From contig NZ_ML178712.1 in NCBI RefSeq assembly GCF_004360145.1, positions 1 to 64,000 of the forward strand: a stretch of 64,000 nucleotides of DNA. The letters are read 5' to 3'. Origin of the DNA: Aliiroseovarius marinus. GTDB lineage: Bacteria > Pseudomonadota > Alphaproteobacteria > Rhodobacterales > Rhodobacteraceae. The first letter of the stretch is position 1, and each line of letters begins with the position of its first letter. The notes beneath the pieces are model-generated. The model did not search any database, was not told the origin of the DNA, and saw nothing but the letters and a program-made list of their open reading frames with translations. Below, one piece after another: positions 1 through 64,000 of the stretch. A program made the position numbers and the translations under genes.

Positions 1-209
1 GCGGCGCTACCGTGGTCCAATATTGCGCCGCCCTTTATAAAGTGCAGCTGATCACCTTCGATATGACCAGACAGATCATATTTAAGCCAAAGCGAGCATT
101 TCCAATCGGAAAGCAATGTAGAAATCATAGGTGATCACTGCACTTCAAGCGCGTCACGAACTAGGGCAGTTTTTACATGCAAAAGGTCACCCCAAGTGTA
201 AATTTCACC
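1..209. other. Left-edge intergenic region with inverted repeats
   Basis: No convincing gene is seen. Bases 1-7 and 25-31 form a GCGGCGC/GCGCCGC inverted repeat. Bases 40-57 and 129-145 form a longer near-perfect inverted repeat, AAGTGCAGCTGATCACCT against AGGTGATCACTGCACTT, with one base difference and an arm spacing of about 70 bp. This could be a pair of operators, a cruciform or a small MITE-like remnant. The stretch is downstream of the response regulator gene, which is read leftwards. Confidence 0.4.
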
Positions 210-914
210 TTATTGAGTGGCTGAGAACAGATATCCCACCCCGCGAACGGTTCGGAAGTAGTCAACGTCACATTTATGTGCCGCAAACTTCGCACGGAGG
301 CGACTGACGATGCCATCTATCGCACGATCGTATCCAGCCCATTCACCCCCTCTTAACTTAATGACAATCTGTTCTCTCGAAAGGATTTTGTCCTGATGGT
401 TCAGAAAGATCTCCAAGACATCAAACTCTGTCTTTGTTAGAACAACCTCTTCTTCGTCTGGATTCAAAAATCGCCTCTTCTGTGTATCGACTTTCCAGCC
501 ATCAAACTCAAAAAAAGTATCTTTCTTTTGAGCCTCTAAAGGGGCAACCGACCTTTCCAAACGCCTGAGCAAACTCTGGATGCGAGCAATAAATTCAGAG
601 ATCCTGTACGGTTTTTCAACATAGTCATCAGCGCCAATTTCCAGAGCCAGAACTTTGTCGACTTCACTGTGGTGACCGGAAAGCACCATTATGCCTGCAT
701 TGGTCCCAGCGCGAGCAATTCGGATCACCTCATTGCCATGTCCATCGGGCAAACTGAGATCCACGACCATCAGGTCATACGAACGAATGTCCTGAAGAGA
801 TCGGAACTGATTAATCGTCCTGACAGCTTTCACCCGAAAGCCATATCGCTCGAGAACTTCTGCCAACTCTTCTGCTACCGGAACATCGTCTTCTACCAGA
901 AGAATGCTTTGCAT
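210..914 (-). CDS. OmpR/PhoB-family two-component response regulator
   Basis: The 234-residue protein has the standard two-domain layout. The receiver domain (about residues 1-120) has the acidic pair EDD near the N-terminus, the phospho-acceptor aspartate in MVVDLSLPDG and the conserved lysine in YVEKPY. The C-terminal winged-helix DNA-binding domain (about 135-234) has the typical ending VRGVGYLF. The ATG is preceded by a GGAG about 8 nt upstream. It is divergent from the histidine kinase to its right, with about 150-225 bp between the starts, so the two probably form a cognate pair, although a second receiver gene directly follows the kinase. Target genes are unknown; the neighbouring RTX/exported-protein genes are possible candidates. 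Confidence 0.93.
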   Translation of the reverse strand: MQSILLVEDDVPVAEELAEVLERYGFRVKAVRTINQFRSLQDIRSYDLMVVDLSLPDGHGNEVIRIARAGTNAGIMVLSGHHSEVDKVLALEIGADDYVEKPYRISEFIARIQSLLRRLERSVAPLEAQKKDTFFEFDGWKVDTQKRRFLNPDEEEVVLTKTEFDVLEIFLNHQDKILSREQIVIKLRGGEWAGYDRAIDGIVSRLRAKFAAHKCDVDYFRTVRGVGYLFSATQ

Positions 915-1139
915 TTAATACTCCATCCTCAAGTGCGTGTATGCCGTTCGCAACGACAACTGCCGAATGAAAATTGCCTAACAAACGGCTTCAACAAACT
1001 CCACGCTATCCGCAAAGTTTGCACACAACTCGCACAATTCTTCACGTAAAATACACCTATACTGATGGTTCGGTGCAAGTCCCAAAAGGATTGGATCGCC
1101 CACTTCAGAACGCAAATCCACATCCTAGGAGCAGATCGT

Positions 1140-3881
1140 TTGTCATCTCTATCTAATCAGCAGTCTTTCGCTGGGACCGGTTCTGAAACGTCTCCGTTAG
1201 GAGAAAAGTGGGAAAGAATTGGCTGGCAAATAGCTCTAACGCTTTTCTATACCTCGTTGGCCGTGCTCGGGAACATCGTGAACATTGACCTGTTCTTTGG
1301 AGTCAATTTTTTATTTGGAACGATATTCGTTTGGCTCTGCTGGATATTCCTAGGGCCAATTTCTGCACTTTTCACAGCGATAACTGCCGCGTACTACACT
1401 GTGCTTCTTTGGGGGCACTACTACGCATTTGGAATTTTTATTCTTGAGTTTCTCTTCATAGCCACGCTGCTTCGGCGTGAAAGAGATACATCCAAGATAG
1501 CGCTCGGGTTAGTTGCTTACTGGCTGCTATTGGGAGCACCATTATCATACGCAGCTTATAGTCATGGCTTAGATCTACCTCAGAGCACGTGGATGATTGT
1601 CGTGTCCAAACAAGTTCTGAATAGCCTGCTGAATGTATGCGCCGCGATTTTTCTATTCAATGCGTTTGCCAAGAAACCTCAATGCAGGATTTCCAAAAGG
1701 ACTCGCGAAGTGGGTATTCACGTTCAATCCCCTTCTTATTCAGCGCTGATTCAGTCCTCTATTATCCTGTTGATTTTAGTATCCACTGGCCTCGCAGAGC
1801 TATTTGCCATTCGTAAGTCATTTGATCTTCGCATTGCCGCGACCCACGCCGAGGTGACAAGGGCAGCATCAGCCCTCAGAGCGAATGGGCTGCCTTTTCT
1901 GGCCAAGGAAACACGGTATTGGGCAATGCATCATGATCACCCCTACGCAGTCCAACCGAGCACCAAGGCTAGTCGTAAGGGGGTCATCGAAACCTATGCA
2001 CCGATCGGATTGTACAAGCTTTCAGACACAAACAAATTAGTACGCATCGCAGGCGCGCCTCTGGACGCTTTGAACCAAAGGGCTAGAGAGCTTGTTTTAA
2101 CCCGCCCCAAGGATGGAAATGACACAACCCAGATACTCGATTGCTCCAAAGGCACAATGCTTGTCGCCATTCGTGGCTCGTCGCCTAGCCAAGACTATTT
2201 TTCGTTGTGGCCGTTAGAAGTATTGAGCGTTCTAACTGCGGGGGCCGAAGATGAAGATATCATGCTATCGTGTGGTGCAAGCAGCGCGCCATCAGACGGG
2301 GAATTTAAAATCTGGACGACTAGAGACACCAGCGCCGATATACCCGCGCTTCGATCCTGGCTTGCGGGAACAGCCCAAACTTCATTTGCGATCAGTGAAA
2401 CACCAAAAATCGCTCTGACAGTATCGATGGGAATTCGCAATTCCGTAGTGGAATTTCACGCCGAATACGCACAAGTTATTCTCCGGCTTTCCATAATCGC
2501 AATGGCCTTGATTTGCCTCGTTTACTTTCTTGGAATTAGATTGAATCTCTGGCTCGACCGCTTTGCCCGAGAGACTGAGAACTTCGTCAGAACCGGCGAA
2601 ATCAGCCAACGCGCGCTATCTGCGCGTTTCCAAGAAGATCGCCGTACGGTGCAGTGGGTGAAAAGGCTGGATACCCTCATAAAGGAGAAGGAAAGGTCGG
2701 AACTGCTTGCCATCCGTAATTTCAATGCTGTGATCCAAAACTCCAAAGTTCCAATTTTTGCAACTGATCAATCCGGCAACATCTGCGTTTGGAACTCAAT
2801 GATGCAAGAATTGACCGGTTTCAGCTTACGGGAAGTGAAAGGCAAAAAAATTCTAGGTCTCATTGATGCAAGCGATAGCTCACCAGAAGACTTAGCCGTT
2901 TTGTTTGGTGAAATCGCCCCCAATAGCGCCTCACACAGATTTTCGTTTTCTTTGATCACCAAAGATGGAAGGCAGCTATACCTTCAGACAGGTAGGACGT
3001 TTTTGCACGACGTTTCCACTGCGGTTCAAAGAGGTGTTACTTCTCGCTCCGGTTTAGCCCAGAACAGAAACTACTTTGTGGCTCAAGATATTACAGAAGC
3101 GAAGGTTGCGCAGGCTAATATCCTAAATGCTGCTCGCCTTACCGCACTGGGCGAGATGGCCGCGACATTTGCTCATGAGCTGAACCAGCCTCTAAACGCA
3201 ATTGCATTAGCTTCTGGGAACGGAATGGCGGAATTACATCAGGCTAAACCCAACCTCGCTTCCATCAACAAAAAATTTGAACGCATTGAAGATCAAGCGA
3301 TCAGGGCTGGCGAGGTAATTCAAACCATTCGTCAGTTTGTATTGCATCGCGATCAACTCAAAACCACGACGTTCGACATACTTGAAATCTTAGATAACGC
3401 GCTCGAATCGACGAAGGAATCAATGCGGGTCAACTCCGTCAAACTCAACATTTCACAACCCTGTCAAAACGCGACAGTCGAAGGGAATGCACTCATGCTT
3501 GAGCAATCAATCTTGGCAATATTGATCAACGCGCAACAGGCTGTCTGCGGCAATGCATCAGATAACCGTGAGATCAATATCGAGTGCAGTTACAATGTAT
3601 GCGCCACCTGTGAACGACAGTGTCACAGCCGCTTCGAGGAGGAGGATTCTCTCAGCGCGCGCAAAGCAATCATGATCAAGTTTGCCGACAATGGACCTGG
3701 CATTCCCGAGCGCATCCTTCATGAGGTATTTGAACCGTTCGTGACCTCCAAACCCGAAGAGGAAGGCACCGGAATTGGACTCTACATGGCCAAAACAGCT
3801 GTTGAAGCTATGCAGGGAAGCATTCGGGCGAAAAATACAGAAACGGGGGCAGAGATAATGATTTGCCTTCCGCTGAAATAG
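1140..3881 (+). CDS. Membrane sensor histidine kinase with PAS domain
   Basis: The open frame begins at an ATG at 1065 without a ribosome-binding site. A TTG at 1140 has AGGAG 8 nt upstream and is the better start, giving about 913 residues. In order there are a hydrophobic multi-span N-terminal region (several helices in roughly the first 200 residues), one more helix, a periplasmic sensory domain of about 210 residues, a membrane helix followed by a linker, a PAS domain, and a DctB-like HisKA domain with phospho-accepting histidine in FAHELNQPLNAI. The HATPase domain has an N-box region and G boxes (DNGPGIP, GTGIGLYMAK). An unusual cysteine cluster, C-x4-C-x2-C-x3-C, sits inside the ATPase domain (nt 3587-3625). 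It is followed by a receiver-only gene 29 bp downstream and is probably co-transcribed with it. The signal is unknown. Confidence 0.9.
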   Translation: MSSLSNQQSFAGTGSETSPLGEKWERIGWQIALTLFYTSLAVLGNIVNIDLFFGVNFLFGTIFVWLCWIFLGPISALFTAITAAYYTVLLWGHYYAFGIFILEFLFIATLLRRERDTSKIALGLVAYWLLLGAPLSYAAYSHGLDLPQSTWMIVVSKQVLNSLLNVCAAIFLFNAFAKKPQCRISKRTREVGIHVQSPSYSALIQSSIILLILVSTGLAELFAIRKSFDLRIAATHAEVTRAASALRANGLPFLAKETRYWAMHHDHPYAVQPSTKASRKGVIETYAPIGLYKLSDTNKLVRIAGAPLDALNQRARELVLTRPKDGNDTTQILDCSKGTMLVAIRGSSPSQDYFSLWPLEVLSVLTAGAEDEDIMLSCGASSAPSDGEFKIWTTRDTSADIPALRSWLAGTAQTSFAISETPKIALTVSMGIRNSVVEFHAEYAQVILRLSIIAMALICLVYFLGIRLNLWLDRFARETENFVRTGEISQRALSARFQEDRRTVQWVKRLDTLIKEKERSELLAIRNFNAVIQNSKVPIFATDQSGNICVWNSMMQELTGFSLREVKGKKILGLIDASDSSPEDLAVLFGEIAPNSASHRFSFSLITKDGRQLYLQTGRTFLHDVSTAVQRGVTSRSGLAQNRNYFVAQDITEAKVAQANILNAARLTALGEMAATFAHELNQPLNAIALASGNGMAELHQAKPNLASINKKFERIEDQAIRAGEVIQTIRQFVLHRDQLKTTTFDILEILDNALESTKESMRVNSVKLNISQPCQNATVEGNALMLEQSILAILINAQQAVCGNASDNREINIECSYNVCATCERQCHSRFEEEDSLSARKAIMIKFADNGPGIPERILHEVFEPFVTSKPEEEGTGIGLYMAKTAVEAMQGSIRAKNTETGAEIMICLPLK

Positions 3882-3910
3882 TAACCAGTTGAAAGTTAGG
3901 AGCCATAGTA

Positions 3911-4267
3911 ATGGTAACCGTAGTTTATGTAGATGATGAAACGGTCATCTGTGATGAAGTCAGGGACGCACTGAGCTATCTACCCTGCAACGCCCATGTC
4001 TTTGACGACTCCCATGATTGCTGGGAGTTTCTCGAGAAATGTGATGGTAAAGTTGATGTACTGATCGCAGACCTCACGATGCCAAAGCTTAATGGCGCAG
4101 AGCTGATACAGCTTTGCCTCGCTAGCTTTGGAGGCTCAATTAAATATATTCTGGTCTCTGGAAGAATGGAGACAAGGGAAAGCATCAGACGGATCTTACC
4201 GAATTTAGATCGGGTCATGTCCAAGCCGATCAAGACCGAGAGTGTCCTGTCTTTTGTGTATGAGTGA
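3911..4267 (+). pseudogene. Stand-alone receiver protein, 3' end replaced by IS256 insertion
   Basis: The receiver domain has the acidic residues DDE at residues 8-10, the phospho-acceptor aspartate in VLIADLTMPK and the lysine in MSKPIK. As read now it is 118 residues long, but the last nine or so (after KT) are encoded by the left terminal repeat of the IS element. Joining across the element at its 9-bp duplication restores an ending of A-E-F-A-K-I-V-E-A-A-S then TGA at 5608-5610, a normal last receiver helix, giving a 120-residue protein. It lies 29 bp after the kinase and was probably its single-domain phosphate partner. Loss of helix 5 may or may not abolish function, so it is classed as disrupted rather than certainly dead. 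Confidence 0.8.
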
Positions 4268-5566
4268 TCCGGTTCATGCTTCACCGAAAGGAAGCATGAA
4301 TGACTATTTCGAAAGAACTGCTGGACGAACTTCTGCAAGGCGTTGAGCGCCCGGAAGACCTGCTTGGCGAAGCCGGGCTGATGAAAGAGCTGAAGATCAA
4401 GCTCATGGAGCGGATGCTAGGCGCAGAACTGACCGCACATCTAGGCTACGAGGAAGGCAAGGACGCGCCTTCGGGCCAGACCAGCCGCCGCAATGGCACC
4501 TCAAGCAAGGTTCTGAAGGGTCAGGACGGGGAAATGCCACTGGCGATCCCACGAGACCGTGAGGGCAGCTTCGAGCCGGAACTGGTGAAGAAAGGCCAGA
4601 CCCGGGTCGACGGCATGGATGACAAGATCGTTGGGCTCTATGCCGCCGGGTTGAGCGTCCGTGACATCCGCGCCCATCTTGAAGAGGTCTATGGCCTGAA
4701 AGTCTCCCCCGATCTGATCAGCCGCGTTACTGATGCGGTGCTGGACGAAGTCCGTGAATGGCAAAGCCGTGCGCTGGACCGGATGTATCCCATCGTGATC
4801 TTCGATGCGTTACGGGTGAAGATCCGCGATGCCGACAGCCGGACGGTTAAAAACAAGGCCGTTTACGTGGCCCTGGGCGTCACCCGTGACGGCAGCCGCG
4901 AGGTTCTGGGCCTGTGGATTGCCGAGAACGAGGGCGCGAAGTTCTGGCTGTCTGTGATGAACGAGCTCAAGAACCGCGGCATGCAGGACATTTTGATTGC
5001 CGTTGTTGATGGGCTCAAAGGCTTCCCCGACGCGATCACCGCCGCCTTCCCGGATGCTATGGTTCAAACCTGCATCGTACACTTGGTGCGCCATTCCCTG
5101 AACTTCTGCTCATGGAAGGATCGCAAGGCCGTGGCCGCCGATCTGCGCCGGATTTACAGTGCCCCGACCGCCGAGGCGGCAGAGGCTGAGCTGGATGCTT
5201 TTGAGGAAAAATGGGCCGGGAAATACGCCTCAATCGCCCCGGCTTGGCGCAGGGCATGGGCTGAGGTGGTCCCGTTCTTCGCCTTCGATCCGGCGATCCG
5301 CAAGATCATTTACACCACGAATGCCATAGAAAGCCTGAACCGCGTGATCCGCAAGTCGATCAAGACGCGAGGCTCGTTCCCAACCGATGAGGCCGCAACA
5401 AAGCTGATCTATCTGGCGATACGGAACTTTGAAAAAGATGGCCGAAATGTCCGGGAATGGTTTGCAGCGCGCAATCAGTTCGCCATAATGTTCGGCGAGC
5501 GCTTCGACGCTTGAGTATCTGAAACCGCATGGACCGGCGCAGATACACAGAGTTTAGGACACTCCC
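4239..5566 (+). mobile_element. IS256-family insertion sequence, complete
   Basis: The element is 1,328 bp with one transposase gene. Its ends are imperfect inverted repeats: the left end starts AGAGTGTCCTG and the right end reads GGGAGTGTCCT on the other strand, with similarity continuing about 40 bp to CCGGTTCATGC/CCGGTCCATGC. It is flanked by a perfect 9-bp direct repeat, TCAAGACCG, at 4230-4238 and 5567-5575, within the 8-9 bp range known for this family. The perfect duplication and intact transposase suggest a recent insertion. Confidence 0.9.
4300..5514 (+). CDS. IS256-family (mutator-type) transposase
   Basis: The 404-residue protein matches the usual length of the family. It opens with the typical ELLDELL...LLGEAGL region and LMERMLGAELTAHLGYE. 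Candidate catalytic acids are the aspartate in IVIFDALRVK, the aspartate in AVVDGLKGFPDAI and the glutamate in TTNAIESLNRVIRK, in the normal DDE order. The ATG at 4300 has GGAAGC just upstream. The gene fills the element between its terminal repeats and appears intact, so the element may be active. Confidence 0.95.
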   Translation: MTISKELLDELLQGVERPEDLLGEAGLMKELKIKLMERMLGAELTAHLGYEEGKDAPSGQTSRRNGTSSKVLKGQDGEMPLAIPRDREGSFEPELVKKGQTRVDGMDDKIVGLYAAGLSVRDIRAHLEEVYGLKVSPDLISRVTDAVLDEVREWQSRALDRMYPIVIFDALRVKIRDADSRTVKNKAVYVALGVTRDGSREVLGLWIAENEGAKFWLSVMNELKNRGMQDILIAVVDGLKGFPDAITAAFPDAMVQTCIVHLVRHSLNFCSWKDRKAVAADLRRIYSAPTAEAAEAELDAFEEKWAGKYASIAPAWRRAWAEVVPFFAFDPAIRKIIYTTNAIESLNRVIRKSIKTRGSFPTDEAATKLIYLAIRNFEKDGRNVREWFAARNQFAIMFGERFDA

Positions 5567-5575
5567 TCAAGACCG

Positions 5576-5610
5576 CTGAGTTCGCCAAAATAGTTGAAGC
5601 TGCCTCCTGA
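5576..5610 (+). pseudogene. Detached 3' end of the receiver gene
   Basis: Directly after the right copy of the 9-bp target duplication the bases read in frame as A-E-F-A-K-I-V-E-A-A-S-stop. This is the missing final helix of the receiver gene that begins at 3911. It has no start of its own and marks the exact insertion point of the IS element. Confidence 0.85.
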
Positions 5611-5704
5611 CTAAAAGACCACACCAAGAGGCAGCTTCTTACGAAGAGATGAAGCGGCATGGAACAATGCTTCATCTCTTCCACCCTTTTGCTTTCGCGT
5701 TTTT

Positions 5705-6292
5705 TTATACCCGCGAGTGGTGGCGAAAGTTCAAGGGCCGGGGAACACTGCCGTTTTTAAAATGTCTGAAATCTGAACCTAGTTTTCGGTTGGCGCGCAA
5801 AGCAATTCCAAGCGCGGCGTCAAGCTCGCTAGGGGTGGAGGGACAGGCAAGACAGCAATCACCCAGCCTCGTGGGTTCTTGCTCCCAATGCGGTTTTGGT
5901 CCCTGATCCGAGAGCAACATTATCGGGATTCTGAAATCTACCATTCGAAGTTGGTGGACCCAGCCGGCAAGTTCGGTCTTAGAGTATTGGCGGTCCAGAA
6001 CGATCGCAATCATTGCCCATTCTTCTGGGTCTTCAGAAACCACTTCAAAAGCAGCCTCTAGACTGGTTGTACATGCAGCTTCAAAGCCAAGATCTTTGAA
6101 AGCTTGAATGGACTGAGTAATTTTCGTTTCATCCTGAGCAACAAAAGCAACGCATTTCGCCCTGAAATTGCTCGCATCATTTTCGAAAGTTAAATTGCCA
6201 TCAATCTCTGCACTCACAACAACGAAAGGTGTAATTGCGCTAACGCTTATTGCTTCTTCCTCACGCGGAAGTTTGTTGGGAATTGCCATCAA
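5705..6292 (-). CDS. Degenerate receiver-like protein (paralogue of 9659-10267)
   Basis: The 195-residue protein resembles a response-regulator receiver fold: a hydrophobic strand CVAFVAQDE, then AMIAIVLDRQYSK where the aspartate occupies the phospho-acceptor position, then RIPIMLLSDQG. The lysine expected in the final loop is replaced (CLACPSTPSEL), and there is no DNA-binding domain. It shares a long common segment with the protein at 9659-10267, including EEW-M-AI-LD, LA-WV--LR--D-R-PI, EQEPT-LGD and AxRxNRxLGxxFxHF. It may be a non-phosphorylated adaptor for the nearby kinase, but no function is known. The start shown is the first ATG; the second codon is also ATG. Confidence 0.75.
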   Translation of the reverse strand: MMAIPNKLPREEEAISVSAITPFVVVSAEIDGNLTFENDASNFRAKCVAFVAQDETKITQSIQAFKDLGFEAACTTSLEAAFEVVSEDPEEWAMIAIVLDRQYSKTELAGWVHQLRMVDFRIPIMLLSDQGPKPHWEQEPTRLGDCCLACPSTPSELDAALGIALRANRKLGSDFRHFKNGSVPRPLNFRHHSRV

Positions 6293-6486
6293 CTCGCCCC
6301 CTTAAACCATCTATTAGGTCCAAGTTAGCGATCTATCGTCGAATTCGCCGTTCGCTTCTTTGCAAAATCAGTGTCTGTTTGGTGGAAATTCGATTTTCAA
6401 TGGGTGAACGGTCATGGCCCCACTCGTCCCCCGATGAAGGGGGTAACCTCGCACCCCCTCAGCTCGTAACGTCTCATGCGCCCCTC
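6293..6486. other. Short intergenic region
   Basis: No gene is supported here. It contains the upstream region of the receiver-like gene read leftwards, and a G/C-rich stretch after the XRE regulator (CCCCCGATGAAGGGGG near 6428) that could fold into a small hairpin but has no U-run. Confidence 0.3.
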
Positions 6487-6837
6487 CTAGCTGGCCTTAT
6501 CGACCATCATCTCTGCCATCTCCAACAGCTTGGAGCGCAGCGTCTCAGGCATGGCGCGCGTGGCATGCAGCATGCGAACCTCTGTCTGGGTGCGAGGTGC
6601 TTCGCCATCCGCCTCGACGCCATCCAATCCCTCGAAGAAGTACGTGATGGGGCAGTCCATGAACTTGGCAATCTCGAACAGCTTGCTGGAGCTGATCCGA
6701 TTGGACCCGGTCTCGTACTTCTGCATCTGCTGGAAACTAATCCCCAGCTCCGTGGCCACCTGCGCTTGCGTCAGTCCCTTGACCAGACGGCGCTCTCGAA
6801 CCTTACTGCCAACATGAACGTCTACTGGATGTGCCAT
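6487..6837 (-). CDS. XRE-family helix-turn-helix transcriptional regulator
   Basis: The 116-residue protein starts at the internal ATG (MAHPVDVHVG) rather than at the upstream ATG 45 bp earlier, because a GAGGG motif sits just before it. An HTH domain covers about residues 10-65, with VRERRLVKGLTQAQVA and GISFQQMQKYETGSNRIS, followed by LFEIAKFMDCPITYFFEG. This arrangement is typical of a short Cro/CI-like regulator widespread in alphaproteobacteria. The C-terminal 45 residues are helical and may mediate dimerisation. It is downstream of an exported-protein gene in the same direction (571 bp from that start). Confidence 0.88.
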   Translation of the reverse strand: MAHPVDVHVGSKVRERRLVKGLTQAQVATELGISFQQMQKYETGSNRISSSKLFEIAKFMDCPITYFFEGLDGVEADGEAPRTQTEVRMLHATRAMPETLRSKLLEMAEMMVDKAS

Positions 6838-6853
6838 GATAATACCCTCGCTT

Positions 6854-7408
6854 TCAGTATCGTGTCGTTGAAGAGTTGCCACGAATGCGTGTTGTGCATT
6901 CGCTCAGCTTTCCCAAGGCAGCAGCCGATCCCTTGAGGGACCATAGGGAAATACTTGTTTTCTCTTTCGGTGTCTTGAGAGCGACCTTGCTGCCGCGCCA
7001 AAGGTCTTCCAAAAAATCCCCAACCTTGTCGGTATTGTCGGGGAAGTCGAACCAGATCGTGCGCTGACCCGTCCGATGCACCCCGAACGACGCATCGTTC
7101 AAGGTCCATCGCTCGTAGTCGATGTGTAGGATAGCATCCGCTGAAAACGTGCCATCCCACCCTTCGAAGTCAGAGGCCATCATAATCATCAGGGATGCCC
7201 CGCCACGCTCCCACGTGATCAGGCTGAACAAGTCCCCCGATCCGTTCGTCGTGTCGGCTGAGCACGCTGACGAGTCCGTGGACGAGAGGTAATCATGCGT
7301 CACCTCCCAATCCTTGTGCTTCATCAGCACCGTGCTGTCGATGTCCCCACTGGCCACGTGAGGTAGCACCACCAGCGCCATCACACTGGCCCATGCCTTG
7401 AGTTTCAT
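6854..7408 (-). CDS. Exported protein resembling the IalB family
   Basis: The start chosen is the ATG of MKLKAWASVMALVV, which has GGAGGAAG 6 nt upstream. This gives 184 residues with a Sec-type signal peptide cleaved near VASG. The mature part has two cysteines, one early (SACSAD) and one late (LSECTTRI). The motif ISLWSLKGSAAALGKLSEC resembles the C-terminal GS-x-AL-x-x-L-x-x-C pattern of the invasion-associated locus B family of small periplasmic proteins. Family membership is inferred from this pattern only. It probably acts in the periplasm. Confidence 0.65.
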   Translation of the reverse strand: MKLKAWASVMALVVLPHVASGDIDSTVLMKHKDWEVTHDYLSSTDSSACSADTTNGSGDLFSLITWERGGASLMIMMASDFEGWDGTFSADAILHIDYERWTLNDASFGVHRTGQRTIWFDFPDNTDKVGDFLEDLWRGSKVALKTPKEKTSISLWSLKGSAAALGKLSECTTRIRGNSSTTRY

Positions 7409-7465
7409 GCTGCTTCCTCCATCAAAGTTTTGACCACGTATGCGATCCATTCCTCGGCCATAGCT

Positions 7466-7657
7466 TTAGCCATACCGGAAAAGAAGCGGCTGCGTTGAGG
7501 AGGCGGAGGCGCGGTATCCCCTGATCCTCTCCTTCGCATGCAAGTGCATCACCGGGTTCTCAATAGCGATGTGTTCGCACTTGGCATTGAGGAGCCTGCC
7601 CCCCCTCCCCCGCCCCAGATGTTCCCACATCAGGGCGAGCAGTTCCTTACGGTTCAT
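7466..7657 (-). CDS. Small hypothetical protein (63 aa)
   Basis: An open frame from ATG 7657 gives MNRKELLALMWEHLGRG..., a plausible short basic protein that ends 57 bp before the exported-protein gene in the same direction. There is no clear ribosome-binding site. The start region is duplicated as a perfect 19-bp tandem repeat, so the second copy also carries an out-of-frame ATGAACCGT. No family was recognised, and it may be spurious. Confidence 0.3.
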   Translation of the reverse strand: MNRKELLALMWEHLGRGRGGRLLNAKCEHIAIENPVMHLHAKERIRGYRASASSTQPLLFRYG

Positions 7658-7686
7658 GTAAGGCCACACGGTTCATGTAAGGCCAC
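7649..7686. repeat. Perfect 19-bp tandem duplication
   Basis: ACGGTTCATGTAAGGCCAC occurs at 7649-7667 and again at 7668-7686 with no mismatch. It spans the possible start of the 63-residue ORF on the minus strand. It looks like a recent slippage duplication or a paired regulatory site. Confidence 0.85.
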
Positions 7687-7705
7687 GTACTGGCTTCGTC
7701 TTCGC

Positions 7706-7813
7706 TTACATCGGCAGGTGGGTTGCTCGGTAGCTCGTTGAGTCATCGCTCCCATCACAAATTATGAACGACGAGAGCCCTATTCCAGCCGCAAACAAAA
7801 GCAAAAAATCCAT
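7706..7813 (-). CDS. Small membrane peptide (35 aa) after the RTX gene
   Basis: The ATG at 7813 has a strong ribosome-binding site, GAGAGGAG, 6 nt upstream, and opens MDFLLLFAAGIGLSSFIICDG, a single membrane-spanning helix followed by a polar acidic tail (DGSDDSTS). It lies 46 bp after the RTX protein gene in the same direction. No family was recognised. Short peptides of this form may be membrane accessories, but the only direct evidence is the start site and the hydrophobic pattern. Confidence 0.5.
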   Translation of the reverse strand: MDFLLLFAAGIGLSSFIICDGSDDSTSYRATHLPM

Positions 7814-7859
7814 GTCTACTCCTCTCGGAGCCCCCTCACGCCACTTCTGGCTAATTGCT

Positions 7860-9494
7860 TCACGAAAATAGAAAGTCATCGGCGCTAAGGTCGGCCGAGT
7901 TGACGTTTTCAAGCAGGATGCTGTTTCCATTTCCATCTTCTATTAACGTATCTGCCCCAACCTGCGTCACATGGTTTTCCATCAGGTCTTCAAAACCGTC
8001 GAAGTCAGAAATCCGTGAAACGTCAATGATGTCTGTCGAGTCGAACACGTCGAAATCAGAAATGGTGTCAGTTCCAAAGCCGCGGTGAAATATGAAGACG
8101 TCATCACCAAGTCCGCCACTCAAGACATCGGATCCTGAGCCCCTGCCACCGATCAAGATGTCATCACCTGACCCGCCATACAGGGAGTCATTTCCGGCTC
8201 CACCGTGAAGGCGATCGCGACCTTCACCTCCTTCGAGATGGTCGTCTCCACTATACCCAAATAGCTTGTCGTCTCCACCCAAGCCGTAGAATTTGTTATC
8301 TTTGGCTGACCCTTTGATGCGGTCATCAGAAGTACCAGAGCCTATGATGGCTTCAACACCCTTCAACTTGTCTCCTTCGGCCTGACCGCCCTTCCCAATG
8401 GACCATCCCTTCAACGAGCACTTGGATAGATTAATCTGAACACCTGACACCGAAGCTGAATAGTCCGCCGTGTCATATCCCAGTCCTCCGCTCATTATGT
8501 CCGCACCACTTCCTCCAATAAGCGTGTCGCCTCCATTACCGCCTACTAATCTATCATCACCGGTTCCTCCGATCAGGTGATCCGCTCCGTTTCCTCCCTT
8601 GAGGATGTCCGAGCCAGAATTGCCCTCTATGTAGTCGTCACCCCATCCACCAAGTATTTTATCGTGGCCACTCCCACCCCAGACGAAATCGTCGCCCCCA
8701 AGAGCGGTTACCAAATCATCATTAAGCCCAGCGGCGATTAAATCTCCGAACTGTGAAGCTTCATTTGCTTCATCACCAATAGCGTCTTCAACATCGGCGA
8801 TATCCCTATCTCGATCATTGTAAACCACGCCTCCGGCCTCGGCAGTATAGCCCAATGGGACATAGTTGTGCTTAGCGACAAATTCTACGGTTTCCAGATC
8901 GCTGAAGTTGACGGGCAAGTCTTCAGGCAACAGAAAATGGGTTTCTTGCGTCTGGGAACCGCCGTTACCATCCATGGCAACTCGCGCACCTTCAATCGCA
9001 TAGAAGATTGTACCACCTGTTGACGTTTCGATAAGCAACCACTGTTGAGCGTGCGCATCAGGATCGGTGTGGGCTCCGTTATACTCTACTATGCGGATGC
9101 TGCTCACACTCGGATGCTCAAACGATTCAAGGTCATACAAATCAACAACCTGACCTTCGATCTTAAGTATGTCGCGCGTGCTATCGTAGTCATTCAGCCG
9201 ACCCACGACGACTCCACCACTGTGGACTTCGTGAATATCTATAAAGTCATACGTATCAGAGAAGTTCACGTTCCCAGAGAGGTCGGCGTATGTGTGATGG
9301 CCATGTGCGAATCCATCAATATCACTAAAGATCATGTTGATCGTATCGTTGCCCCACCCACCCCACGGATGGAACTGCGCACGAGTGTTTGTTGCCGTCA
9401 GGTTGAACGTATCTCCAGCAGCGGTCCCATGTAAACCGCCTCCCGCATGGCCCAGATGATGAAGTTCGACGTCAGTGTATGTATAGATAGCCAT
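7860..9494 (-). CDS. RTX-type calcium-binding secreted protein
   Basis: The 544-residue protein contains at least two blocks of glycine- and aspartate-rich nonapeptides of the form GGxGxDxLx (for example GGNGADHLIGGTGDDRLVGG at about residues 298-317 and GGAGNDSLYGGSGDDILIGG at about residues 430-449). These build a calcium-binding beta-roll. The last 60 residues (DTISDFD...DFLFS) resemble the C-terminal signal region of type I secretion substrates; there is no N-terminal signal peptide. The first 260 residues have no repeat and no enzyme motif that I recognise, though they contain HPWGGWGNDTINMIF and many His/Asp residues. GGAG lies 8 nt before the ATG. No ABC exporter genes are nearby, so secretion would need a system encoded elsewhere. 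Confidence 0.9.
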   Translation of the reverse strand: MAIYTYTDVELHHLGHAGGGLHGTAAGDTFNLTATNTRAQFHPWGGWGNDTINMIFSDIDGFAHGHHTYADLSGNVNFSDTYDFIDIHEVHSGGVVVGRLNDYDSTRDILKIEGQVVDLYDLESFEHPSVSSIRIVEYNGAHTDPDAHAQQWLLIETSTGGTIFYAIEGARVAMDGNGGSQTQETHFLLPEDLPVNFSDLETVEFVAKHNYVPLGYTAEAGGVVYNDRDRDIADVEDAIGDEANEASQFGDLIAAGLNDDLVTALGGDDFVWGGSGHDKILGGWGDDYIEGNSGSDILKGGNGADHLIGGTGDDRLVGGNGGDTLIGGSGADIMSGGLGYDTADYSASVSGVQINLSKCSLKGWSIGKGGQAEGDKLKGVEAIIGSGTSDDRIKGSAKDNKFYGLGGDDKLFGYSGDDHLEGGEGRDRLHGGAGNDSLYGGSGDDILIGGRGSGSDVLSGGLGDDVFIFHRGFGTDTISDFDVFDSTDIIDVSRISDFDGFEDLMENHVTQVGADTLIEDGNGNSILLENVNSADLSADDFLFS

Positions 9495-9563
9495 AGATTT
9501 CTCCAGCTCTTCGACCAGGGCTAAGCGCTTGCCACTCCATTTCGCTCAGATATCGGGAAAAGA

Positions 9564-9591
9564 GGCCGTCTTCCGAAATCGAAAGACGGCC
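9564..9591 (-). terminator. Hairpin between receiver-like and RTX genes
   Basis: GGCCGTCTT (9564-9572) pairs with AAGACGGCC (9583-9591), with a 10-base loop. On the minus strand it is followed by TCTTTTC and on the plus strand by CAAAAAG. It lies 68 bp after the stop of the receiver-like gene and before the RTX gene, so it is most likely a rho-independent terminator for the former. Confidence 0.65.
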
Positions 9592-9658
9592 CAAAAAGGA
9601 AATGCGGGAGTGGGGTGGGTGTGCAAGCATGTCGCATGCTCAATCGCATTTCCAATCT

Positions 9659-10267
9659 CTACGCCCCCAGTCGTCGGGGTGTAAGTTTGCCGGGGTGCAG
9701 TGTCTGAGGAAGTGAGTTGTTGCTGAAGTGAGCAAAGCGATGTCCCAAACTACGATTTGAACGCACTGCTACGCCGATAGCTATCGCAAGCTCGTGTGCA
9801 GTCTTGGGCATCCGTGCAAAACTATCCCCAAGAGCCGTCGGCTCCTGCTCTTCACTGGAAAATGCTCCAGACGACCAATAAAGAGATATTGGAAGTCTGT
9901 GGTCCGTTAGGCGCATAAGACGCACCCACTTTGCTAGGGAGGATTTCCTATAGCTCGCATCAAGGCAGATCGCGACCATCCCCCATTCTTCTGGGTACGG
10001 AGAGACGATCTTGAACGCATTTTCGATACTATCTGTAGAGCCCACTTCCAATTCGAGCTCAGACGCCGCACCAGCGAAAGGAATGATCTTATTATTACAG
10101 CAATCATTAGTGACCAAAAGAACCGCCCGGCTCCGAAGGCCTAGTGATTGAAATCGCAACTCCTCAACACACTTGGGAGCAGCCTTTTCAGCACCTTCAA
10201 GCCCAGGGATTCTCGATTCTTGCAGTATAGGTTCATCTTGCAGACCAAGCATTAGACGCTCCAGCAT
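9659..10267 (-). CDS. Degenerate receiver-like protein (paralogue of 5705-6292)
   Basis: The 202-residue protein shares its receiver-like core with the protein at 5705-6292: a hydrophobic strand AVLLVTND, then MVAICLDASYRKSSLAKWV with an aspartate at the acceptor position, LPISLYWSSG, EQEPTALGD, and AVRSNRSLGHRFAHFSNNSLP near the end. The first 50 residues are unrelated between the two. There is no output domain, and the lysine-proline signature of receivers is missing. The two paralogues flank the XRE, IalB-like and RTX genes, all on the same strand, which suggests one functional cluster or a segmental duplication. The biochemical role is unknown. Confidence 0.75.
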   Translation of the reverse strand: MLERLMLGLQDEPILQESRIPGLEGAEKAAPKCVEELRFQSLGLRSRAVLLVTNDCCNNKIIPFAGAASELELEVGSTDSIENAFKIVSPYPEEWGMVAICLDASYRKSSLAKWVRLMRLTDHRLPISLYWSSGAFSSEEQEPTALGDSFARMPKTAHELAIAIGVAVRSNRSLGHRFAHFSNNSLPQTLHPGKLTPRRLGA

Positions 10268-10506
10268 CGGGGAATTTTTTCAACTCATTCTTGCCACAGG
10301 AACATCTCAATCGTTGTTTGGTTGTGTGTTAAATTGGTCCAGGAGTTGTGCAAAATGCGTTACAAATTTGATTTCGCCTACAATCATATGTGTCCTAGCC
10401 GAAAACTCACTAAGTTGCGCAGGAATGCCTGCCCCACCAAGGTGGGGGTGGTCGAGCACACTAACCCGCTCATCTCAACCAACTAGGTAAAGCAGTTTTG
10501 CCCTCC
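10268..10506. other. Intergenic region before element 1
   Basis: About 240 bp hold the upstream region of the receiver-like gene. A C/G-rich stretch at 10431-10450 (CCCACCAAGGTGGGGG) can form a small hairpin. No gene is supported. Confidence 0.3.
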
Positions 10507-10700
10507 CAATCCTGACCTCTTACTTGGCGTCTATGAAGCTCCGATTAGCTCTCATGAAATCAGCGACCGACTTCCAACATTCTCGAAGGATTTCTGAGCC
10601 GTTTTCGAGGTAGCCGACTACCTCTTGAGGGCATTGTCACCACACGAACATGAAATCCTTGGTCATTTCGATGTCACTTTCGAGAACGCCTTAGAGTTCA
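10507..10700 (+). pseudogene. Left-end segment shared with element 2, reading frame broken
   Basis: This stretch aligns closely with 36044-36235. One frame begins D-L-L-L-G-V-Y-E-A-P, as in element 2, then meets stops and frameshifts; for example the segment encoding FEV--YLLRALSP--HEI-GHFDV in element 2 is in another frame here. It is either the remains of a gene fragment or a conserved non-coding end whose coding look is coincidental. The residue-level similarity across the frame change favours a decayed gene. Confidence 0.5.
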
Positions 10701-10986
10701 CAACTTCCAGAAATGCCAATTGACACGCAAATCAGAATGGCCATCATAAATAGCATCTGTGATCTCACGGAGAGGAGGCACGGTGGCTTGCGTTAGACAG
10801 GGCCTATACCGTGTCGAGCACCCCATAGAGGTGCTCTAAGGAATTCCTCCCAATACCGGGCAGCGTTCTAGCCGCTGCATAAGACCCCGAGGCTCATCCT
10901 CGCTGGCTGGCATCACGCAAACCTCCCCGAAAGGGGCTGGGGAGCGTGTGCATAAGCCCGTTTTCCAGAACTCAAGGAAAATAGTG
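10701..10986. promoter_or_regulatory. Upstream region of the element 1 HTH gene
   Basis: There is no gene. It contains an inverted repeat GAGCACC-CCATAGA-GGTGCTC (10819-10839) and an imperfect hairpin around CCCCGAGGCTCATCCTCG (10886-10904). Either may be an operator or attenuator for the element's HTH regulator. The 251-residue gene of element 2 has no counterpart here. Confidence 0.35.
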
Positions 10987-11202
10987 ATGAGCTATACCTC
11001 AAAGACTGATACTCCCGAAGAGTTTCTCACAATCCCCCAAGCAGCCGGTCTGTTGGGTATTCCCACCACCACCTTACGGCGCGCTGTGAAATGCGGCATC
11101 GTGCCGAGCTATCGCCCGTTGGGTCAGCGTGTCCGCGTGCGCCTTTCCGAAATCATTGCCGTCATTGAGGCCCAGAAAGTGGGAGGACAGCGCGATGGGT
11201 AA
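10987..11202 (+). CDS. AlpA-like helix-turn-helix protein, element 1
   Basis: The start is the ATG of MSYTSKTDTP, preceded by AAGGAAA; an in-frame ATG 39 bp upstream lacks such a site. The 71-residue protein carries an excisionase-type winged HTH: FLTIPQAAGLLGIPTTTLRR, then VPSYRPLGQRVRVRLSEI. It is closely related to the 65-residue protein at 37196-37393. The stop overlaps the start of the primase gene by 8 nt, so translation is coupled. It probably regulates the element or directs excision together with the integrase. Confidence 0.85.
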   Translation: MSYTSKTDTPEEFLTIPQAAGLLGIPTTTLRRAVKCGIVPSYRPLGQRVRVRLSEIIAVIEAQKVGGQRDG

Positions 11203-13564
11203 GGGAGTTTTCGCAACTGAAGCGCAAAAATACTGGGCCATCGGCTTGTCGGCCTTGCCCGAAAAACCTGGAGAAAAGAAACCGGCAATTTCGAATTGGA
11301 CGTCCTATCAGGCCAATCTCCCCAGCGAGGATCGTCGGGCGGAATGGTTGAGCAGGTACTCGAACTGCGGGATCGGCATCAATCTTGGCACCCAAGTGGC
11401 CGACGGAGAGCAAATTGCTGCCATTGATGCGGACGACGATATCTGGGTTCGCCCCTTATACGGACTGTTCGGCAACGAGGCCTGTGCCAAGCGTGGAAAG
11501 AAGGGGGCCACCTTCTTCGTCCGCGTGCCCAAATCGGAAAAAGTGAAGTCCACGGCCCTTAAAGCCGTTGAGGGTTTTGGCGGCATCGACATTCTCTCCG
11601 GGGGCAAGCAAACGGTCCTGCCGCCTTCAATCCACCCTAACACTGGCCAGCCTTACAAGTGGCTGGGGCAGCCTTTGTACAAGACGAAGTTCGAGGACCT
11701 GCCGCAGGTGGACAAGCGTTTTCTGGGTGTGCTGGCAATCGCGATCAAATCTGAACACGTCCCTTGCCTTGTTTCTGGCAAGGAAACCCACGCTGCGGCC
11801 TTGGCCTTCACCGCCCAATTGGTGGCGGCTGGCGCGACCGACGGCGAGATCGAAGCGTTTGTCTTGGGTTTGTTGCCGGTTGGATATGCAGGCGACACAC
11901 ACAAAGAGCTATCAGGAATGATTACCTCGGCCCGCGCGAAGGGTTTCGAAAATGGGGCTTTCAACGCACCCTATGATCCCGGCGACACCGGGCCCATTCC
12001 GCTTGGCTTTGACAAGAATGGAAACTTCGTCGTGCGGGACCAAGAGCGGGATCTCATCCTGTCCGCAACGTCGTCGCAACTCTTAAGCCTTCAATGGCAG
12101 CTGGGACTGGCGCCCATGGATTTTTGGGCCGAACAATTCCGCACCGAAAAGGGATATTCCTCTATTCTCGCCGGGAGCGCGCTAATCGAAGGGTGTCGTA
12201 GCAAGGGGCCTTTTGATCCGGCCACTGTCCGCGGTCGCGGTCTGTGGAAGGAAGATGATCGCATTATCGCCAACCTTGGAGATGACCTGCCTGATGATCT
12301 CCAATGCCATTACCTGTGCTTTTCTCCTGTTCCTGTCGAACTCTGTGAGGAATTCGAAGCGGCACGTCTTCAGGAAGTGATCCAACAGTTCAATTTCCGC
12401 GACCAAGGAAATGCTACGATGCTGTTTGGCTGGCTCTCCATCGCTTTAATTGGAGGGGCACTCGATTGGCGTCCGCATGTGTGACCGCCGAACACCGGCA
12501 AGACCACGCTTCACAATCTGGTTGCCGCGCTTCTTACGCCCATGGTGGTGGCCGCAGATGGCCAAAGTACCGAAGCTGGCATTCGCCAACTTCAGGGCCC
12601 TGATGCCTTGCCGGTCGTCGTTGATGAGTTCGAGACCGATACAGAAGCCCGTCGCTTGCAAAGCGTCCTGCGTTTGGCCCGCAGCGCCTCATCCGCAGAA
12701 TCCCCTTTGCTTAGGGGAACTCCAGAAGGCAAAGCTATGCAATTTAGCATTAGGGCCAGCTTCATGTTCTCCGCGGTGAATGTGACCGGCATGACACCCG
12801 CAGACCAGACGCGCATCCTTACGATGGAACTGTGCCCCCATAACAGCGATCCCGAGATTGGCGCCAAAATCGAAGAGGCGCTTGCCCATTTCCGGACCTT
12901 GGGCCCGCGCTGGTGCGGGTATGTCGTCGGATTGGTCGAAACCATCTTGCAGGCAATCCCGGTGTTCTCTGCCGCCATGCCTGGCTATGACAGCCGGTTG
13001 CGTAAAACCTTCGCAACCTTGATGTCGGGTACGTTTGTAACGTTGCACCGCCGTGTTCCCACCTCCTCGGAAGCCGAGCAGATGGTGGACGAGTATCGTC
13101 AGACCATCGAAGGGCACCAGCGTGATCAGGAGCGCGACAACGCGCAGGAATGCCTCACGCACCTACTGTCCCACATCGAACGCGCGCATGACGCAGGCGA
13201 AAACACGGTTGGCTACTGGCTTGCCCGGGAGTTGCAGCGGATCCGCAGCGGGGCACGGCCCAATACGATCACGGAGTCGAAACGGATCGCGGACAATCTG
13301 CAAGCCAAGTTCCATATCGGCAAAGGCCAAGACGGCCTCCTGATCCGGAATGGCTCCGAGGCAATGGACCGGATCTATGCGGGCACCCGTTGGGCCAACG
13401 GGGCTTGGAACCGGGCGTTGGGGCAACTGTCAGGCGCCTTTAGGCTCGAACACCCGGAACGGTTTCCGAACATTCCCGGCAAGCATCGTTGCTTGGGAAT
13501 CCCGCTCCACTACCTCCCCGAACTTGATGACGAAGATGATGGGGATGGCGATGTATCGTTCTGA
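11195..13564 (+). pseudogene. Primase-polymerase/helicase of element 1, split by an in-frame TGA
   Basis: One continuous frame of 790 codons contains a single stop, TGA at 12482-12484. The first part (from ATG 11195, GGGAGGA upstream) is a bifunctional DNA primase/polymerase domain, with KPAISNW, IAAIDADDD and PPSIHPNTGQPYKW. A linker follows, ending GWLSIALIGGALDWRPHV. The stop falls directly before P-P-N-T-G-K-T-T-L, the Walker A motif of the helicase part. The usual residues between WRPH and the P-loop (of W-L-T-G type) are missing, so a small deletion probably created the stop. The second part (Walker B-like VVVDEFE; ATG at 12542) lacks the P-loop if started internally. The element is therefore probably unable to replicate by itself. 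Confidence 0.75.
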
Positions 13565-14061
13565 TTGCAACGCCTGGGTACGGTACGGTGCGCGGGGCAC
13601 CGGTATACCCCCTGCGGCGCGGGGGGAGGGGGGATCCCCCCTCCCCTCACCATATGGGTATATATATCCCCACCATGAACCGTTCCGTACCGTTCCCAGC
13701 TATATGGGGTATCTCATTTGGGTGACGCAACACGCGGCCAGCCTGCGCACCACCGTCACGCCGCCCGAGCGCGTCCTGTGGGACAATGGGGCCGTAAACA
13801 TAGCCTCTTACGCCCCCACCCAGCGAGGCAGGTGGTCAGGTGGTCAGCGCCCCATGCGGCGTCCAATTCCCACACGCTCGCCCCCCCGTCCCGTCGGGCT
13901 CTGGCGGCTCTCGGCCTCCAAGACCACCTCTGTGACCACCTCCACCCTCTGGACCACCTCAGAGGTGGTCAGGGGCCCCTTTGCATTGTGTCACCGCGCA
14001 AAATTGTGCGTGTGTCCGCCCTGTGTTTTTCTTGGGCTTTTTTCTTTCAAGGAGGGAGCCC
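13565..14061. other. Candidate origin/regulatory region of element 1
   Basis: About 500 bp hold no convincing gene. There is a C/G-rich stretch at 13605-13670, then short repeats: GGTGGTCA in tandem at 13831-13846, GACCACCT at 13922, 13934 and 13952, and AGGTGGTC at 13963. The last two copies form a perfect hairpin. The same arrangement occurs at 39909-40048 in element 2. Repeats of this kind next to a replication gene suggest an iteron-bearing origin, or operators for the integrase promoter. Confidence 0.5.
13831..13970. repeat. Six GGTGGTC-type repeats with terminal hairpin, element 1
   Basis: Copies in direct orientation are at 13831-13838 and 13839-13846; inverted copies (GACCACCT) are at 13922-13929, 13934-13941 and 13952-13959; a final direct copy is at 13963-13970. 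GACCACCT-CAG-AGGTGGTC (13952-13970) is a perfect 8-bp stem with a 3-base loop. Confidence 0.8.
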
Positions 14062-15312
14062 ATGACTAAGTTCAATCCGACCATTGGCAGGTGGACCCGC
14101 CGTCGTCGCAATGCCGCTGGCAAACGGGTCACCGACAAGAAATGGGTCGTCAATTACCGTTGCCCCGAGACCGGGCGCAAACGGCGCATCTCGTTCCCTA
14201 CCAAGGCCAAGGCTGAAGCGTATCGGGATGCGCTGGTCGCGGAGGTCTCGGGTGAACGCTACTTCAATCCCAACACCAACCCGAGTGTCGCCGAGGTGGT
14301 GGAGCATTGGATTGAGACCAAGTGCGGCACTGTGAAACCGCAGACCATCTCGGGATACCGGCCCCTGCTCAAGATCATCGTAGGCCCACTGCTTCAAGGC
14401 ACGCCCCAGGAACGGGTGCACTATGCGCTGACCGGTGAGAAGCCACGGCATGACACCAAACTCTTGGAGATGCTGGGTCCCTACAAGGTCAGCGCACTCA
14501 CCACCGCGCAACTGCGCCGCTGGCACAGCCTTGTGCGCGAAGAAGTCGGCGCCCATACCGCCAACCGCGTCATGTCGATGCTGAAAGGTATCCTTGCCTT
14601 GGCTGAAGAGGACTTCGGTGTGCGGGTGTGCTCGATGCCCACCAATCTGGCCAAACGGAAGGTTAAGCCCAAGAAGGAAATCCTGTCGCCAGAGGAGGTG
14701 GCAAAGCTCCTGGACCATGCGCGTGGTGACAAGGAACGTGGCATCTTCTACGCTTTCCCGTTCCTGACCGGGGTGCGTGTTTCCGAGCAGCTGGGATTGC
14801 TGTGGGAGGACATCGATCTCGACCGCAACATCATTACCATTCGGCGCGTGCAGGAGCGCGATGGCAGCACCACCGACCAGACCAAGACAGAGGCAGGCGA
14901 ACGCGAGATCCCGATCTCACCGATGCTGCGGACGATGCTCTTGGAATGGCGCCTCACCTGCCCGCGTCTCGAGGGCGCGCTCTACCGCGTGTTCCCGGGG
15001 CCCGGTGTCCCCCAGCAATGGCCCCTGCCCCGCCAAGGCGGCGGTGGGCCGGTGCTCTACTCCAACTTCCTCAAGCGCTACTGGCGTCCCGCCTTCAAAG
15101 CCGCAGGCGTGCGCTATGTGACCCATCATTCGGCGCGGCACAGCTTTGTGTCCACCCTACAAGCCCAAGGTGTCGAAGTGGGGTTGGTGGCCAAGCTTGC
15201 GGGGCACGCCAACCCGGCGGTCACATTGGGGCATTACACCCAAGCGGTGCGCGGTGGGGCGGAGGCGCTGGCGGTGTTGGATCGCGCCTATCAGGTCGAA
15301 AGCGGGTCCTGA
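14062..15312 (+). CDS. Tyrosine recombinase/integrase of element 1
   Basis: The 416-residue protein starts at ATG 14062 behind AAGGAGGGAG. The N-terminal part (about 1-190) has an AP2-like arm-binding region and a SAM-like core-binding domain. The C-terminal catalytic domain has the arginine in LTGVRVSEQLGLLW, HSARHSF (H-x-x-R), the histidine in LAGHANPAVT and the nucleophilic tyrosine in LGHYTQ. It is nearly identical to the integrase at 40140-41390, and the similarity continues upstream through the repeat region. It would integrate or excise the element; its attachment site is not evident. Confidence 0.93.
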   Translation: MTKFNPTIGRWTRRRRNAAGKRVTDKKWVVNYRCPETGRKRRISFPTKAKAEAYRDALVAEVSGERYFNPNTNPSVAEVVEHWIETKCGTVKPQTISGYRPLLKIIVGPLLQGTPQERVHYALTGEKPRHDTKLLEMLGPYKVSALTTAQLRRWHSLVREEVGAHTANRVMSMLKGILALAEEDFGVRVCSMPTNLAKRKVKPKKEILSPEEVAKLLDHARGDKERGIFYAFPFLTGVRVSEQLGLLWEDIDLDRNIITIRRVQERDGSTTDQTKTEAGEREIPISPMLRTMLLEWRLTCPRLEGALYRVFPGPGVPQQWPLPRQGGGGPVLYSNFLKRYWRPAFKAAGVRYVTHHSARHSFVSTLQAQGVEVGLVAKLAGHANPAVTLGHYTQAVRGGAEALAVLDRAYQVESGS

Positions 15313-15657
15313 CCGGGAGAGCCCGGGGAGGCACGCAGAGACCGCCCGGGTGGGTAGATAGCTGGGGCATGTCTCAGGGGGCTCCGTGGCCCCTCCCCGG
15401 GGGCGGGGAGATGGGGCTGGAGGCCTACCTTTCTCCATGCGTTTTAATCAAAAGGGAAGAAAGCGGTCACTATCTGCGTTCGGAACCAACGACCAGTTCG
15501 CGGGACGTAGCCGTCGTTGGCTACTCTTGCTCCAATGTCAGCTAAGGCCCTTAGAATGTTTTACAAGTTATTTCAGGGGGACCATTTGACTTTACTACAT
15601 GAGTGGAAATTCAAAGCTCATGCCTGTCGACTTCGTACACAGACGACAGGCGAACCT
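15313..15657. other. Right end of element 1 and junction
   Basis: The first 100 bp match the sequence after the integrase of element 2 (CGCCCGGGTGGGT-GATAGCTGG and CTCCGTGGCC). Similarity stops near 15412, which is the inferred right border. The remaining 245 bp contain no gene that I can support. Confidence 0.45.
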
Positions 15658-17157
15658 TCAGCCAGTCAGCGCAGGCAGCTTGATCCTTTGGATCTTGCCC
15701 GATGGCCCCTTTGGAAGATCATTCAGTAAATATATCTTGTCAGGTGATTTGAACGCGCCCAACCTCTCTACGCAAAGCTCCAAGAGTTGATCGGTGGATG
15801 CGCTTGATCCTGGGCTCAACTTGACTGCGGCTTCCACGCGTTCGCCATACACTTTGCATGGTCGTGCGAAGGCGGCGGCTTCGATCACATCCGGGTGCGA
15901 ATAGAGCGCTTCGTCGATTTCGCGCGGGGCAATGTTTTCACCACCCTTGATAATCAGCTCTTTCAGGCGGCCCGTTACGAAGAAATAACCGTCTTCATCC
16001 ACGTGCCCGAGGTCACCTGTGCGCAGCCATCCGTCGGGCGTGAACGTGTCATGTGTGGCCTCGGGGTTCTTCAGGTATTCGCGCATCACATTGGGACCGC
16101 GTACTGCAATCTCGCCTTTGGTGTTAGGCGGCAGGGGCTTTAGGTCGGCTGACAGAATGCAGGCCTCGTTCCCATAGGCCTTTCCCGGCGACCCGATCTT
16201 GCGGACGCCCGGTGGCAAAGGGTTAGACAGGATTTGCGCGGCGGTTTCCGTCAGCCCCATCGTCTCGACGATTGGAACCTCGAACCGGGCTTCAAACGCG
16301 GTTTGAACATCTGGCGACAAAGGGGACGAGGCAGAACGTCCAAAACGCAGACGTGCACGGGTTTCTGATGAGGGGGTGATGTCCGAATGCAGTAGATGAG
16401 AGATGATCGTCGGCACAACCGAGAACCACGTCACCTTCGCCGTTTCGCATTGGTCCCAGAATTTGCTTGCCGAAAACTTCTCGGACACAGCCAATGATCC
16501 GCCCGAAACCAGCGCGCTCAAGACGGTCACGCATAGCCCGTTGATATGATAAATCGGAAGCACGCAAAGGCCACGATCCTCTGGCGTCAACTTGTGGGCC
16601 ACAGTGGGCGTCCAGCCGCCAGCCAGCAAGCTTGAGTGGCTATGCACAACGCCCTTGGGACGGCCGGTCGTGCCCGACGTATACATGAGCAGCGCGTCAT
16701 CTTCGGGGCCTAGCGGGTGCATGTCCTGAGCCTCGTCGATGCGAGTGGGAGCGAACCGAGACATCCCCTTGGGACGAACACGTTCGAACAACTCCAGCTG
16801 ACCGTCACCAACAAGCGCGATGCGCGCCTCGCAATGGTCCAGCGCATATCCAATGGCCTCGTCTCCAGCGACAAGGTTGATCACCGTCGCGCGAAATCCG
16901 CCGTAAAGCGCGCCATAAAGGCATTCGAGCGCCTCGCGCCCGTTTGGTTGGAGAATCGCGAGGCTGGCCCCTTTTTCCAGCCCTAGTGCCGTCAATTGTC
17001 CGGCCAACTGCCGCGCCTTGCCTTGCAAGCCAGACCACGTAAGCGCGGGTTCCCCGTCGAAAAACAGATAGGCGTTGCGATCACCAACGATACATGCCCG
17101 GTTGTCCAGCCAGTCGCGAACGGTGCCGCTGGGGGGCGTATGATCATCTACCCTCAT
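15658..17157 (-). CDS. AMP-forming acyl-CoA synthetase, probable sulfoacetate-CoA ligase (SauT-like)
   Basis: The 499-residue protein is an ANL-superfamily adenylating enzyme. It has the P-loop-like motif LMYTSGTTGRPKG, the A5-type motif ETMGLTETA, the hinge YFFVTGRLKELIIKGGENI and the C-terminal lysine motif GPSGKIQR. Its ATG overlaps the stop of the aldehyde dehydrogenase gene (ATGA), so they are coupled. Pairing with an acylating aldehyde dehydrogenase, an anion transporter and a LacI regulator matches the sau gene set described in Cupriavidus necator, where SauT activates sulfoacetate and SauS reduces sulfoacetyl-CoA. The substrate is inferred from context; another carboxylate is possible. 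Confidence 0.75.
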   Translation of the reverse strand: MRVDDHTPPSGTVRDWLDNRACIVGDRNAYLFFDGEPALTWSGLQGKARQLAGQLTALGLEKGASLAILQPNGREALECLYGALYGGFRATVINLVAGDEAIGYALDHCEARIALVGDGQLELFERVRPKGMSRFAPTRIDEAQDMHPLGPEDDALLMYTSGTTGRPKGVVHSHSSLLAGGWTPTVAHKLTPEDRGLCVLPIYHINGLCVTVLSALVSGGSLAVSEKFSASKFWDQCETAKVTWFSVVPTIISHLLHSDITPSSETRARLRFGRSASSPLSPDVQTAFEARFEVPIVETMGLTETAAQILSNPLPPGVRKIGSPGKAYGNEACILSADLKPLPPNTKGEIAVRGPNVMREYLKNPEATHDTFTPDGWLRTGDLGHVDEDGYFFVTGRLKELIIKGGENIAPREIDEALYSHPDVIEAAAFARPCKVYGERVEAAVKLSPGSSASTDQLLELCVERLGAFKSPDKIYLLNDLPKGPSGKIQRIKLPALTG

Positions 17158-18557
17158 TTGCCTGCGTCATCCCAGTAGTCCGCGAAGATGTCTTCAACTT
17201 CGGGTTCAACAGGTGGGATCTGGCGAACGATCTTGGTGCTTTGGATGAAGTGCTTCCAATGCAGGTTTTCATCAATCGCATTGCCTCCCCAACTGCCACA
17301 CCCCATCGAAAGCGAGAAGGGCATACCGTTGTTGAACGAGCCTCCTGTCGCGAACGTGTGCGCTTGATTGACGATGACCCGGCAGGTCGGCATCGACGCG
17401 CCCAGCGCCACGGCGCGTGCGTCGTCAGCGGTGTGAATGCCGATGGAATGCCCCGCCCCTTGATAGTCAAGAATACGGGTCGCTATGGCCTGCGCATCGT
17501 CATAATCCGTCGCACGATACAAGGCCGCGACACGGCTGAGTTTTTCACCTGATAGCGGATGGTCCGCGCCGATGCCTTGTGTTTCGACGGCAAGGAACTT
17601 GGTGTCGTCCGGCACCTGACCAGACAAGCCCAGCGCCTGGATCATCTTGTTGGCATCCTGCGCAATGACTTCTCGGTTCAGATGCCCATCAGGCCAGAGC
17701 TTCGCGACGATTTGTGCTTCGTCCTTCACCAGTGCGCCACCTTCTTTGGCCAATGCAGCGATGAAGTCATCATAGATCGCATCCACAACGATCATCGAGT
17801 TCTCGGATGAACAGGAGGTCGCATTGTCGAACGTCTTGGATGCAGTGATCTTCTGCGCCGCTGCGGTCAGATCGGCAGTCTCGTCAACGATCACGGTCAC
17901 GTTGCCTGCGCCAACGGCCACGGCGGGCGTGCCGCAAGTTTGCGCGCGATGGACGTTGTTCTGGCTGCCAGTGCAGATCACACGGTCGCTTAGTTCCATC
18001 ATCGCCTGCGTCTTGGCTTTGGAGCCCGGCGCTGGGATCATTTGGACCAGATCATGATCCAGCCCCAGCTTATCAAATTCGGCGTGAATGTAGGACAGAA
18101 GCAGCTCGCAGCTCGCCACACCTTTTGGTGACGGGGCGACAACCACTGCGTTGCCACACTTCAATGCGTTAATGATGTTGTTGGCGGGCGTCGCCGCCGG
18201 ATTTGTTGATGGGACCACAGCGCCAATCACCCCGATAGGGCGAGCGATCTCGGTGATGCCGGTGGATCTGTCATCGCTGATGATCCCATGCGTTTTCACG
18301 CCCTTGATGTCGCGCATCAGGCCAAGGGTTTTGCGATGGTTCTTGATGATCTTGTCGGGCACATTGCCAAGCCCGGTCGTTTCGACCGCAAGCTCGGCCA
18401 AGGCCTTATTACGTGAAGGCTCCATGATCGCCCAAGCCGCAGCTTCGGCTGCACGGTCATATCGTGCTTGGTTGGCGCCAGTCTCGTAAGCTTTTTGGGC
18501 GGCACGCGCACGGGCCACAATCGCGCTTACTTGGGCTACATCATCATGTGCATTCAT
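17154..18557 (-). CDS. CoA-acylating aldehyde dehydrogenase (SauS/EutE-like)
   Basis: The 467-residue protein belongs to the aldehyde dehydrogenase group that uses CoA. It has the NAD-binding region VIGAVVPSTNPAATPANN, GNVTVIVDETAD, and the catalytic cysteine in FDNATSCSSENS. The length and motifs match acylating enzymes of the EutE/SauS kind rather than ordinary aldehyde dehydrogenases. The start is the ATG at 18557, one codon after a GTG, with AGGA 9 nt upstream. In the proposed pathway it would convert sulfoacetyl-CoA to sulfoacetaldehyde, which needs Xsc and Pta, not found in this window. Confidence 0.8.
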   Translation of the reverse strand: MNAHDDVAQVSAIVARARAAQKAYETGANQARYDRAAEAAAWAIMEPSRNKALAELAVETTGLGNVPDKIIKNHRKTLGLMRDIKGVKTHGIISDDRSTGITEIARPIGVIGAVVPSTNPAATPANNIINALKCGNAVVVAPSPKGVASCELLLSYIHAEFDKLGLDHDLVQMIPAPGSKAKTQAMMELSDRVICTGSQNNVHRAQTCGTPAVAVGAGNVTVIVDETADLTAAAQKITASKTFDNATSCSSENSMIVVDAIYDDFIAALAKEGGALVKDEAQIVAKLWPDGHLNREVIAQDANKMIQALGLSGQVPDDTKFLAVETQGIGADHPLSGEKLSRVAALYRATDYDDAQAIATRILDYQGAGHSIGIHTADDARAVALGASMPTCRVIVNQAHTFATGGSFNNGMPFSLSMGCGSWGGNAIDENLHWKHFIQSTKIVRQIPPVEPEVEDIFADYWDDAGK

Positions 18558-18621
18558 CACGAAAATCCTACTGAAGTGGATAGGGCGCCATCCGCCCTAT
18601 CCGTTGGTACTGCTCTACTTG

Positions 18622-19584
18622 TTAAAGACCTGCCAGAAGCTCTTGCAGAGTTTCCTGACGGGCCGCCCACATGGCCTGAACCTCTTCACGGGTCATGATG
18701 TGCATGGGTGAGCCACCGGCCTTCATTTTGCTGGCCACGCGCGCGTTCTTGAACATCTCAGGCACGGATGCGGCCAGTTTATCGATCACCTCTTGCGGGG
18801 TGCCTTTGGGCACCATCACACCGCGGAAGTTCACGCTGGCGTTGTCGATGTCATAGCCCTGTTCTTTCAGCGTCGGGACGTCCGGCAGGAACGCGTTGCG
18901 TTCCAGATCGAACACGCCAAGGATTTTGACGTTGCCAGCTTCCTGCGCGCGGAACGCATCGGACAGGTTGTTCACACCGCCCATGACGTCACCCGCAATC
19001 ACAGCTTTCATGGCTGCCGCACCGCCGCCTTTGGTCGGGATGTAGGCCATTTTCACGCCTGAAGCTTTCTCGAGCTGTAGCGCCGCGATGTGGTGTCCCA
19101 CAAACAAGCCAGCACCCGAGAAGGTCAATTTTCCCGGGTTTTCTTTGGCGTAGTTCACAACGTCTTCCATCGAGTTCATCGGGCTGTCTTTAGCCACGAC
19201 GAAGACCGCAGGGTCCGCGCCCCAATTCGCAATCGGTTCAAAGCTGTCTGCGGAATACTCGACACCACCTTTGATCGACTGCGCGATGAAGTGCGGAATG
19301 TTGTAGGCGGCGAGCGTGTAGCCATCGGCCTCGGCTTGAGTTGCAAACCAGTTCCAGCCGACGCGACCACCCGCACCTGGTTTGTTGATGATTGCAATGG
19401 GCATCCCCAGCGCATCTTCATTGCCCGCCGTCATGGTAACGATGCGCGCCTGGAAATCGGTGGCGCCGCCCGCACCGTAACTTACCATCATCATGATGGG
19501 TCGTTCAGGATAGTCCTCGGCGGTGGCTGCGCCTCCGGTCAGGGACATCAGCGCCAGCGCGGCGCCTGCCAATAGATGTTTCAT
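18622..19584 (-). CDS. TctC-type (Bug family) periplasmic binding protein
   Basis: The 320-residue protein starts at ATG 19584 behind AGGGAGG. It has a clear signal peptide (MKHLLAGAALALMSLTGGAATA) and then EDYPERPIMMMVSYGAGGATD, typical of tripartite tricarboxylate transport receptors. Later family motifs include INKPGAGGRVGW, LTFSGAGLFVGHH and FRGVMVPKGTPQEV. It is the solute-binding component working with TctA and TctB directly upstream. A much longer frame extends 5' of this start but covers the TctB gene region and is not real. Confidence 0.9.
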   Translation of the reverse strand: MKHLLAGAALALMSLTGGAATAEDYPERPIMMMVSYGAGGATDFQARIVTMTAGNEDALGMPIAIINKPGAGGRVGWNWFATQAEADGYTLAAYNIPHFIAQSIKGGVEYSADSFEPIANWGADPAVFVVAKDSPMNSMEDVVNYAKENPGKLTFSGAGLFVGHHIAALQLEKASGVKMAYIPTKGGGAAAMKAVIAGDVMGGVNNLSDAFRAQEAGNVKILGVFDLERNAFLPDVPTLKEQGYDIDNASVNFRGVMVPKGTPQEVIDKLAASVPEMFKNARVASKMKAGGSPMHIMTREEVQAMWAARQETLQELLAGL

Positions 19585-19631
19585 TTCATATCCTCCCTTG
19601 GATGTGCATTTGCCGCTTTGCGCGGTCTCAT

Positions 19632-20102
19632 TCAGAAAAAGATCTCTCGTGGTGTGTAAACCTTGAGCAACATGGCGAAGAGCCCGTACATCACGGCCAG
19701 AAACCCGGCGGTTATGGTCACGCGCTTGATCCAGGTTTTGGCTTCGCCATGTGGTGCAGGGTCGTAGAAACTGAGCAGCATGAAGAAGGCGATTGTGCCG
19801 GCGGTGTAGAAACCCACCGCCTTTGCGGCCCAGAAGATATAGATCAGCGCAATGATCAGACCCGGCAGCAGCCAGACAAAATCCCTGCGCGAAACGCCGT
19901 GCCCGACCTTGGTCCAGCCAAGGATCGCTTTGACAAACGTCCACACGGCCAGAACGACAAAGACAGTCGAGATCAAGCGGGGAAACAGGAATGCCTCGGC
20001 GGGTTGTTGGGTATAGCTGACCCACGCCACCCACATCCCGACGGCGGCGATAAAGCCGGATGCCACGATGTGCTGAACGCGTGGAAGACTGACGTAGCTC
20101 AT
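19632..20102 (-). CDS. TctB-type small membrane subunit of TTT transporter
   Basis: The 156-residue protein has four hydrophobic helices with a loop of charged residues in the middle, as usual for TctB. The ATG at 20102 overlaps the TctA stop (ATGA). It is the second gene of the transporter trio and needs TctA and TctC to work. Confidence 0.88.
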   Translation of the reverse strand: MSYVSLPRVQHIVASGFIAAVGMWVAWVSYTQQPAEAFLFPRLISTVFVVLAVWTFVKAILGWTKVGHGVSRRDFVWLLPGLIIALIYIFWAAKAVGFYTAGTIAFFMLLSFYDPAPHGEAKTWIKRVTITAGFLAVMYGLFAMLLKVYTPREIFF

Positions 20103-21643
20103 GCCATGATCTCCTCTTTTGATGTGTAGCGGCGGCTGCGAAGTTCCATCCAAACCGAATAGGCGATCGAGGCGATCACGATGGCGATCAGGACGATGTT
20201 AAGCGCACCAGTCAGGAAGTAGCTGGCCATCCCATCGGTGGCCCCTGCAATCATCGATCCTTGGATGAAGTTCGCTTCGGCGATCGGGCCAAGGATCAGG
20301 CCAAGCACCAAAGGCGCGGCCGAGAAGCCGAAACGTTCGAGGAAGTACATCATGACGCCGAGCGTGGCCATGACGTACACATCACCCATACTGGATTGGA
20401 CCGAGTAGCTGCCGAAAACCGCCAGCCCAAGCACGACGGCGGCCATGACGCTTTGCGGCACCTGTGCAACGCGGGCAGCAAGGCCAGCAACGTAAAGGCC
20501 GAAGAGGCACATCAGAACCTGTCCGATCAGCATCGAGTTGATGAAGGTCCATGCCACGTCCGGGTGGTTGTCAAACAGGTCGGTGCCCGGGAAAATCCCG
20601 TGGATCAGAAGGCCGCCCAACAGTACCGCCGCCGTGGGCGAACCGGGGATCGACAGCGTCAGAAGCGGCACAAGGCTGGGCCCCACCATCGCGTTGTTCG
20701 CGCTTTCCGCCGCGATCACCCCTTCGCTGTGACCCTTCCCAAATTTCTCACGTTCCGAGCTGAATTTCTTGGTCTGGTCATAAGCGACAAGACCCGCAAT
20801 CTGGCCACCGACACCAGGAATAAGGCCAATGACCGACCCGGTGATGGTTCCGATGCTCAGCGCTTTCGGGCGACGCAAAAGCTCGCGCACGGCATCCATG
20901 ATCGAATGCTTCTCGACGTCAATCACCTCGGCATTCGCCGCGTTGCGCCCTTTGGCAAACATGGTCAGAACTTGGGGAATGGCAAAAAGCCCGATCAACG
21001 CGGCGATGATGTTGATGCCGCCGCCCAGCGCCGGGTGGAAGATGAACCGCTGTGCGCCCATGATGTCGTCAAACCCAATGGTCGCAAGCCACAGGCCGAT
21101 GCAACCAGACAGCAGCCCTTTCACCACCGACGCGCTGTCCAGCGACCCGATGACCGTAACACCAAGGATCGCCAACCAGAACAGATGGCTGGGGCCAAAG
21201 GCCAGCGCCCATTGCGCCAAAACAGGTGTCAGGAAGATCAACAGCAGCACGCCAATCACACCACCAACAGCCGAGGCAAGGAAGCTTAGCTGAAGCGCTT
21301 GCGCGCCCTTGCCCTGCTTTGCCATGGTGTGGCCATCCAACGTCGTTGCGATGTTTGCAGGTGCGCCTGGGATCTTCAAAAGGATCGCACTAACCGCGCC
21401 GCCCGCCACCGTGGAGGTATAGGCCGCACCCAGTAGGATCAGGCCCTGAACGGGGGCCAAGTGGAACGTAAACGGGATCAGAAGGGCGACGGCCATTGTT
21501 GGCGACAAGCCGGGCGTCGCACCCAGAATAAGCCCGCCGATCGTTCCCAGAAGCAGCAACCCGAACGAGATCGGGGTGAAGACATCTCCGAAGTAGTACA
21601 GAAATTCCACGGTGTAATCCTGTGTTTGATCGCGTGTTGACAT
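20099..21643 (-). CDS. TctA-type large membrane subunit of TTT transporter
   Basis: The 514-residue protein has about ten to twelve membrane helices. It contains signature stretches of TctA, including GATPGLSPTMAVALLIPFTF, ILLKIPGAPANIATTLDGH and SIGTITGSVIGLIPGVGG. It is the first gene of a five-gene operon (tctA, tctB, tctC, dehydrogenase, ligase) read leftwards from the divergent promoter shared with the LacI regulator. The substrate is likely a small organic anion; the downstream enzymes suggest sulfoacetate. Confidence 0.92.
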   Translation of the reverse strand: MSTRDQTQDYTVEFLYYFGDVFTPISFGLLLLGTIGGLILGATPGLSPTMAVALLIPFTFHLAPVQGLILLGAAYTSTVAGGAVSAILLKIPGAPANIATTLDGHTMAKQGKGAQALQLSFLASAVGGVIGVLLLIFLTPVLAQWALAFGPSHLFWLAILGVTVIGSLDSASVVKGLLSGCIGLWLATIGFDDIMGAQRFIFHPALGGGINIIAALIGLFAIPQVLTMFAKGRNAANAEVIDVEKHSIMDAVRELLRRPKALSIGTITGSVIGLIPGVGGQIAGLVAYDQTKKFSSEREKFGKGHSEGVIAAESANNAMVGPSLVPLLTLSIPGSPTAAVLLGGLLIHGIFPGTDLFDNHPDVAWTFINSMLIGQVLMCLFGLYVAGLAARVAQVPQSVMAAVVLGLAVFGSYSVQSSMGDVYVMATLGVMMYFLERFGFSAAPLVLGLILGPIAEANFIQGSMIAGATDGMASYFLTGALNIVLIAIVIASIAYSVWMELRSRRYTSKEEIMA

Positions 21644-21709
21644 TGTAGGCTAAGAGATGAAAATAGTTTTGCAAATGTTTTCATTTTTGACCCAGCGAAG
21701 GCCAGTTTT
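21644..21709. promoter_or_regulatory. Divergent promoter with LacI-type operator
   Basis: The 66-bp gap between tctA and the LacI gene contains an imperfect palindrome, TGAAAAATAGTTTTG then CAAATGTTTTCA (21658-21684), with outer arms TGAAAA/TTTTCA and a TTTTGCAAA centre. It is positioned to control both directions and fits the A/T-rich symmetric operators of LacI regulators. Confidence 0.6.
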
Positions 21710-22750
21710 ATGTCTTATAAACAAAAGGGTAAGCCGGATATTGTCGATGTCGCAAAGGTGGCTGGCGTTTCCATCTCAACGGTTTCCAGAAGCTTTAACC
21801 ACCCGGAGTTGCTGAAGCCGGCGACTCGGAAAAAGATCGAAAAGGCAGTAAAGAAACTGGGCTACATTCGCAATCGCGCGGCCCAGGTTATGCATGGGCG
21901 GCGAAGCGGCACAATCGGGCTTGTGGTGCCGACCATAGACAACGCAATCTTCGCCGAATTGATCCAGTCTTTCTCCGATGGGCTGGATCAGCGCGGTTTC
22001 ACGATGCTTATTGCATCGCATAGTTTCGATCTGGATCGCGAATACAACATGCTGCGTAAGCTAATGGAGCACCGTGTCGATGGGCTGGCGCTGATCGGTT
22101 TGGATCATTCCGAGGCCACCTATCAACTAATCGCACAACAGTGCGTCCCGACCGTAGCAATCTGGAACTATAGCGACGATGCACGATTGTCCTGCGTCGG
22201 CGCTCAGAACTCAGAGGCCGGGCGATTGGCTGCACGTCACCTACTGGATCTTGGCCATCGTGACATTGGTCTGATCTTTCCAAATCCGACGGGGAATGAC
22301 CGTGCCCGCGACCGGCTGCACGGTGCTCTTTCCGAGATAGGGCGTGAACAGATCACGATACCAGACGATTGGCAATTGGAAGCACCCTATAGCATTGCGG
22401 ATGCAAAACGAGCCTGCCTGCCCCTACTGGCACAATCCCCGTACCCTACGGCCATTCTGTGCGGCAATGACATTATTGCTCAGGGCGTGCTTTACGCGGC
22501 CAAACACAATAACATCACTGTGCCAACCGAACTGTCAATTATGGGGATCGGCGATTTCAAAGGCTCGGCTGAAATCGAACCGTCACTTTCCACCATTCGC
22601 ATTCCAGCCAAGCGAATTGGCGCTTTGGCCGCAAAGCAAATCGCAGACGCCGTCGATGGAGATCACGCGGACACAACGTCGACAAACTACGAACTCCGAG
22701 TAATCCCCCGCGATTCCACGGCATCTCCCTCAAAAACGGCACTTGCTTGA
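21710..22750 (+). CDS. LacI-family transcriptional regulator (SauR-like by context)
   Basis: The 346-residue protein has an N-terminal HTH (VDVAKVAGVSISTVSRSF, residues about 10-30) with a hinge helix (ATRKKIEKAVKKLGY). A periplasmic-binding-protein-like effector domain follows, with GTIGLVVPTIDNAIFAELI at the start. It is divergent from the transporter/ligase operon and probably represses it until a pathway intermediate binds. Its pairing with the dehydrogenase/ligase genes parallels SauR. Confidence 0.9.
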   Translation: MSYKQKGKPDIVDVAKVAGVSISTVSRSFNHPELLKPATRKKIEKAVKKLGYIRNRAAQVMHGRRSGTIGLVVPTIDNAIFAELIQSFSDGLDQRGFTMLIASHSFDLDREYNMLRKLMEHRVDGLALIGLDHSEATYQLIAQQCVPTVAIWNYSDDARLSCVGAQNSEAGRLAARHLLDLGHRDIGLIFPNPTGNDRARDRLHGALSEIGREQITIPDDWQLEAPYSIADAKRACLPLLAQSPYPTAILCGNDIIAQGVLYAAKHNNITVPTELSIMGIGDFKGSAEIEPSLSTIRIPAKRIGALAAKQIADAVDGDHADTTSTNYELRVIPRDSTASPSKTALA

Positions 22751-23222
22751 GGATGTTTTAGAAATATCCCTTGCAAAGTAGGGTATTGATCCGCGTCCGC
22801 GAGATCAGATTCTTTTTAGGTCAGTTTTGTTCCTAAACCGAACGTTCGCGCCGATCGCAGCAGTCGGCACTATGGGCTCAAGCCAACCATTCGCTGCGAT
22901 CAATTCAAATACCTGCTTTAGAGCTGTCCTCGCATTTGTCACCCAAACCGAGTGACACAGAGGTGACACAGGACTGCATGCAAAATGGTGACACAGTTCG
23001 CGAATGGTAAGCAGATACCGTGTAACAGGTTCAAACCATTATCGAATATTGGAAAGAGATTTGGTGGAGCCTAGCGGGAGCGAGTTACAATTGACGCAGT
23101 CCTTATATTTCAAGCGCTTACCAGTTCGCCATAGTGGCAAATGGTACACGTCTCTGTAACATCTTTATACGCCTACGGCCACGATCAAAGTTCTGCCTAT
23201 CAGCTTCCACATGTTGCCGCCC
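22751..23222. other. Intergenic region with scar of a tRNA-Ala-linked repeat
   Basis: No gene is supported. Bases 22939-23061 are closely similar to 46690-46807, the sequence just beyond the 3' end of the intact tRNA-Ala. Shared stretches include GTGACACAGGACTGCATGCAAA and GGTTCAAACCATTATC. This ends in TGGTGGAGCCTAGCGGG (23062-23078), the last 17 bases of the tRNA. The rest up to 23222 shows nothing. Confidence 0.6.
22939..23078. repeat. Copy of the tRNA-Ala 3' flank (pairs with 46690-46824)
   Basis: About 120 bp plus the 17-bp tRNA end resemble 46690-46824 at an estimated four bases in five or better by eye. It is the left boundary of the island at 23.06-27.78 kb and probably arose from successive integrations or recombination at the tRNA gene. 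Confidence 0.75.
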
Positions 23223-23456
23223 CTAGTTGCCTTGTCTGCGTTGCTTTTCCTTGAGCTTCTGCCCCCAAGTGATCAAAGCAATACCGGGGGCAAGGGTGAT
23301 AACTGTTGCGATGAAGTTCATCACATTGAACGGGCTGAGCATCTGGATTGCTGCCCAAATACCATCATTCATTGCGATACCTGCTAGGCCGAGCAACACC
23401 AATGCAACGCCTAGTCCGAGAACGATCCACCCAAAGATTATCACTGCTCTAGCCAT
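23223..23456 (-). CDS. Small membrane protein (77 aa)
   Basis: The start chosen is the ATG of MARAVIIFGWIV; a longer frame starts 72 bp upstream. Two hydrophobic helices span about residues 5-27 and 40-65, followed by a basic tail KLKEKQRRQGN. The protein resembles small island-borne inner-membrane proteins with no known function. It lies 104 bp after the serine recombinase. Confidence 0.5.
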   Translation of the reverse strand: MARAVIIFGWIVLGLGVALVLLGLAGIAMNDGIWAAIQMLSPFNVMNFIATVITLAPGIALITWGQKLKEKQRRQGN

Positions 23457-23559
23457 TGTTTTTCCAGTCCTTTCAGCTATGACGCGAATTACAAATGCGA
23501 GAGAAATGGAAAAGGTAGATGATTGCAAGGGCCATTGCGCTCTGCACCCTTACGCCTCC

Positions 23560-24234
23560 CTACATCCCCCACTTGCTCAAGACTTCTTCAGCTGCTGCCG
23601 GGTCTTTCTTGATCCGTAGGACGGTCTGCCGCGTCAGCTTCCGCGCTTTCCACTCCCCGCCTTCCTCCACACGCACTTCGACCGTGTTAGCAATCTCTGA
23701 AGCTCCTGCCCCATTTCCTAGCATGTCCATGACCTCGCCCAGCGCCTTCCTGTCATAGCTTGGCTTCTTCCCACGGTACTTGGTGCCATCCTGCTTCGCA
23801 GCCACTATGCCTGCCTTCTGGGCCTCCTTCGTGGCTTCCGCCTGTGCCTGCGCCGTCGCGGCCATAAAGGCGATAAGAGCGTCGCGTACAGCCTCCTGCA
23901 TTGGGTCTTGCGTTGCCCCGTCGAAGGTCAGACCGTTGATCACTGTCTTCACCACCACACCCTGTCGCATGAAGTGACGTATCGTGTCAGTGACATCTTG
24001 ATAGTTACGGCCCAGACGGTCCACCCAGCGGACCACAAGCGTGTCACCGTGGCGGAGCTTGTCGTACAGCCGCTTCCCCTCTGGTCGCTCCTGTAGCGTC
24101 GTGCTGACGCCTGAGACCCCATGGTCAGCCACCACCTCGTCGATCACAAAGCCTGCGGCCTCTGCTTGGTCTTTCTGGTGGTCAAGGGTTTGGTCTGTAG
24201 TTGAGACTCGTGCGTACAGTATGGTCTTGCTCAT
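23560..24234 (-). CDS. Serine recombinase (resolvase/invertase family)
   Basis: The 224-residue protein begins with MSKTILYARVST, where the serine after R-V is the expected catalytic serine. Then come VSGVSTTLQERPEGKRL, GDTLVVRWVDRLGRNY and a C-terminal DNA-binding region with a helix-turn-helix-like part. Length and motifs match the small resolvase/invertase group. It may resolve multimers or invert DNA in the island. Confidence 0.92.
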   Translation of the reverse strand: MSKTILYARVSTTDQTLDHQKDQAEAAGFVIDEVVADHGVSGVSTTLQERPEGKRLYDKLRHGDTLVVRWVDRLGRNYQDVTDTIRHFMRQGVVVKTVINGLTFDGATQDPMQEAVRDALIAFMAATAQAQAEATKEAQKAGIVAAKQDGTKYRGKKPSYDRKALGEVMDMLGNGAGASEIANTVEVRVEEGGEWKARKLTRQTVLRIKKDPAAAEEVLSKWGM

Positions 24235-24852
24235 GGCGTCCTCATGTGTCCGTTTGGGTACTGTACGTTGTTATTGCGTACGTTGAGATTAGTCAACTCT
24301 ACGGACACCTATTTTCATTGAAGCCAGTAAGAGCCACTGATGTGTACGTAAAACCATACCCCTACGGACAAAGGCCTCCCATCCCCTCCATGAGTCAGAA
24401 TGTCGCAGAGTCTTCTCCGCCCTTCCATGGCATCAGTGAGAGCAAGGCGATCCATGCAGATTGGCATTGGTTATCAGAGCCTTGCGTCGTTCTTACAGCT
24501 ATGGACACGCACATATGACCAACTTCATCCAACTCACCCTCCCGTTCATCGGTCGCATCTACGCCCAGCGCAACACAGTCACCAAGCCCCGGCTCGCTGT
24601 CGAGGTGCTGTCGTCCCCCTGCGGGAAGGAACTACTACTGTGCTGTGGTAGCCTGAGGGTCTACCTTACACCCTCCCCGGTGCTGGCCGCTGAGAGGGGC
24701 TAGGACGGGCGCTGAGGGGCTGTCTCATCGGCTGGCCCCTCCACCCCATGAAAGCCTCCCTACACGCTCCTGCGCCCGCCTACAGGGGGAGAAAACGCAT
24801 CATAACATTATAGATAGACCGCTCAGAAATTTGTGGCCCAAACCAGCTCCAG
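24235..24852. other. Intergenic region of island A
   Basis: About 600 bp separate the recombinase and the ParB-like gene. The recombinase promoter probably lies here; GTACGTTGTTATTGCGTACGTT (24263-24284) holds a GTACGTT direct repeat, and GTGTCCGTTT/CGGACAC recur as inverted pieces at 24246 and 24301. A plus-strand frame from ATG 24515 to 24703 (62 codons) has no good ribosome-binding site and is not accepted as a gene. Confidence 0.4.
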
Positions 24853-25605
24853 TTAGAATGGAAGATCGTCCTCTTCTTCGTCGTCCCGCCACTCCTCGAC
24901 AAGATAGCGTATCTTCTGCCCCATGCGCCGCTCCAGCATCCGAGCAATGGCTTCCCACTGCAATTCAGCCATGTGACCGATGTGTTTTCCGACCAAGTCG
25001 TCTAGTTGCTTGGTACGGTGTTGGATCATCGCCTCCGCCATGTCGTCGGTCATCTCCCTTGGCTCCTTGCCTTGGCTTGCTCGTAGGGCCTGCTTCCAGT
25101 CTTCAGGGAGACCTTCGTCCTCCGCATCCAAGAGCTTCTTCACTCGCCGCATTGTCGCCACTGTGCCGTTGCTAATGCCGGTTGCATCGACGATCTGCCG
25201 TTTGCTGTAGGCGAACTCATCGCACACCAACGCCCATGCAGCATTCGCTTTAGCCGTGTGTGTCATTGGCAAGCGGGCCTTAGCATTCTCTGCGAGGGCA
25301 AGAAGGCGAGCCTCTGCGCGGTCGCATGTGTAGACCTCGACCAGAACCTTCCCCTGCCAATCAACAGCTTGATACGCGGCGAGACGATGGTGGCCGTCGG
25401 TTACGATGTAGCGCCCCTCCTGATCTACCCATGCCGTCATTGGATCGAGTTCTTTGCCAGCCTTGAGCGCGTCTACGAGATCGTCCACATGGTGGGGTGT
25501 CAGTTCCTGTTCGCGAAACTGGAATGTCATTGGGTCTGTTTGTAGCGCAGCGATGGGCAGGCGCTTTCGTTTGGGGGATGGCCCCCCGTGATTTCTTGCT
25601 GTCAT
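24853..25605 (-). CDS. ParB-like nuclease-domain protein
   Basis: Starting at the internal ATG (MTARNHGG), the protein is 250 residues. The ParB/Srx-like domain is in the first half, with the typical YIVTDGHHRLAAYQAV and LVDALKAGKELDPMT. An HTH-like stretch (SKRQIVDATGISNGTVATMRRVK) follows, and the C-terminus is acidic. No ParA gene is nearby, so it is probably an island regulator or nuclease rather than a partition protein. It has the same direction as the integrase. Confidence 0.8.
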   Translation of the reverse strand: MTARNHGGPSPKRKRLPIAALQTDPMTFQFREQELTPHHVDDLVDALKAGKELDPMTAWVDQEGRYIVTDGHHRLAAYQAVDWQGKVLVEVYTCDRAEARLLALAENAKARLPMTHTAKANAAWALVCDEFAYSKRQIVDATGISNGTVATMRRVKKLLDAEDEGLPEDWKQALRASQGKEPREMTDDMAEAMIQHRTKQLDDLVGKHIGHMAELQWEAIARMLERRMGQKIRYLVEEWRDDEEEDDLPF

Positions 25606-25918
25606 TGATTGGTTTCCGTTCTTCGGCTGTGTCCAGACTGCTGGTCCTTGCCTGTGCAATTTGCACACCCTGAGGCTGCACACCCTAGCTACGGCATCAG
25701 CTCCACCTCAGGCCTCCAGAAGCGAGATCACCTCGTCCACGGAAACCCAAGGCAAAAGCTACGGACCAGCCGAAGAGATCAGCACGGCGTTGCTCCGAGG
25801 CCGTCACCTCAGTTTCCATGCTGCTCTTCTGCAATGGTGGACCCCAATGTTGGATGGTGGTTCCTAATGGTAGCAGGGGCGCTCTCAGTTAGGGCTTCAG
25901 GTGTTCTATAGTGCTTTC
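25606..25918. other. Gap between ParB-like and integrase genes
   Basis: About 310 bp. No frame has a convincing start and codon pattern, and no strong hairpin is seen. It probably carries the promoter of the ParB-like gene. Confidence 0.3.
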
Positions 25919-27631
25919 TTAGGCTGATCTGACCCGTTGATAGCCCTTGATATGCTGTAGCGATAAGCCAGAGTATTCAACCTTACACATGGCTTCGTAA
26001 AGGCGGTGCAGAGGGATGTTGCCGTCTCCGTATCTGCCAGCCATTCCCGGCAGTGCGTGTCCGAGCAGGATGTCGTTGATGTCTGGGTTGATCCCCGCAT
26101 GCCGACAAGCGTCTTTGAAGTTGTGCCGGAAGGAATGGAACGATGTCTTGTCGGTTTTAGTTCCTAGTTTGGCAATATATGCACTGAAGTCCTTGGACGG
26201 CTGTCCTGAGTAGTATCCCTTCGCATCGAGCTTGAGGCGTGGGAAAACCCGGTCCTTCCGCGCCCTCCGCTTCTCTTCCACGTAGTCGATGAAACCAAGA
26301 CGGATTAGCTCAGGGTGAAGCGGCACATTACGCTTCTTACCGCCCTTGATGCGTTGCGTATCGTCGCCTTCACGCAGGCGTAGGAACCATATGCCATTCT
26401 CTTCTGCGACATCATCAATCCCAAGCTGGCAAAGTTCGTTCAACCTTGCCCCGGTCCAGAGGCCCAACAGAGGCAACCAATACCAACTCGTCCCACTCAT
26501 GTCTGTATCGCCGGGTTCTGCCCTGAGCCTCGTTGATCTGCACCCTGAGTAAATGGGACTGCTGAAGATTGCCTGCAGCTGTGCCGTGCTGAACGGGTCC
26601 GCCTCACCTCTTGCATTGCCGTTTGTGTCCAACTTCATCGGCCCGAAGATGTCTAAGACCTCCTCGTCCAACTGCTTAGATGCCCATTCCCATGTTGCCT
26701 GCAATCTCCCCAGCGCCTTGTTGATTGTACTGACAGAAAGCGTCGGCAGGTCGTACGCTTTTCCCGCCTCAACGGCTTCCATCGCAGACAGCCCTTTTGT
26801 CTGCCGACGCTTGTTCCTGTTGCTAGGCAAGCTCATCAACACATTCTTGAACTCCCGCGCGTCAGGCTTTTTGTAACTTAGTATTGGGCGGTCGCCCGCA
26901 AGCTCAATGAACAGCTCAGTCCATTGTCGGTAGTCGTCTAGGAGCTTGGGAGACCATTTTCCGGTGCGCTGGGCTTCCTCTTCCCGTTCCGCAAACAACA
27001 CAGACAATCGCGGCCCTGAGTGGTCTGCAGTTGCGCTCCCCGTTGCGTCAGGTGGTGTTTCTACTATTTGCCCCTGAAAACGCTCACTGATTGCCTCAGC
27101 GGCTCTTAGGCTTGCTTCGTGCAATGTACGGACCAGACGAACCCAAGAGGGAGAGTCGGGTGTCAGATTGATGTCGATACCATCCCACGCCAGCACATCT
27201 TCTGCTTCCCCATAGAAGAACTCGTCCGCCTCCCCTCGCGCATATTGTCGCCGCGTTTCAGCTGCCAAGTCCTCGTTTAACGCCTGAGCATCATCGAAGG
27301 ACTTCGCCGCTGTGTAACCTGCAAAGCCAGCGAGGCGGTTTTCCTCATCCTCTTCCAACAAGTGGCGATAATACTCGTCGTGGATTTTCTGCAGCTGCTC
27401 TGGAGTTAGCTCTGGTTGCGCTACACTAGCTTGCCTTCTGCGATGTGCAGCAAAACGCCTGTCCACTTCTACGGCGGCAACACGCACCAACCTCAGGGCT
27501 TCTTGGTAGTCCTTTGTCTTAAGCGAGAACGTCTCTTCGCTCTTAGGATAGGTTGCTGCGATGTCTCTTGGGATGGCAGCACGGTGGTAGTACGTGGCAT
27601 TACGACGGTACAATCTGGGGTGTCCGGGCAT
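25919..27631 (-). CDS. Tyrosine integrase of island A
   Basis: With the start at the ATG of MPGHPRLYRRNATYYHRAAI (27631; a frame opens 66 bp earlier) it is 570 residues. The N-terminal part is the DUF6538-type arm region followed by long helices; the catalytic domain is C-terminal. It has the arginine in TGARLNELCQL, HSFRHNFKD (H-x-x-R), the histidine in LLGHALPG and the tyrosine in GRYGDG. This size and start are common for integrases that use tRNA genes. The gene begins about 100 bp from the tRNA-Ala fragment at 27733, which supports tRNA-Ala as its target. Confidence 0.9.
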   Translation of the reverse strand: MPGHPRLYRRNATYYHRAAIPRDIAATYPKSEETFSLKTKDYQEALRLVRVAAVEVDRRFAAHRRRQASVAQPELTPEQLQKIHDEYYRHLLEEDEENRLAGFAGYTAAKSFDDAQALNEDLAAETRRQYARGEADEFFYGEAEDVLAWDGIDINLTPDSPSWVRLVRTLHEASLRAAEAISERFQGQIVETPPDATGSATADHSGPRLSVLFAEREEEAQRTGKWSPKLLDDYRQWTELFIELAGDRPILSYKKPDAREFKNVLMSLPSNRNKRRQTKGLSAMEAVEAGKAYDLPTLSVSTINKALGRLQATWEWASKQLDEEVLDIFGPMKLDTNGNARGEADPFSTAQLQAIFSSPIYSGCRSTRLRAEPGDTDMSGTSWYWLPLLGLWTGARLNELCQLGIDDVAEENGIWFLRLREGDDTQRIKGGKKRNVPLHPELIRLGFIDYVEEKRRARKDRVFPRLKLDAKGYYSGQPSKDFSAYIAKLGTKTDKTSFHSFRHNFKDACRHAGINPDINDILLGHALPGMAGRYGDGNIPLHRLYEAMCKVEYSGLSLQHIKGYQRVRSA

Positions 27632-27732
27632 CTTTTCCAAAGCCGCCACTGTAACACCTCCCTGTAACATCCACGTTCTGAAAGCCCTTAATGACAAGGG
27701 ATTTCCACAAGATCAACATGTTAAGAGGTTGA

Positions 27733-27778
27733 TGGTGGAGCCTAGCGGGGTCGAACCGCTGACCTCTTGCATGCCATG
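27733..27778 (-). repeat. Attachment site: 46-bp 3' half of tRNA-Ala(GGC)
   Basis: The 46 bases from TGGTGGAGCC to CATGCCATG are identical to 46808-46853, the 3' part of the intact tRNA-Ala(GGC) from the anticodon loop to CCA. The sequence then diverges, so this is not a working tRNA. The end inside the anticodon loop is where many integrases cross over. Confidence 0.9.
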
Positions 27779-28159
27779 GGCGAGATTGGTTTGTTGGGCC
27801 AGTTGAGGTGAATGGAGGATAGTGAAGGGGAATGAGCCTAATTCGATATTTTGAGAATGTGCGCTGATCTGGGTGAAAGGTTCGATTTGGTCCAGTTTCG
27901 TGGGAACTCGTTGTGTTTCGCAGTGGTGACCGGACAGTCACAAAGGACCATTTGAGGGCGGAATCTGACGTACAACATCACCGCTAGGCGGATGATCTCA
28001 GGACTGGTTTTGAAATAGCGAAATGGGGAGCATTTGGACATGGCCGGACGCTAGTTCAGCGCCCTGCCCGCCTCAAGTTGGTTTCTTCTGACACTGCCCA
28101 ATTCCGCTCTGGTATAGTAGACGCGCATTTAAATCTGACAGGACCCGCGCGGGTGCCCG
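27779..28159. other. Junction region with IS remnant
   Basis: No intact gene. The left part directly follows the attachment fragment. A transposase remnant occupies 27961-28041; the rest has no feature that I can name. Confidence 0.4.
27961..28041 (-). pseudogene. IS6-family transposase N-terminal remnant
   Basis: The start SPFRYFKTSPEIIRLAVML(Y) (27 codons from ATG 28041) matches the conserved beginning of IS6-type transposases common in Rhodobacterales. After YVRF the sequence becomes unrelated, so only a fragment is left. Confidence 0.7.
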
Positions 28160-29320
28160 TTAACTGGCAAAATAATCCCGCATCACCCGCGTATAAATCG
28201 CCTTGAGCTGGCAAATCTGATCGACATTTATGCGCTCATCAACCTGATGCATCGTTTTGCCGACAAGCCCAAATTCCACCACCGGGCAATGGCTTTTAAC
28301 AAACCGAGCATCCGACGTCCCACCAGATGTTGACAGTTCAGGGGTGCGGCCGGTTTCAGCTGCGACCGATGTCGCCACCAGATCGGATAGCGCGCCGGGA
28401 GGGGTGACAAAGCTCTCGCCTGATGCCTCCACTCGTATATCAACTTCGATCCCCGTTGCCGCCGCCACTCGATCCACCTCCGAGCGCAGCCAGCGGGTCA
28501 GGTCTTCTGATGTATGTGCATCATTGAAGCGGATGTTCACTGTCGCACGCGCTTCCGCCGGAATGACATTGGTCGCCGGATTGCCCACATCCATTGTGGT
28601 CACTGCCAGTGTCGATGCATCAAAATGATCGGTACCCTCATCCAGCACATACGCATCCAGATCCGCCACCAGCCGCGCCAGCGCGGGCACCGGGTTTTTG
28701 GCGCGATGCGGATAGGCCGAATGGCCCTGAATACCACTGGCGGTGAAATAGGCAGTCATCGAACCACGCCGCCCAATTTTTATCATCTCGCCCATCTCGT
28801 TTGGGCAGGTGGGTTCACCGACGATGCAATCCGTCATGGTTTCCCCCTGCGCATCCATCCAGTCGAGGATTGCCACGGTGCCGTCAGTGGCGTCCCCTTC
28901 TTCGTCGCCTGTAATCGTGATCACCAGTGACGCATCTTCGGGGGCCTCAGCTACGTAATCAATCGCTGCTGCGACCCAGGCGGCCACGCCAGATTTCATG
29001 TCCGTTGCGCCCCGCCCCCAGAGTAACCCATCCTTGATCTCGCCGCCAAAGGGATCCACCGTCCACGCTTTTTCATCGCCAACCGGCACCACATCGGTGT
29101 GCCCGTTGAAGCCTAGCGTGCGGGCACTTTTTGATCCCCAGCGGGCAAACAGGTTTGACGTGTCACCGCGATTGATGCGCGTGCAGGCAAACCCGGCTTC
29201 CGATAACATCTTTTCCAGCAGCACCAGCGCCCCCCCTTCTTCCGGCGTCACGGACGGGCATTGGATCAGGCGTTGGGTCAGAAGGACGGGATCGGTCCCG
29301 ATTATGCTGACTTTGGACAT
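28160..29320 (-). CDS. dapE: DapE-type M20 desuccinylase
   Basis: The 386-residue enzyme belongs to the M20 metallopeptidase group. Metal ligands visible are His74 and Asp76 (GHTDVVPVG), Asp107 (GATDMKSG) and the glutamate pair at 140-141 (TGDEEGDA). Further DapE-type motifs are [39 protein letters not shown] and GGTSDARF. DapE hydrolyses N-succinyl-LL-diaminopimelate in lysine and cell-wall synthesis. Here it sits near a GNAT and a racemase-type enolase-superfamily gene, so it could instead serve as the desuccinylase of a D-to-L amino acid pathway. An IS5 remnant separates it from those genes. Whether it is the only dapE of the genome is not visible here. Confidence 0.85.
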
Positions 29321-29792
29321 GGTGCTCTCCTTTTTCTCATCCCTTACAGGGTTAAGCAGAAAATAAAAACCGAGCGAGGGAGGCTGTGGGGAATATGTGT
29401 CACCTTTGAGGATTGCGGCATTTCATTCAACGCCGCCCGTGCGCCGATATAGTCACTGTGCTGACTTGCCGTCAGGACCATCCGCAAAGGGCGATCCAGG
29501 GCATCCGTGACGGCATGCAACTTCGAGTTCATGCCGCCCTTCGTTCGGCCAATCAGGCGATCACGCCCCCCTTTTTCAACCTACCACTCAGCCCAGATCG
29601 CCTCAGGCCACTTGTGTCGCGCTCAAAGGCCGGAAACATGACCGCTCCCCGAAACGATCGCCATCAGCTTGAATTAACCCTTGCGCACACGGAGCCGTCC
29701 ACACATGACACTACCGTTTCAAGAGGTAGGCAGAATGTGTAGCATCGAATGTAGCACCTGAATTCTTATCTTGGGGCGAAATGCGCTGCTCC
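29321..29792. other. Intergenic region with IS5-family remnant
   Basis: This 470-bp gap holds a decayed transposase piece (29416-29580, minus) and no other gene. It lies between dapE and the GNAT gene, and an insertion here may have broken an earlier operon. Confidence 0.5.
29416..29580 (-). pseudogene. IS5-family transposase remnant
   Basis: The minus frame reads GGRDRLIGRTKGGMNSKLHA then VTDALDRPLRM and SDYIGA, matching the middle of IS5/IS427-type transposases, where GRTKGG-N-KLHA-TDA is conserved. The flanks are degraded and there is no complete gene or terminal repeat. Confidence 0.75.
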
Positions 29793-30524
29793 TCAGGATT
29801 TGGACAAGAGGTAACAGCAGGTCTCGGCATCGAAGCCGGAAATCCGGTAGCCCTCGGCAAATGCCGAGGTCAGTTCTTCCCGCACACGGAGCCGTTCGGA
29901 GATGGCCAAGTCCAGATTAGAGGCAAGAAGCTCATCCAGATCCCGAGGAATTTCAACTGTAAGGGACTCGTCCCTCAGAAGGGATTGAGGCAAATCCATT
30001 CTCGTTGCCAGAGCTTCCACATGCGGAGAGTTTAGATCCCAGTCAATGACCAGACGATCTGATGGGACTCCGGCATTGATACCCACCATCTGACCATAAT
30101 AATCCATGTGATAGGTGTTTGCGGTTCCGCCAAGACGGGAGACGTTCAGCCCCGCATTGATTCGGCGCAATGGGTCGTAAGTCCAGCGTACATGGGTAAT
30201 ACCGCGATCCAGACACCAGTTTCTCTGATACCATTTCAGTTTCACTCCCAAGCCCATGCCACGGCTGTCTGGATGGACGGCCAGCCGGTGCGAATGCTGG
30301 ACATGGCATTGGCTGGTGGGGAAACCGAACAGGAAACCAAGCATCCGGTCATCAATGAACGCTCCCGCCACAAGGCCGCCTTCATGCTGGATTGCCAACA
30401 AGATGTCAGAATTGTCGGGGGGATCATCCTTGCCCCAGATCTCTTTCTGGAACAACTCTGCATTCTTGAGTTCCGCCACACCGTTCAGTTCGCGTAGCAC
30501 CAGCCCCGTGTTCCGAATGTTCAT
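29793..30524 (-). CDS. GNAT-superfamily acyltransferase-like protein, probable N-succinyltransferase
   Basis: The 243-residue protein has a GNAT fold with the pyrophosphate-binding segment LAVHPDSRGMGLGVKLKWYQ (about residues 80-100), followed by WTYDPLRRINAGLNVSRLGG. It resembles the predicted acyltransferases (COG3375 type) that accompany N-acylamino acid racemases. Its ATG overlaps the stop of the racemase-type gene (ATGA at 30521-30524), so they are translated together. In the known D-to-L pathway the equivalent enzyme succinylates D-amino acids using succinyl-CoA; that activity is inferred here from context. Confidence 0.7.
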   Translation of the reverse strand: MNIRNTGLVLRELNGVAELKNAELFQKEIWGKDDPPDNSDILLAIQHEGGLVAGAFIDDRMLGFLFGFPTSQCHVQHSHRLAVHPDSRGMGLGVKLKWYQRNWCLDRGITHVRWTYDPLRRINAGLNVSRLGGTANTYHMDYYGQMVGINAGVPSDRLVIDWDLNSPHVEALATRMDLPQSLLRDESLTVEIPRDLDELLASNLDLAISERLRVREELTSAFAEGYRISGFDAETCCYLLSKS

Positions 30525-31672
30525 GCTCTGATTTCCTCATGATGATCGATGACAGAGGCGAGGTAATCATGATCCAGCGTTACCCCGATGCCCGGCCCGT
30601 TTGCGGGGACGGGCATTTCGCCATTTGATGCTTCGAGTGCTTCATTGATGATGTCCCTTTCGAAATAGCGGCTGGCGCTGGATGTGTCGCCGGGTTTGGT
30701 GAAGTTGGCGAGCGTTGCCAAGTGGATGTTGTGTGCTCTCCCGATGCCGCTTTCCAGCATGCCGCCACACCAGACCGGTGCATCAAAGGCGGCGCTGGTG
30801 TCGTGGATGGCGCGGGCCGCTGCAAAGCCGCCGACACGGCCGACCTTGATGTTGATGACCCGGGCCGCGCCGATCTCCAGCGCCTTGCGTGCGTCAATGG
30901 CACTGCGGATGCTCTCGTCAAGGCAGATTGCGGTTTTCAGCGCCGCCTGCACCTTGGCATGATCGTGAATGTCATCAAAGGCCAGAGGCTGCTCGATATA
31001 GTCGAGATCAAACTCATCCAGCGCCTGCAACACTGGGAGATCAGCCAATCCGTAATCTGTGTTGGCGTCCACCGTCAGCTTGATGTCGGGGAACTGAGAG
31101 CGAACAGCCTCGACGATCTTGACGTCATGGCCCTGTGCGATTTTCAGCTTGGTGCGCTTGTAGCCCTGTGCCAGCGCATCGGCGACCCGTTCCAGCGTAG
31201 TGTCGATCGGAGCGATGCCAAGGCTCACCCCCACATCCACATGGTTCCCGGCGCCACCGAGCGCGGCTTTCAGCGGAATGCCGAGGCTCTTGGACCAGAG
31301 ATCCCAGAACGCCATCTCGACCACCGCTTTAGCCATGCGGTTGCCGCGCCAGGGCGACAGGAGGGGTTGGAGCTCGTAGGGTGAGTCAAAGCGCTTTCCT
31401 ACGATCTGGGGCAGGAGCACGTCGCGTAAAAACGCCATGGCACCGGGAATAGTTTCCTCCAGATAGTCAGGGGTGGGATCCATCACCGCCTCGGCCACGC
31501 CTTCTATCCCTTCGCCCTTGAGCACAAGCAGCGGAAAGGTTTTTGCGGTCATGGTGCCGGTTGAAATCACGAAAGGGGTCAGCAGCGGAAGGCTGACTAT
31601 GCGCAACTCGGCGCTTTCGATGCGGATGCCGGGGTGCAGAAACCCGGTGGTCATATTCAAGTCATTGGGCAT
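30521..31672 (-). CDS. Enolase-superfamily N-succinylamino acid racemase/OSBS-like enzyme
   Basis: Counted from ATG 31672 (383 residues) the catalytic set is complete: K175-x-K177 (TKLKIA), Asp202 (VDANTDY), Glu227 (YIEQPL), Asp252 (CLDES) and Lys276 (NIKVGRVGG). This is the pattern of the N-succinylamino acid racemase/o-succinylbenzoate synthase branch of the muconate-lactonizing-enzyme subgroup. There are no menaquinone genes here, and the neighbours are a GNAT protein, an amino acid transporter and a DapE-like hydrolase, so racemase action is more likely than OSBS. A TTG 24 bp upstream could be an alternative start. Confidence 0.82.
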   Translation of the reverse strand: MPNDLNMTTGFLHPGIRIESAELRIVSLPLLTPFVISTGTMTAKTFPLLVLKGEGIEGVAEAVMDPTPDYLEETIPGAMAFLRDVLLPQIVGKRFDSPYELQPLLSPWRGNRMAKAVVEMAFWDLWSKSLGIPLKAALGGAGNHVDVGVSLGIAPIDTTLERVADALAQGYKRTKLKIAQGHDVKIVEAVRSQFPDIKLTVDANTDYGLADLPVLQALDEFDLDYIEQPLAFDDIHDHAKVQAALKTAICLDESIRSAIDARKALEIGAARVINIKVGRVGGFAAARAIHDTSAAFDAPVWCGGMLESGIGRAHNIHLATLANFTKPGDTSSASRYFERDIINEALEASNGEMPVPANGPGIGVTLDHDYLASVIDHHEEIRA

Positions 31673-31699
31673 TTCAGAGAACCTGATTGAGGGCAAAGC

Positions 31700-32458
31700 T
31701 CACATCACCTTGGCAATGAAGCGGCGGAATTCGTCTGTTTTCGGATTGGTGAACATCTCGTCCGGCGGTCCCTGTTCGGCAACACGGCCTTCATGCAGGA
31801 AAACAACTTCGGACGAGACCTCGCGGGCAAAACCCATCTCGTGGGTGACGACAATCATCGTGCGACCCTCGGCGGCAAGATCCTGCATCACCTTCAACAC
31901 CTCTCCCACCAGTTCGGGGTCAAGTGCCGATGTGGGTTCGTCAAAGAGGATCGCGTCCGGCTCCATCGCCAGCGCCCGGGCAATGGCCACGCGCTGCTGC
32001 TGGCCACCGGAAAGCTGTGAGGGATACATCTGCATCCGCTCCGCAAGCCCGACGCGATTGAGCAGAGCCTCGGCGCGGTCGCGCGCTTCTGCCTTGCTTT
32101 CGCGTTTGACCTGGATCGGGCCTTCCATCACGTTTTCCAGAGCGGTGCGGTGGGTCCAGAGGTTGAACTGCTGGAACACCATACCCAGCCGGGCACGGAT
32201 CTCTTCGATATGCCGTACATTCTGCGGCTTGCCGTTTTTCACCAGGATCTCTTCGCCGTGAACGGTCACCTTGCCCGAGGTAGGGGTTTCGAGAAAGTTC
32301 AGGCAGCGTAGAAAGGTCGATTTACCCGAGCCGGACGATCCCAGGATCGAAATCACGTCATGGTTTTTCGCTTCGAGCGAAATGCCTTTCAACACTTCGA
32401 CATGGCCGAAGGATTTGTGGATGTCTTCGGCTTTCAGAATGATGTCCGGCTGTGTCAT
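31700..32458 (-). CDS. Polar amino acid ABC transporter ATPase
   Basis: The 252-residue ATPase is of the GlnQ/HisP type. It has Walker A GSSGSGKSTFLRC, the signature LSGGQQQRVAIARAL, Walker B AILFDEPTSALDPE and the switch histidine in VVTHEMGFA. The start at 32458 has AAGGAGA upstream and overlaps the permease stop (ATGA); a longer frame continues upstream inside the permease gene and is not used. It powers uptake with the two permeases and the binding protein. Confidence 0.93.
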   Translation of the reverse strand: MTQPDIILKAEDIHKSFGHVEVLKGISLEAKNHDVISILGSSGSGKSTFLRCLNFLETPTSGKVTVHGEEILVKNGKPQNVRHIEEIRARLGMVFQQFNLWTHRTALENVMEGPIQVKRESKAEARDRAEALLNRVGLAERMQMYPSQLSGGQQQRVAIARALAMEPDAILFDEPTSALDPELVGEVLKVMQDLAAEGRTMIVVTHEMGFAREVSSEVVFLHEGRVAEQGPPDEMFTNPKTDEFRRFIAKVM

Positions 32459-33189
32459 GCACGGGTCTCCTTTAGGGATTGGGCGGTGCTTTGGGCCTTG
32501 TACGGGGCGTAGATATGGCGGCTGAGGCGGCGTTCGGCTTGCCGCCAGAGCAGGACAAAGATCGCGGTGATGCAGAGATAGATCAGCGCCGCCCAAAGAT
32601 AGACGGAGAAGTCGAAAGTCTTGGAAAAGACCTGCCGCGTTCGACCCATCACGTCAAAGACGGTGACCACGCTGGCCAATGCGCTGGCCTTCATCAAAAG
32701 GATCACCTCGTTGCCGAGTGCGGGCCATGCGATGCGGTAGGCATGTGGGAACACAACCCGGTAGAGGGATTTGATCCGGCTCATGCCGATTGCCTTTGCG
32801 GCTTCGATCTCACCCCGCGGGACCCCCATGATACCCCCGCGAAGGATCTCGGTCTGATAGGCGGTGGAGTTGAGGGCGAAGGCCAGAAGGGCGCAGTTGA
32901 ACGGATCGCGGAAAAAACTCCATAGCCCCCAATCCTGAAGGAAGGGCCGGAACTGCCCCGATCCGTAGAAGATCAGAAAGAGCTGGGCGAGGATCGGTGT
33001 ACCCCGCATGAACGAGACATAAAGGCGGAGAGGAGCCTGCGCCATGGGTGAGGCATGCACCCGGATCAGCGCAAAACCTGGTGACACCAGCGCAGCGATC
33101 AGCGCGCCCAGAACGGTGAGCTGAAGGGTCATCAGCAGGCCGTCGAACAAGCGCGGCCAGTATTGGATGAGGATTTCTACGGGATTCAT
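32455..33189 (-). CDS. Polar amino acid ABC transporter permease (HisM type)
   Basis: The 244-residue membrane protein starts at ATG 33189 (MNPVEILIQYW), 2 nt after the stop of the first permease. It has about five helices and the EAA-type loop EIEAAKAIGMSRIKSLYRVVFP that contacts the ATPase. It forms the channel together with the HisQ-type partner. Confidence 0.9.
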   Translation of the reverse strand: MNPVEILIQYWPRLFDGLLMTLQLTVLGALIAALVSPGFALIRVHASPMAQAPLRLYVSFMRGTPILAQLFLIFYGSGQFRPFLQDWGLWSFFRDPFNCALLAFALNSTAYQTEILRGGIMGVPRGEIEAAKAIGMSRIKSLYRVVFPHAYRIAWPALGNEVILLMKASALASVVTVFDVMGRTRQVFSKTFDFSVYLWAALIYLCITAIFVLLWRQAERRLSRHIYAPYKAQSTAQSLKETRA

Positions 33190-33191
33190 TT

Positions 33192-33899
33192 TCAAGCCCT
33201 CAGGATGCCGCGGTTGGCGCGGTGTTCCATCTTCGCCAGTACCAATTCCGACAGAACGCACATCGCCCAGTAGATCAGGCAGGCCAGCAGATAGAAGGTG
33301 AAGGGTTGTTTGGTAACGCCCACGGCGACCTTGGTCATGCGCATAAGGTCATCCAGCGCAATGACCGACACCAATGCCGTGTCTTTGAGCATATTGATCC
33401 AGAGATTGCCCAATCCCGGCAAGGCAAAGCGCCAGAGCTGCGGCAACTGAATACGCAGGAAGATCTGGCGATCCGTCATGCCGATGGCCCGTCCGGACTC
33501 GACCTGACCATTGTCGAGCGACTGGAACGCGCCACGCAGCACTTCGCCCGCAAATGCGCCGAACACCATGCCAAGGGCCACGACCCCCGCTGCAAAGGGG
33601 CTGAAATCGGTGGGTGGGGCGTCTGGTGCCCACCAGCGCAGCACCGCATTCATGAGAAGGCCAACGCCGTTATAGACCACAAAGAGGGTCAGGATCTCGG
33701 GTAGGCCTCGCATGATCGTGGTATAGCCAAACCCCAATGAGCGCAGCGGCAGAAATTTCGACATGGAGGCGAAAGTCGCCAGAAAGCCGAGGAGCAACCC
33801 GACGGGCAGGGTGACGATCGCCAGTTGCACCGTGATCGCCAGCCCGCGCAGGATTTCGTCCCCCCAGCCGGCATCGCCATATGAAAGCAGTTCAAACAT
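33192..33899 (-). CDS. Polar amino acid ABC transporter permease (HisQ type)
   Basis: The 235-residue membrane protein has five hydrophobic segments and the coupling loop QVESGRAIGMTDRQIFLRIQLP. It follows the binding-protein gene by about 30 bp and precedes the second permease. The two paralogous permeases are the normal arrangement for a histidine/lysine/opine-type importer. Confidence 0.9.
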   Translation of the reverse strand: MFELLSYGDAGWGDEILRGLAITVQLAIVTLPVGLLLGFLATFASMSKFLPLRSLGFGYTTIMRGLPEILTLFVVYNGVGLLMNAVLRWWAPDAPPTDFSPFAAGVVALGMVFGAFAGEVLRGAFQSLDNGQVESGRAIGMTDRQIFLRIQLPQLWRFALPGLGNLWINMLKDTALVSVIALDDLMRMTKVAVGVTKQPFTFYLLACLIYWAMCVLSELVLAKMEHRANRGILRA

Positions 33900-33932
33900 A
33901 GATTTCCTTTTCAGGCCGGAGGGACGTTTTTG

Positions 33933-34709
33933 TTACTTCATCGTATAGACGTCGATCTCGAAATACTTGTCGTTGATGGCTTTATAGGTGCCGTCGGCGC
34001 GGATCTCAGCCAGCGCAGCGTTCAGCTTTTCGCGCAGTTCGTCATCCTCCTGACGCACGGCAATGCCCACACCTTCGCCAACAAAGGCCGGATCGGTGAT
34101 CGGCTCACCTGCCAACTCACAGCAGCTTCCGTCGTCGGATTTGGTGGTCCAGTCGAGCATCGGCAGCATGTCGCCCACCTGCAGGTCGATACGACCCGAG
34201 GCCATGTCGAGGTTCACTTCATCTTGTGTCGGATAGAGGCGGATGTCGGCATCCGGATAGGTTGCCTCGATGAAATCGGCCTGGGTGGTGCCGGATTGTG
34301 CACCGATCACCATGCCGGACAGTGCCTCATTGGTGAACTCGGTGATGTCCGAACCTTTCGGCACGACATGGGTCATGGCGGCCAGATAGTAGGGATCGGT
34401 GAAATCCACCCGTTTCTTGCGCTCTTCGGTGATAAACATCGAAGCGATGATGAAGTCATATTTGTTGGCCAGAAGACCGGGAATGATCCCATCCCAGTCC
34501 TGAGCGACAAGGTCACATTCCTCTCCGATGCGCTTGCACAGCTCCAGGCCGATCTCAACGTCGAAACCGGCAATCTTGCCGTCTGCTTCGATATAGTTGA
34601 ACGGTGGGTACGCACCTTCGGTGCCAAGGCGCAGACTGCCTGCGGTTGCGGTCGAGGCAACCAGCGCGGTTGCGGTTGCGATGAAGGCAAGCTTGCTCTT
34701 CAATGTCAT
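33933..34709 (-). CDS. Periplasmic amino acid-binding protein
   Basis: The start is ATG 34709 (MTLKSKLAFIATATALV), with CAGGAGGAT upstream. The 258-residue protein has a signal peptide cleaved near STATA-G and then LRLGTEGAYPPFNY, the usual opening of polar amino acid binding proteins; FDVEIGLELCKRIG follows. Two adjacent cysteines (SCCE) and another early cysteine could form a disulfide. It gives the importer its specificity, which sequence alone does not tell; D-amino acids are possible from context. Confidence 0.92.
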   Translation of the reverse strand: MTLKSKLAFIATATALVASTATAGSLRLGTEGAYPPFNYIEADGKIAGFDVEIGLELCKRIGEECDLVAQDWDGIIPGLLANKYDFIIASMFITEERKKRVDFTDPYYLAAMTHVVPKGSDITEFTNEALSGMVIGAQSGTTQADFIEATYPDADIRLYPTQDEVNLDMASGRIDLQVGDMLPMLDWTTKSDDGSCCELAGEPITDPAFVGEGVGIAVRQEDDELREKLNAALAEIRADGTYKAINDKYFEIDVYTMK

Positions 34710-34740
34710 GGGGTATCCTCCTGTTTCTCCCAATGTTTCA

Positions 34741-35697
34741 TCACTTTTCGATTTGACTAATCGGATCGCCCACATGACCTGTGAAACGTCCGTATAGCTT
34801 GGCGATCCGGCTCAGGCGGTCTTCGACGGGTTGACCCAATTCCATGAACACGCCGTTGATGATCAAATTGCACAGGCTGGCCATCTGCGCTGTAGAATCC
34901 CAGAACTGGTTGAACTGGGTAGGAACGGCAAAGACCTCATCGGCAACATCGCGTCCCCAGTCACAGAAAACATCGGTGATCAAGGTCACCGGAATGCCTG
35001 CCTCCTGAGCCTCTCGGGCCAGCACCTTTGCCATTCGCGAGTATCGACGCGCTTCGAAGATCACCAGACAGGCATCCTGATCCGAAGCCAGAGCCTCGGC
35101 AAAATTCCCACCCGCAAGATCAACCAAAGTGACCCGGTCGCGCAGATACTGCATTTGGTTGGCAAAATATTGGGCGATTCCGCGTTCGGTCTGAAACCCC
35201 GCCACGCAGACATGTTGTTTCATGGCCAGACGTTTCACGACTTCTTGCCATTCAGGCGTCCGGGCATATTCATAGATCCGAACCACCGCCGCGATTTCCA
35301 ACTCCATGCCGCGGGTCAGGTGTGTCTCATCATCACGTGCATTTTTTTGTAGCTCGTTCAACCGGTCACTGACCAGCCAGGGATGTCCACCAAGATCGCC
35401 TTTCAGGTTTTCCTTGAGATCCTTGAAGCTTGTAAATCCGTTGGAACGGCAAAACCGTCCGACCGTGGCTTCGCTCACACCAACCTTGTCTGCGAGACTG
35501 GCAGCGGTCTCGAACGGAACCTCCTCCAGTGCACTCAGCATATAATTCGCAATCGCCTTGTCAGCCTTGGAGCCATTCTGGAGGGCTTTAGTGAGTGTGG
35601 AGCGGACTGGTGTGGACAATTCGGCAATCTTTGCGGTGGTTGATGAAACTGTTGCGCAAAGCTGCAAGATAACTTGCAATAAGTCAACAGAATACAT
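34741..35697 (-). CDS. RpiR-family transcriptional regulator
   Basis: The 318-residue protein has an N-terminal HTH of the RpiR type (VPFETAASLADKVGVSEATV and RFCRSNGFTSFKDLK, about residues 60-98) and a SIS effector domain (about 150-290; VCVAGFQTERGIAQYFANQM). It is the first gene of a probable operon with the transporter, racemase and GNAT genes, which follow in the same direction with a 31-bp gap. RpiR proteins usually bind phosphosugars, but some control amino acid uptake genes. The first 45 residues are less typical, so the true start might be later. Confidence 0.85.
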   Translation of the reverse strand: MYSVDLLQVILQLCATVSSTTAKIAELSTPVRSTLTKALQNGSKADKAIANYMLSALEEVPFETAASLADKVGVSEATVGRFCRSNGFTSFKDLKENLKGDLGGHPWLVSDRLNELQKNARDDETHLTRGMELEIAAVVRIYEYARTPEWQEVVKRLAMKQHVCVAGFQTERGIAQYFANQMQYLRDRVTLVDLAGGNFAEALASDQDACLVIFEARRYSRMAKVLAREAQEAGIPVTLITDVFCDWGRDVADEVFAVPTQFNQFWDSTAQMASLCNLIINGVFMELGQPVEDRLSRIAKLYGRFTGHVGDPISQIEK

Positions 35698-36043
35698 AAA
35701 GCTGTCATTTCATTTGCTGGAGTGCGCTATCAGACCAATTCGAGCCAGTCTCACCCAGGCCAGCATGACTGCCCTTTATATCGCGCAGAGCCCGCGCCAC
35801 TTGGAAAGATCAGCGGCGCGGTCAAGCTTGATATGGTTCCGTTTCGAAAGACTGCAATCATGGTTAAAGTGGTTGAAGACGGAGGAGTGGACGGAGACAA
35901 ATTTCTGCAAACTTCGCATTCGTCGAAAGCGTGACATCGCTATTTCTCGTCGCCGGAATGGAAGATGTGAGTTCTTAATTCGGTTGTTCAGAAAGCGACC
36001 AGAATTCTGTTTCTCCGACTTTTCAGCCCGGATCAAGATCACA
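35698..36043. other. Intergenic region before element 2
   Basis: Holds the promoter region of the RpiR gene. No gene is supported; a short frame near 35722 lacks a start signal. Confidence 0.35.
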
Positions 36044-36240
36044 CAATACTGACCTTTTGCTTGGCGTCTATGAAGCTCCGGCCACTTCTCAAGAACTCAG
36101 CGACCGCACAGAAATACTCATAGAGATTTCTGGGGCCATTTTCGAGGTAACCAGCTACCTCTTGAGGGCATTGTCACCCCTCGAACATGAAATCTTTGGT
36201 CATTTCGATGTCATTTCTCGAAAGCACTTAAGACGGGCGG
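36044..36240 (+). other. Left-end segment shared with element 1
   Basis: Close similarity to 10507-10700. An open frame runs through it (D-L-L-L-G-V-Y-E-A-P, later YLLRALSPLEHEIFGHFDV) and continues into the downstream gene, but similarity starts before any start codon, so it may be a truncated gene end. The TTG at 36057 has no good ribosome-binding site. Confidence 0.5.
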
Positions 36241-36274
36241 AAAAATCGAACTGGGCTACCGAAGTGGCGAAATC

Positions 36275-36300
36275 GCCTACACTGCCTACATCGCCTACAC
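36275..36300 (+). repeat. Three 9-bp-spaced GCCTACAC repeats
   Basis: GCCTACAC, GCCTACAT and GCCTACAC begin at 36275, 36284 and 36293, a 9-bp period. The same unit recurs in two more groups near 39703 and 39841. The group here lies just upstream of the likely start of the unknown gene at 36369 and may be its operator. Confidence 0.8.
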
Positions 36301-36368
36301 TGCCGTTTCGGCTATTTGGCTTGGGCGGATCGCAGCTTCGATGCAAAGATGCAGACATGGAGGTGCCG

Positions 36369-37124
36369 ATGTCGGACGCAGAAGAAGAAATGCCAGATTG
36401 GTTGAAAGCCATTCCTCCGCAAACCGATGATGAAACTTGGGCGCAAATTGAGAGGCGCTTCTACGATCTTCTCGACACACTCAATCAAGCCAAACTTGAG
36501 ACCAAGGTGCAGGCCATTTCCCCACGTCTAGGGAACTCTAGCAAAGATCTGAGGGTATATTGGGAAGATCCTGAAGTGGGAACCAAGGTTCGTTCATGGC
36601 TTCAAATCCCATATGACCCAGATCGAGACGAAGAGCTCCTCTTCTTCAAATGGAAAACGGCCCTCCACTTGGCCACCAAGTTGAAACCGAAGATAAAAGC
36701 ACGCGAACTGAGCGTTTCATTTCTCGCGGAATGGGGTGCGTTTTCCGACCACGCCGGTGTGATTGAGCATGAATTCCTGCGCAACTCACCTAAGTTTCAG
36801 TACCTCAAAGGGGCCGAGGCACAGAGCCGCGAGCAACATAAACGTTGGTACGCGAAAGTATTTGTCGCTCTTAAAAATCCAGGTGATAGGCGGGCGGACA
36901 CTGACAGCAAAGTTATCGACTTCATACTAGAAATCTTGAGGAATGGGTTTTTTCCTTCCAAGCATCATCAGCGTGACTGGTTTCGAGAACTCCTGTCAGA
37001 AGACGAGATCCAAATGAGGGCATCGTTTCGGCAAAACAAACTCTCAGAAGTAAAAATTCGCGATCTGGCAGTCACTGATGACAACACCTTGCCGCCAACT
37101 GACCGGACCTCTTACCACCTCTAG
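36369..37124 (+). CDS. Uncharacterised protein of element 2 (251 aa)
   Basis: The start ATG 36369 (MSDAEEEMPDWL) has GGAGG 5 nt upstream, which is why it is preferred to the frame opening at TTG 36057; that opening would read through the repeat array. The protein is soluble and charged, with no membrane helix and no motif that I recognise. It contains FAKWKT-like stretches (LLFFKWKTALHLATKLKPK) and a Lys/His-rich part (FFPSKHHQRDWFRELLSEDE). It is absent from element 1. A role in control, replication or exclusion is possible but not shown. Confidence 0.6.
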   Translation: MSDAEEEMPDWLKAIPPQTDDETWAQIERRFYDLLDTLNQAKLETKVQAISPRLGNSSKDLRVYWEDPEVGTKVRSWLQIPYDPDRDEELLFFKWKTALHLATKLKPKIKARELSVSFLAEWGAFSDHAGVIEHEFLRNSPKFQYLKGAEAQSREQHKRWYAKVFVALKNPGDRRADTDSKVIDFILEILRNGFFPSKHHQRDWFRELLSEDEIQMRASFRQNKLSEVKIRDLAVTDDNTLPPTDRTSYHL

Positions 37125-37195
37125 GGGGTAAGAAGTCATACACTCTGCAAGCTGCAAGTCTCCGTTCAGAACTTTAGTCTGAATAGGAGGCCAGT

Positions 37196-37393
37196 ATGGC
37201 ACATTCACATGAACCGGTAGCAGAAGGCTACCTCACCATCCCCAAAGCAGCAGACCGCTTGGGCATTCCCACCTCTACCCTTCGGCGCGCGGTAAACAAA
37301 GGGCTCGTCCCTTTCCACCGCCCCTTTAGCCAACGTATCCGCGTGCGCCTTACCGAGGTCGTCGCGGCAATCGAAGCAAAGGGGGAGAAGTAA
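37196..37393 (+). CDS. AlpA-like helix-turn-helix protein, element 2
   Basis: The 65-residue protein is the counterpart of 10987-11202, with YLTIPKAADRLGIPTSTLRR and SQRIRVRLTEVVAAIEAKG. AGGAGG lies about 10 nt before the ATG. It lies directly before the primase gene and probably acts as regulator or excisionase. Confidence 0.88.
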   Translation: MAHSHEPVAEGYLTIPKAADRLGIPTSTLRRAVNKGLVPFHRPFSQRIRVRLTEVVAAIEAKGEK

Positions 37394-37394
37394 A

Positions 37395-37928
37395 ATGGAA
37401 CACGGAATCTTCTCCCAATGGGCACCCAAATATCAAGCTGCGGGTTTTGAACCTCGCCCTATCAAGCCCGGAACCAAGGCCTGCAAACTGACAGGTTGGA
37501 ACAAGCCTGACACGGCATTGCCCAATGACATCTACACCCGTTGGATCGACACCAATGGCGACCATGGGATTGGTCTCCGCCTTGGCACGCCGATGCCGGA
37601 CAACACTGTCCTTGGGACTCTCGATATTGATGTAGACCGCTTTGACGAGGTGGCGCGGAGCATGCTCGACGGTCCGATCTGTGGTCGGTATGGGAGCAAG
37701 GGCGCCGCATATTTTGTGCGCGTTCGTGGAGCTGGAAATACCTCGAAATGGGTGTTCAATGTCCGCGAAGTCGGAGGGGATACAACCCACATCGGCGAGC
37801 TTCTCTGCACGGGCTCTCTGATTGTGATTCCTCCCACGATCCATCCTGATATCCAGTGCCCCTATCGCTGGATCGGCAAGCCGCTCCTTGAGGTGAATCC
37901 GCACGACCTGCCGATTGTGGAGGTTTGA
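37395..37928 (+). CDS. Primase-polymerase (PrimPol-type) protein of element 2
   Basis: The 177-residue protein starts 1 nt after the HTH stop with GGGGGAGAAG before the ATG. It has the bifunctional primase/polymerase N-terminal fold: GWNKPDTALP, GIGLRLGTP, the acidic motif GTLDIDVDRFDE and IPPTIHPDIQCPYRWIGKP. The same motifs occur in the first part of the element 1 protein, but overall sequence is much less similar than the integrases are. It presumably primes replication of the excised element with the helicase encoded next. Confidence 0.8.
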   Translation: MEHGIFSQWAPKYQAAGFEPRPIKPGTKACKLTGWNKPDTALPNDIYTRWIDTNGDHGIGLRLGTPMPDNTVLGTLDIDVDRFDEVARSMLDGPICGRYGSKGAAYFVRVRGAGNTSKWVFNVREVGGDTTHIGELLCTGSLIVIPPTIHPDIQCPYRWIGKPLLEVNPHDLPIVEV

Positions 37929-37929
37929 T

Positions 37930-39690
37930 ATGGCGCATGTATCTCCATTGAAACTGCTCAAGGTAGTGTTCGAAAGCCATCATGCCCTTAGTCTGACCGA
38001 AGGTTCCCCCACACACGATTCCGGTTTGGGGCTCATTAACGAGATCCTGCCTATTACCCAAGATGAGGATCGAATCCGTGACCTGATCAAGAGCCTTCTT
38101 CCCAAGGATTACCGAGGCAATCTGCTGAAAGAAGTGCCGGAGATGGTTCAGAGCGGGATCCGGAAAGGTCTTCACCACCCAAAAGGCGTTGACGGGAACG
38201 ACGATCGCAAACAATCTGAGGTCATTCTCGAGGCGGTAGCAGAATGCGGCGGGGAGTTTTTTAACTCCCCGCAGTTCATTCCACATATCCGTATGCCGGG
38301 CAAACACGGCGGGAAGGAAGTCCATCCTGTTCGTAGCACCTACACGAAAGAACTGATGCGTCGTTTGTACTATGAGAAAACCGGCAAACCCCCGGGGAAT
38401 ATGGCCGTGCGCGAGGCTCAGGACCAGTTGGAGGCCAACGCACGGTACAACGCGCCCGTTGAAGAGGTGCATATCAGGATCGCCAACTACCATGGTGGGG
38501 TCATCATTGACCTCGGTGACGAGACCAATCGGGCCATCCAGATCACACGCCACGGCTGGAAGGAGGTCGACGAGTCCCCGGTGAACTTTGTTCGGCCGCA
38601 CGGGGCAGTAAAACCCTTGCCCTTTCCTGAACGTGGTTTCGACCCCGACGAGCTCCGGAAACTGCTTGGCATGAGCATGCCAAACTTCATCCTCTTGATT
38701 GCCTTTTGCATTAACGCGCTGAACCCCGACGGGCCATTCTTCGTACTGCAAATCCATGGGGAGCAAGGTGCCGGAAAAACCATCATTGCAAAGATCATCA
38801 AGGACCTGATTGATCGCAATGTCGCCGATAAGCTCCGCATGCCGAAATCTGAACAGGATTTGGTTTTGCAAGCCCAAGGGCAATGGCTGCTCAACTACGA
38901 AAATGCCTCCTATGTCTCAAACGACATGTCCGACTCGCTTTGCACGATGGCAACAGGTGGCGCCTTCGCGACGCGCAAACTCTACACCGATAATGAGATG
39001 ATCATCTTGGCTTTTAAACGGCCGGTCATGATGAATGGGATTGGCAATTTCGCCACCCGACCGGATCTGCTGGAACGGTCGATCTTTCTAAATCTCACCG
39101 CAATCCAGAAAGGGAAACGCAAGACCGAGCGCGAACTCTACGCCGAACTGGACAAGCTGATGCCCAAGTTCCTGGGGTACCTTCTTGACTGTGTGACCTG
39201 CGCTTTGGCCAACCTCGATGAGGTCGAACCGCCCCGCTCTATTCGCATGGCGGATGCGGCCCACTGGTTGGTTGCGGCGGAACCGGCAACTGGCTTCCCC
39301 GAGGGCTCTATTTTGGACGCGCTGGAGATGATCCAACGCGAGATCCTTGCGCAGAGCGCTATGGATGACACCCTTACGGTGGCGCTCATGGAGCTCCTGC
39401 TGAATGAAGCGGGGTATGCGTATGAGGGGCGGTATGGCCAACTTCATGAAGAGCTCGTGGCTAACAGTCGCCGGTTTGGGAGGGGCCTGCCAGCCTCGCC
39501 CTCCGCCCTCTCTAGCAAACTCAAGCGCATGCAGCCTGGTTACCGCCAGATTGGCCTTGAGGTCGAAGAAGGTATGCGGTCCAGCAGCGGCCAGACGGTG
39601 ATCTTGCGGTTGACCGATGAAGGCGTCGCCTTGGCCCGGGAGGTCGCGGCTCAGGACAATGGTGACGGCAATGGTCATGGCCAGTTCTGA
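37930..39690 (+). CDS. Replicative helicase/ATPase of element 2
   Basis: The 586-residue protein starts at ATG 37930 (MAHVSPLK), one base after the primase stop, with GGAGG 7 nt upstream; a frame opening at 37915 is less likely. The Walker A motif is HGEQGAGKTIIAK (about residue 277), followed by WLLNYENASYVSNDMSDSL as Walker B-like region and an arginine-finger-like FATRPDLLERS. The N-terminal 250 residues have no motif I can name. It is not closely alignable with the helicase half in element 1, so the replication cores differ. Confidence 0.8.
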   Translation: MAHVSPLKLLKVVFESHHALSLTEGSPTHDSGLGLINEILPITQDEDRIRDLIKSLLPKDYRGNLLKEVPEMVQSGIRKGLHHPKGVDGNDDRKQSEVILEAVAECGGEFFNSPQFIPHIRMPGKHGGKEVHPVRSTYTKELMRRLYYEKTGKPPGNMAVREAQDQLEANARYNAPVEEVHIRIANYHGGVIIDLGDETNRAIQITRHGWKEVDESPVNFVRPHGAVKPLPFPERGFDPDELRKLLGMSMPNFILLIAFCINALNPDGPFFVLQIHGEQGAGKTIIAKIIKDLIDRNVADKLRMPKSEQDLVLQAQGQWLLNYENASYVSNDMSDSLCTMATGGAFATRKLYTDNEMIILAFKRPVMMNGIGNFATRPDLLERSIFLNLTAIQKGKRKTERELYAELDKLMPKFLGYLLDCVTCALANLDEVEPPRSIRMADAAHWLVAAEPATGFPEGSILDALEMIQREILAQSAMDDTLTVALMELLLNEAGYAYEGRYGQLHEELVANSRRFGRGLPASPSALSSKLKRMQPGYRQIGLEVEEGMRSSSGQTVILRLTDEGVALAREVAAQDNGDGNGHGQF

Positions 39691-39702
39691 GACCCGCTGC
39701 AA

Positions 39703-39866
39703 GTGTAGGCAGTGTAGGCAGTGTAGGCGTTCCCAAACCTTTAAATTGGAGAGGGAGGGAGACGGCGCCCTCCCGCACATCACCTCGGTGCCCCCGCTGG
39801 CGGCTGCACGCGGGGCACCACACATCCAGGGTAGGACGACGCCTACACCGCCTACAGGGCCTACAC
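39703..39866. repeat. Two inverted groups of three 9-bp-spaced repeats
   Basis: GTGTAGGC begins at 39703, 39712 and 39721. The reverse complement, GCCTACAC/GCCTACAG/GCCTACAC, begins at 39841, 39850 and 39859. Both groups have a 9-bp period. Together with 36275-36300 this makes nine copies of one unit inside element 2 and none in element 1. Confidence 0.88.
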
Positions 39867-39908
39867 TTGGCCCCTCCCCAGCCTCTTACGCCCCCACCCA
39901 GCGAGACA

Positions 39909-40048
39909 GGTGGTCAGGTGGTCAGCGCCCTGTGCGGCGTCCAATCCCCACACGCTCTCACCCCCGCCCCGTCGGGCCCCGCCACACCTCGGTCTGCAAG
40001 ACCACCTCCGTGACCACCTCCACCCTCTGGACCACCTCGGAGGTGGTC
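39909..40048. repeat. Six GGTGGTC-type repeats with terminal hairpin, element 2
   Basis: GGTGGTCA is in tandem at 39909-39924, GACCACCT at 40000, 40012 and 40030, and AGGTGGTC at 40041. The order and spacing match the set at 13831-13970 in element 1. GACCACCT-CGG-AGGTGGTC (40030-40048) forms a perfect hairpin; its loop differs between the elements while the stem is kept. Confidence 0.85.
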
Positions 40049-40139
40049 TGGGGCCCTCCTATTCTGTGTCACCGCGCAAAATTGTGCGTGAGTTCACCCT
40101 GTGTTTTTCTTGGGCTTTTTTCTTTCAAGGAGGGAGCCC

Positions 40140-41390
40140 ATGACTAAGTTCAATCCAACAATTGGCCGGTGGACCCGGCGCCGTTGCAATGCCGCAGGCA
40201 AGCGGGTCACCGACAAAAAATGGGTCGTCAATTATCGCTGCCCCGAGACCGGGCGCAAACGGCGCATCTCGTTCCCCACCAAGGCCAAGGCCGAAGCCTA
40301 TCGAGATGCGCTGGTCGCCGAAGTCTCGGGTGAACGCTACTTCAATCCCAATACCAACCCGAGCGTTGCCGAGGTTGTTGAGCATTGGGCTGAAACCAAG
40401 CGCGGCACGGTAAAGCCGCAGACTATCGCGGGCTACCGGCCCCTGCTCAAGATCATCGTGGGACCGCTGCTGCAGGGCAGCCCGCAAGAACGGGTGCACT
40501 ATGCGCTGACCGGCGAGAAGCCAAAGCACGACACCAAGCTCTTGGAGATGCTGGGCCCCTACAAGGTCAGCGCGCTCACCACCGCGCAACTGCGCCGCTG
40601 GCACAGCCTTGTGCGCGCGGAAGTGGGCGCTCATACCGCCAACCGGGTCATGTCGATGCTCAAGGGCATCTTGGCCTTGGCCGAGGAAGACTTCGGGGTG
40701 CGCGTCTGTTCGATGCCTACCAACCTGGCCAAACGGAAGGCCAAGCCCAAGAAAGAGATCCTGTCGCCCGAGGAGGTGGCAAAGCTCCTGGCCCACGCAC
40801 AGGCGGACAAGGACCGTGGCATCTTCTATGCCTTCCCCTTCCTCACCGGCGTGCGTGTCTCCGAGCAACTGGGGCTCCTGTGGGAGGACATCGATCTCGA
40901 CCGCAACACAATCACCATCCGGCGGGTGCAGGAGCGCGATGGCTCCACTACCGACCAGACCAAGACGGAGGCGGGTGAGCGCGAGATCCCGATCTCGCCA
41001 ATGCTGCGGACCATGCTCTTGGAATGGCGCGTCACCTGCCCGCGTCTGGAGGGCAAGCTCCATCGCGTGTTCCCAGGACCCGGTGTCGCTCAGCAATGGC
41101 CCCTGCCCCGCCAGGCTGGCGGAGGGCCAGTGCTCTATTCCAACTTCCTCAAGCGCTACTGGCGCCCCGCCTTCAAAGCCGCAGGGTTGCGCTATGTGAC
41201 CCACCATTCGGCGCGTCACAGCTTTGTCAGCACCCTGCAGGCGCAAGGGGTTGAGGTGGGACTGGTGGCCAAGCTCGCAGGCCACGCGAACCCAACGGTT
41301 ACATTGGGACACTACACCCAAGCGGTGCGCGGTGGAGCGGAGGCGCTGGCCGTCCTAGACCGCGCCTATCAGGTCGAAAGCGGGTCCTGA
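40140..41390 (+). CDS. Tyrosine recombinase/integrase of element 2
   Basis: The 416-residue protein differs from the integrase at 14062-15312 at only a few per cent of positions. It has the same catalytic set: arginine in LTGVRVSEQLGLLW, HSARHSF, LAGHANPTVT and LGHYTQ. AAGGAGGGAG precedes the ATG. Such close relatedness implies the same kind of attachment sequence, yet the two elements lie in different places, so the target is either short or occurs more than once. Confidence 0.93.
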   Translation: MTKFNPTIGRWTRRRCNAAGKRVTDKKWVVNYRCPETGRKRRISFPTKAKAEAYRDALVAEVSGERYFNPNTNPSVAEVVEHWAETKRGTVKPQTIAGYRPLLKIIVGPLLQGSPQERVHYALTGEKPKHDTKLLEMLGPYKVSALTTAQLRRWHSLVRAEVGAHTANRVMSMLKGILALAEEDFGVRVCSMPTNLAKRKAKPKKEILSPEEVAKLLAHAQADKDRGIFYAFPFLTGVRVSEQLGLLWEDIDLDRNTITIRRVQERDGSTTDQTKTEAGEREIPISPMLRTMLLEWRVTCPRLEGKLHRVFPGPGVAQQWPLPRQAGGGPVLYSNFLKRYWRPAFKAAGLRYVTHHSARHSFVSTLQAQGVEVGLVAKLAGHANPTVTLGHYTQAVRGGAEALAVLDRAYQVESGS

Positions 41391-42063
41391 CGGAGGGTGG
41401 TCGGGGAGGCCCTTGGGAGCCGCCCGGGTGGGTGGATAGCTGGCTCATGTCACAGGGCGCTCCGTGGCCACTCCCGTGGGTGGGAGATAGGATCCAGTGT
41501 GGCCCATATTTTGCTCTGGCATGCACGAGCAATCGAGCGGGAACCGGACCTTCGCTGCGCTTTACACTTGAGTCTGCTATGCGAAAAAATCTGCCTTTCG
41601 TGTTTGCAGGATCAGTGGCAATTTCTAGCATTTTCTGTCGCCGTCAGCTCACCATTCCGCCGGGTAATTCAGAAACCGAGCGCTCGCCATAGAGGGAAAA
41701 AAAAGAATAATTTCCGCAGACCACGCACGAGCATTTCTGGCTAGCCTCCCAAAGCGACGCTAGCTGTAGCGAGAGGTCGCTAAAATACCGCGCCTCCCAT
41801 TCAAAACAAAGACGTTTTTTGACGCAGTAACAAACGTCTCTGGAATGCAGAACATAGTTGAAGCGGTGACACTTGAGTTGTCTGTGTCGGGCCCAGACAG
41901 ACACCTTAGACAATGTAATAATCTTGGGACCGGTATGCGTGATTCAAACTCTAGTGCACCAACTCAAACGAGTTAAACCTTTTAAGTTCAAATGTAGAAA
42001 GGGTTGTCCAAATGATCCAAAGCACTGAGTCTCGCGTATTTTAGTTATAGGAGGAGAGAAACA
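41391..42063. other. Right end of element 2 and AT-rich intergenic region
   Basis: The first 98 bp match the right end of element 1. The remaining 570 bp have no supported gene. The last bases carry the strong ribosome-binding site of the following small gene. Confidence 0.4.
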
Positions 42064-42315
42064 ATGACTATAACTGCTTTCATCAAAGGTTCGTGGGATG
42101 CCGTAATGGACGAGTCACAGAACCCCTTAAGAAACTACTCGTTGCCTACTGCTCACATGCTAATGCAAGTGCTGGCTTGGATGTGGAGTGCGGTGTTTTC
42201 TATTTCGGTTGGCAGCTATTTCGTGTTTGGTGTTACAGCCATAGGGCATGTACTTTTGATCGCGGGTGTTTTCATCACGCTCATGGTATTCCGTAAGGCT
42301 GATTCACAAAACTGA
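42064..42315 (+). CDS. Small membrane protein (83 aa)
   Basis: AGGAGGAGAG lies about 6 nt before the ATG. Two hydrophobic helices (about residues 33-52 and 56-75) follow a polar N-terminus (MTITAFIKGSWDAVMDESQN). I do not recognise the family. It precedes the light/stress cluster, on the plus strand. Confidence 0.7.
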   Translation: MTITAFIKGSWDAVMDESQNPLRNYSLPTAHMLMQVLAWMWSAVFSISVGSYFVFGVTAIGHVLLIAGVFITLMVFRKADSQN

Positions 42316-42516
42316 TTTGGTTGGGGTGCCTGTCCCAAACTCTTCTGCTCAAAAACTGCGCCACTTCGTCGGTGTAAGTAGAAAGCGAGGTTTGGGTATG
42401 AATCGAACCTCAAGTAAGGAAAATCATAGCGGGCGCATCAAGGCCGGGTAAGAACAACTACGGCCAGTATTCAATTTGGGTGTGATCAGGCGAAACTGGA
42501 AAAGCGGAATTGACGA

Positions 42517-43074
42517 TCAATAGAAGCCTATTTCCTGAACGTCGACTTGGGCTTGGTGGTCCCGACCGTAGGCCACGACTCCTAGTGACTTGATCGAACC
42601 TGCGCGCGGTTCCGATCTGAGCATCCGGCCGGATGCCTTGAAGGCAGAGAATGGTATGCGCACTTCCGTCCACTGTGACGTGACTTCGAAGCTTGCTTGG
42701 TAAAACTGCCACGGCAGCACCGTTCCGCCAGTGCGAAGGTGTATGAAATATGTTTGGTCGTTCCCGCGCGTGACAAGCCTTACACCCTTTGTATCGTCTG
42801 AAAGCTTCGCGTCGAGTTCTGTTCGGAACTGAATAAAGCCACCACGATTTTCAGTACTGACATTTCCTGTCAGACGCGCATACCCAGCGCCGTTTTCCTT
42901 CTCGAAGCGGACCTGGCCTGTTGAGACGCCACCCATAACAGTGTCGGCCAAGAACTCCCAACGGCTTTGGGGGTCATTGTCGAAAGTTTCCAGCATTTCT
43001 TGTTCTCCGAAGGCAGTTGTGGCGAAACAACATAATGAAAGGCAAAGGCCCAAAGCCGCTGCAAGTGTCTTCAT
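42517..43074 (-). CDS. CIA30-like exported protein
   Basis: The 185-residue protein has a signal peptide (MKTLAAALGLCLSLCCFATTAFG). The rest resembles the CIA30 (complex I intermediate-associated protein 30) beta-sandwich: WEFLADTVMGGVSTGQVRFE, LTGNVSTENRGGFIQFR and YQASFEVTSQWTEVRIPFSAF. In bacteria such proteins are often next to photolyase or stress genes and the role is not clear. It is divergent from the photolyase operon. Confidence 0.78.
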   Translation of the reverse strand: MKTLAAALGLCLSLCCFATTAFGEQEMLETFDNDPQSRWEFLADTVMGGVSTGQVRFEKENGAGYARLTGNVSTENRGGFIQFRTELDAKLSDDTKGVRLVTRGNDQTYFIHLRTGGTVLPWQFYQASFEVTSQWTEVRIPFSAFKASGRMLRSEPRAGSIKSLGVVAYGRDHQAQVDVQEIGFY

Positions 43075-43268
43075 TTGCCTTCATCCTGTATCAATTGCGC
43101 TACAATAGACCTGTGTTTGGGCGGTCAATGTTTCAAGGATCTTTCCACGACAGCGCTCGACTGCTTCTAAACCACTTTGGAAAAGGTCTTCCGCAAATTC
43201 TAGTTGTTCGAACCTCAAGTGGTCCAAAGGCACCTTTGAGCCGTATTAAGGAAATAGGAGGCGCCGAA
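43075..43268. promoter_or_regulatory. Divergent promoter region of the photolyase cluster
   Basis: About 190 bp between the CIA30-like gene and the small ORF at 43269 probably hold both promoters. On the minus strand TTGACC (43128-43123) and TATTGT (43107-43102) are a weak sigma-70-like pair with short spacing. No clear binding motif for a heat-shock or extracytoplasmic sigma factor can be assigned. Confidence 0.3.
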
Positions 43269-43373
43269 ATGATCAGATTAGCACTGTTGTTCGCATTCGC
43301 TTTGGCTGCATTTGGCGAGCAACGACTTGCATTGCGCGCGTCCCCGGAGCCCATCGGAGGTCTTCTGATTTGA
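43269..43373 (+). CDS. Short hydrophobic leader-like peptide (34 aa)
   Basis: ATG 43269 has AGGAGG 7 nt upstream and encodes MIRLALLFAFALAAFGEQRL..., a signal-peptide-like N-terminus with a short tail. Its TGA overlaps the TTG start of the next gene, so its main purpose may be to couple translation. It might also be a real secreted or membrane peptide. Confidence 0.5.
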   Translation: MIRLALLFAFALAAFGEQRLALRASPEPIGGLLI

Positions 43374-43777
43374 GATCTACGTGCAACGTAACACCCTCGA
43401 AGTTGATCCTTTACTACGACGGATCCTGTCCACTATGTGCGTCGGAAATCGGATACTACAAACGGGCCGATCGCGATCAGGCCTTGGATTTCATCGACGT
43501 TTCATCAGATCAATTTTCAGGGGATGACAGGATTAATCGAACCGACGCAATGGCACGGTTCCATGTTCGTTTGGCAGACGGTCGGCAAGTGTCAGGCGCG
43601 CGGGCGTTCGTTGAGGTTTGGCGACTTATTCCAAGCTGGCGCTGGCTGGCAAAGCTGGCAAGTTTTCCGGGCGCTGTGCGCGTTCTGGAAGTGCTATACC
43701 GTCTGTTCTTAAAAGCTCGCCCCATAATCGTATGGGGCTTTAGCAAATTACAAAAAGTAACGGGCAGGACCTCATGA
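43370..43777 (+). CDS. DCC-family thiol-disulfide oxidoreductase-like protein (DUF393)
   Basis: The 135-residue protein starts at TTG 43370, with GGAGG 9 nt upstream and a one-base-shifted overlap with the preceding stop. LILYYDGSCPLCASEIGYYK holds the DxxCxxC motif that names the family, and the hydrophobic C-terminus is typical. The stop overlaps the TspO start (ATGA). A redox role is likely; the substrate is unknown. Confidence 0.85.
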   Translation: MRSTCNVTPSKLILYYDGSCPLCASEIGYYKRADRDQALDFIDVSSDQFSGDDRINRTDAMARFHVRLADGRQVSGARAFVEVWRLIPSWRWLAKLASFPGAVRVLEVLYRLFLKARPIIVWGFSKLQKVTGRTS

Positions 43778-44226
43778 AAAACTTCGTTTCGTTTCTTCTT
43801 TTCCTGCTTTTGGTCATGGGAGGTGGCATCGTTATTGGCACGCTCACCGCGCCGGGCGAATGGTATCAGAACTTGCAAAAACCCTTCTTCAATCCACCGA
43901 ACTGGGTTTTTGGTCCAGTTTGGACGGTGTTATATCTGGCAATCGCCTACGTTGGCTGGCGCGTATGGCAGCATGAACATCAGTCTGCTTTGCAGCGCCT
44001 ATGGATCAAGCAGTTGGTCTTGAACTTCTCGTGGTCGCCGGTGTTTTTTGCCGCTCAGATGCCCGCGCTGGCGCTCGTCATTCTTCTTTGTCTGCTAGTG
44101 ACCGTTGCGGGCTTCATTCGAGCCACATGGCATCCTGACCGTCTGTCGGCTCTGCTTTTTATCCCCTACCTCGCTTGGGTAGGATTTGCGTCGGCCTTGA
44201 ATGCCGCGATCGTCTATCTGAACTGA
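43774..44226 (+). CDS. tspO: TspO/MBR-family tryptophan-rich sensory protein
   Basis: The 150-residue membrane protein has five helices and the tryptophan/proline-rich family motifs KPFFNPPNWVFGPVWTVLY and LNFSWSPVFFAAQ. TspO binds porphyrins and in Rhodobacter affects oxygen- and light-dependent gene expression. Its coupling to redox and photolyase genes here fits that role. It overlaps the preceding gene by 4 nt. Confidence 0.93.
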   Translation: MKNFVSFLLFLLLVMGGGIVIGTLTAPGEWYQNLQKPFFNPPNWVFGPVWTVLYLAIAYVGWRVWQHEHQSALQRLWIKQLVLNFSWSPVFFAAQMPALALVILLCLLVTVAGFIRATWHPDRLSALLFIPYLAWVGFASALNAAIVYLN

Positions 44227-44240
44227 AAAGGAGGCTGGCC

Positions 44241-44903
44241 TTGGAACGACACGCACTGGTCATAGGCGCCTCGGGCGGCATCGGACAGGCCTTGGCAGAT
44301 GCGCTGAAGGCGAAGGGAACGCAAGTGACATGCCTCTCTCGCTCGCGGGATGGTCTGGACATTACCAACGAAGATGCTGTGTCTACGGCCCTCGGGGGCC
44401 TTCAGCCACAGTTCGACAGGATCATCGTAGCAACCGGCATCTTGTCCAGCGAAAAAGGACCGGAAAAATCGCTGCTGGCGTTGTCCGCAGTTGAGATGGA
44501 AAATCTGTTCGCGGTGAACACGATTGGTCCTGCTTTGGTTCTGAAACATGCCAAGCGCTTGTTGCCCAAAGATAAGAGAACTGTTTTTGCGGCACTCTCG
44601 GCGCGTGTTGGTTCGATCGGGGACAACGGCCTTGGCGGTTGGTATTCCTACCGCGCCTCAAAAGCTGCCCTCAACCAAGTGATCAGAACGGCTTCCATTG
44701 AATTGAAGCGCACGCATAAGCACCTGATTTGCGCCGCCTTGCACCCCGGCACTGTTGCGACGGAGTTCACACGGAACTACCCTCAGCACAAGACGGTTCC
44801 CCCACAAGAAGCGGCGTGCAACCTGCTGAATGTCATCGACAACCTTTCGCCTGACGACAGCGGACAGTTTTTCGACTGGGCCGGGAAAAGGGTTCCATGG
44901 TGA
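44241..44903 (+). CDS. Short-chain dehydrogenase/reductase
   Basis: A TTG at 44241 with AAGGAGG 8 nt upstream is the likely start (220 residues); no good ATG exists nearby. The cofactor motif is IGASGGIGQALADALKAKG, and the catalytic residues are the serine in FAALSARVGSIGD and YSYRASKAALNQ (Y-x-x-x-K). It overlaps the photolyase start by 7 nt. The substrate is unknown; similar C-factor-like SDR genes often accompany photolyase genes in this order. Confidence 0.85.
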   Translation: MERHALVIGASGGIGQALADALKAKGTQVTCLSRSRDGLDITNEDAVSTALGGLQPQFDRIIVATGILSSEKGPEKSLLALSAVEMENLFAVNTIGPALVLKHAKRLLPKDKRTVFAALSARVGSIGDNGLGGWYSYRASKAALNQVIRTASIELKRTHKHLICAALHPGTVATEFTRNYPQHKTVPPQEAACNLLNVIDNLSPDDSGQFFDWAGKRVPW

Positions 44904-46456
44904 GCGCGCCTTCTGAACCGAGTACCACCAGCGACCGTCCACGTATCGTTCTGATCCTAGGGGATCAGCTTTCACCCGACATGCACGCATTACGGAACGC
45001 AAACCCGGATAAAGACATCGTTCTGATGGCAGAGGTTCTCGATGAAGCCACCTATGTCCCGCACCACAAAAAGAAAATTGCGTTCATATTCTCGGCTATG
45101 CGCCACTTTGCCCGGGAACTAAGGACAGCCGGGTGGCAAGTCAGTTATACGCGCCTGACCGATCCTGAAAACACCGGATCGCTGCGTGGCGAGGTTCAGC
45201 GTGCAGTCACCCAGCACCGCGCCGAGGCTGTAGTCGTGACCGAACCGGGCGAGTATCGGTTGAAGGCCGACATGCAGGCCTGGCCTGATGAACTGGGCGT
45301 GGGCCTTCAGTATTTGGAAGACACTCGATTCCTGGCCAGCCATGCAGAATTTCAACTCTGGGCTAAGGGGCGCAATCAACTTCGAATGGAGTTTTTCTAT
45401 CGCGAGATGCGTCGGAAGACCGGCTTGCTAATGCAGGACGATCAGCCCGAGGGCGGCAGGTGGAACTACGACGCAGAGAACCGCAAACCCGCCAAGCGCG
45501 ACCTGTTCATGCCCCAGCCGTTTCAGATCAGTCCGGACGCCATTACAAACGAGGTCCTTGACTTAGTCGAGGCCGACTTTGCCGGCAATTTCGGAACGCT
45601 TCGCCCGTTCTGGTACGCCGTCACACGGGACGACGCGATTGATGCTCTCAGCCATTTCATAGAACACTCTCTGCCCCACTTCGGGGACTATCAGGATGCG
45701 ATGTTGGACGGAGAACCATTTCTGTATCACGCGGTTCTATCGCTTTATATCAATGTAGGCCTGCTAGACCCGATAGAAGTCTGCCGCCGCGCCGAAAAGG
45801 CGTATCTTGATGGCGACGCACCACTCAATGCCGCCGAAGGGTTCATCCGGCAAATCATCGGCTGGCGCGAATTCGTTCGCGGTATCTATTGGTTGAAGAT
45901 GCCCGGTTATACCAACGAGAACTTCTTCTCTGCAGAGCGCGATTTGCCCGCGTTTTTCTGGACCGGTGATACCGATATGGCCTGTTTGGCGGCAGCAATC
46001 GGCCAGACCCGTGACTACGCCTACGCACATCACATCCACCGGTTAATGGTGACCGGGAACTTTGCCATGCTCGCCGGCGTGGATCCAAGACAAGTTCATG
46101 AATGGTACCTTTCCGTCTATTTGGACGCCTACGAATGGGTCGAGGCGCCAAACGTGATCGGGATGAGCCAGTTTGCCGATGGAGGTTTGCTTGGATCCAA
46201 GCCGTATGCGGCGAGCGGGAATTATATAGATAAGATGTCTGACTACTGTGGCCAGTGTCGATATGATGTGAAGCAGAAAATCGGCGAGTCCGCCTGCCCG
46301 TTCAATGCTCTATATTGGGATTTCCTGATCCGAAACCAAGCCAAGTTGCGGTCCAACCCGCGTCTGGGGCATGTCTTTCGGAATTGGGACAGGATGGACG
46401 AAGACAAACGATCTGCCTATTTGGCCCATGCCAATACAGTTAAGGAAGCTCTTTAG
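44897..46456 (+). CDS. FeS-type (6-4) photolyase-related protein (PhrB/CryB-like)
   Basis: The 519-residue protein belongs to the deoxyribodipyrimidine photolyase-related family. It has the N-terminal antenna region (IVLILGDQLSPDMHAL), the FAD domain with EGFIRQIIGWREFVRGIYW and the conserved histidine-rich YAHHIHRLMVTGNF. Four cysteines fit iron-sulfur ligands of this group: one in MACLAAAIGQ and three in DYCGQCRYDVKQKIGESACP. It is the last gene of the cluster DCC-tspO-SDR-photolyase, and it probably repairs UV lesions in DNA. Confidence 0.92.
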   Translation: MVSAPSEPSTTSDRPRIVLILGDQLSPDMHALRNANPDKDIVLMAEVLDEATYVPHHKKKIAFIFSAMRHFARELRTAGWQVSYTRLTDPENTGSLRGEVQRAVTQHRAEAVVVTEPGEYRLKADMQAWPDELGVGLQYLEDTRFLASHAEFQLWAKGRNQLRMEFFYREMRRKTGLLMQDDQPEGGRWNYDAENRKPAKRDLFMPQPFQISPDAITNEVLDLVEADFAGNFGTLRPFWYAVTRDDAIDALSHFIEHSLPHFGDYQDAMLDGEPFLYHAVLSLYINVGLLDPIEVCRRAEKAYLDGDAPLNAAEGFIRQIIGWREFVRGIYWLKMPGYTNENFFSAERDLPAFFWTGDTDMACLAAAIGQTRDYAYAHHIHRLMVTGNFAMLAGVDPRQVHEWYLSVYLDAYEWVEAPNVIGMSQFADGGLLGSKPYAASGNYIDKMSDYCGQCRYDVKQKIGESACPFNALYWDFLIRNQAKLRSNPRLGHVFRNWDRMDEDKRSAYLAHANTVKEAL

Positions 46457-46807
46457 CCAATCAGCAAAAGCTTGTGCTGGACATAGGGCTTCATCAACCC
46501 AAGCGCTTCACGATGTAGGCGACCACATTTCATCATTTGTTGTCCCCAGTTTTAAGCGATGTAGAACCGAACAAAAATTTCGCAATACCCGATTGAACTG
46601 AAGATCAATTAACTCAGTTTGAAATCTTCCAACTTGTTTCAGTCCCAGTTTTACATTGCCTGCTTCGATCTGTTCGTCACGTTTCCCACCCAATCGAGTG
46701 ACACAGGGGTGACACAGGACTGCATGCAAACTGGTGACACAATGCGCGAACGGTAGACGGATACCGTCTAACCGGTTCAAACCATTATCAAATCTGAGAG
46801 ATCAATT
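46457..46807. other. tRNA-Ala 3' flank, copy of the 22.9-kb repeat
   Basis: There is no gene. Bases 46690-46807 are the counterpart of 22939-23061, including two nearby GTGACACA elements (46699-46706, 46710-46717) and a third copy at 46733-46740. The region lies just beyond the 3' end of the tRNA gene and is probably an old island end. Confidence 0.5.
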
Positions 46808-46883
<76 letters not shown>

Positions 46884-46981
46884 ATCCGTGACAGCTATGT
46901 CGCTGCCTGTGCGCGGTATTTATGCAAAGGCGCGGAGGGGTTCAACCCAAAAAATGCGCCTTTGCAAAAAATCTTTGATGC

Positions 46982-47302
46982 TTACTCGTCGTCGTTCGCG
47001 GGCATGTCCGCAATGTCGTCCAGCGACACATCATCGTCATCGTCGTCGTCCAGAACATCATCGCCCAGATCAACATCGGATGCGTCGTCATCTTCCAGAA
47101 CCGCATCTGCGTCGTCGACCAGATCGTCCTTCATGACTGCTTTGTCTTCTTTGTCGGCAACCATCGTGCGCGACCCTTTACCGGTGTCCAGGTTCACGAC
47201 CTCACCCGTATAGGGGCTGACCACCGGATCGGCGTTCAGGTCGTAAAAGCGTTTACCGGTTGTCGGGCATACACGTTTGACGCCCCATTCAGCTTTGGGC
47301 AT
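46982..47302 (-). CDS. FYDLN-acid-domain protein (TIGR02300-type)
   Basis: Starting at ATG 47302 (MPKAEWGVKRVCPTTG), it has 106 residues. The N-terminal half carries the conserved KRVCPTTGKRFYDLNADPV and VSPYTGEVV; the C-terminal half is highly acidic (runs of aspartate). This is a common short alphaproteobacterial protein of unknown function. A longer frame upstream overlaps the next gene's promoter and is rejected. Confidence 0.9.
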   Translation of the reverse strand: MPKAEWGVKRVCPTTGKRFYDLNADPVVSPYTGEVVNLDTGKGSRTMVADKEDKAVMKDDLVDDADAVLEDDDASDVDLGDDVLDDDDDDDVSLDDIADMPANDDE

Positions 47303-47428
47303 AGGAAACCCTTTCCGTTCGTACTGACTCGTCTGAGATTTCAGGCAACTGCCACAATGCAGCATAGGTGTCAAAGGCTTTTGCAGGGAAGGGTTGACGT
47401 TGGACGGATTCAAGCCGCATTGAAGGGC

Positions 47429-48160
47429 ATGTTGTTTCGAAATTCACGCAATCGGCTGACCGAGAACACCACCCTGACATTGGGGGCGGCGGATCCGGTT
47501 GTGATTGAACTACGGGCGTCGAAACGGGCGCGCAGGCTGTCGTTACGGGTGTCCCGTCTGGATGGGCGCGTAACACTGACCGCGCCGCATGGGGCGAACA
47601 AGGACGAGGCCATCCAGTTTGCGAAAGAGCGTCTGGACTGGATCCGGGGCCATCTGGCCCAAACGGCCCCCAGCGAGGTTCCGGGCATCGGCTCGACCCT
47701 GCCCTTTCGCGGGCAGAGCGTGACGCTGGCGCGTGGTCAGGCGCGGGTGGTCAAAGTTGTGGGCGATCACATGTTACTGCCCCCACAATCCCCCGACCGC
47801 GACGCGATCCGGGCCGAGGCCTTTCTGAAAGAAGCCGCCCGCGCGGCGCTGGTGGCTGCCAGCGATACCTATGCGGAAAAGGTTGGGCGTGACTACGGGC
47901 GGATCACCTTGCGTGACACACGCTCGCGCTGGGGATCGTGCAGCTCGCGTGGCAATCTCAGCTATTCGTGGCGGCTGATCATGGCACCGCCCGAGGTTCT
48001 GGACTATGTCGCCGCCCATGAGGTCGCGCATCTGGTCCACATGGACCATTCTCGCGCCTTCTGGGCGCAGGTCGAGGCGATCTTTCCCAGCTACCAAGCG
48101 CCACGAAAGTGGCTGAAGGATCACGGGGCAGATTTACACCGCTATCGCTTTCGCGATTGA
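47429..48160 (+). CDS. YgjP-like (DUF45/M48-type) metallopeptidase domain protein
   Basis: From ATG 47429 (MLFRNSRN) the protein has 243 residues. It contains the zinc motif AAHEVAHLVHMDHSRAFW with the two histidines of HExxH and a third downstream, preceded by TRSRWGSCSSRGNLSYSWRL, typical of the YgjP/SprT-like group. An upstream frame starting at 47357 is less likely. It is probably cytoplasmic; the substrate is unknown. Confidence 0.88.
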   Translation: MLFRNSRNRLTENTTLTLGAADPVVIELRASKRARRLSLRVSRLDGRVTLTAPHGANKDEAIQFAKERLDWIRGHLAQTAPSEVPGIGSTLPFRGQSVTLARGQARVVKVVGDHMLLPPQSPDRDAIRAEAFLKEAARAALVAASDTYAEKVGRDYGRITLRDTRSRWGSCSSRGNLSYSWRLIMAPPEVLDYVAAHEVAHLVHMDHSRAFWAQVEAIFPSYQAPRKWLKDHGADLHRYRFRD

Positions 48161-48172
48161 CGCCTCCGGGAT

Positions 48173-48184
48173 TTGTGATCACAA
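48173..48184. promoter_or_regulatory. TTGTGATCACAA palindrome before the GntR gene
   Basis: A perfect 12-bp palindrome ends 8 bp before the GntR ATG at 48193. The TGTGATCACA core also occurs twice before sucC (58826-58835, 58846-58855). It is a strong candidate for the binding site of this regulator; here it would give autoregulation by blocking the ribosome-binding-site region or the transcription start. Confidence 0.7.
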
Positions 48185-48192
48185 TTACCCGC

Positions 48193-48843
48193 ATGCAAAG
48201 CCAAATTCGCCCAACCTCGGACAATACCAGCGCGCACGAGCGGGTTTACCGCCACCTGCGCACCCGCATCATGCATGGCGAGTTGGATCCGGGCGAGAGC
48301 CTGACCATCCGGGGGATTGGCGCGGAGTATGACGTCTCGATGACCCCCGCACGCGAGGCGGTACGCAGGCTGGCAGCTGAAGGCGCGCTGACGCTGTCCA
48401 GTTCAGGCCGGGTGACGGCACCGGACCTGACTGCCGAGCGGATTGAAGAGCTGACGGCCCTGCGCGCCCTGCTGGAGCCCGAGCTGGCCGCACGCGCCCT
48501 GCCCCGTGCCCATATGACCCTGATCGACCGCCTGCGCGCCATCAACGCCCGCGTGTCGGAATGCGTCGCCAATCAGGACGCCATCGGCTATCTGCGCACC
48601 AATCTGGAGTTCCACCGCACCATCTATCTGCGCGCGCAGGCCCCAGCTATCCTTGCGATGGCCGAGACCGTCTGGCTGCAGCTTGGTCCCACCATGCGTG
48701 CGCTCTATGCCAGCGGCCAGCGCACGGACCTACAGCGCCACCACCGCATGATCCTGTCCGCCCTCGCCGCCGGCGATGAACCGGCGTTGAGGCTCGCTGT
48801 GCGGACGGATGTAACGCAGGGCTTGAAGATGCTGGTGGGCTGA
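48193..48843 (+). CDS. GntR-family (FCD) transcriptional regulator
   Basis: The 216-residue protein starts at ATG 48193 (MQSQIRPTSD); the longer frame overlaps the peptidase gene. A winged HTH (about residues 20-80) has YRHLRTRIMHGELDPGESL and YDVSMTPAREAVRRLAAEGA. The FCD effector domain (90-216) has metal/ligand-type histidines (LEFHRTIYL, RHHRMILSAL). FCD regulators respond to small organic acids. The palindrome in its own promoter recurs upstream of the suc operon, which suggests control of the TCA-cycle genes transcribed towards it from the right. Confidence 0.9.
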   Translation: MQSQIRPTSDNTSAHERVYRHLRTRIMHGELDPGESLTIRGIGAEYDVSMTPAREAVRRLAAEGALTLSSSGRVTAPDLTAERIEELTALRALLEPELAARALPRAHMTLIDRLRAINARVSECVANQDAIGYLRTNLEFHRTIYLRAQAPAILAMAETVWLQLGPTMRALYASGQRTDLQRHHRMILSALAAGDEPALRLAVRTDVTQGLKMLVG

Positions 48844-48858
48844 GCGGCCCCCAAACGA

Positions 48859-48884
48859 AAAAGCACGCCCGAAGGCGTGCTTTT
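48859..48884. terminator. Bidirectional rho-independent terminator
   Basis: AAAAAGCACGCC-CGAA-GGCGTGCTTTT forms a strong stem with a GNRA-like CGAA loop. A run of T follows on the plus strand and of A on the other side, so it ends both the GntR transcript and the lpd operon that converges on it. Confidence 0.9.
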
Positions 48885-48905
48885 GTTCTTTCCGAGATCT
48901 AAAGA

Positions 48906-50291
48906 TCAGGCGTGGATCGCGCCGTCGCCACAGGCCAAGGCGGCTTCACGCACCGCTTCCGAGAAGGTCGGGTGGGCGTGGCAGGTGCGGGCCAGATCTT
49001 CGGCCGATCCACCGTATTCCATCAGCACACAGGCTTCGTGGATCAGCTCGCCAGCGGCGGGACCCATGATGTGGACGCCCAGCACACGGTCGGTGGCTTT
49101 ATCGGCCAGGATCTTCACGAAGCCGTCGCCCATGAACACGGCCTTCGCACGACCATTGCCCATGAAGCTGAACTTGCCAACCTTGTAGTCGACGCCAGCC
49201 TCTTTCAGCTCTTGTTCGGTCTTGCCGACCGATGCGACCTCGGGCGAGGTGTAGATCACGCCGGGGATCACGTCATAGTTCACGTGGCCCGCCTGACCGG
49301 CGATGCTTTCAGCAGCGGCCATACCTTCGTCTTCCGCCTTGTGGGCCAGCATCGGACCTTCGGTCACGTCGCCAATCGCCCAGATGCCGGGAACCGAGGT
49401 TTTCCAGTGGTCGGTGGCAATCTGACCGCGTTCGGTCATCTTCACGCCAGCGGCTTCCAGACCCAGACCGTCGACAAACGGACGGCGACCCGTGGCAACC
49501 AGCACCACATCGGCGTCGATCGAGTGTTCGCTGTCATCCTTGCGCAGCTTGTAGTTCACGGTCGCCTTGGTCTTCTTGGCGTCCACGTTCTGAACGGCAG
49601 CGCCCATGATGAAGTTCAGGCCCTGCTTTTTCAGCGTGCGCTGGAAGGTCTTCTGGATGTCTTTGTCCATGCCCGGGGTGATGTCGTCGAGGAATTCAAC
49701 CACGGTCACTTCCGACCCAAGACGCGCATAGACCGAGCCCATTTCCAGACCAATCACGCCCGCACCGATGACAACCATCTTCTTCGGGATTTTCGGCAGC
49801 TCAAGCGCGCCGGTCGAGGTCACGACGACTTTCTCGTCGACCTCAACGCCCGGCAAGCTCGACGGCTCGGAACCGGACGCGATCACGATGTGCTTGGCGG
49901 TGTGCACTTCGTCACCAACCTTGACCTGACCAGCCGCGGGGATCGATCCCCAGCCCTTCAGCCAGTCCACTTTGTTCTTCTTGAAGAGGAACTCGATGCC
50001 CTTGGTGTTCTGACCAATGACGTCGTCCTTATAGGCCAGCATCTCTTTCCAATCGACCGAGGGGCTTTTGCCCTTCAAGCCCATCTTGGCGAAGTTATGC
50101 TCGGCTTCGTGCAGGCTGTGCGACGCGTGCAGCAGCGCCTTCGAGGGGATACAGCCCACGTTCAGGCAGGTGCCGCCCAAGGTCTCGCGACCCTCGACAC
50201 ATGCGGTTTTCAGGCCCAGCTGAGCGCAACGGATCGCGCATACATAGCCGCCCGGGCCACCGCCGATTACGATTACGTCATAGTCTGCCAT
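48906..50291 (-). CDS. lpd: Dihydrolipoyl dehydrogenase (E3) of 2-oxoglutarate dehydrogenase
   Basis: The 461-residue flavoprotein has the N-terminal FAD motif [19 protein letters not shown] and the redox disulfide in [19 protein letters not shown]. The NAD motif is [20 protein letters not shown], and the C-terminal active-site region is [13 protein letters not shown]. It reoxidises the lipoyl groups of the E2 encoded upstream. It is the last gene of the suc cluster, ending at the terminator. Position after sucB and a small gene fits the E3 of this complex. Confidence 0.96.
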
Positions 50292-50382
50292 ATCTCACTA
50301 TCCTTCATTGTTCGCCATGCGCGCGGCCTTAGCTGTTTCTGCGCACTTGCCTATTCGTTTGCTGTTGTAAACCGCTCGGCCC

Positions 50383-50652
50383 TTAGACCGGGGTCAGCAG
50401 CTTCACATTCACGTTGATGACGCCGTCACGCTCCATATGCATGGCCAGTTCTTCAGACTCGAAGAAGGCGCGTGCCCGGTCGAGGTCCAGAACCTGGAAC
50501 AGGGCCACTGCGTGGTTGTCCTGATCCGGATCTTTCCAGACGTGCAATGTTTTGAGGCCAACAGCTTTGCGGTTGAAACGGTCCTGTTTGAAGACGGTGT
50601 ACCACGCGTCGAAATCCGCCACGTCAGCTTGCCAGAGTACATGGGTTGCCAT
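50383..50652 (-). CDS. Small dimeric alpha/beta-barrel-like protein
   Basis: The start is ATG 50652 (MATHVLWQADVADFDAW), with GGGAG about 9 nt upstream, giving 89 residues. The pattern (W-Y-x-VFKQDRFNRKAVGLKTLHVW, then ALFQVLDLDRARAFF) resembles small ferredoxin-like stress or cyclase proteins that dimerise. It lies between sucB and lpd in the operon. The activity is unknown. Confidence 0.7.
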   Translation of the reverse strand: MATHVLWQADVADFDAWYTVFKQDRFNRKAVGLKTLHVWKDPDQDNHAVALFQVLDLDRARAFFESEELAMHMERDGVINVNVKLLTPV

Positions 50653-50778
50653 GGTCAGAAACTCCCTCTGTGTGTGTGGCGACGCTAGCACGCGATAGCA
50701 TGCCGGTCTTTGACCTAAGTCGTGCGCCGGAAACAGGATGCTGGCGCGCCCGACCAGTGCCGAGCGCGCCAAGGTTCA

Positions 50779-52269
50779 TTACAGATCCATCAGCAGGCGG
50801 CGCGGATCTTCCAGAGCTTCTTTCACGCGCACCAGGAAGGTCACGGCGCCTTTGCCGTCAACGATGCGGTGGTCATAGCTCAGCGCCAGATACATCATCG
50901 GGCGGATGACAACCTGACCGTTGATCGCCATCGGGCGGTCCTGGATCTTGTGCATGCCAAGGATACCCGACTGCGGCGGGTTCAGGATCGGCGACGACAT
51001 CAGCGAGCCATAAACACCACCGTTCGAGATGGTGAAGGTGCCGCCCTGCATTTCTTCCATGCTAAGCTTACCGTCACGGGCGCGGCGGCCTTTCTCGGCG
51101 ATGGCTTTTTCGATCTCAGCGAAGGACATGCTGTCGGCATCGTTGATGACCGGAACAACCAGACCGGTGGGCGTACCCGCGGCGATGCCCATGTTCACGT
51201 AGTTCTTGTACACGATGTCGGTGCCGTCGATCTCGGCGTTCACTTCCGGCACTTCTTTCAGCGCGTGGCAGCAGGCCTTGGTGAAGAACGACATAAAGCC
51301 CAGACGGACGCCGTGCTTCTTCTCGAACAGGTCTTTGTACTCTTTGCGCAGAGCCATCGTTTCCGTCATGTCCACCTCGTTATAGGTGGTCAGCATGGCG
51401 GCGGTGTTCTGGCTGTCTTTCAGACGGCGCGCGATGGTCTGACGCAGGCGCGTCATCTTCACACGCTCTTCGCGCGATGCATCGCCAGCGGCGCGCGGGG
51501 CAGCCGGGGCCGGTGCGGGTGCAGCGGTTTTCGGCGCGGCCAAGGCGGCAGCAACGTCGTGCTTCATCACGCGACCGTCACGACCGGTGCCCTGCACGTC
51601 GGCGGGGTTCAGGCCAGCTTCGGCCATGGCTTTCTTGGCCGAGGGCGCGTCTTCGACGTCCTTACCAGCCGCCGCAGGTGCAGCAGCCGCGGCGGGCGCA
51701 GCATCCGGAGCGGCGGCGACCGCACCACCCGAGGACAAGACGGCCAGTTTGGCCGACGCATCAACGGTGGTGCCTTCGGGAGCCAGGATTTCGGCCAGAA
51801 CGCCAGCGGCGGGGGCCGGGACTTCAACAGATACCTTGTCGGTTTCCAGCTCGCACAGCATTTCGTCCTGTGCGACCGCGTCGCCAACCTGCTTGAACCA
51901 AGTCGATACGGTGGCTTCCGACACGCTTTCGCCCAGCGCGGGGACCATGACGTCTACAGCTTGGCCAGCGTCACCCGCAGGGGCTGCGGCCGGGGCAGCC
52001 TCGGCAGCGGCAGGTGCCGAGGCGGCGCCTTCGCCTTCGCCGATCATGGCCAGCAGCGCGTCAACACCAACGGTTTCACCTTCGGCGGCGGCGATTTCAC
52101 CCAGCGTACCAGCGGCAGGCGACGGCACTTCGACGGTCACTTTGTCGGTTTCCAGCTCGCAGAGCATCTCGTCTACGGCAACGGCGTCGCCGGGTTTCTT
52201 GAACCATGTTGCGACCGTGGCTTCGGTCACGCTTTCGCCCAGCGTCGGGACACGTACTTCAATGCTCAT
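50779..52269 (-). CDS. sucB: Dihydrolipoamide succinyltransferase (E2) with two lipoyl domains
   Basis: The 496-residue protein has two lipoyl domains, each with the lysine in ELETDKV (near residues 43 and 146), joined by Ala/Pro-rich linkers. A peripheral-subunit-binding domain follows ([29 protein letters not shown]), then the catalytic domain with [16 protein letters not shown] near the end. Many SucB proteins have one lipoyl domain; two is a known variation in this bacterial group. It starts 3 nt after sucA. Confidence 0.95.
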
Positions 52270-52272
52270 GGT

Positions 52273-55251
52273 TTATTTCCCTTCCATGGTCAGCGCGGCA
52301 TCCACCAGCGCCTCTTGTTGTGCTTTGTGGGTCGATGCCAGACCCGTTGCAGGCGATGCCGCAGCCGGACGACCGGCATAGACCGGACGCGTGTGTTTCG
52401 CGCCGATGCGGGTCAGCACCCATTCGATATTCGGTTCGACGAATGTCCACGAACCTTGGTTTTTCGGTTCTTCCTGACACCAGACGATTTCCGCCTGCTT
52501 GAAGCGCTCCAGTTCCTTGACGCAGGACATGGCCGGGAACGGATAGAACTGTTCAAGGCGCAGGATGTAGATGTCGTCGATGCCACGCTTGTCACGCTCT
52601 TCCAGCAGGTCGTAGTAGACCTTGCCCGAACACATGACGACGCGCTTGATCTTGTCGTCCTTGACCAGCTTGGCCTCGGAGCGGCCTGTGCCGTTTTCAC
52701 GATCGCCGTCATCCCACAGCACGCGGTGGAAGCTGGACCCTTCGGTGAAATCCTTGGCATCCGATACGCAGAGCTTGTGGCGCAGAAGCGATTTCGGCGT
52801 CATCAGGATCAGCGGCTTGCGGTATCCGCGGTGCAGCTGACGGCGCAGGATGTGGAAATAGTTCGCCGGGGTCGAGCAGTTCGCAACGATCCAGTTGTCG
52901 CCACCACACATCTGCAGGAAGCGCTCCAGACGGGCCGAGCTGTGCTCGGGGCCCTGCCCTTCGAAGCCGTGCGGCAGAAGGACGGTCAGACCAGACATCC
53001 GCAGCCATTTCGATTCACCGGACGAGATGAACTGGTCGAACATGATCTGCGCGCCGTTGGCGAAGTCGCCAAACTGGGCTTCCCACATCACCAGCGCGTT
53101 GGGTTCGGCCAGCGAATAGCCATATTCAAAGCCCAGCACCGCGTATTCCGACAGCATCGAGTCGATGACCTCGTAATGGGCCTGACCCTCGCGGATGTTG
53201 TTCAGCGGATAGTAACGCTCTTCGTTTTCCTGGTTGATCAGACCCGAGTGGCGCTGCGAGAACGTGCCGCGCGTACAGTCCTGACCGGCCAGACGGACCG
53301 GGAAGCCTTCGGTCAGCAGCGAGCCAAAGGCCAGTGCTTCTGCGGTTGCCCAGTCAAAGCCAGTGCCGCTTTCAAACATCTTGGCTTTGGTGTCCAGAAG
53401 ACGACCAACCGTCTTGTGCATCGGGAAGCCGTCCGGTGCGGTCGACAGCGCTTTGCCAACTTCTTGGAAGGTCTCGGTCGAGATATCCGTCTTGCCACGC
53501 TGATATTCGTCGCTGTTGCGATCAAGGTGCGACCAGCGCCCGTCCAGCCAGTCGGCCTTGTTGGGCTTGTAGTCTTTCCCAGCTTCGAACTCTTCGTTCA
53601 TGTGGGCCTGGAAGGCCGCTTTCATGTCCTCGATTTCGCCTTCCGGGATCAGGCCATCCTTGACCAGACGCTCGGTATACAGCTGCAGCGTGGTCTTATG
53701 TTTCTTGATGTTCTTGTACATCATCGGGTTGGTGAACATCGGCTCGTCGCCTTCGTTGTGACCAAACCGGCGATAGCAGAAGATGTCCAGAACCACGTCT
53801 TTGTGGAACTTCTGACGGAACTCGGTCGCGACGCGAGCAGCGTGCACCACGGCTTCCGGGTCGTCGCCATTCACGTGGAAGATCGGGGCTTCCACCATCA
53901 GGGCGATGTCCGTCGGATATGGCGACGAGCGCGAGAAGTGCGGCGCGGTGGTGAAACCAATCTGGTTGTTCACCACGATATGCATCGTGCCGCCGGTCTT
54001 GTGACCGACCAGACCGGACAGACCGAAGCCTTCGGCCACGACGCCCTGACCCGCAAAGGCCGCATCACCGTGCAGCAGGATCGGCAGAACCTGATCGCGA
54101 TCCACGTCGTTCATCTGTTCTTGCTTGGCGCGGACCTTGCCCAGAACAACTGGGTTCACCGCCTCAAGGTGCGAGGGGTTCGCGGTCAGCGACAGGTGGA
54201 CCTTGTTGTCGTCGAACTCGCGGTCCGACGAGGCGCCAAGGTGGTATTTCACGTCGCCCGAGCCGTCGACTTCCTCCGGCTTGAAGCTGCCGCCTTGGAA
54301 TTCGTTGAAGATCGCGCGGTACGGCTTCTGCATTACGTTGGCCAGAACCGAGAGGCGGCCACGGTGGGGCATGCCGATGACGATTTCTTTCAGGCCCAGC
54401 TGACCGCCGCGCTTGATGATCTGCTCCATCGCCGGGATCAGCGCTTCACCACCATCAAGGCCGAAACGCTTGGTGCCCATGTATTTCACGTGAAGGAATT
54501 TCTCGAAGCCCTCGGCCTCGACCAGCTTGTTCAGGATTGCCTTACGGCCTTCCTGCGTAAAGCGAATTTCCTTGTCGAACCCTTCGATGCGTTCTTTCAG
54601 CCAGCCAGCTTCTTCCGGGTTCGAGATGTGCATGTATTGCAGCGCAAAGGTGCCGCAATAGGTGCGCTTCACGATGTCCAGGATCTGACGGATCGAGGCA
54701 ACTTCCAGCCCCAGTACGTTGTCGATGAAGATCGGGCGATCCATGTCGGCATCGGTGAAGCCATAGGACGCGGGATCCAGTTCGGGATGCGGGGTGACCT
54801 TCTGCATGCCCAGCGGGTCCAGATCCGCAACAAGGTGACCTCGAATACGATAGGCGCGGATCAGCATCAGGGCGCGGATCGAGTCCAGAACAGCGCGTTT
54901 TACCTGACCGTCCGACAGCGATACGCCCTTTTCAGCGGCTTTCGCTTCGATTTTCTTGGCAGCCGCCTTGCCTTCCGCTTCAGGGGCTTCGGGCCATTGA
55001 CCGTCCAGCGCATGCACGCGGTCGCCATCCGGCATCGGGGGCCAGTCGCCACGCGCCCAGCTGGGGCCAGCGGCTTCGGCGGTCACATCACGAGCATCAT
55101 CCCCAAGCTCAGCGAAAAATGCGTGCCATGCGGCGTCGACCGCATTGGGATCTTTCACATACTGGGCGTACAGTTGCTCCAGATACTCGGCGTTGTGGCC
55201 TTGCATGAAGCTTGATGCGTGGAAGATGTCATTAGGGGATTGGTCGTTCAT
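52273..55251 (-). CDS. sucA: 2-oxoglutarate dehydrogenase E1 component
   Basis: The 992-residue protein has the usual length for E1o. The N-terminus has the E2-binding-type segment (YLEQLYAQYVKDPNAVDAAW). Thiamine-diphosphate-domain motifs include MPHRGRLSVLANVMQKPY and RRFGHNEGDEPMFTNPMMY. RHSGLINQENEERYYPLNN and LLPHGFEGQGPEHSSARLER occur in the transketolase-like part. It oxidises 2-oxoglutarate and passes the succinyl group to E2. A sulfotransferase gene lies between it and sucD. Confidence 0.97.
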   Translation of the reverse strand: MNDQSPNDIFHASSFMQGHNAEYLEQLYAQYVKDPNAVDAAWHAFFAELGDDARDVTAEAAGPSWARGDWPPMPDGDRVHALDGQWPEAPEAEGKAAAKKIEAKAAEKGVSLSDGQVKRAVLDSIRALMLIRAYRIRGHLVADLDPLGMQKVTPHPELDPASYGFTDADMDRPIFIDNVLGLEVASIRQILDIVKRTYCGTFALQYMHISNPEEAGWLKERIEGFDKEIRFTQEGRKAILNKLVEAEGFEKFLHVKYMGTKRFGLDGGEALIPAMEQIIKRGGQLGLKEIVIGMPHRGRLSVLANVMQKPYRAIFNEFQGGSFKPEEVDGSGDVKYHLGASSDREFDDNKVHLSLTANPSHLEAVNPVVLGKVRAKQEQMNDVDRDQVLPILLHGDAAFAGQGVVAEGFGLSGLVGHKTGGTMHIVVNNQIGFTTAPHFSRSSPYPTDIALMVEAPIFHVNGDDPEAVVHAARVATEFRQKFHKDVVLDIFCYRRFGHNEGDEPMFTNPMMYKNIKKHKTTLQLYTERLVKDGLIPEGEIEDMKAAFQAHMNEEFEAGKDYKPNKADWLDGRWSHLDRNSDEYQRGKTDISTETFQEVGKALSTAPDGFPMHKTVGRLLDTKAKMFESGTGFDWATAEALAFGSLLTEGFPVRLAGQDCTRGTFSQRHSGLINQENEERYYPLNNIREGQAHYEVIDSMLSEYAVLGFEYGYSLAEPNALVMWEAQFGDFANGAQIMFDQFISSGESKWLRMSGLTVLLPHGFEGQGPEHSSARLERFLQMCGGDNWIVANCSTPANYFHILRRQLHRGYRKPLILMTPKSLLRHKLCVSDAKDFTEGSSFHRVLWDDGDRENGTGRSEAKLVKDDKIKRVVMCSGKVYYDLLEERDKRGIDDIYILRLEQFYPFPAMSCVKELERFKQAEIVWCQEEPKNQGSWTFVEPNIEWVLTRIGAKHTRPVYAGRPAAASPATGLASTHKAQQEALVDAALTMEGK

Positions 55252-55271
55252 AGGTCACACCTTCTGTTTTC

Positions 55272-55997
55272 TCAGTGCGGGACTTCAAGCGAGTAATTCG
55301 CGTGTTCAAAGACCCATGAGAAGCGATCCCGAACAATGTCCGCGGTCTCTTCATCATAAAACTCGGCTGTTGACGGCCGTTGGTCTGCGCTCGAGGAGTT
55401 CGTCTTCTTGGTTACGGGCAAATGGGCCAATGACGGGTCAAGGCCAAGGCGGTCCACAAGCGCGTTCAGGTCGTCTGCCAGATGTTCTTGCCGGATCAGC
55501 ACGTCAGGAACGAACTCTCCGTCAAGAAAGACAATCGCATGGTCATTCTGAATCTTCCTGCTTAGGATTTTTCTGCGAAACCCGTCGATAACGTCATCCC
55601 GATTGGTCTGAGCGCCATTCCGTTGTTTCAATGACCAATAATAAGCCGAGATCATCCGTTTAAAGGGATTGCGCACTGACGAGATCTTCAGCGATTGCCC
55701 CCAAAACTCGGGATCCAACCCAGCTTTGACCTTGCTAGCCGCCATGTGAGGGTACCAGTTGTGGGTCCCGTTTCTCACCTGCCAAAGATGGCGCGGCTTT
55801 TGATACCACTTAAGCGTCTCGCTTACGCGGCGACGTCCGGCGATACCGTATTCACTGACAATGGGATGCGGTTGGTACTCGGTCACTTTCTTGCCCGGAG
55901 GCACGCAATACGCCTGCAGAAACATCTCGGTCGAGGTGCCTGCCGTCTTGCGTGTCTTCAAGTAGACAAAATTGTGCTTGTAGCTGACCAGCGTCAT
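55272..55997 (-). CDS. Sulfotransferase-family protein inside the suc operon
   Basis: Starting at ATG 55997 (MTLVSYKHNFVYLKT) it has 241 residues. FVYLKTRKTAGTSTEMFLQ is the 5'-phosphosulfate-binding loop, and LKISSVRNPFKRMISAYYW matches the 3'-phosphate-binding motif of PAPS-dependent sulfotransferases. It has no membrane helix. The gene sits between sucD and sucA in the same direction, an insertion not part of the enzyme complex; its acceptor is unknown. Confidence 0.8.
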   Translation of the reverse strand: MTLVSYKHNFVYLKTRKTAGTSTEMFLQAYCVPPGKKVTEYQPHPIVSEYGIAGRRRVSETLKWYQKPRHLWQVRNGTHNWYPHMAASKVKAGLDPEFWGQSLKISSVRNPFKRMISAYYWSLKQRNGAQTNRDDVIDGFRRKILSRKIQNDHAIVFLDGEFVPDVLIRQEHLADDLNALVDRLGLDPSLAHLPVTKKTNSSSADQRPSTAEFYDEETADIVRDRFSWVFEHANYSLEVPH

Positions 55998-56077
55998 CTC
56001 TTTGTCCCAGTTCACCTCAGAGTCATTTCTTCGGCGACGTGAACGAGGCCGACCAAGATCGGCCTCGTCCAAGATCA

Positions 56078-56962
56078 TTATTTGCCGATTGCTTCCAGAA
56101 CGGCTTCGCCCAGCGTGGCGGGGCTGTCAGCAACAACGATGCCAGCCGAACGCATGGCTTCGATCTTGTCTTCTGCACCGCCTTTACCACCGGCAACAAT
56201 CGCGCCAGCGTGGCCCATGCGGCGGCCCGGAGGTGCCGTACGGCCAGCGATGAAGCCAGCGACCGGCTTCCAGCGACCCTTCTTCTTCTGCTCGGCCAGG
56301 AATTCAGCAGCTTCTTCTTCTGCCGAACCACCGATTTCACCGATCATGATGATCGACTGGGTCTCGTCGTCGTCCAGGAACATGTCCAGTACGTCGATGT
56401 GCTCGGTACCTTTGATGGGGTCACCACCGATACCAACAGCGGTCGACTGGCCCAGACCGATGTCCGACGTCTGCTTCACAGCTTCATAGGTCAGCGTACC
56501 CGAGCGCGACACAACGCCAACCGAACCACGCTTGTGGATGTGGCCGGGCATGATGCCGATCTTACAAGCGTCCGGCGTGATGACACCGGGGCAGTTCGGG
56601 CCGATCAGGCGCGAAGCCGAACCTTCCAGAGCGCGCTGCACCTTCATCATGTCCAGCACCGGAATGCCTTCGGTGATGCAGACGATCAGTTCCATCTCTG
56701 CGTCGATCGCTTCAAGGATCGAGTCAGCCGCGAAGGGCGGCGGCACGTAGATTACGGAAGCGTTGGCTTCGGTGACGTGCTTGGCTTCGTGAACCGAGTT
56801 GAAGATCGGCAGGTCCAGATGCGTCTGGCCACCTTTGCCCGGCGTCACACCGCCGACCATTTTGGTGCCATATGCAATGGCCTGTTCCGAGTGAAAGGTA
56901 CCCTGCGAGCCGGTGAGGCCCTGACAGATCACCTTTGTATTTTCATCGATAAGGACTGCCAT
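56078..56962 (-). CDS. sucD: Succinyl-CoA synthetase alpha subunit
   Basis: The 294-residue protein starts at ATG 56962 ([18 protein letters not shown]). The CoA-binding Rossmann region has [20 protein letters not shown], and the phosphorylated active-site histidine is in [16 protein letters not shown]. It forms the enzyme with SucC and makes ATP or GTP from succinyl-CoA. It follows a lipoprotein gene that separates it from sucC. Confidence 0.96.
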
Positions 56963-57021
56963 TTGGCTTTCTCCCTTTCTCGTGGGACATGCCCACATGT
57001 TTTGCGTTTCGGGGGAGGGCG

Positions 57022-57513
57022 CTACCCGCCCACAATCCCCAGAAGATATTCGGCCGTGGCGGCACCTGCGCGGCTGTTGCCGAGGTTGATGAGCATCTTA
57101 CCCTTCGCCCCCCGGTTATATTCCGGCACCCGAACAGCGCCGAAATAGGCAACATCCGAGTGACGCGCGCCGCCATAGCGCGAAGCAAGTTCGTTTTGCA
57201 AAGCGATCAGATCACCCTCATACGTGCCGCCAACCCAACAGATCGGCGTACCATCTGCCATCTCGGTCACACGACCGACGAGAGCTTTGGTTTCGGACTG
57301 CCACGCCACCCCCATATCCCGGGTCAGACCACGTGCTTGAAAGCGCGCTTCTACTCCGGAAAAGTCAGGGCGGGTTGCCCCGCAGGTCGCATCCAGCAAT
57401 GCAATCGCCTCGGATACCGGGACCATTTGCAGTGCAGAGCGCGACTGCTCGGGTGTCGACTGACATGCAGCCAGCCCCACGAAAGCCGTAAGAGTGATCA
57501 AAGCCTTGCGCAT
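57022..57513 (-). CDS. Putative lipoprotein between sucC and sucD
   Basis: The 163-residue protein has a lipoprotein signal ([19 protein letters not shown]) with lipobox LAAC. The mature part has two more cysteines ([19 protein letters not shown]) that may pair. I do not recognise a family. It lies 5 nt after sucC and about 59 nt before sucD on the same strand, so it is probably co-transcribed. Confidence 0.8.
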
Positions 57514-57518
57514 CTTGC

Positions 57519-58712
57519 TTAGCCCTTCACCGCTTTCACGATCTTCTCAGCACCATCCGACAGGTTGTCAGCAGCGATCACATCAACGTCCGAGTTGTTG
57601 ATGATGTCTTTGCCGGCTTCCACGTTGGTGCCTTCCAGGCGCACGACCAGCGGAACCTGCAGGCCCACTTCTTTCACGGCTGCAACCACGCCCTCGGCGA
57701 TGACGTCACAGCGCATGATGCCGCCGAAGATGTTCACAAGGATGCCCTTTACGTTCGGGTCCGAGGTGATGATCTTGAAGGCTTCGGTCACTTTCTCTTT
57801 GGTGGCGCCGCCGCCTACGTCCAAGAAGTTGGCCGGCTCAGCACCGTACAGCTTGATGATGTCCATGGTGGCCATTGCCAGACCAGCACCGTTCACCATG
57901 CAGCCAATTTCACCGTCCAGAGCGATGTAGTTCAGGTCGTATTTCGACGCTTCCAGCTCTTTCGGATCTTCTTCGGTAACGTCGCGCAGCTCGGCGATGT
58001 CCTGGTGGCGGTAAACAGCGTTGCCGTCGAAGCCAACCTTGGCGTCCAGAACTTTAAGATCGCCGCCATCGGTGATGATCAGCGGGTTGATTTCCAGCAT
58101 CTCCATGTCTTTCTCGACGAAAGCTTGGTAGAGCTTGCCCATCAGTGCCACACACTGCTTGACCTGAGCGCCTTCAAGGCCCAGCGAGAATGCAATGCGG
58201 CGGCCGTGGTAGGCTTGGTAGCCCGTCGCCGGATCAACCGAGAAGCTCAGGATCTTTTCGGGGGTGGCGGCTGCCACTTCCTCGATGTCCATGCCGCCTT
58301 CGGTCGAGCATACGAACGAAATACGCGAGGTCTGGCGGTCAACCAGCAGCGCCAGGTACAGCTCACGCTCGATGCCGGAGCCGGCTTCGATGTAGATGCG
58401 GTTTACCTGCTTGCCGGCCGGGCCGGTCTGGTGGGTCACAAGGGTGCGGCCCAGCATCTTCTTGGCTTCTTCAGCGGCTTCTTCCACCGACTTGGTCAGG
58501 CGGACACCGCCCTTTTCGCCAGCGTCAGCTTCCTTGAAGGAACCTTTGCCGCGGCCACCTGCGTGGATTTGTGCTTTGACCACCCAAAGCGGTCCGTCGA
58601 GTTCACCTGCGGCGGTTTTGGCATCTTCTGCTTTCAGTACAACGCGGCCGTCCGAAACGGGTGCGCCGTAGGATTTCAGAAGGGCCTTCGCCTGGTATTC
58701 ATGAATGTTCAT
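57519..58712 (-). CDS. sucC: Succinyl-CoA synthetase beta subunit
   Basis: The 397-residue protein has the N-terminal ATP-grasp domain ([36 protein letters not shown]), the metal region [25 protein letters not shown] and the C-terminal CoA-ligase part ([33 protein letters not shown]). It is the first gene of the suc operon. Two TGTGATCACA boxes lie about 115-145 bp upstream of its start. Confidence 0.97.
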
Positions 58713-58825
58713 GAAATCATCCTATCCAGTTGGTCCATTGGGTCTTGGACAAGATGCACAGGTGAAGCAGAAGGCCGAAACGTTTTTTGCAATTTCGGGC
58801 GAATTTCCGGCGAAGTCGTGTTTTT

Positions 58826-58855
58826 TGTGATCACACCTTAAAATGTGTGATCACA
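58826..58855. promoter_or_regulatory. Two TGTGATCACA operators upstream of sucC
   Basis: The 10-bp palindromes at 58826-58835 and 58846-58855 are 20 bp apart, about two helical turns, and are themselves arranged symmetrically (TTGTGATCACAC...TGTGTGATCACAAA). They match the core of the palindrome before the GntR gene at 48173-48184. Confidence 0.75.
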
Positions 58856-58898
58856 AATCATTAAATTTCTGCAAATCAGTCCGATTGCGAATCTTATT

Positions 58899-59738
58899 TC
58901 ATCGCAAGCGACGCCAGATCGAGCGCGCGCGTTTCTCGACCTTTGGATAGCGCCGCAACAAGTCTCCGATCCGATCGCGGGCGGATGGTGCAGCCCCCAA
59001 AGTGCGATCTCGCCCCAACAGATCGTGCAGCGCCGTCAGTGCGCGCTCCCCTAGCAATTCCGTCAGGTCAAAGGGCTGATCTGTCTTCTCATCAATGCCA
59101 ATAATCTCGTGCAGAGTGGTGATATGCAGAAGGCGCGGAGCAGCCATACGCTTGCCCATCGCAGGCAAATATCCCGTGTGCATCAGGTTGTATTCCGGCG
59201 GCAAAATCCAGACACGCAGATCGCTGTCCCACAGAAGTTCCCGCAGGACGGGCTGATCCCAACGCTCGCCTTCGCTGGTCATGCGCTGTTCCCAGCTGCG
59301 CAGAAAATCCTGCGTCTTGTCGGACTTGCGGATCCCCATGACGCCACTGTTGATCTGGCGAAACCCGGTGGGCAAATCCTGCGTCGGCTGGTGCATCGGC
59401 ACAGTGCCGTTGCCGTATTGGTCATGCGCTCCGATGCAATCGAACTGCCGAAGCAACGCGAACATGTCCGAGCAATCCGCCACCGCAACCACGTCGCAAT
59501 CCAGATAAACCGTTTGCGTAAATCGGCTTTCGCGCAACGCCTCCATCTTGGGGCGGGTGCCGACATAATTCAGGATATGAACCTGATTGAACACCGGATC
59601 ATCCACGGGAGCATCAGCAAACAGATCAATCTGGATGTCATCCCCCATCACGGCCCGCAATGACCGCGCCGCCCGCTGCGCCAACCCGCGATACTGTGCA
59701 CCGGTCGCAGCAAAGACAAATCCGTCATCGGTGGTCAT
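58899..59738 (-). CDS. Glycosyltransferase-like protein (GT-A type, paralogue of 60918-61805)
   Basis: The start is ATG 59738 (MTTDDGFVFAATGAQY), 279 residues. The DxD-type motif is YLDCDVVAV, as in family 8-like nucleotide-sugar transferases, and the pattern FAATG-x-YxxLAxRAxRSLR opens both paralogues. GFRQINSGVMGIRKSDKTQDF and ILPPEYNLM follow. It probably transfers a sugar to a cell-surface polymer, with substrate unknown. Confidence 0.75.
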   Translation of the reverse strand: MTTDDGFVFAATGAQYRGLAQRAARSLRAVMGDDIQIDLFADAPVDDPVFNQVHILNYVGTRPKMEALRESRFTQTVYLDCDVVAVADCSDMFALLRQFDCIGAHDQYGNGTVPMHQPTQDLPTGFRQINSGVMGIRKSDKTQDFLRSWEQRMTSEGERWDQPVLRELLWDSDLRVWILPPEYNLMHTGYLPAMGKRMAAPRLLHITTLHEIIGIDEKTDQPFDLTELLGERALTALHDLLGRDRTLGAAPSARDRIGDLLRRYPKVEKRARSIWRRLR

Positions 59739-59907
59739 TGGGAAAAGTAGGGTCGCGGAAGGCTCCTGATGAAAGCTTTGACTGCATTGCCATCGCTTTA
59801 GTCCAATCACATGTCCGCGGCAATCACTGTCCCCCAACGCTTTCCCATTGCTGGCGTCTTGGCCGCAATGATAGGACAGGATTACCCATTGCCCCAAGCG
59901 AGGTCGA

Positions 59908-60915
59908 ATGCCCGAACACAGCTGGTCCGTTGTTTCAACCGTACGCGAACCGCTTTCGCTTGTTCTGGCATTTGCCTGTCATCACCTGAGTCTGGGCGCC
60001 AAGACGGTTCACCTATTTTTTGACGACCCCAACGACCCGGCAGCCGCGGTCATGGCCAAGATCCCCGGTGTCGACGTGACCCTGTGTGATGCCGCCCATT
60101 GGCAGGCTCTGGGTCGCGAAACGCGCCCCGCGTGGCAGACACGTCGGCAGACGCTGAACGCCAATCTCGTGGCGCAAGACCAGCGCGCAGATTGGCTATT
60201 GCACGCTGATGCAGACGAATTTCTGTGGGCGCCCGAGGGGATCGAAAGTGATCTCGCCCGTGCTGACGGTTGGCTGCACATCCCAAATCTGGAACGTGTC
60301 TGGATCGCGCCCGAGGCGGGGATATTCGACGGACAATTTCGCGCGCCGGGTTTGTCGAACCCGTCAGTCGAACAGATTTATGGCCCAGCGCGCACCTATC
60401 TGCAAAACGGATTGTCGGGCCATACCTCGGGCAAGGCGATGGCGCGACTTGCGGATCGCAAATTCATCGCCATCCACGCCGTCAAAGATAAATTCAGAGG
60501 CGAGGTATCGCCCGGCCGAACGACAGCAAATGCGTGTATCCTGCACTTTGATGGAATGACGGCACGCCACTGGCTGCTGAAGTCACTGCGCTATGCGGTG
60601 CAAGGCAAAGCGCTGCTGCAATCGCTGCACAGCCGACGCAGGGCCGGGATCGAACGCGTGATGCGCGCGGATGATCCGCTGGCCGAAGGACTGTCGCTGC
60701 ACCACGAGATCTTTCACCTTTCCGACGAACAGCAAGAGATGCTGCAGGCAGAGGGTGCGCTTCTGACCTGCCCGCTGAACCTCGATCACAGCGTAGCCAC
60801 ATATGCGCCGGATGTGGCCGTTGAGTTCTCGGCGGGTGAATTTGATGCAGACCTGACCGACGCACTTGATGCGCTCGTTCACGACATCCGCGGCTCAACG
60901 GCCAAGACTGGCTAG
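59908..60915 (+). CDS. Glycosyltransferase family 2-like protein
   Basis: The 335-residue protein starts SWSVVSTVREPLSLVLAFAC and has the acidic motif LLHADADEFLWAPEG, typical of the Glyco_tranf_2-like group acting on nucleotide sugars (the D-x-D element). It has no membrane helix and lies between the two minus-strand paralogues. No acceptor can be assigned. Confidence 0.75.
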   Translation: MPEHSWSVVSTVREPLSLVLAFACHHLSLGAKTVHLFFDDPNDPAAAVMAKIPGVDVTLCDAAHWQALGRETRPAWQTRRQTLNANLVAQDQRADWLLHADADEFLWAPEGIESDLARADGWLHIPNLERVWIAPEAGIFDGQFRAPGLSNPSVEQIYGPARTYLQNGLSGHTSGKAMARLADRKFIAIHAVKDKFRGEVSPGRTTANACILHFDGMTARHWLLKSLRYAVQGKALLQSLHSRRRAGIERVMRADDPLAEGLSLHHEIFHLSDEQQEMLQAEGALLTCPLNLDHSVATYAPDVAVEFSAGEFDADLTDALDALVHDIRGSTAKTG

Positions 60916-60917
60916 TT

Positions 60918-61805
60918 TCAGCGCCCAGTGAACAGCCCACGCAGTGGGGAGGTCAGCTTGCGCAATCCTCTCGACATCCACTGGGCCTTGCGCAGCTTGG
61001 CTTTCAACTCTTGGATTTCGTCGGCCATTGCCTCGGCCGGGGTTGGCAAGCGGCCCACTTCGCGGGTTCCGACGCCACTATCGCAGTCCAACAAAAGCTC
61101 AAGATGCTTGCGATGCCGTTCAAATCTGAAGGCCTCATCCAATGTGAAGGGTGTTTCCGCGTCCCCGGGCGCGATCCTGTGAAGTCTCTGACTGTGCAGA
61201 ATGCGCGGCGCACCTTGTTTGGGCTTCCAACTGTCCAGCGTCCAAGTCGCGATCAGATTATACTCTGGGGGCAACACGAAAACCGACAGGTCTGATTTCC
61301 AAAGCAGCTCACGATAGGTGGGTTGGTCCATATCCGCGTCGCGCTCTCGGACGAGACGATCCCAATCTGAAACAAAACCCGTCGTCGTTTCGGTCTTTCG
61401 AATGGCAATCACACCCGCGTTCAACAGGCCATAGCTGCGCGGCATTGTCCCGTCCTGTACGAGCCTCTGACCATCGCGCGAGAAGGCGTAGGACGACGCT
61501 ACGTCGAAGCGATCCAGCAAATGAAACAGCTCGGATACGTCCATCAGGACGATGATGTCGCAATCCAGATACACCGTCCGCGCAAAGCGCGTGCGGCGTA
61601 GTGCCTCCATTTTCGGGCGGAAATAGCTATCGGACAGCTTGTGAATGCGATCAAAGGCCGGATCCTTCAGATCGGCATCGGTGAACAGATCCACTTGGGC
61701 ATCTGGCATGACCTGCCGCAAGCTGCGGACGGCACGCCGGGCAAGGTTGACATATTTCTCGCCGGTCGCGGCGAAGATAAAACCGTTTCCGCTGGGATCT
61801 GACAT
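60918..61805 (-). CDS. Glycosyltransferase-like protein (GT-A type, paralogue of 58899-59738)
   Basis: The 295-residue protein shares FAATGEKYVNLARRAVRSLR, YLDCDIIVLMDVSELFHLL and FVLPPEYNLI with the neighbour on the same strand. The C-terminus carries a helical stretch (ADEIQELKAKLRKAQW), probably a short coiled coil. The three transferases form a small cluster between sucC and mdh. Confidence 0.75.
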   Translation of the reverse strand: MSDPSGNGFIFAATGEKYVNLARRAVRSLRQVMPDAQVDLFTDADLKDPAFDRIHKLSDSYFRPKMEALRRTRFARTVYLDCDIIVLMDVSELFHLLDRFDVASSYAFSRDGQRLVQDGTMPRSYGLLNAGVIAIRKTETTTGFVSDWDRLVRERDADMDQPTYRELLWKSDLSVFVLPPEYNLIATWTLDSWKPKQGAPRILHSQRLHRIAPGDAETPFTLDEAFRFERHRKHLELLLDCDSGVGTREVGRLPTPAEAMADEIQELKAKLRKAQWMSRGLRKLTSPLRGLFTGR

Positions 61806-61827
61806 AATGCGCCTCTTTCAAAAAAAA

Positions 61828-61854
61828 TTGCGCCGCTCAAACTGAGCGGCGCAA
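61828..61854 (-). terminator. Rho-independent terminator of mdh
   Basis: On the minus strand a 12-bp stem (TTGCGCCGCTCA/TGAGCGGCGCAA) with a 3-base loop is followed by a run of eight or nine T. It lies 29 bp after the mdh stop and just before the glycosyltransferase gene, so mdh is transcribed separately. Confidence 0.93.
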
Positions 61855-61883
61855 CTTGTAAACGAACGGATAAGTTTTTGAAC

Positions 61884-62861
<978 letters not shown>

Positions 62862-63004
62862 TCAGTTGTTTTCGGGCGCATGCGTAGTCGGAAAGTGCCT
62901 TTCGCGCAAGAGCGCTGCACCGCGGCGTCAGGGATGACTTGCAACCGAATGCGACACGCGATAGCGCTAAAGCGCCCATTTTCCAGACTTTTGAAGGATG
63001 TCAC

Positions 63005-63763
63005 ATGCCCGAGGTTCTGGACCTCACTTTCTTTACCTTTGCCATCCCAGCAGTGATTTTTGCAGGGATTTCCAAGGGTGGCTTCGGGTCAGGGGCGGCG
63101 TTTGCGGCGACCCCTTTGCTTGCGCTGATTCTGGACCCGGGCGCCGCGATTGGCCTGATGCTGCCGCTTTTGATGCTGATGGATGTGACGGCGCTGAAAC
63201 CCTATTGGCGCAAATGGGATACGCCGTCGGCCTGGGCCTTGGTGTTGGGGGCGGTGCCGGGCGTGGCGCTGGGGGCGGCGCTTTACTCGGTCGCAAATCC
63301 AGACGTGTTTCGGCTGCTGATCGGTTTGATCGCGGTTGGGTTCGTGGCCTTCCAACTGGCGCGTGCGAACGGGTTGATCCCGCCTGCTCCGCGCCCGATG
63401 TCGGGCAAACTGGGCGCGTTTTGGGGGACAATCGCCGGCTTTACCAGCTTCATTAGCCATGCGGGCGGCCCGCCTGCTGCGGTCTACCTATTGTCCCGCA
63501 AGCTAGACAAAACCACGTTCCAAGCCACGACCGTCATCGTCTTCTGGGCCATCAACCTTCTGAAGTTCGTCCCCTATTTCGTCTTGGGGATCTTCACATG
63601 GCAAACGGCAAAGGCCGATCTCATGCTGATCCCCTTTGCCGTATTGGGCGTCTGGATCGGGGTGCATCTGCACCACAAGATGTCCGAACGCCTGTTCTTC
63701 GGCTTCACCTATCTGTTCCTGATCCTGACCGGAACGAAACTGATCTGGGAAGGTCTGACCTAA
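63005..63763 (+). CDS. TSUP-family (TauE/SafE-like) membrane permease
   Basis: The start is ATG 63005 (MPEVLDLTFFTFAIP), with GAAGGATG upstream; 252 residues. About seven to eight helices and the conserved AGISKGGFGSGAAFAATPLL and GFTSFISHAGGPPAAVYLL repeats define the family. Members export sulfite or related small anions. The protein is not linked to the sulfoacetate-type operon by position. Confidence 0.9.
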   Translation: MPEVLDLTFFTFAIPAVIFAGISKGGFGSGAAFAATPLLALILDPGAAIGLMLPLLMLMDVTALKPYWRKWDTPSAWALVLGAVPGVALGAALYSVANPDVFRLLIGLIAVGFVAFQLARANGLIPPAPRPMSGKLGAFWGTIAGFTSFISHAGGPPAAVYLLSRKLDKTTFQATTVIVFWAINLLKFVPYFVLGIFTWQTAKADLMLIPFAVLGVWIGVHLHHKMSERLFFGFTYLFLILTGTKLIWEGLT

Positions 63764-64000
63764 ACCGGGTCACCCAGCCGTGCCGGCGTCAGTTCCTCAT
63801 CCAGCTGCTCGTATCCCTGCCCCGCAGCAACCAGACAGGTCATGCCATTGGGCATCGTCACAGTGATCGTCCATGTGCCGGTTTCATCCGAGGCGAAGAC
63901 CTCGACCACCTGCCGGTCGCCAGCAAGTCCGATGGATTGCCGCGTTTCGCCATAACTTTCGGCCAAGCGTTGCATCACTTGTGCGCGCTCGGCGCATTTG
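63760..64000 (-). CDS. Partial hypothetical exported protein
   Basis: The reading frame is open to the window edge: codons before the first listed start (K-C-A-E-R-A-Q) continue without a stop. The visible part has QRLAESYGETRQSIGLA, VVEVFASDETGTWTITVTMP and MTCLVAAGQGYEQL. A cysteine near the edge and one in MTCLV could form a disulfide. The missing N-terminus probably holds a signal peptide. It converges on the TSUP gene with 4-nt overlap of the stops. Confidence 0.75.
   Translation of the reverse strand, partial: KCAERAQVMQRLAESYGETRQSIGLAGDRQVVEVFASDETGTWTITVTMPNGMTCLVAAGQGYEQLDEELTPARLGDPV

Follow-up and report, generated by a model that had tools for sequence, protein, structure and literature searches.

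The window analysed here, a stretch of 64,000 nt from Aliiroseovarius marinus, contains a gene for a GntR/FCD regulator on the forward strand (48193–48843) and a run of suc genes on the reverse strand. In the regulator, both the GntR and the FCD Pfam domain scored above cut-off. The suc run was found to be ordered sucC (57519–58712; NF001913), a small gene not assigned to any family (57022–57513; an ORF with no Pfam match), sucD (56078–56998; NF004230), a sulfotransferase-family gene (55272–56078; PF03567), sucA (52273–55251; NF006914), sucB (50779–52269; NF004309), a second small unassigned gene (50383–50772; an ORF with no Pfam match) and lpd, encoding dihydrolipoyl dehydrogenase (48906–50291; TIGR01350). 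The ends of lpd (48906) and the GntR gene (48843) are convergent, with a terminator-like hairpin computed between them on the forward strand (48859–48884), in agreement with the initial annotation, in which the operon was described as ending beside the GntR gene.

The palindrome TGTGATCACA is present in three exact copies in the whole window: one at 48174–48183, within the longer TTGTGATCACAA (48173–48184) that lies 8 bp ahead of the GntR/FCD gene, and two upstream of sucC at 58826–58835 and 58846–58855. The last two are spaced 20 bp start to start, and the gap between the nearer copy and the sucC ATG (58712) is 113 bp. Both placements had been pointed out in the initial annotation, and we treat the sites as predicted operators, a single one for the GntR gene and a pair for sucC. 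Against the three exact copies observed, 0.10 were expected from dinucleotide shuffles. With three mismatches allowed in the pair pattern, the sucC pair was the sole match in the window, and 26 of 100 shuffles gave a match too.

A scan of the A. marinus genome (3.13 Mb in 33 contigs) for exact TGTGATCACA detected nine copies, compared to none for the reversed control. Besides the three in the window, two form a second pair beyond it, upstream of sdhC (contig 1, 67050 and 67071, 21 bp apart; sdhC ATG at 67203), three lie in long reading frames (genes for an NtrX-type regulator, a TRCF/Mfd-type helicase and CbiJ/CobK), and the ninth is situated between zapE and folC. The three window copies and the sdhC pair, five of the nine, fall inside 19 kb. 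The genome scan suggested in the initial annotation thus gave few unrelated copies. Its description of the regulator as local was too narrow, given the like pair before sdhC; in addition, among 53 loci from relatives that extend about 10 kb to either side of the GntR gene, lpd is seen in only 19.

For the GntR frame, a GTG start at 48109 was given in the mechanical ORF list; conservation favoured the ATG at 48193. The gene was compared with the best 80 of at least 503 relatives from a pattern scan, giving 81 sequences together with the window, and the named loci matching best among these 80 belong to the genus Aliiroseovarius. The core GTGATCAC was found at the gene start in 77 of the 81 sequences, the other four being L030, L032, L035 and L052. 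A TTGA[CT] motif lies exactly 18 bp ahead of the core in 67 of the 77 core-bearing sequences, and the first in-frame start codon lies 8–10 bp past it in 67/77. In the window, a predicted −35 box TTGACG (48157–48162), the sole promoter-like match in 48100–48960, is followed after a 17-nt gap by a predicted −10 box CACAAT (48180–48185), and then by the ATG. Transcription is expected to begin at about this ATG, which would probably make the message leaderless. Since the operator overlaps the predicted −10 box and lies just ahead of the ATG, autorepression of such a message is favoured.

The residues N137, H141, H184 and D206 of the GntR protein were invariant in 23 aligned sequences. In metal-binding FCD regulators, an Asp/Asn and three His serve as metal ligands; as read off the spacing rather than computed, D206 may stand in for the third His. 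The structure model obtained for the protein was weak (pLDDT 70, pTM 0.46), too weak for a reading of the ligand pocket. Judged by published descriptions, the protein is most likely an ortholog of AkgR from Rhodobacter sphaeroides, which we take to be RSP_0981.

A pair pattern, GTGATCAC-N10-15-GTGATCAC, was run on 244 genomes of the order, and at least one pair, usually two, was present in 239 of them, compared to none for the control. An earlier pattern restricted to 19–20 bp spacing (53 of 390 genomes) misses pairs at 21 bp and was replaced for these counts. Among the matches listed there were 125 pair loci, which after removal of five identical repeats left 120 distinct pairs, every one of them ahead of either sucC (51) or sdhC (69). 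The spacing was 20 or 21 bp in 120/120 of these distinct pairs among the matches listed, a tally biased towards 20 because loci from the earlier pattern were kept for the anatomy. Among 17 rows carrying sucC, both cores upstream of sucC were found in all 12 rows with the full upstream stretch; the remaining five were cut by the locus end or matched incompletely.

At sdhC, a −35-like box was defined as the first [GT]TGAC[AT] at least 40 bp past the pair and at least 50 bp before the ATG. In the first set such a box was detected in 26/33 promoters, compared to 3.4 in shuffles, and it was present in 56 of the 69 promoters with pairs among the matches listed. The distance from pair to box was always 47–51, 56–61, 69–71 or 80–81 bp, and among the 69 promoters no box was found at 52–55, 62–68 or 72–79 bp. 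The main peak at 56–61 bp holds most of the boxes and could be accounted for by common descent. Outside this peak, the 13 remaining sequence clusters followed a 10.5-bp helical turn on their own (R 0.83, p 5e-5), and the same test on their nine distinct positions gave p 0.001. The sdhC pair thus seems to require a fixed side of the promoter, which is what an activator would call for, and the helical phase kept between box and pair favours activation. At sucC no −35-like box stands out (4/28 compared to 3.0 in shuffles), so that the activation geometry rests on sdhC. A LacI-like AAACCGTTT at sucC, conserved by eye, was counted in 2/28 and was dropped. The CceR-type GTTAGCGC was found in 8/33 sdhC promoters, compared to 0.06 in shuffles; with the full GTT-N6-8-AAC pattern the counts were 1/33 at sdhC (2.6 in shuffles) and 9/28 at sucC (2.4 in shuffles).

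Many GntR/FCD proteins are repressors, and an AkgR ortholog could, in the ligand-free state, act as a repressor of suc and sdh, a mode of action that would suit the overlap of the own-gene site with the predicted −10 box. At sdhC, however, 47–81 bp separate the end of the pair from the −35-like box, the two being in helical phase, and AkgR is called an activator in PMC6365646. Repression of suc and sdh is regarded as unlikely. Activation at suc and sdh, taken as a step by itself, is likely.

A GntR profile made from alignment A1 (23 rows) matched 241 of the 244 genomes of the order at ≤1e-40, 239 of these at ≤1e-92. A close GntR relative was present in 239/244 genomes and a pair in 239/244, with both in 238. 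Thus, the check suggested in the initial annotation, whether the suc sites are kept with the GntR gene in relatives, gave both in 238 of the 239 genomes with a close relative, compared to a pair in one of the five genomes without a relative or with a diverged one (Fisher p 1.7e-7, with the cut set afterwards and relatedness uncorrected). The single exception with a close relative, G231, has the gene and two sucC cores 21 bp apart, one exact and one with a single change, and was missed for that reason. No core was found within 330 bp before sucC in G141, which has a paralog-level match only, in G232, which has no match, or in G110 and G227, which belong to one genus and have diverged relatives (3e-67 and 2e-62); G110 retains a core ahead of its own GntR gene. 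The initial annotation had held that suc sites conserved in genomes lacking the GntR gene would speak against the link. Four of the five genomes in which the gene is absent or diverged are pairless, while in G023 no GntR match was found and pairs are kept at both sucC and sdhC; G020, from the same genus, has the gene and a pair. The pairs of G023 and the 4/81 sequences without a core at the GntR gene count against an AkgR ortholog as the binding protein. Overall, conservation and co-occurrence give strong support to the proposal that a shared palindrome connects the GntR gene with the promoter of sucC.

A sample of the class comprised 190 genomes, 187 of them outside the family. Outside the family, 16/187 genomes matched A1, the best at 1.6e-49, a level that paralogs inside the family also reach (4.6e-53 to 1.9e-47), and pairs were found in 3/187 (G403, G405 and G535). 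The control pattern gave five matches in the class sample, all in one genome (G462).

Alternatively, the sites could be bound by a different GntR/FCD paralog encoded in the genome. The A. marinus genome encodes nine FCD proteins, and the palindrome is shared with more distant GntR proteins such as PS417_07240, which is 32% identical to AkgR according to PMC6365646; for these two reasons the binding protein cannot be told from the motif alone. In addition, the pair in G535 is followed, 143 bp after its end, by a GntR gene of 33% identity, and the pairs in G023 persist with no relative detected. On the other hand, it is the close relative itself that follows the pairs and bears a site at its own start, and outside the family paralog-level matches occur in 16/187 genomes but pairs in only three. 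We consider binding by a paralog improbable, and an AkgR ortholog remains the preferred candidate.

Crp half-sites are TGTGA and TCACA with six bases between them (TGTGA-N6-TCACA), and the occurrence of both halves in the palindrome would fit a Crp/Fnr-like protein, with the GntR gene merely belonging to the same regulon. In TGTGATCACA, however, the halves abut, and the pairs follow the close GntR relative across the order. Besides, the site precedes the GntR gene in 77 of the 81 sequences (the best 80 of at least 503 relatives and the window), and no CRP-analogous protein is predicted in R. sphaeroides according to PMC4344238. Binding by a Crp/Fnr-like protein is disfavoured by the abutting halves and the co-occurrence, and is very improbable. 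A chance match of the three palindromes, in line with an unremarkable window count when one mismatch is allowed (4 compared to 2.07 expected), was rejected, as three exact copies were reached in 0/100 shuffles, the genome control gave none and pairs are present in 239/244 genomes compared to none for the control.

The copy between zapE and folC in the A. marinus genome is accompanied by another core at a distance of 258 bp. Two cores 255–260 bp apart were found in 15 of the 18 loci of the genus, own genome included (L296–L313). A conserved element lies between the cores in 15/18 loci, 14 of them with both cores (255–258 bp) and one, L307, with a changed upstream core; a recognisable element was absent from L310, L312 and L313, the last of which still has both cores. 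On the minus strand the element shows TTGAC, GTTAGC and a TATAAA-like box, followed by a hairpin of about 52 nt. This promoter was read by eye, the promoter scan giving no match in the element under a rule that demands a final T. In a covariation test using a structure taken from the predicted fold of one member, 93.2% of the alignment cells pair. Two measures, the covariation score and the number of cells with changes in both partners, were above 500/500 shuffles. Three pairs were changed on both sides, a number equalled in 167/500 shuffles, and further pair types were equalled in 442/500; the paired changes largely represent one split between two subclades. Single-sequence folding of the element was not unusual (z −1.48, with 16/200 shuffles equally good), and an Rfam search gave two matches, which fell far short of the gathering score and lay in the same stretch but away from the element. 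Most rows have a GTG frame at +31 that diverges in sequence and length. A model of the element found it in 4/244 genomes, all Aliiroseovarius (4/5 of that genus in the sample). We tentatively raise the possibility that an AkgR-type protein in Aliiroseovarius also controls an unannotated RNA, structured and probably non-coding, in the zapE–folC interval; if so, the regulon would include an RNA branch in addition to the enzyme targets.

Very probably, an AkgR ortholog binds GTGATCAC, activates suc and sdh through paired sites and represses itself through a single site. A GntR/FCD dimer would bind each palindrome, and upstream of sucC and sdhC two adjacent dimers would occupy the same DNA face at a distance of two helical turns. 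The sucC pair would serve sucC-sucD-sucA-sucB-lpd as one transcript, and bound pairs would raise transcription of the suc and sdh genes of the TCA cycle. At the regulator gene, the lone site covering the −10 box would lead to autorepression of its own, probably leaderless, message. A regulator described in one species is by sequence near-universal across the sampled order, and nearly all sampled genomes keep it along with site pairs ahead of sucC or sdhC. The phasing of box and pair at sdhC represents a testable activation geometry, and the conserved promoter of the regulator gene a testable feedback loop.

Compared to known systems, the closest solved structure by sequence is McbR/YncC of Escherichia coli (E 1.1e-23), which was also at the top of a fold search with the weak model; the GntR protein is not a member of this type, as identity in the fold alignment is about 25% and McbR/YncC has another regulon. 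CceR (RSP_1663) of R. sphaeroides overlaps in its targets sdh and 2-oxoglutarate dehydrogenase, as given in PMC11323563, but belongs to another protein family, LacI, and has another motif, GTT-N6-8-AAC (PMC4344238). For PS417_07240, a GntR-like regulator of deoxyribonate oxidation in Pseudomonas simiae, GTGATCAC likewise lies a short way ahead of the regulator gene, but the protein acts in another pathway and shows the identity to AkgR mentioned above (PMC6365646). The closest likeness is to AkgR. In PMC4344238, RSP_0981 is a GntR-family regulator of R. sphaeroides predicted to control sucCD, sdh and 2-oxoglutarate dehydrogenase genes. PMC6365646, the only relevant paper recognised in the literature searched for the motif, gives GTGATCAC among the binding sites of the activator AkgR, and cites a 2015 mBio paper that also appears as a reference entry in PMC11323563, PMC4419725, PMC8557541 and PMC7471390. 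The protein characterized in this study agrees with this description in its GntR and FCD domains, in the presence of GTGATCAC at its own gene and at the targets, and in the predicted sites upstream of sucC and sdhC. The term unrecognised, used for the regulator in the initial annotation, does not hold, since regulator, motif and targets are already in print for R. sphaeroides in PMC4344238 and PMC6365646. The paired spacing, the helical phase and the geometry of the own promoter were not found in the passages of these two papers considered here. The present analysis contributes the co-occurrence across the order, the phasing at sdhC and the layout of the own promoter, and does not reveal a new kind of system. 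The system is real and looks functional; its kind has been described before, and it probably has a name as well, that of AkgR.

In G023, one of the sampled genomes of the order, the operator pairs were found to be retained upstream of both sucC and sdhC, but a search of this genome for a relative of the GntR regulator gene gave none. G020, which belongs to the same genus, was shown to contain the GntR gene; in G023 the gene has either been lost recently or falls into a gap of the assembly. Outside the family, a pair of GTGATCAC palindromes in G535 (locus L229, about 992–1163) ends 143 bp upstream of a GntR gene (33% identity). The motif may thus be common to a more distant regulator as well.

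Two GTGATCAC sites were also found outside the window, in the zapE-folC interval, where they are separated by 255–258 bp and bracket a conserved structured element. This element with its flanking sites is located on contig 6 of the genome from which the window comes (38910–39175, corresponding to L009 7911–8176) and in relatives (L296–L311); it was seen only in the genus Aliiroseovarius and is possibly non-coding.

Within the window, the region ahead of the GntR gene (46982–48160) contains genes for a FYDLN_acid protein and a YgjP-like metallopeptidase, and the end of the latter frame is overlapped by the TTGACG box, the predicted −35 of the GntR gene. The suc run includes a small gene without a Pfam match between sucC and sucD (57022–57513) and a sulfotransferase-family gene between sucD and sucA (55272–56078).

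The full published pattern of CceR, the LacI-family regulator RSP_1663 of Rhodobacter sphaeroides, showed no enrichment in the 33 sdhC promoters, 8 of which contain GTTAGCGC, possibly half of a CceR site.
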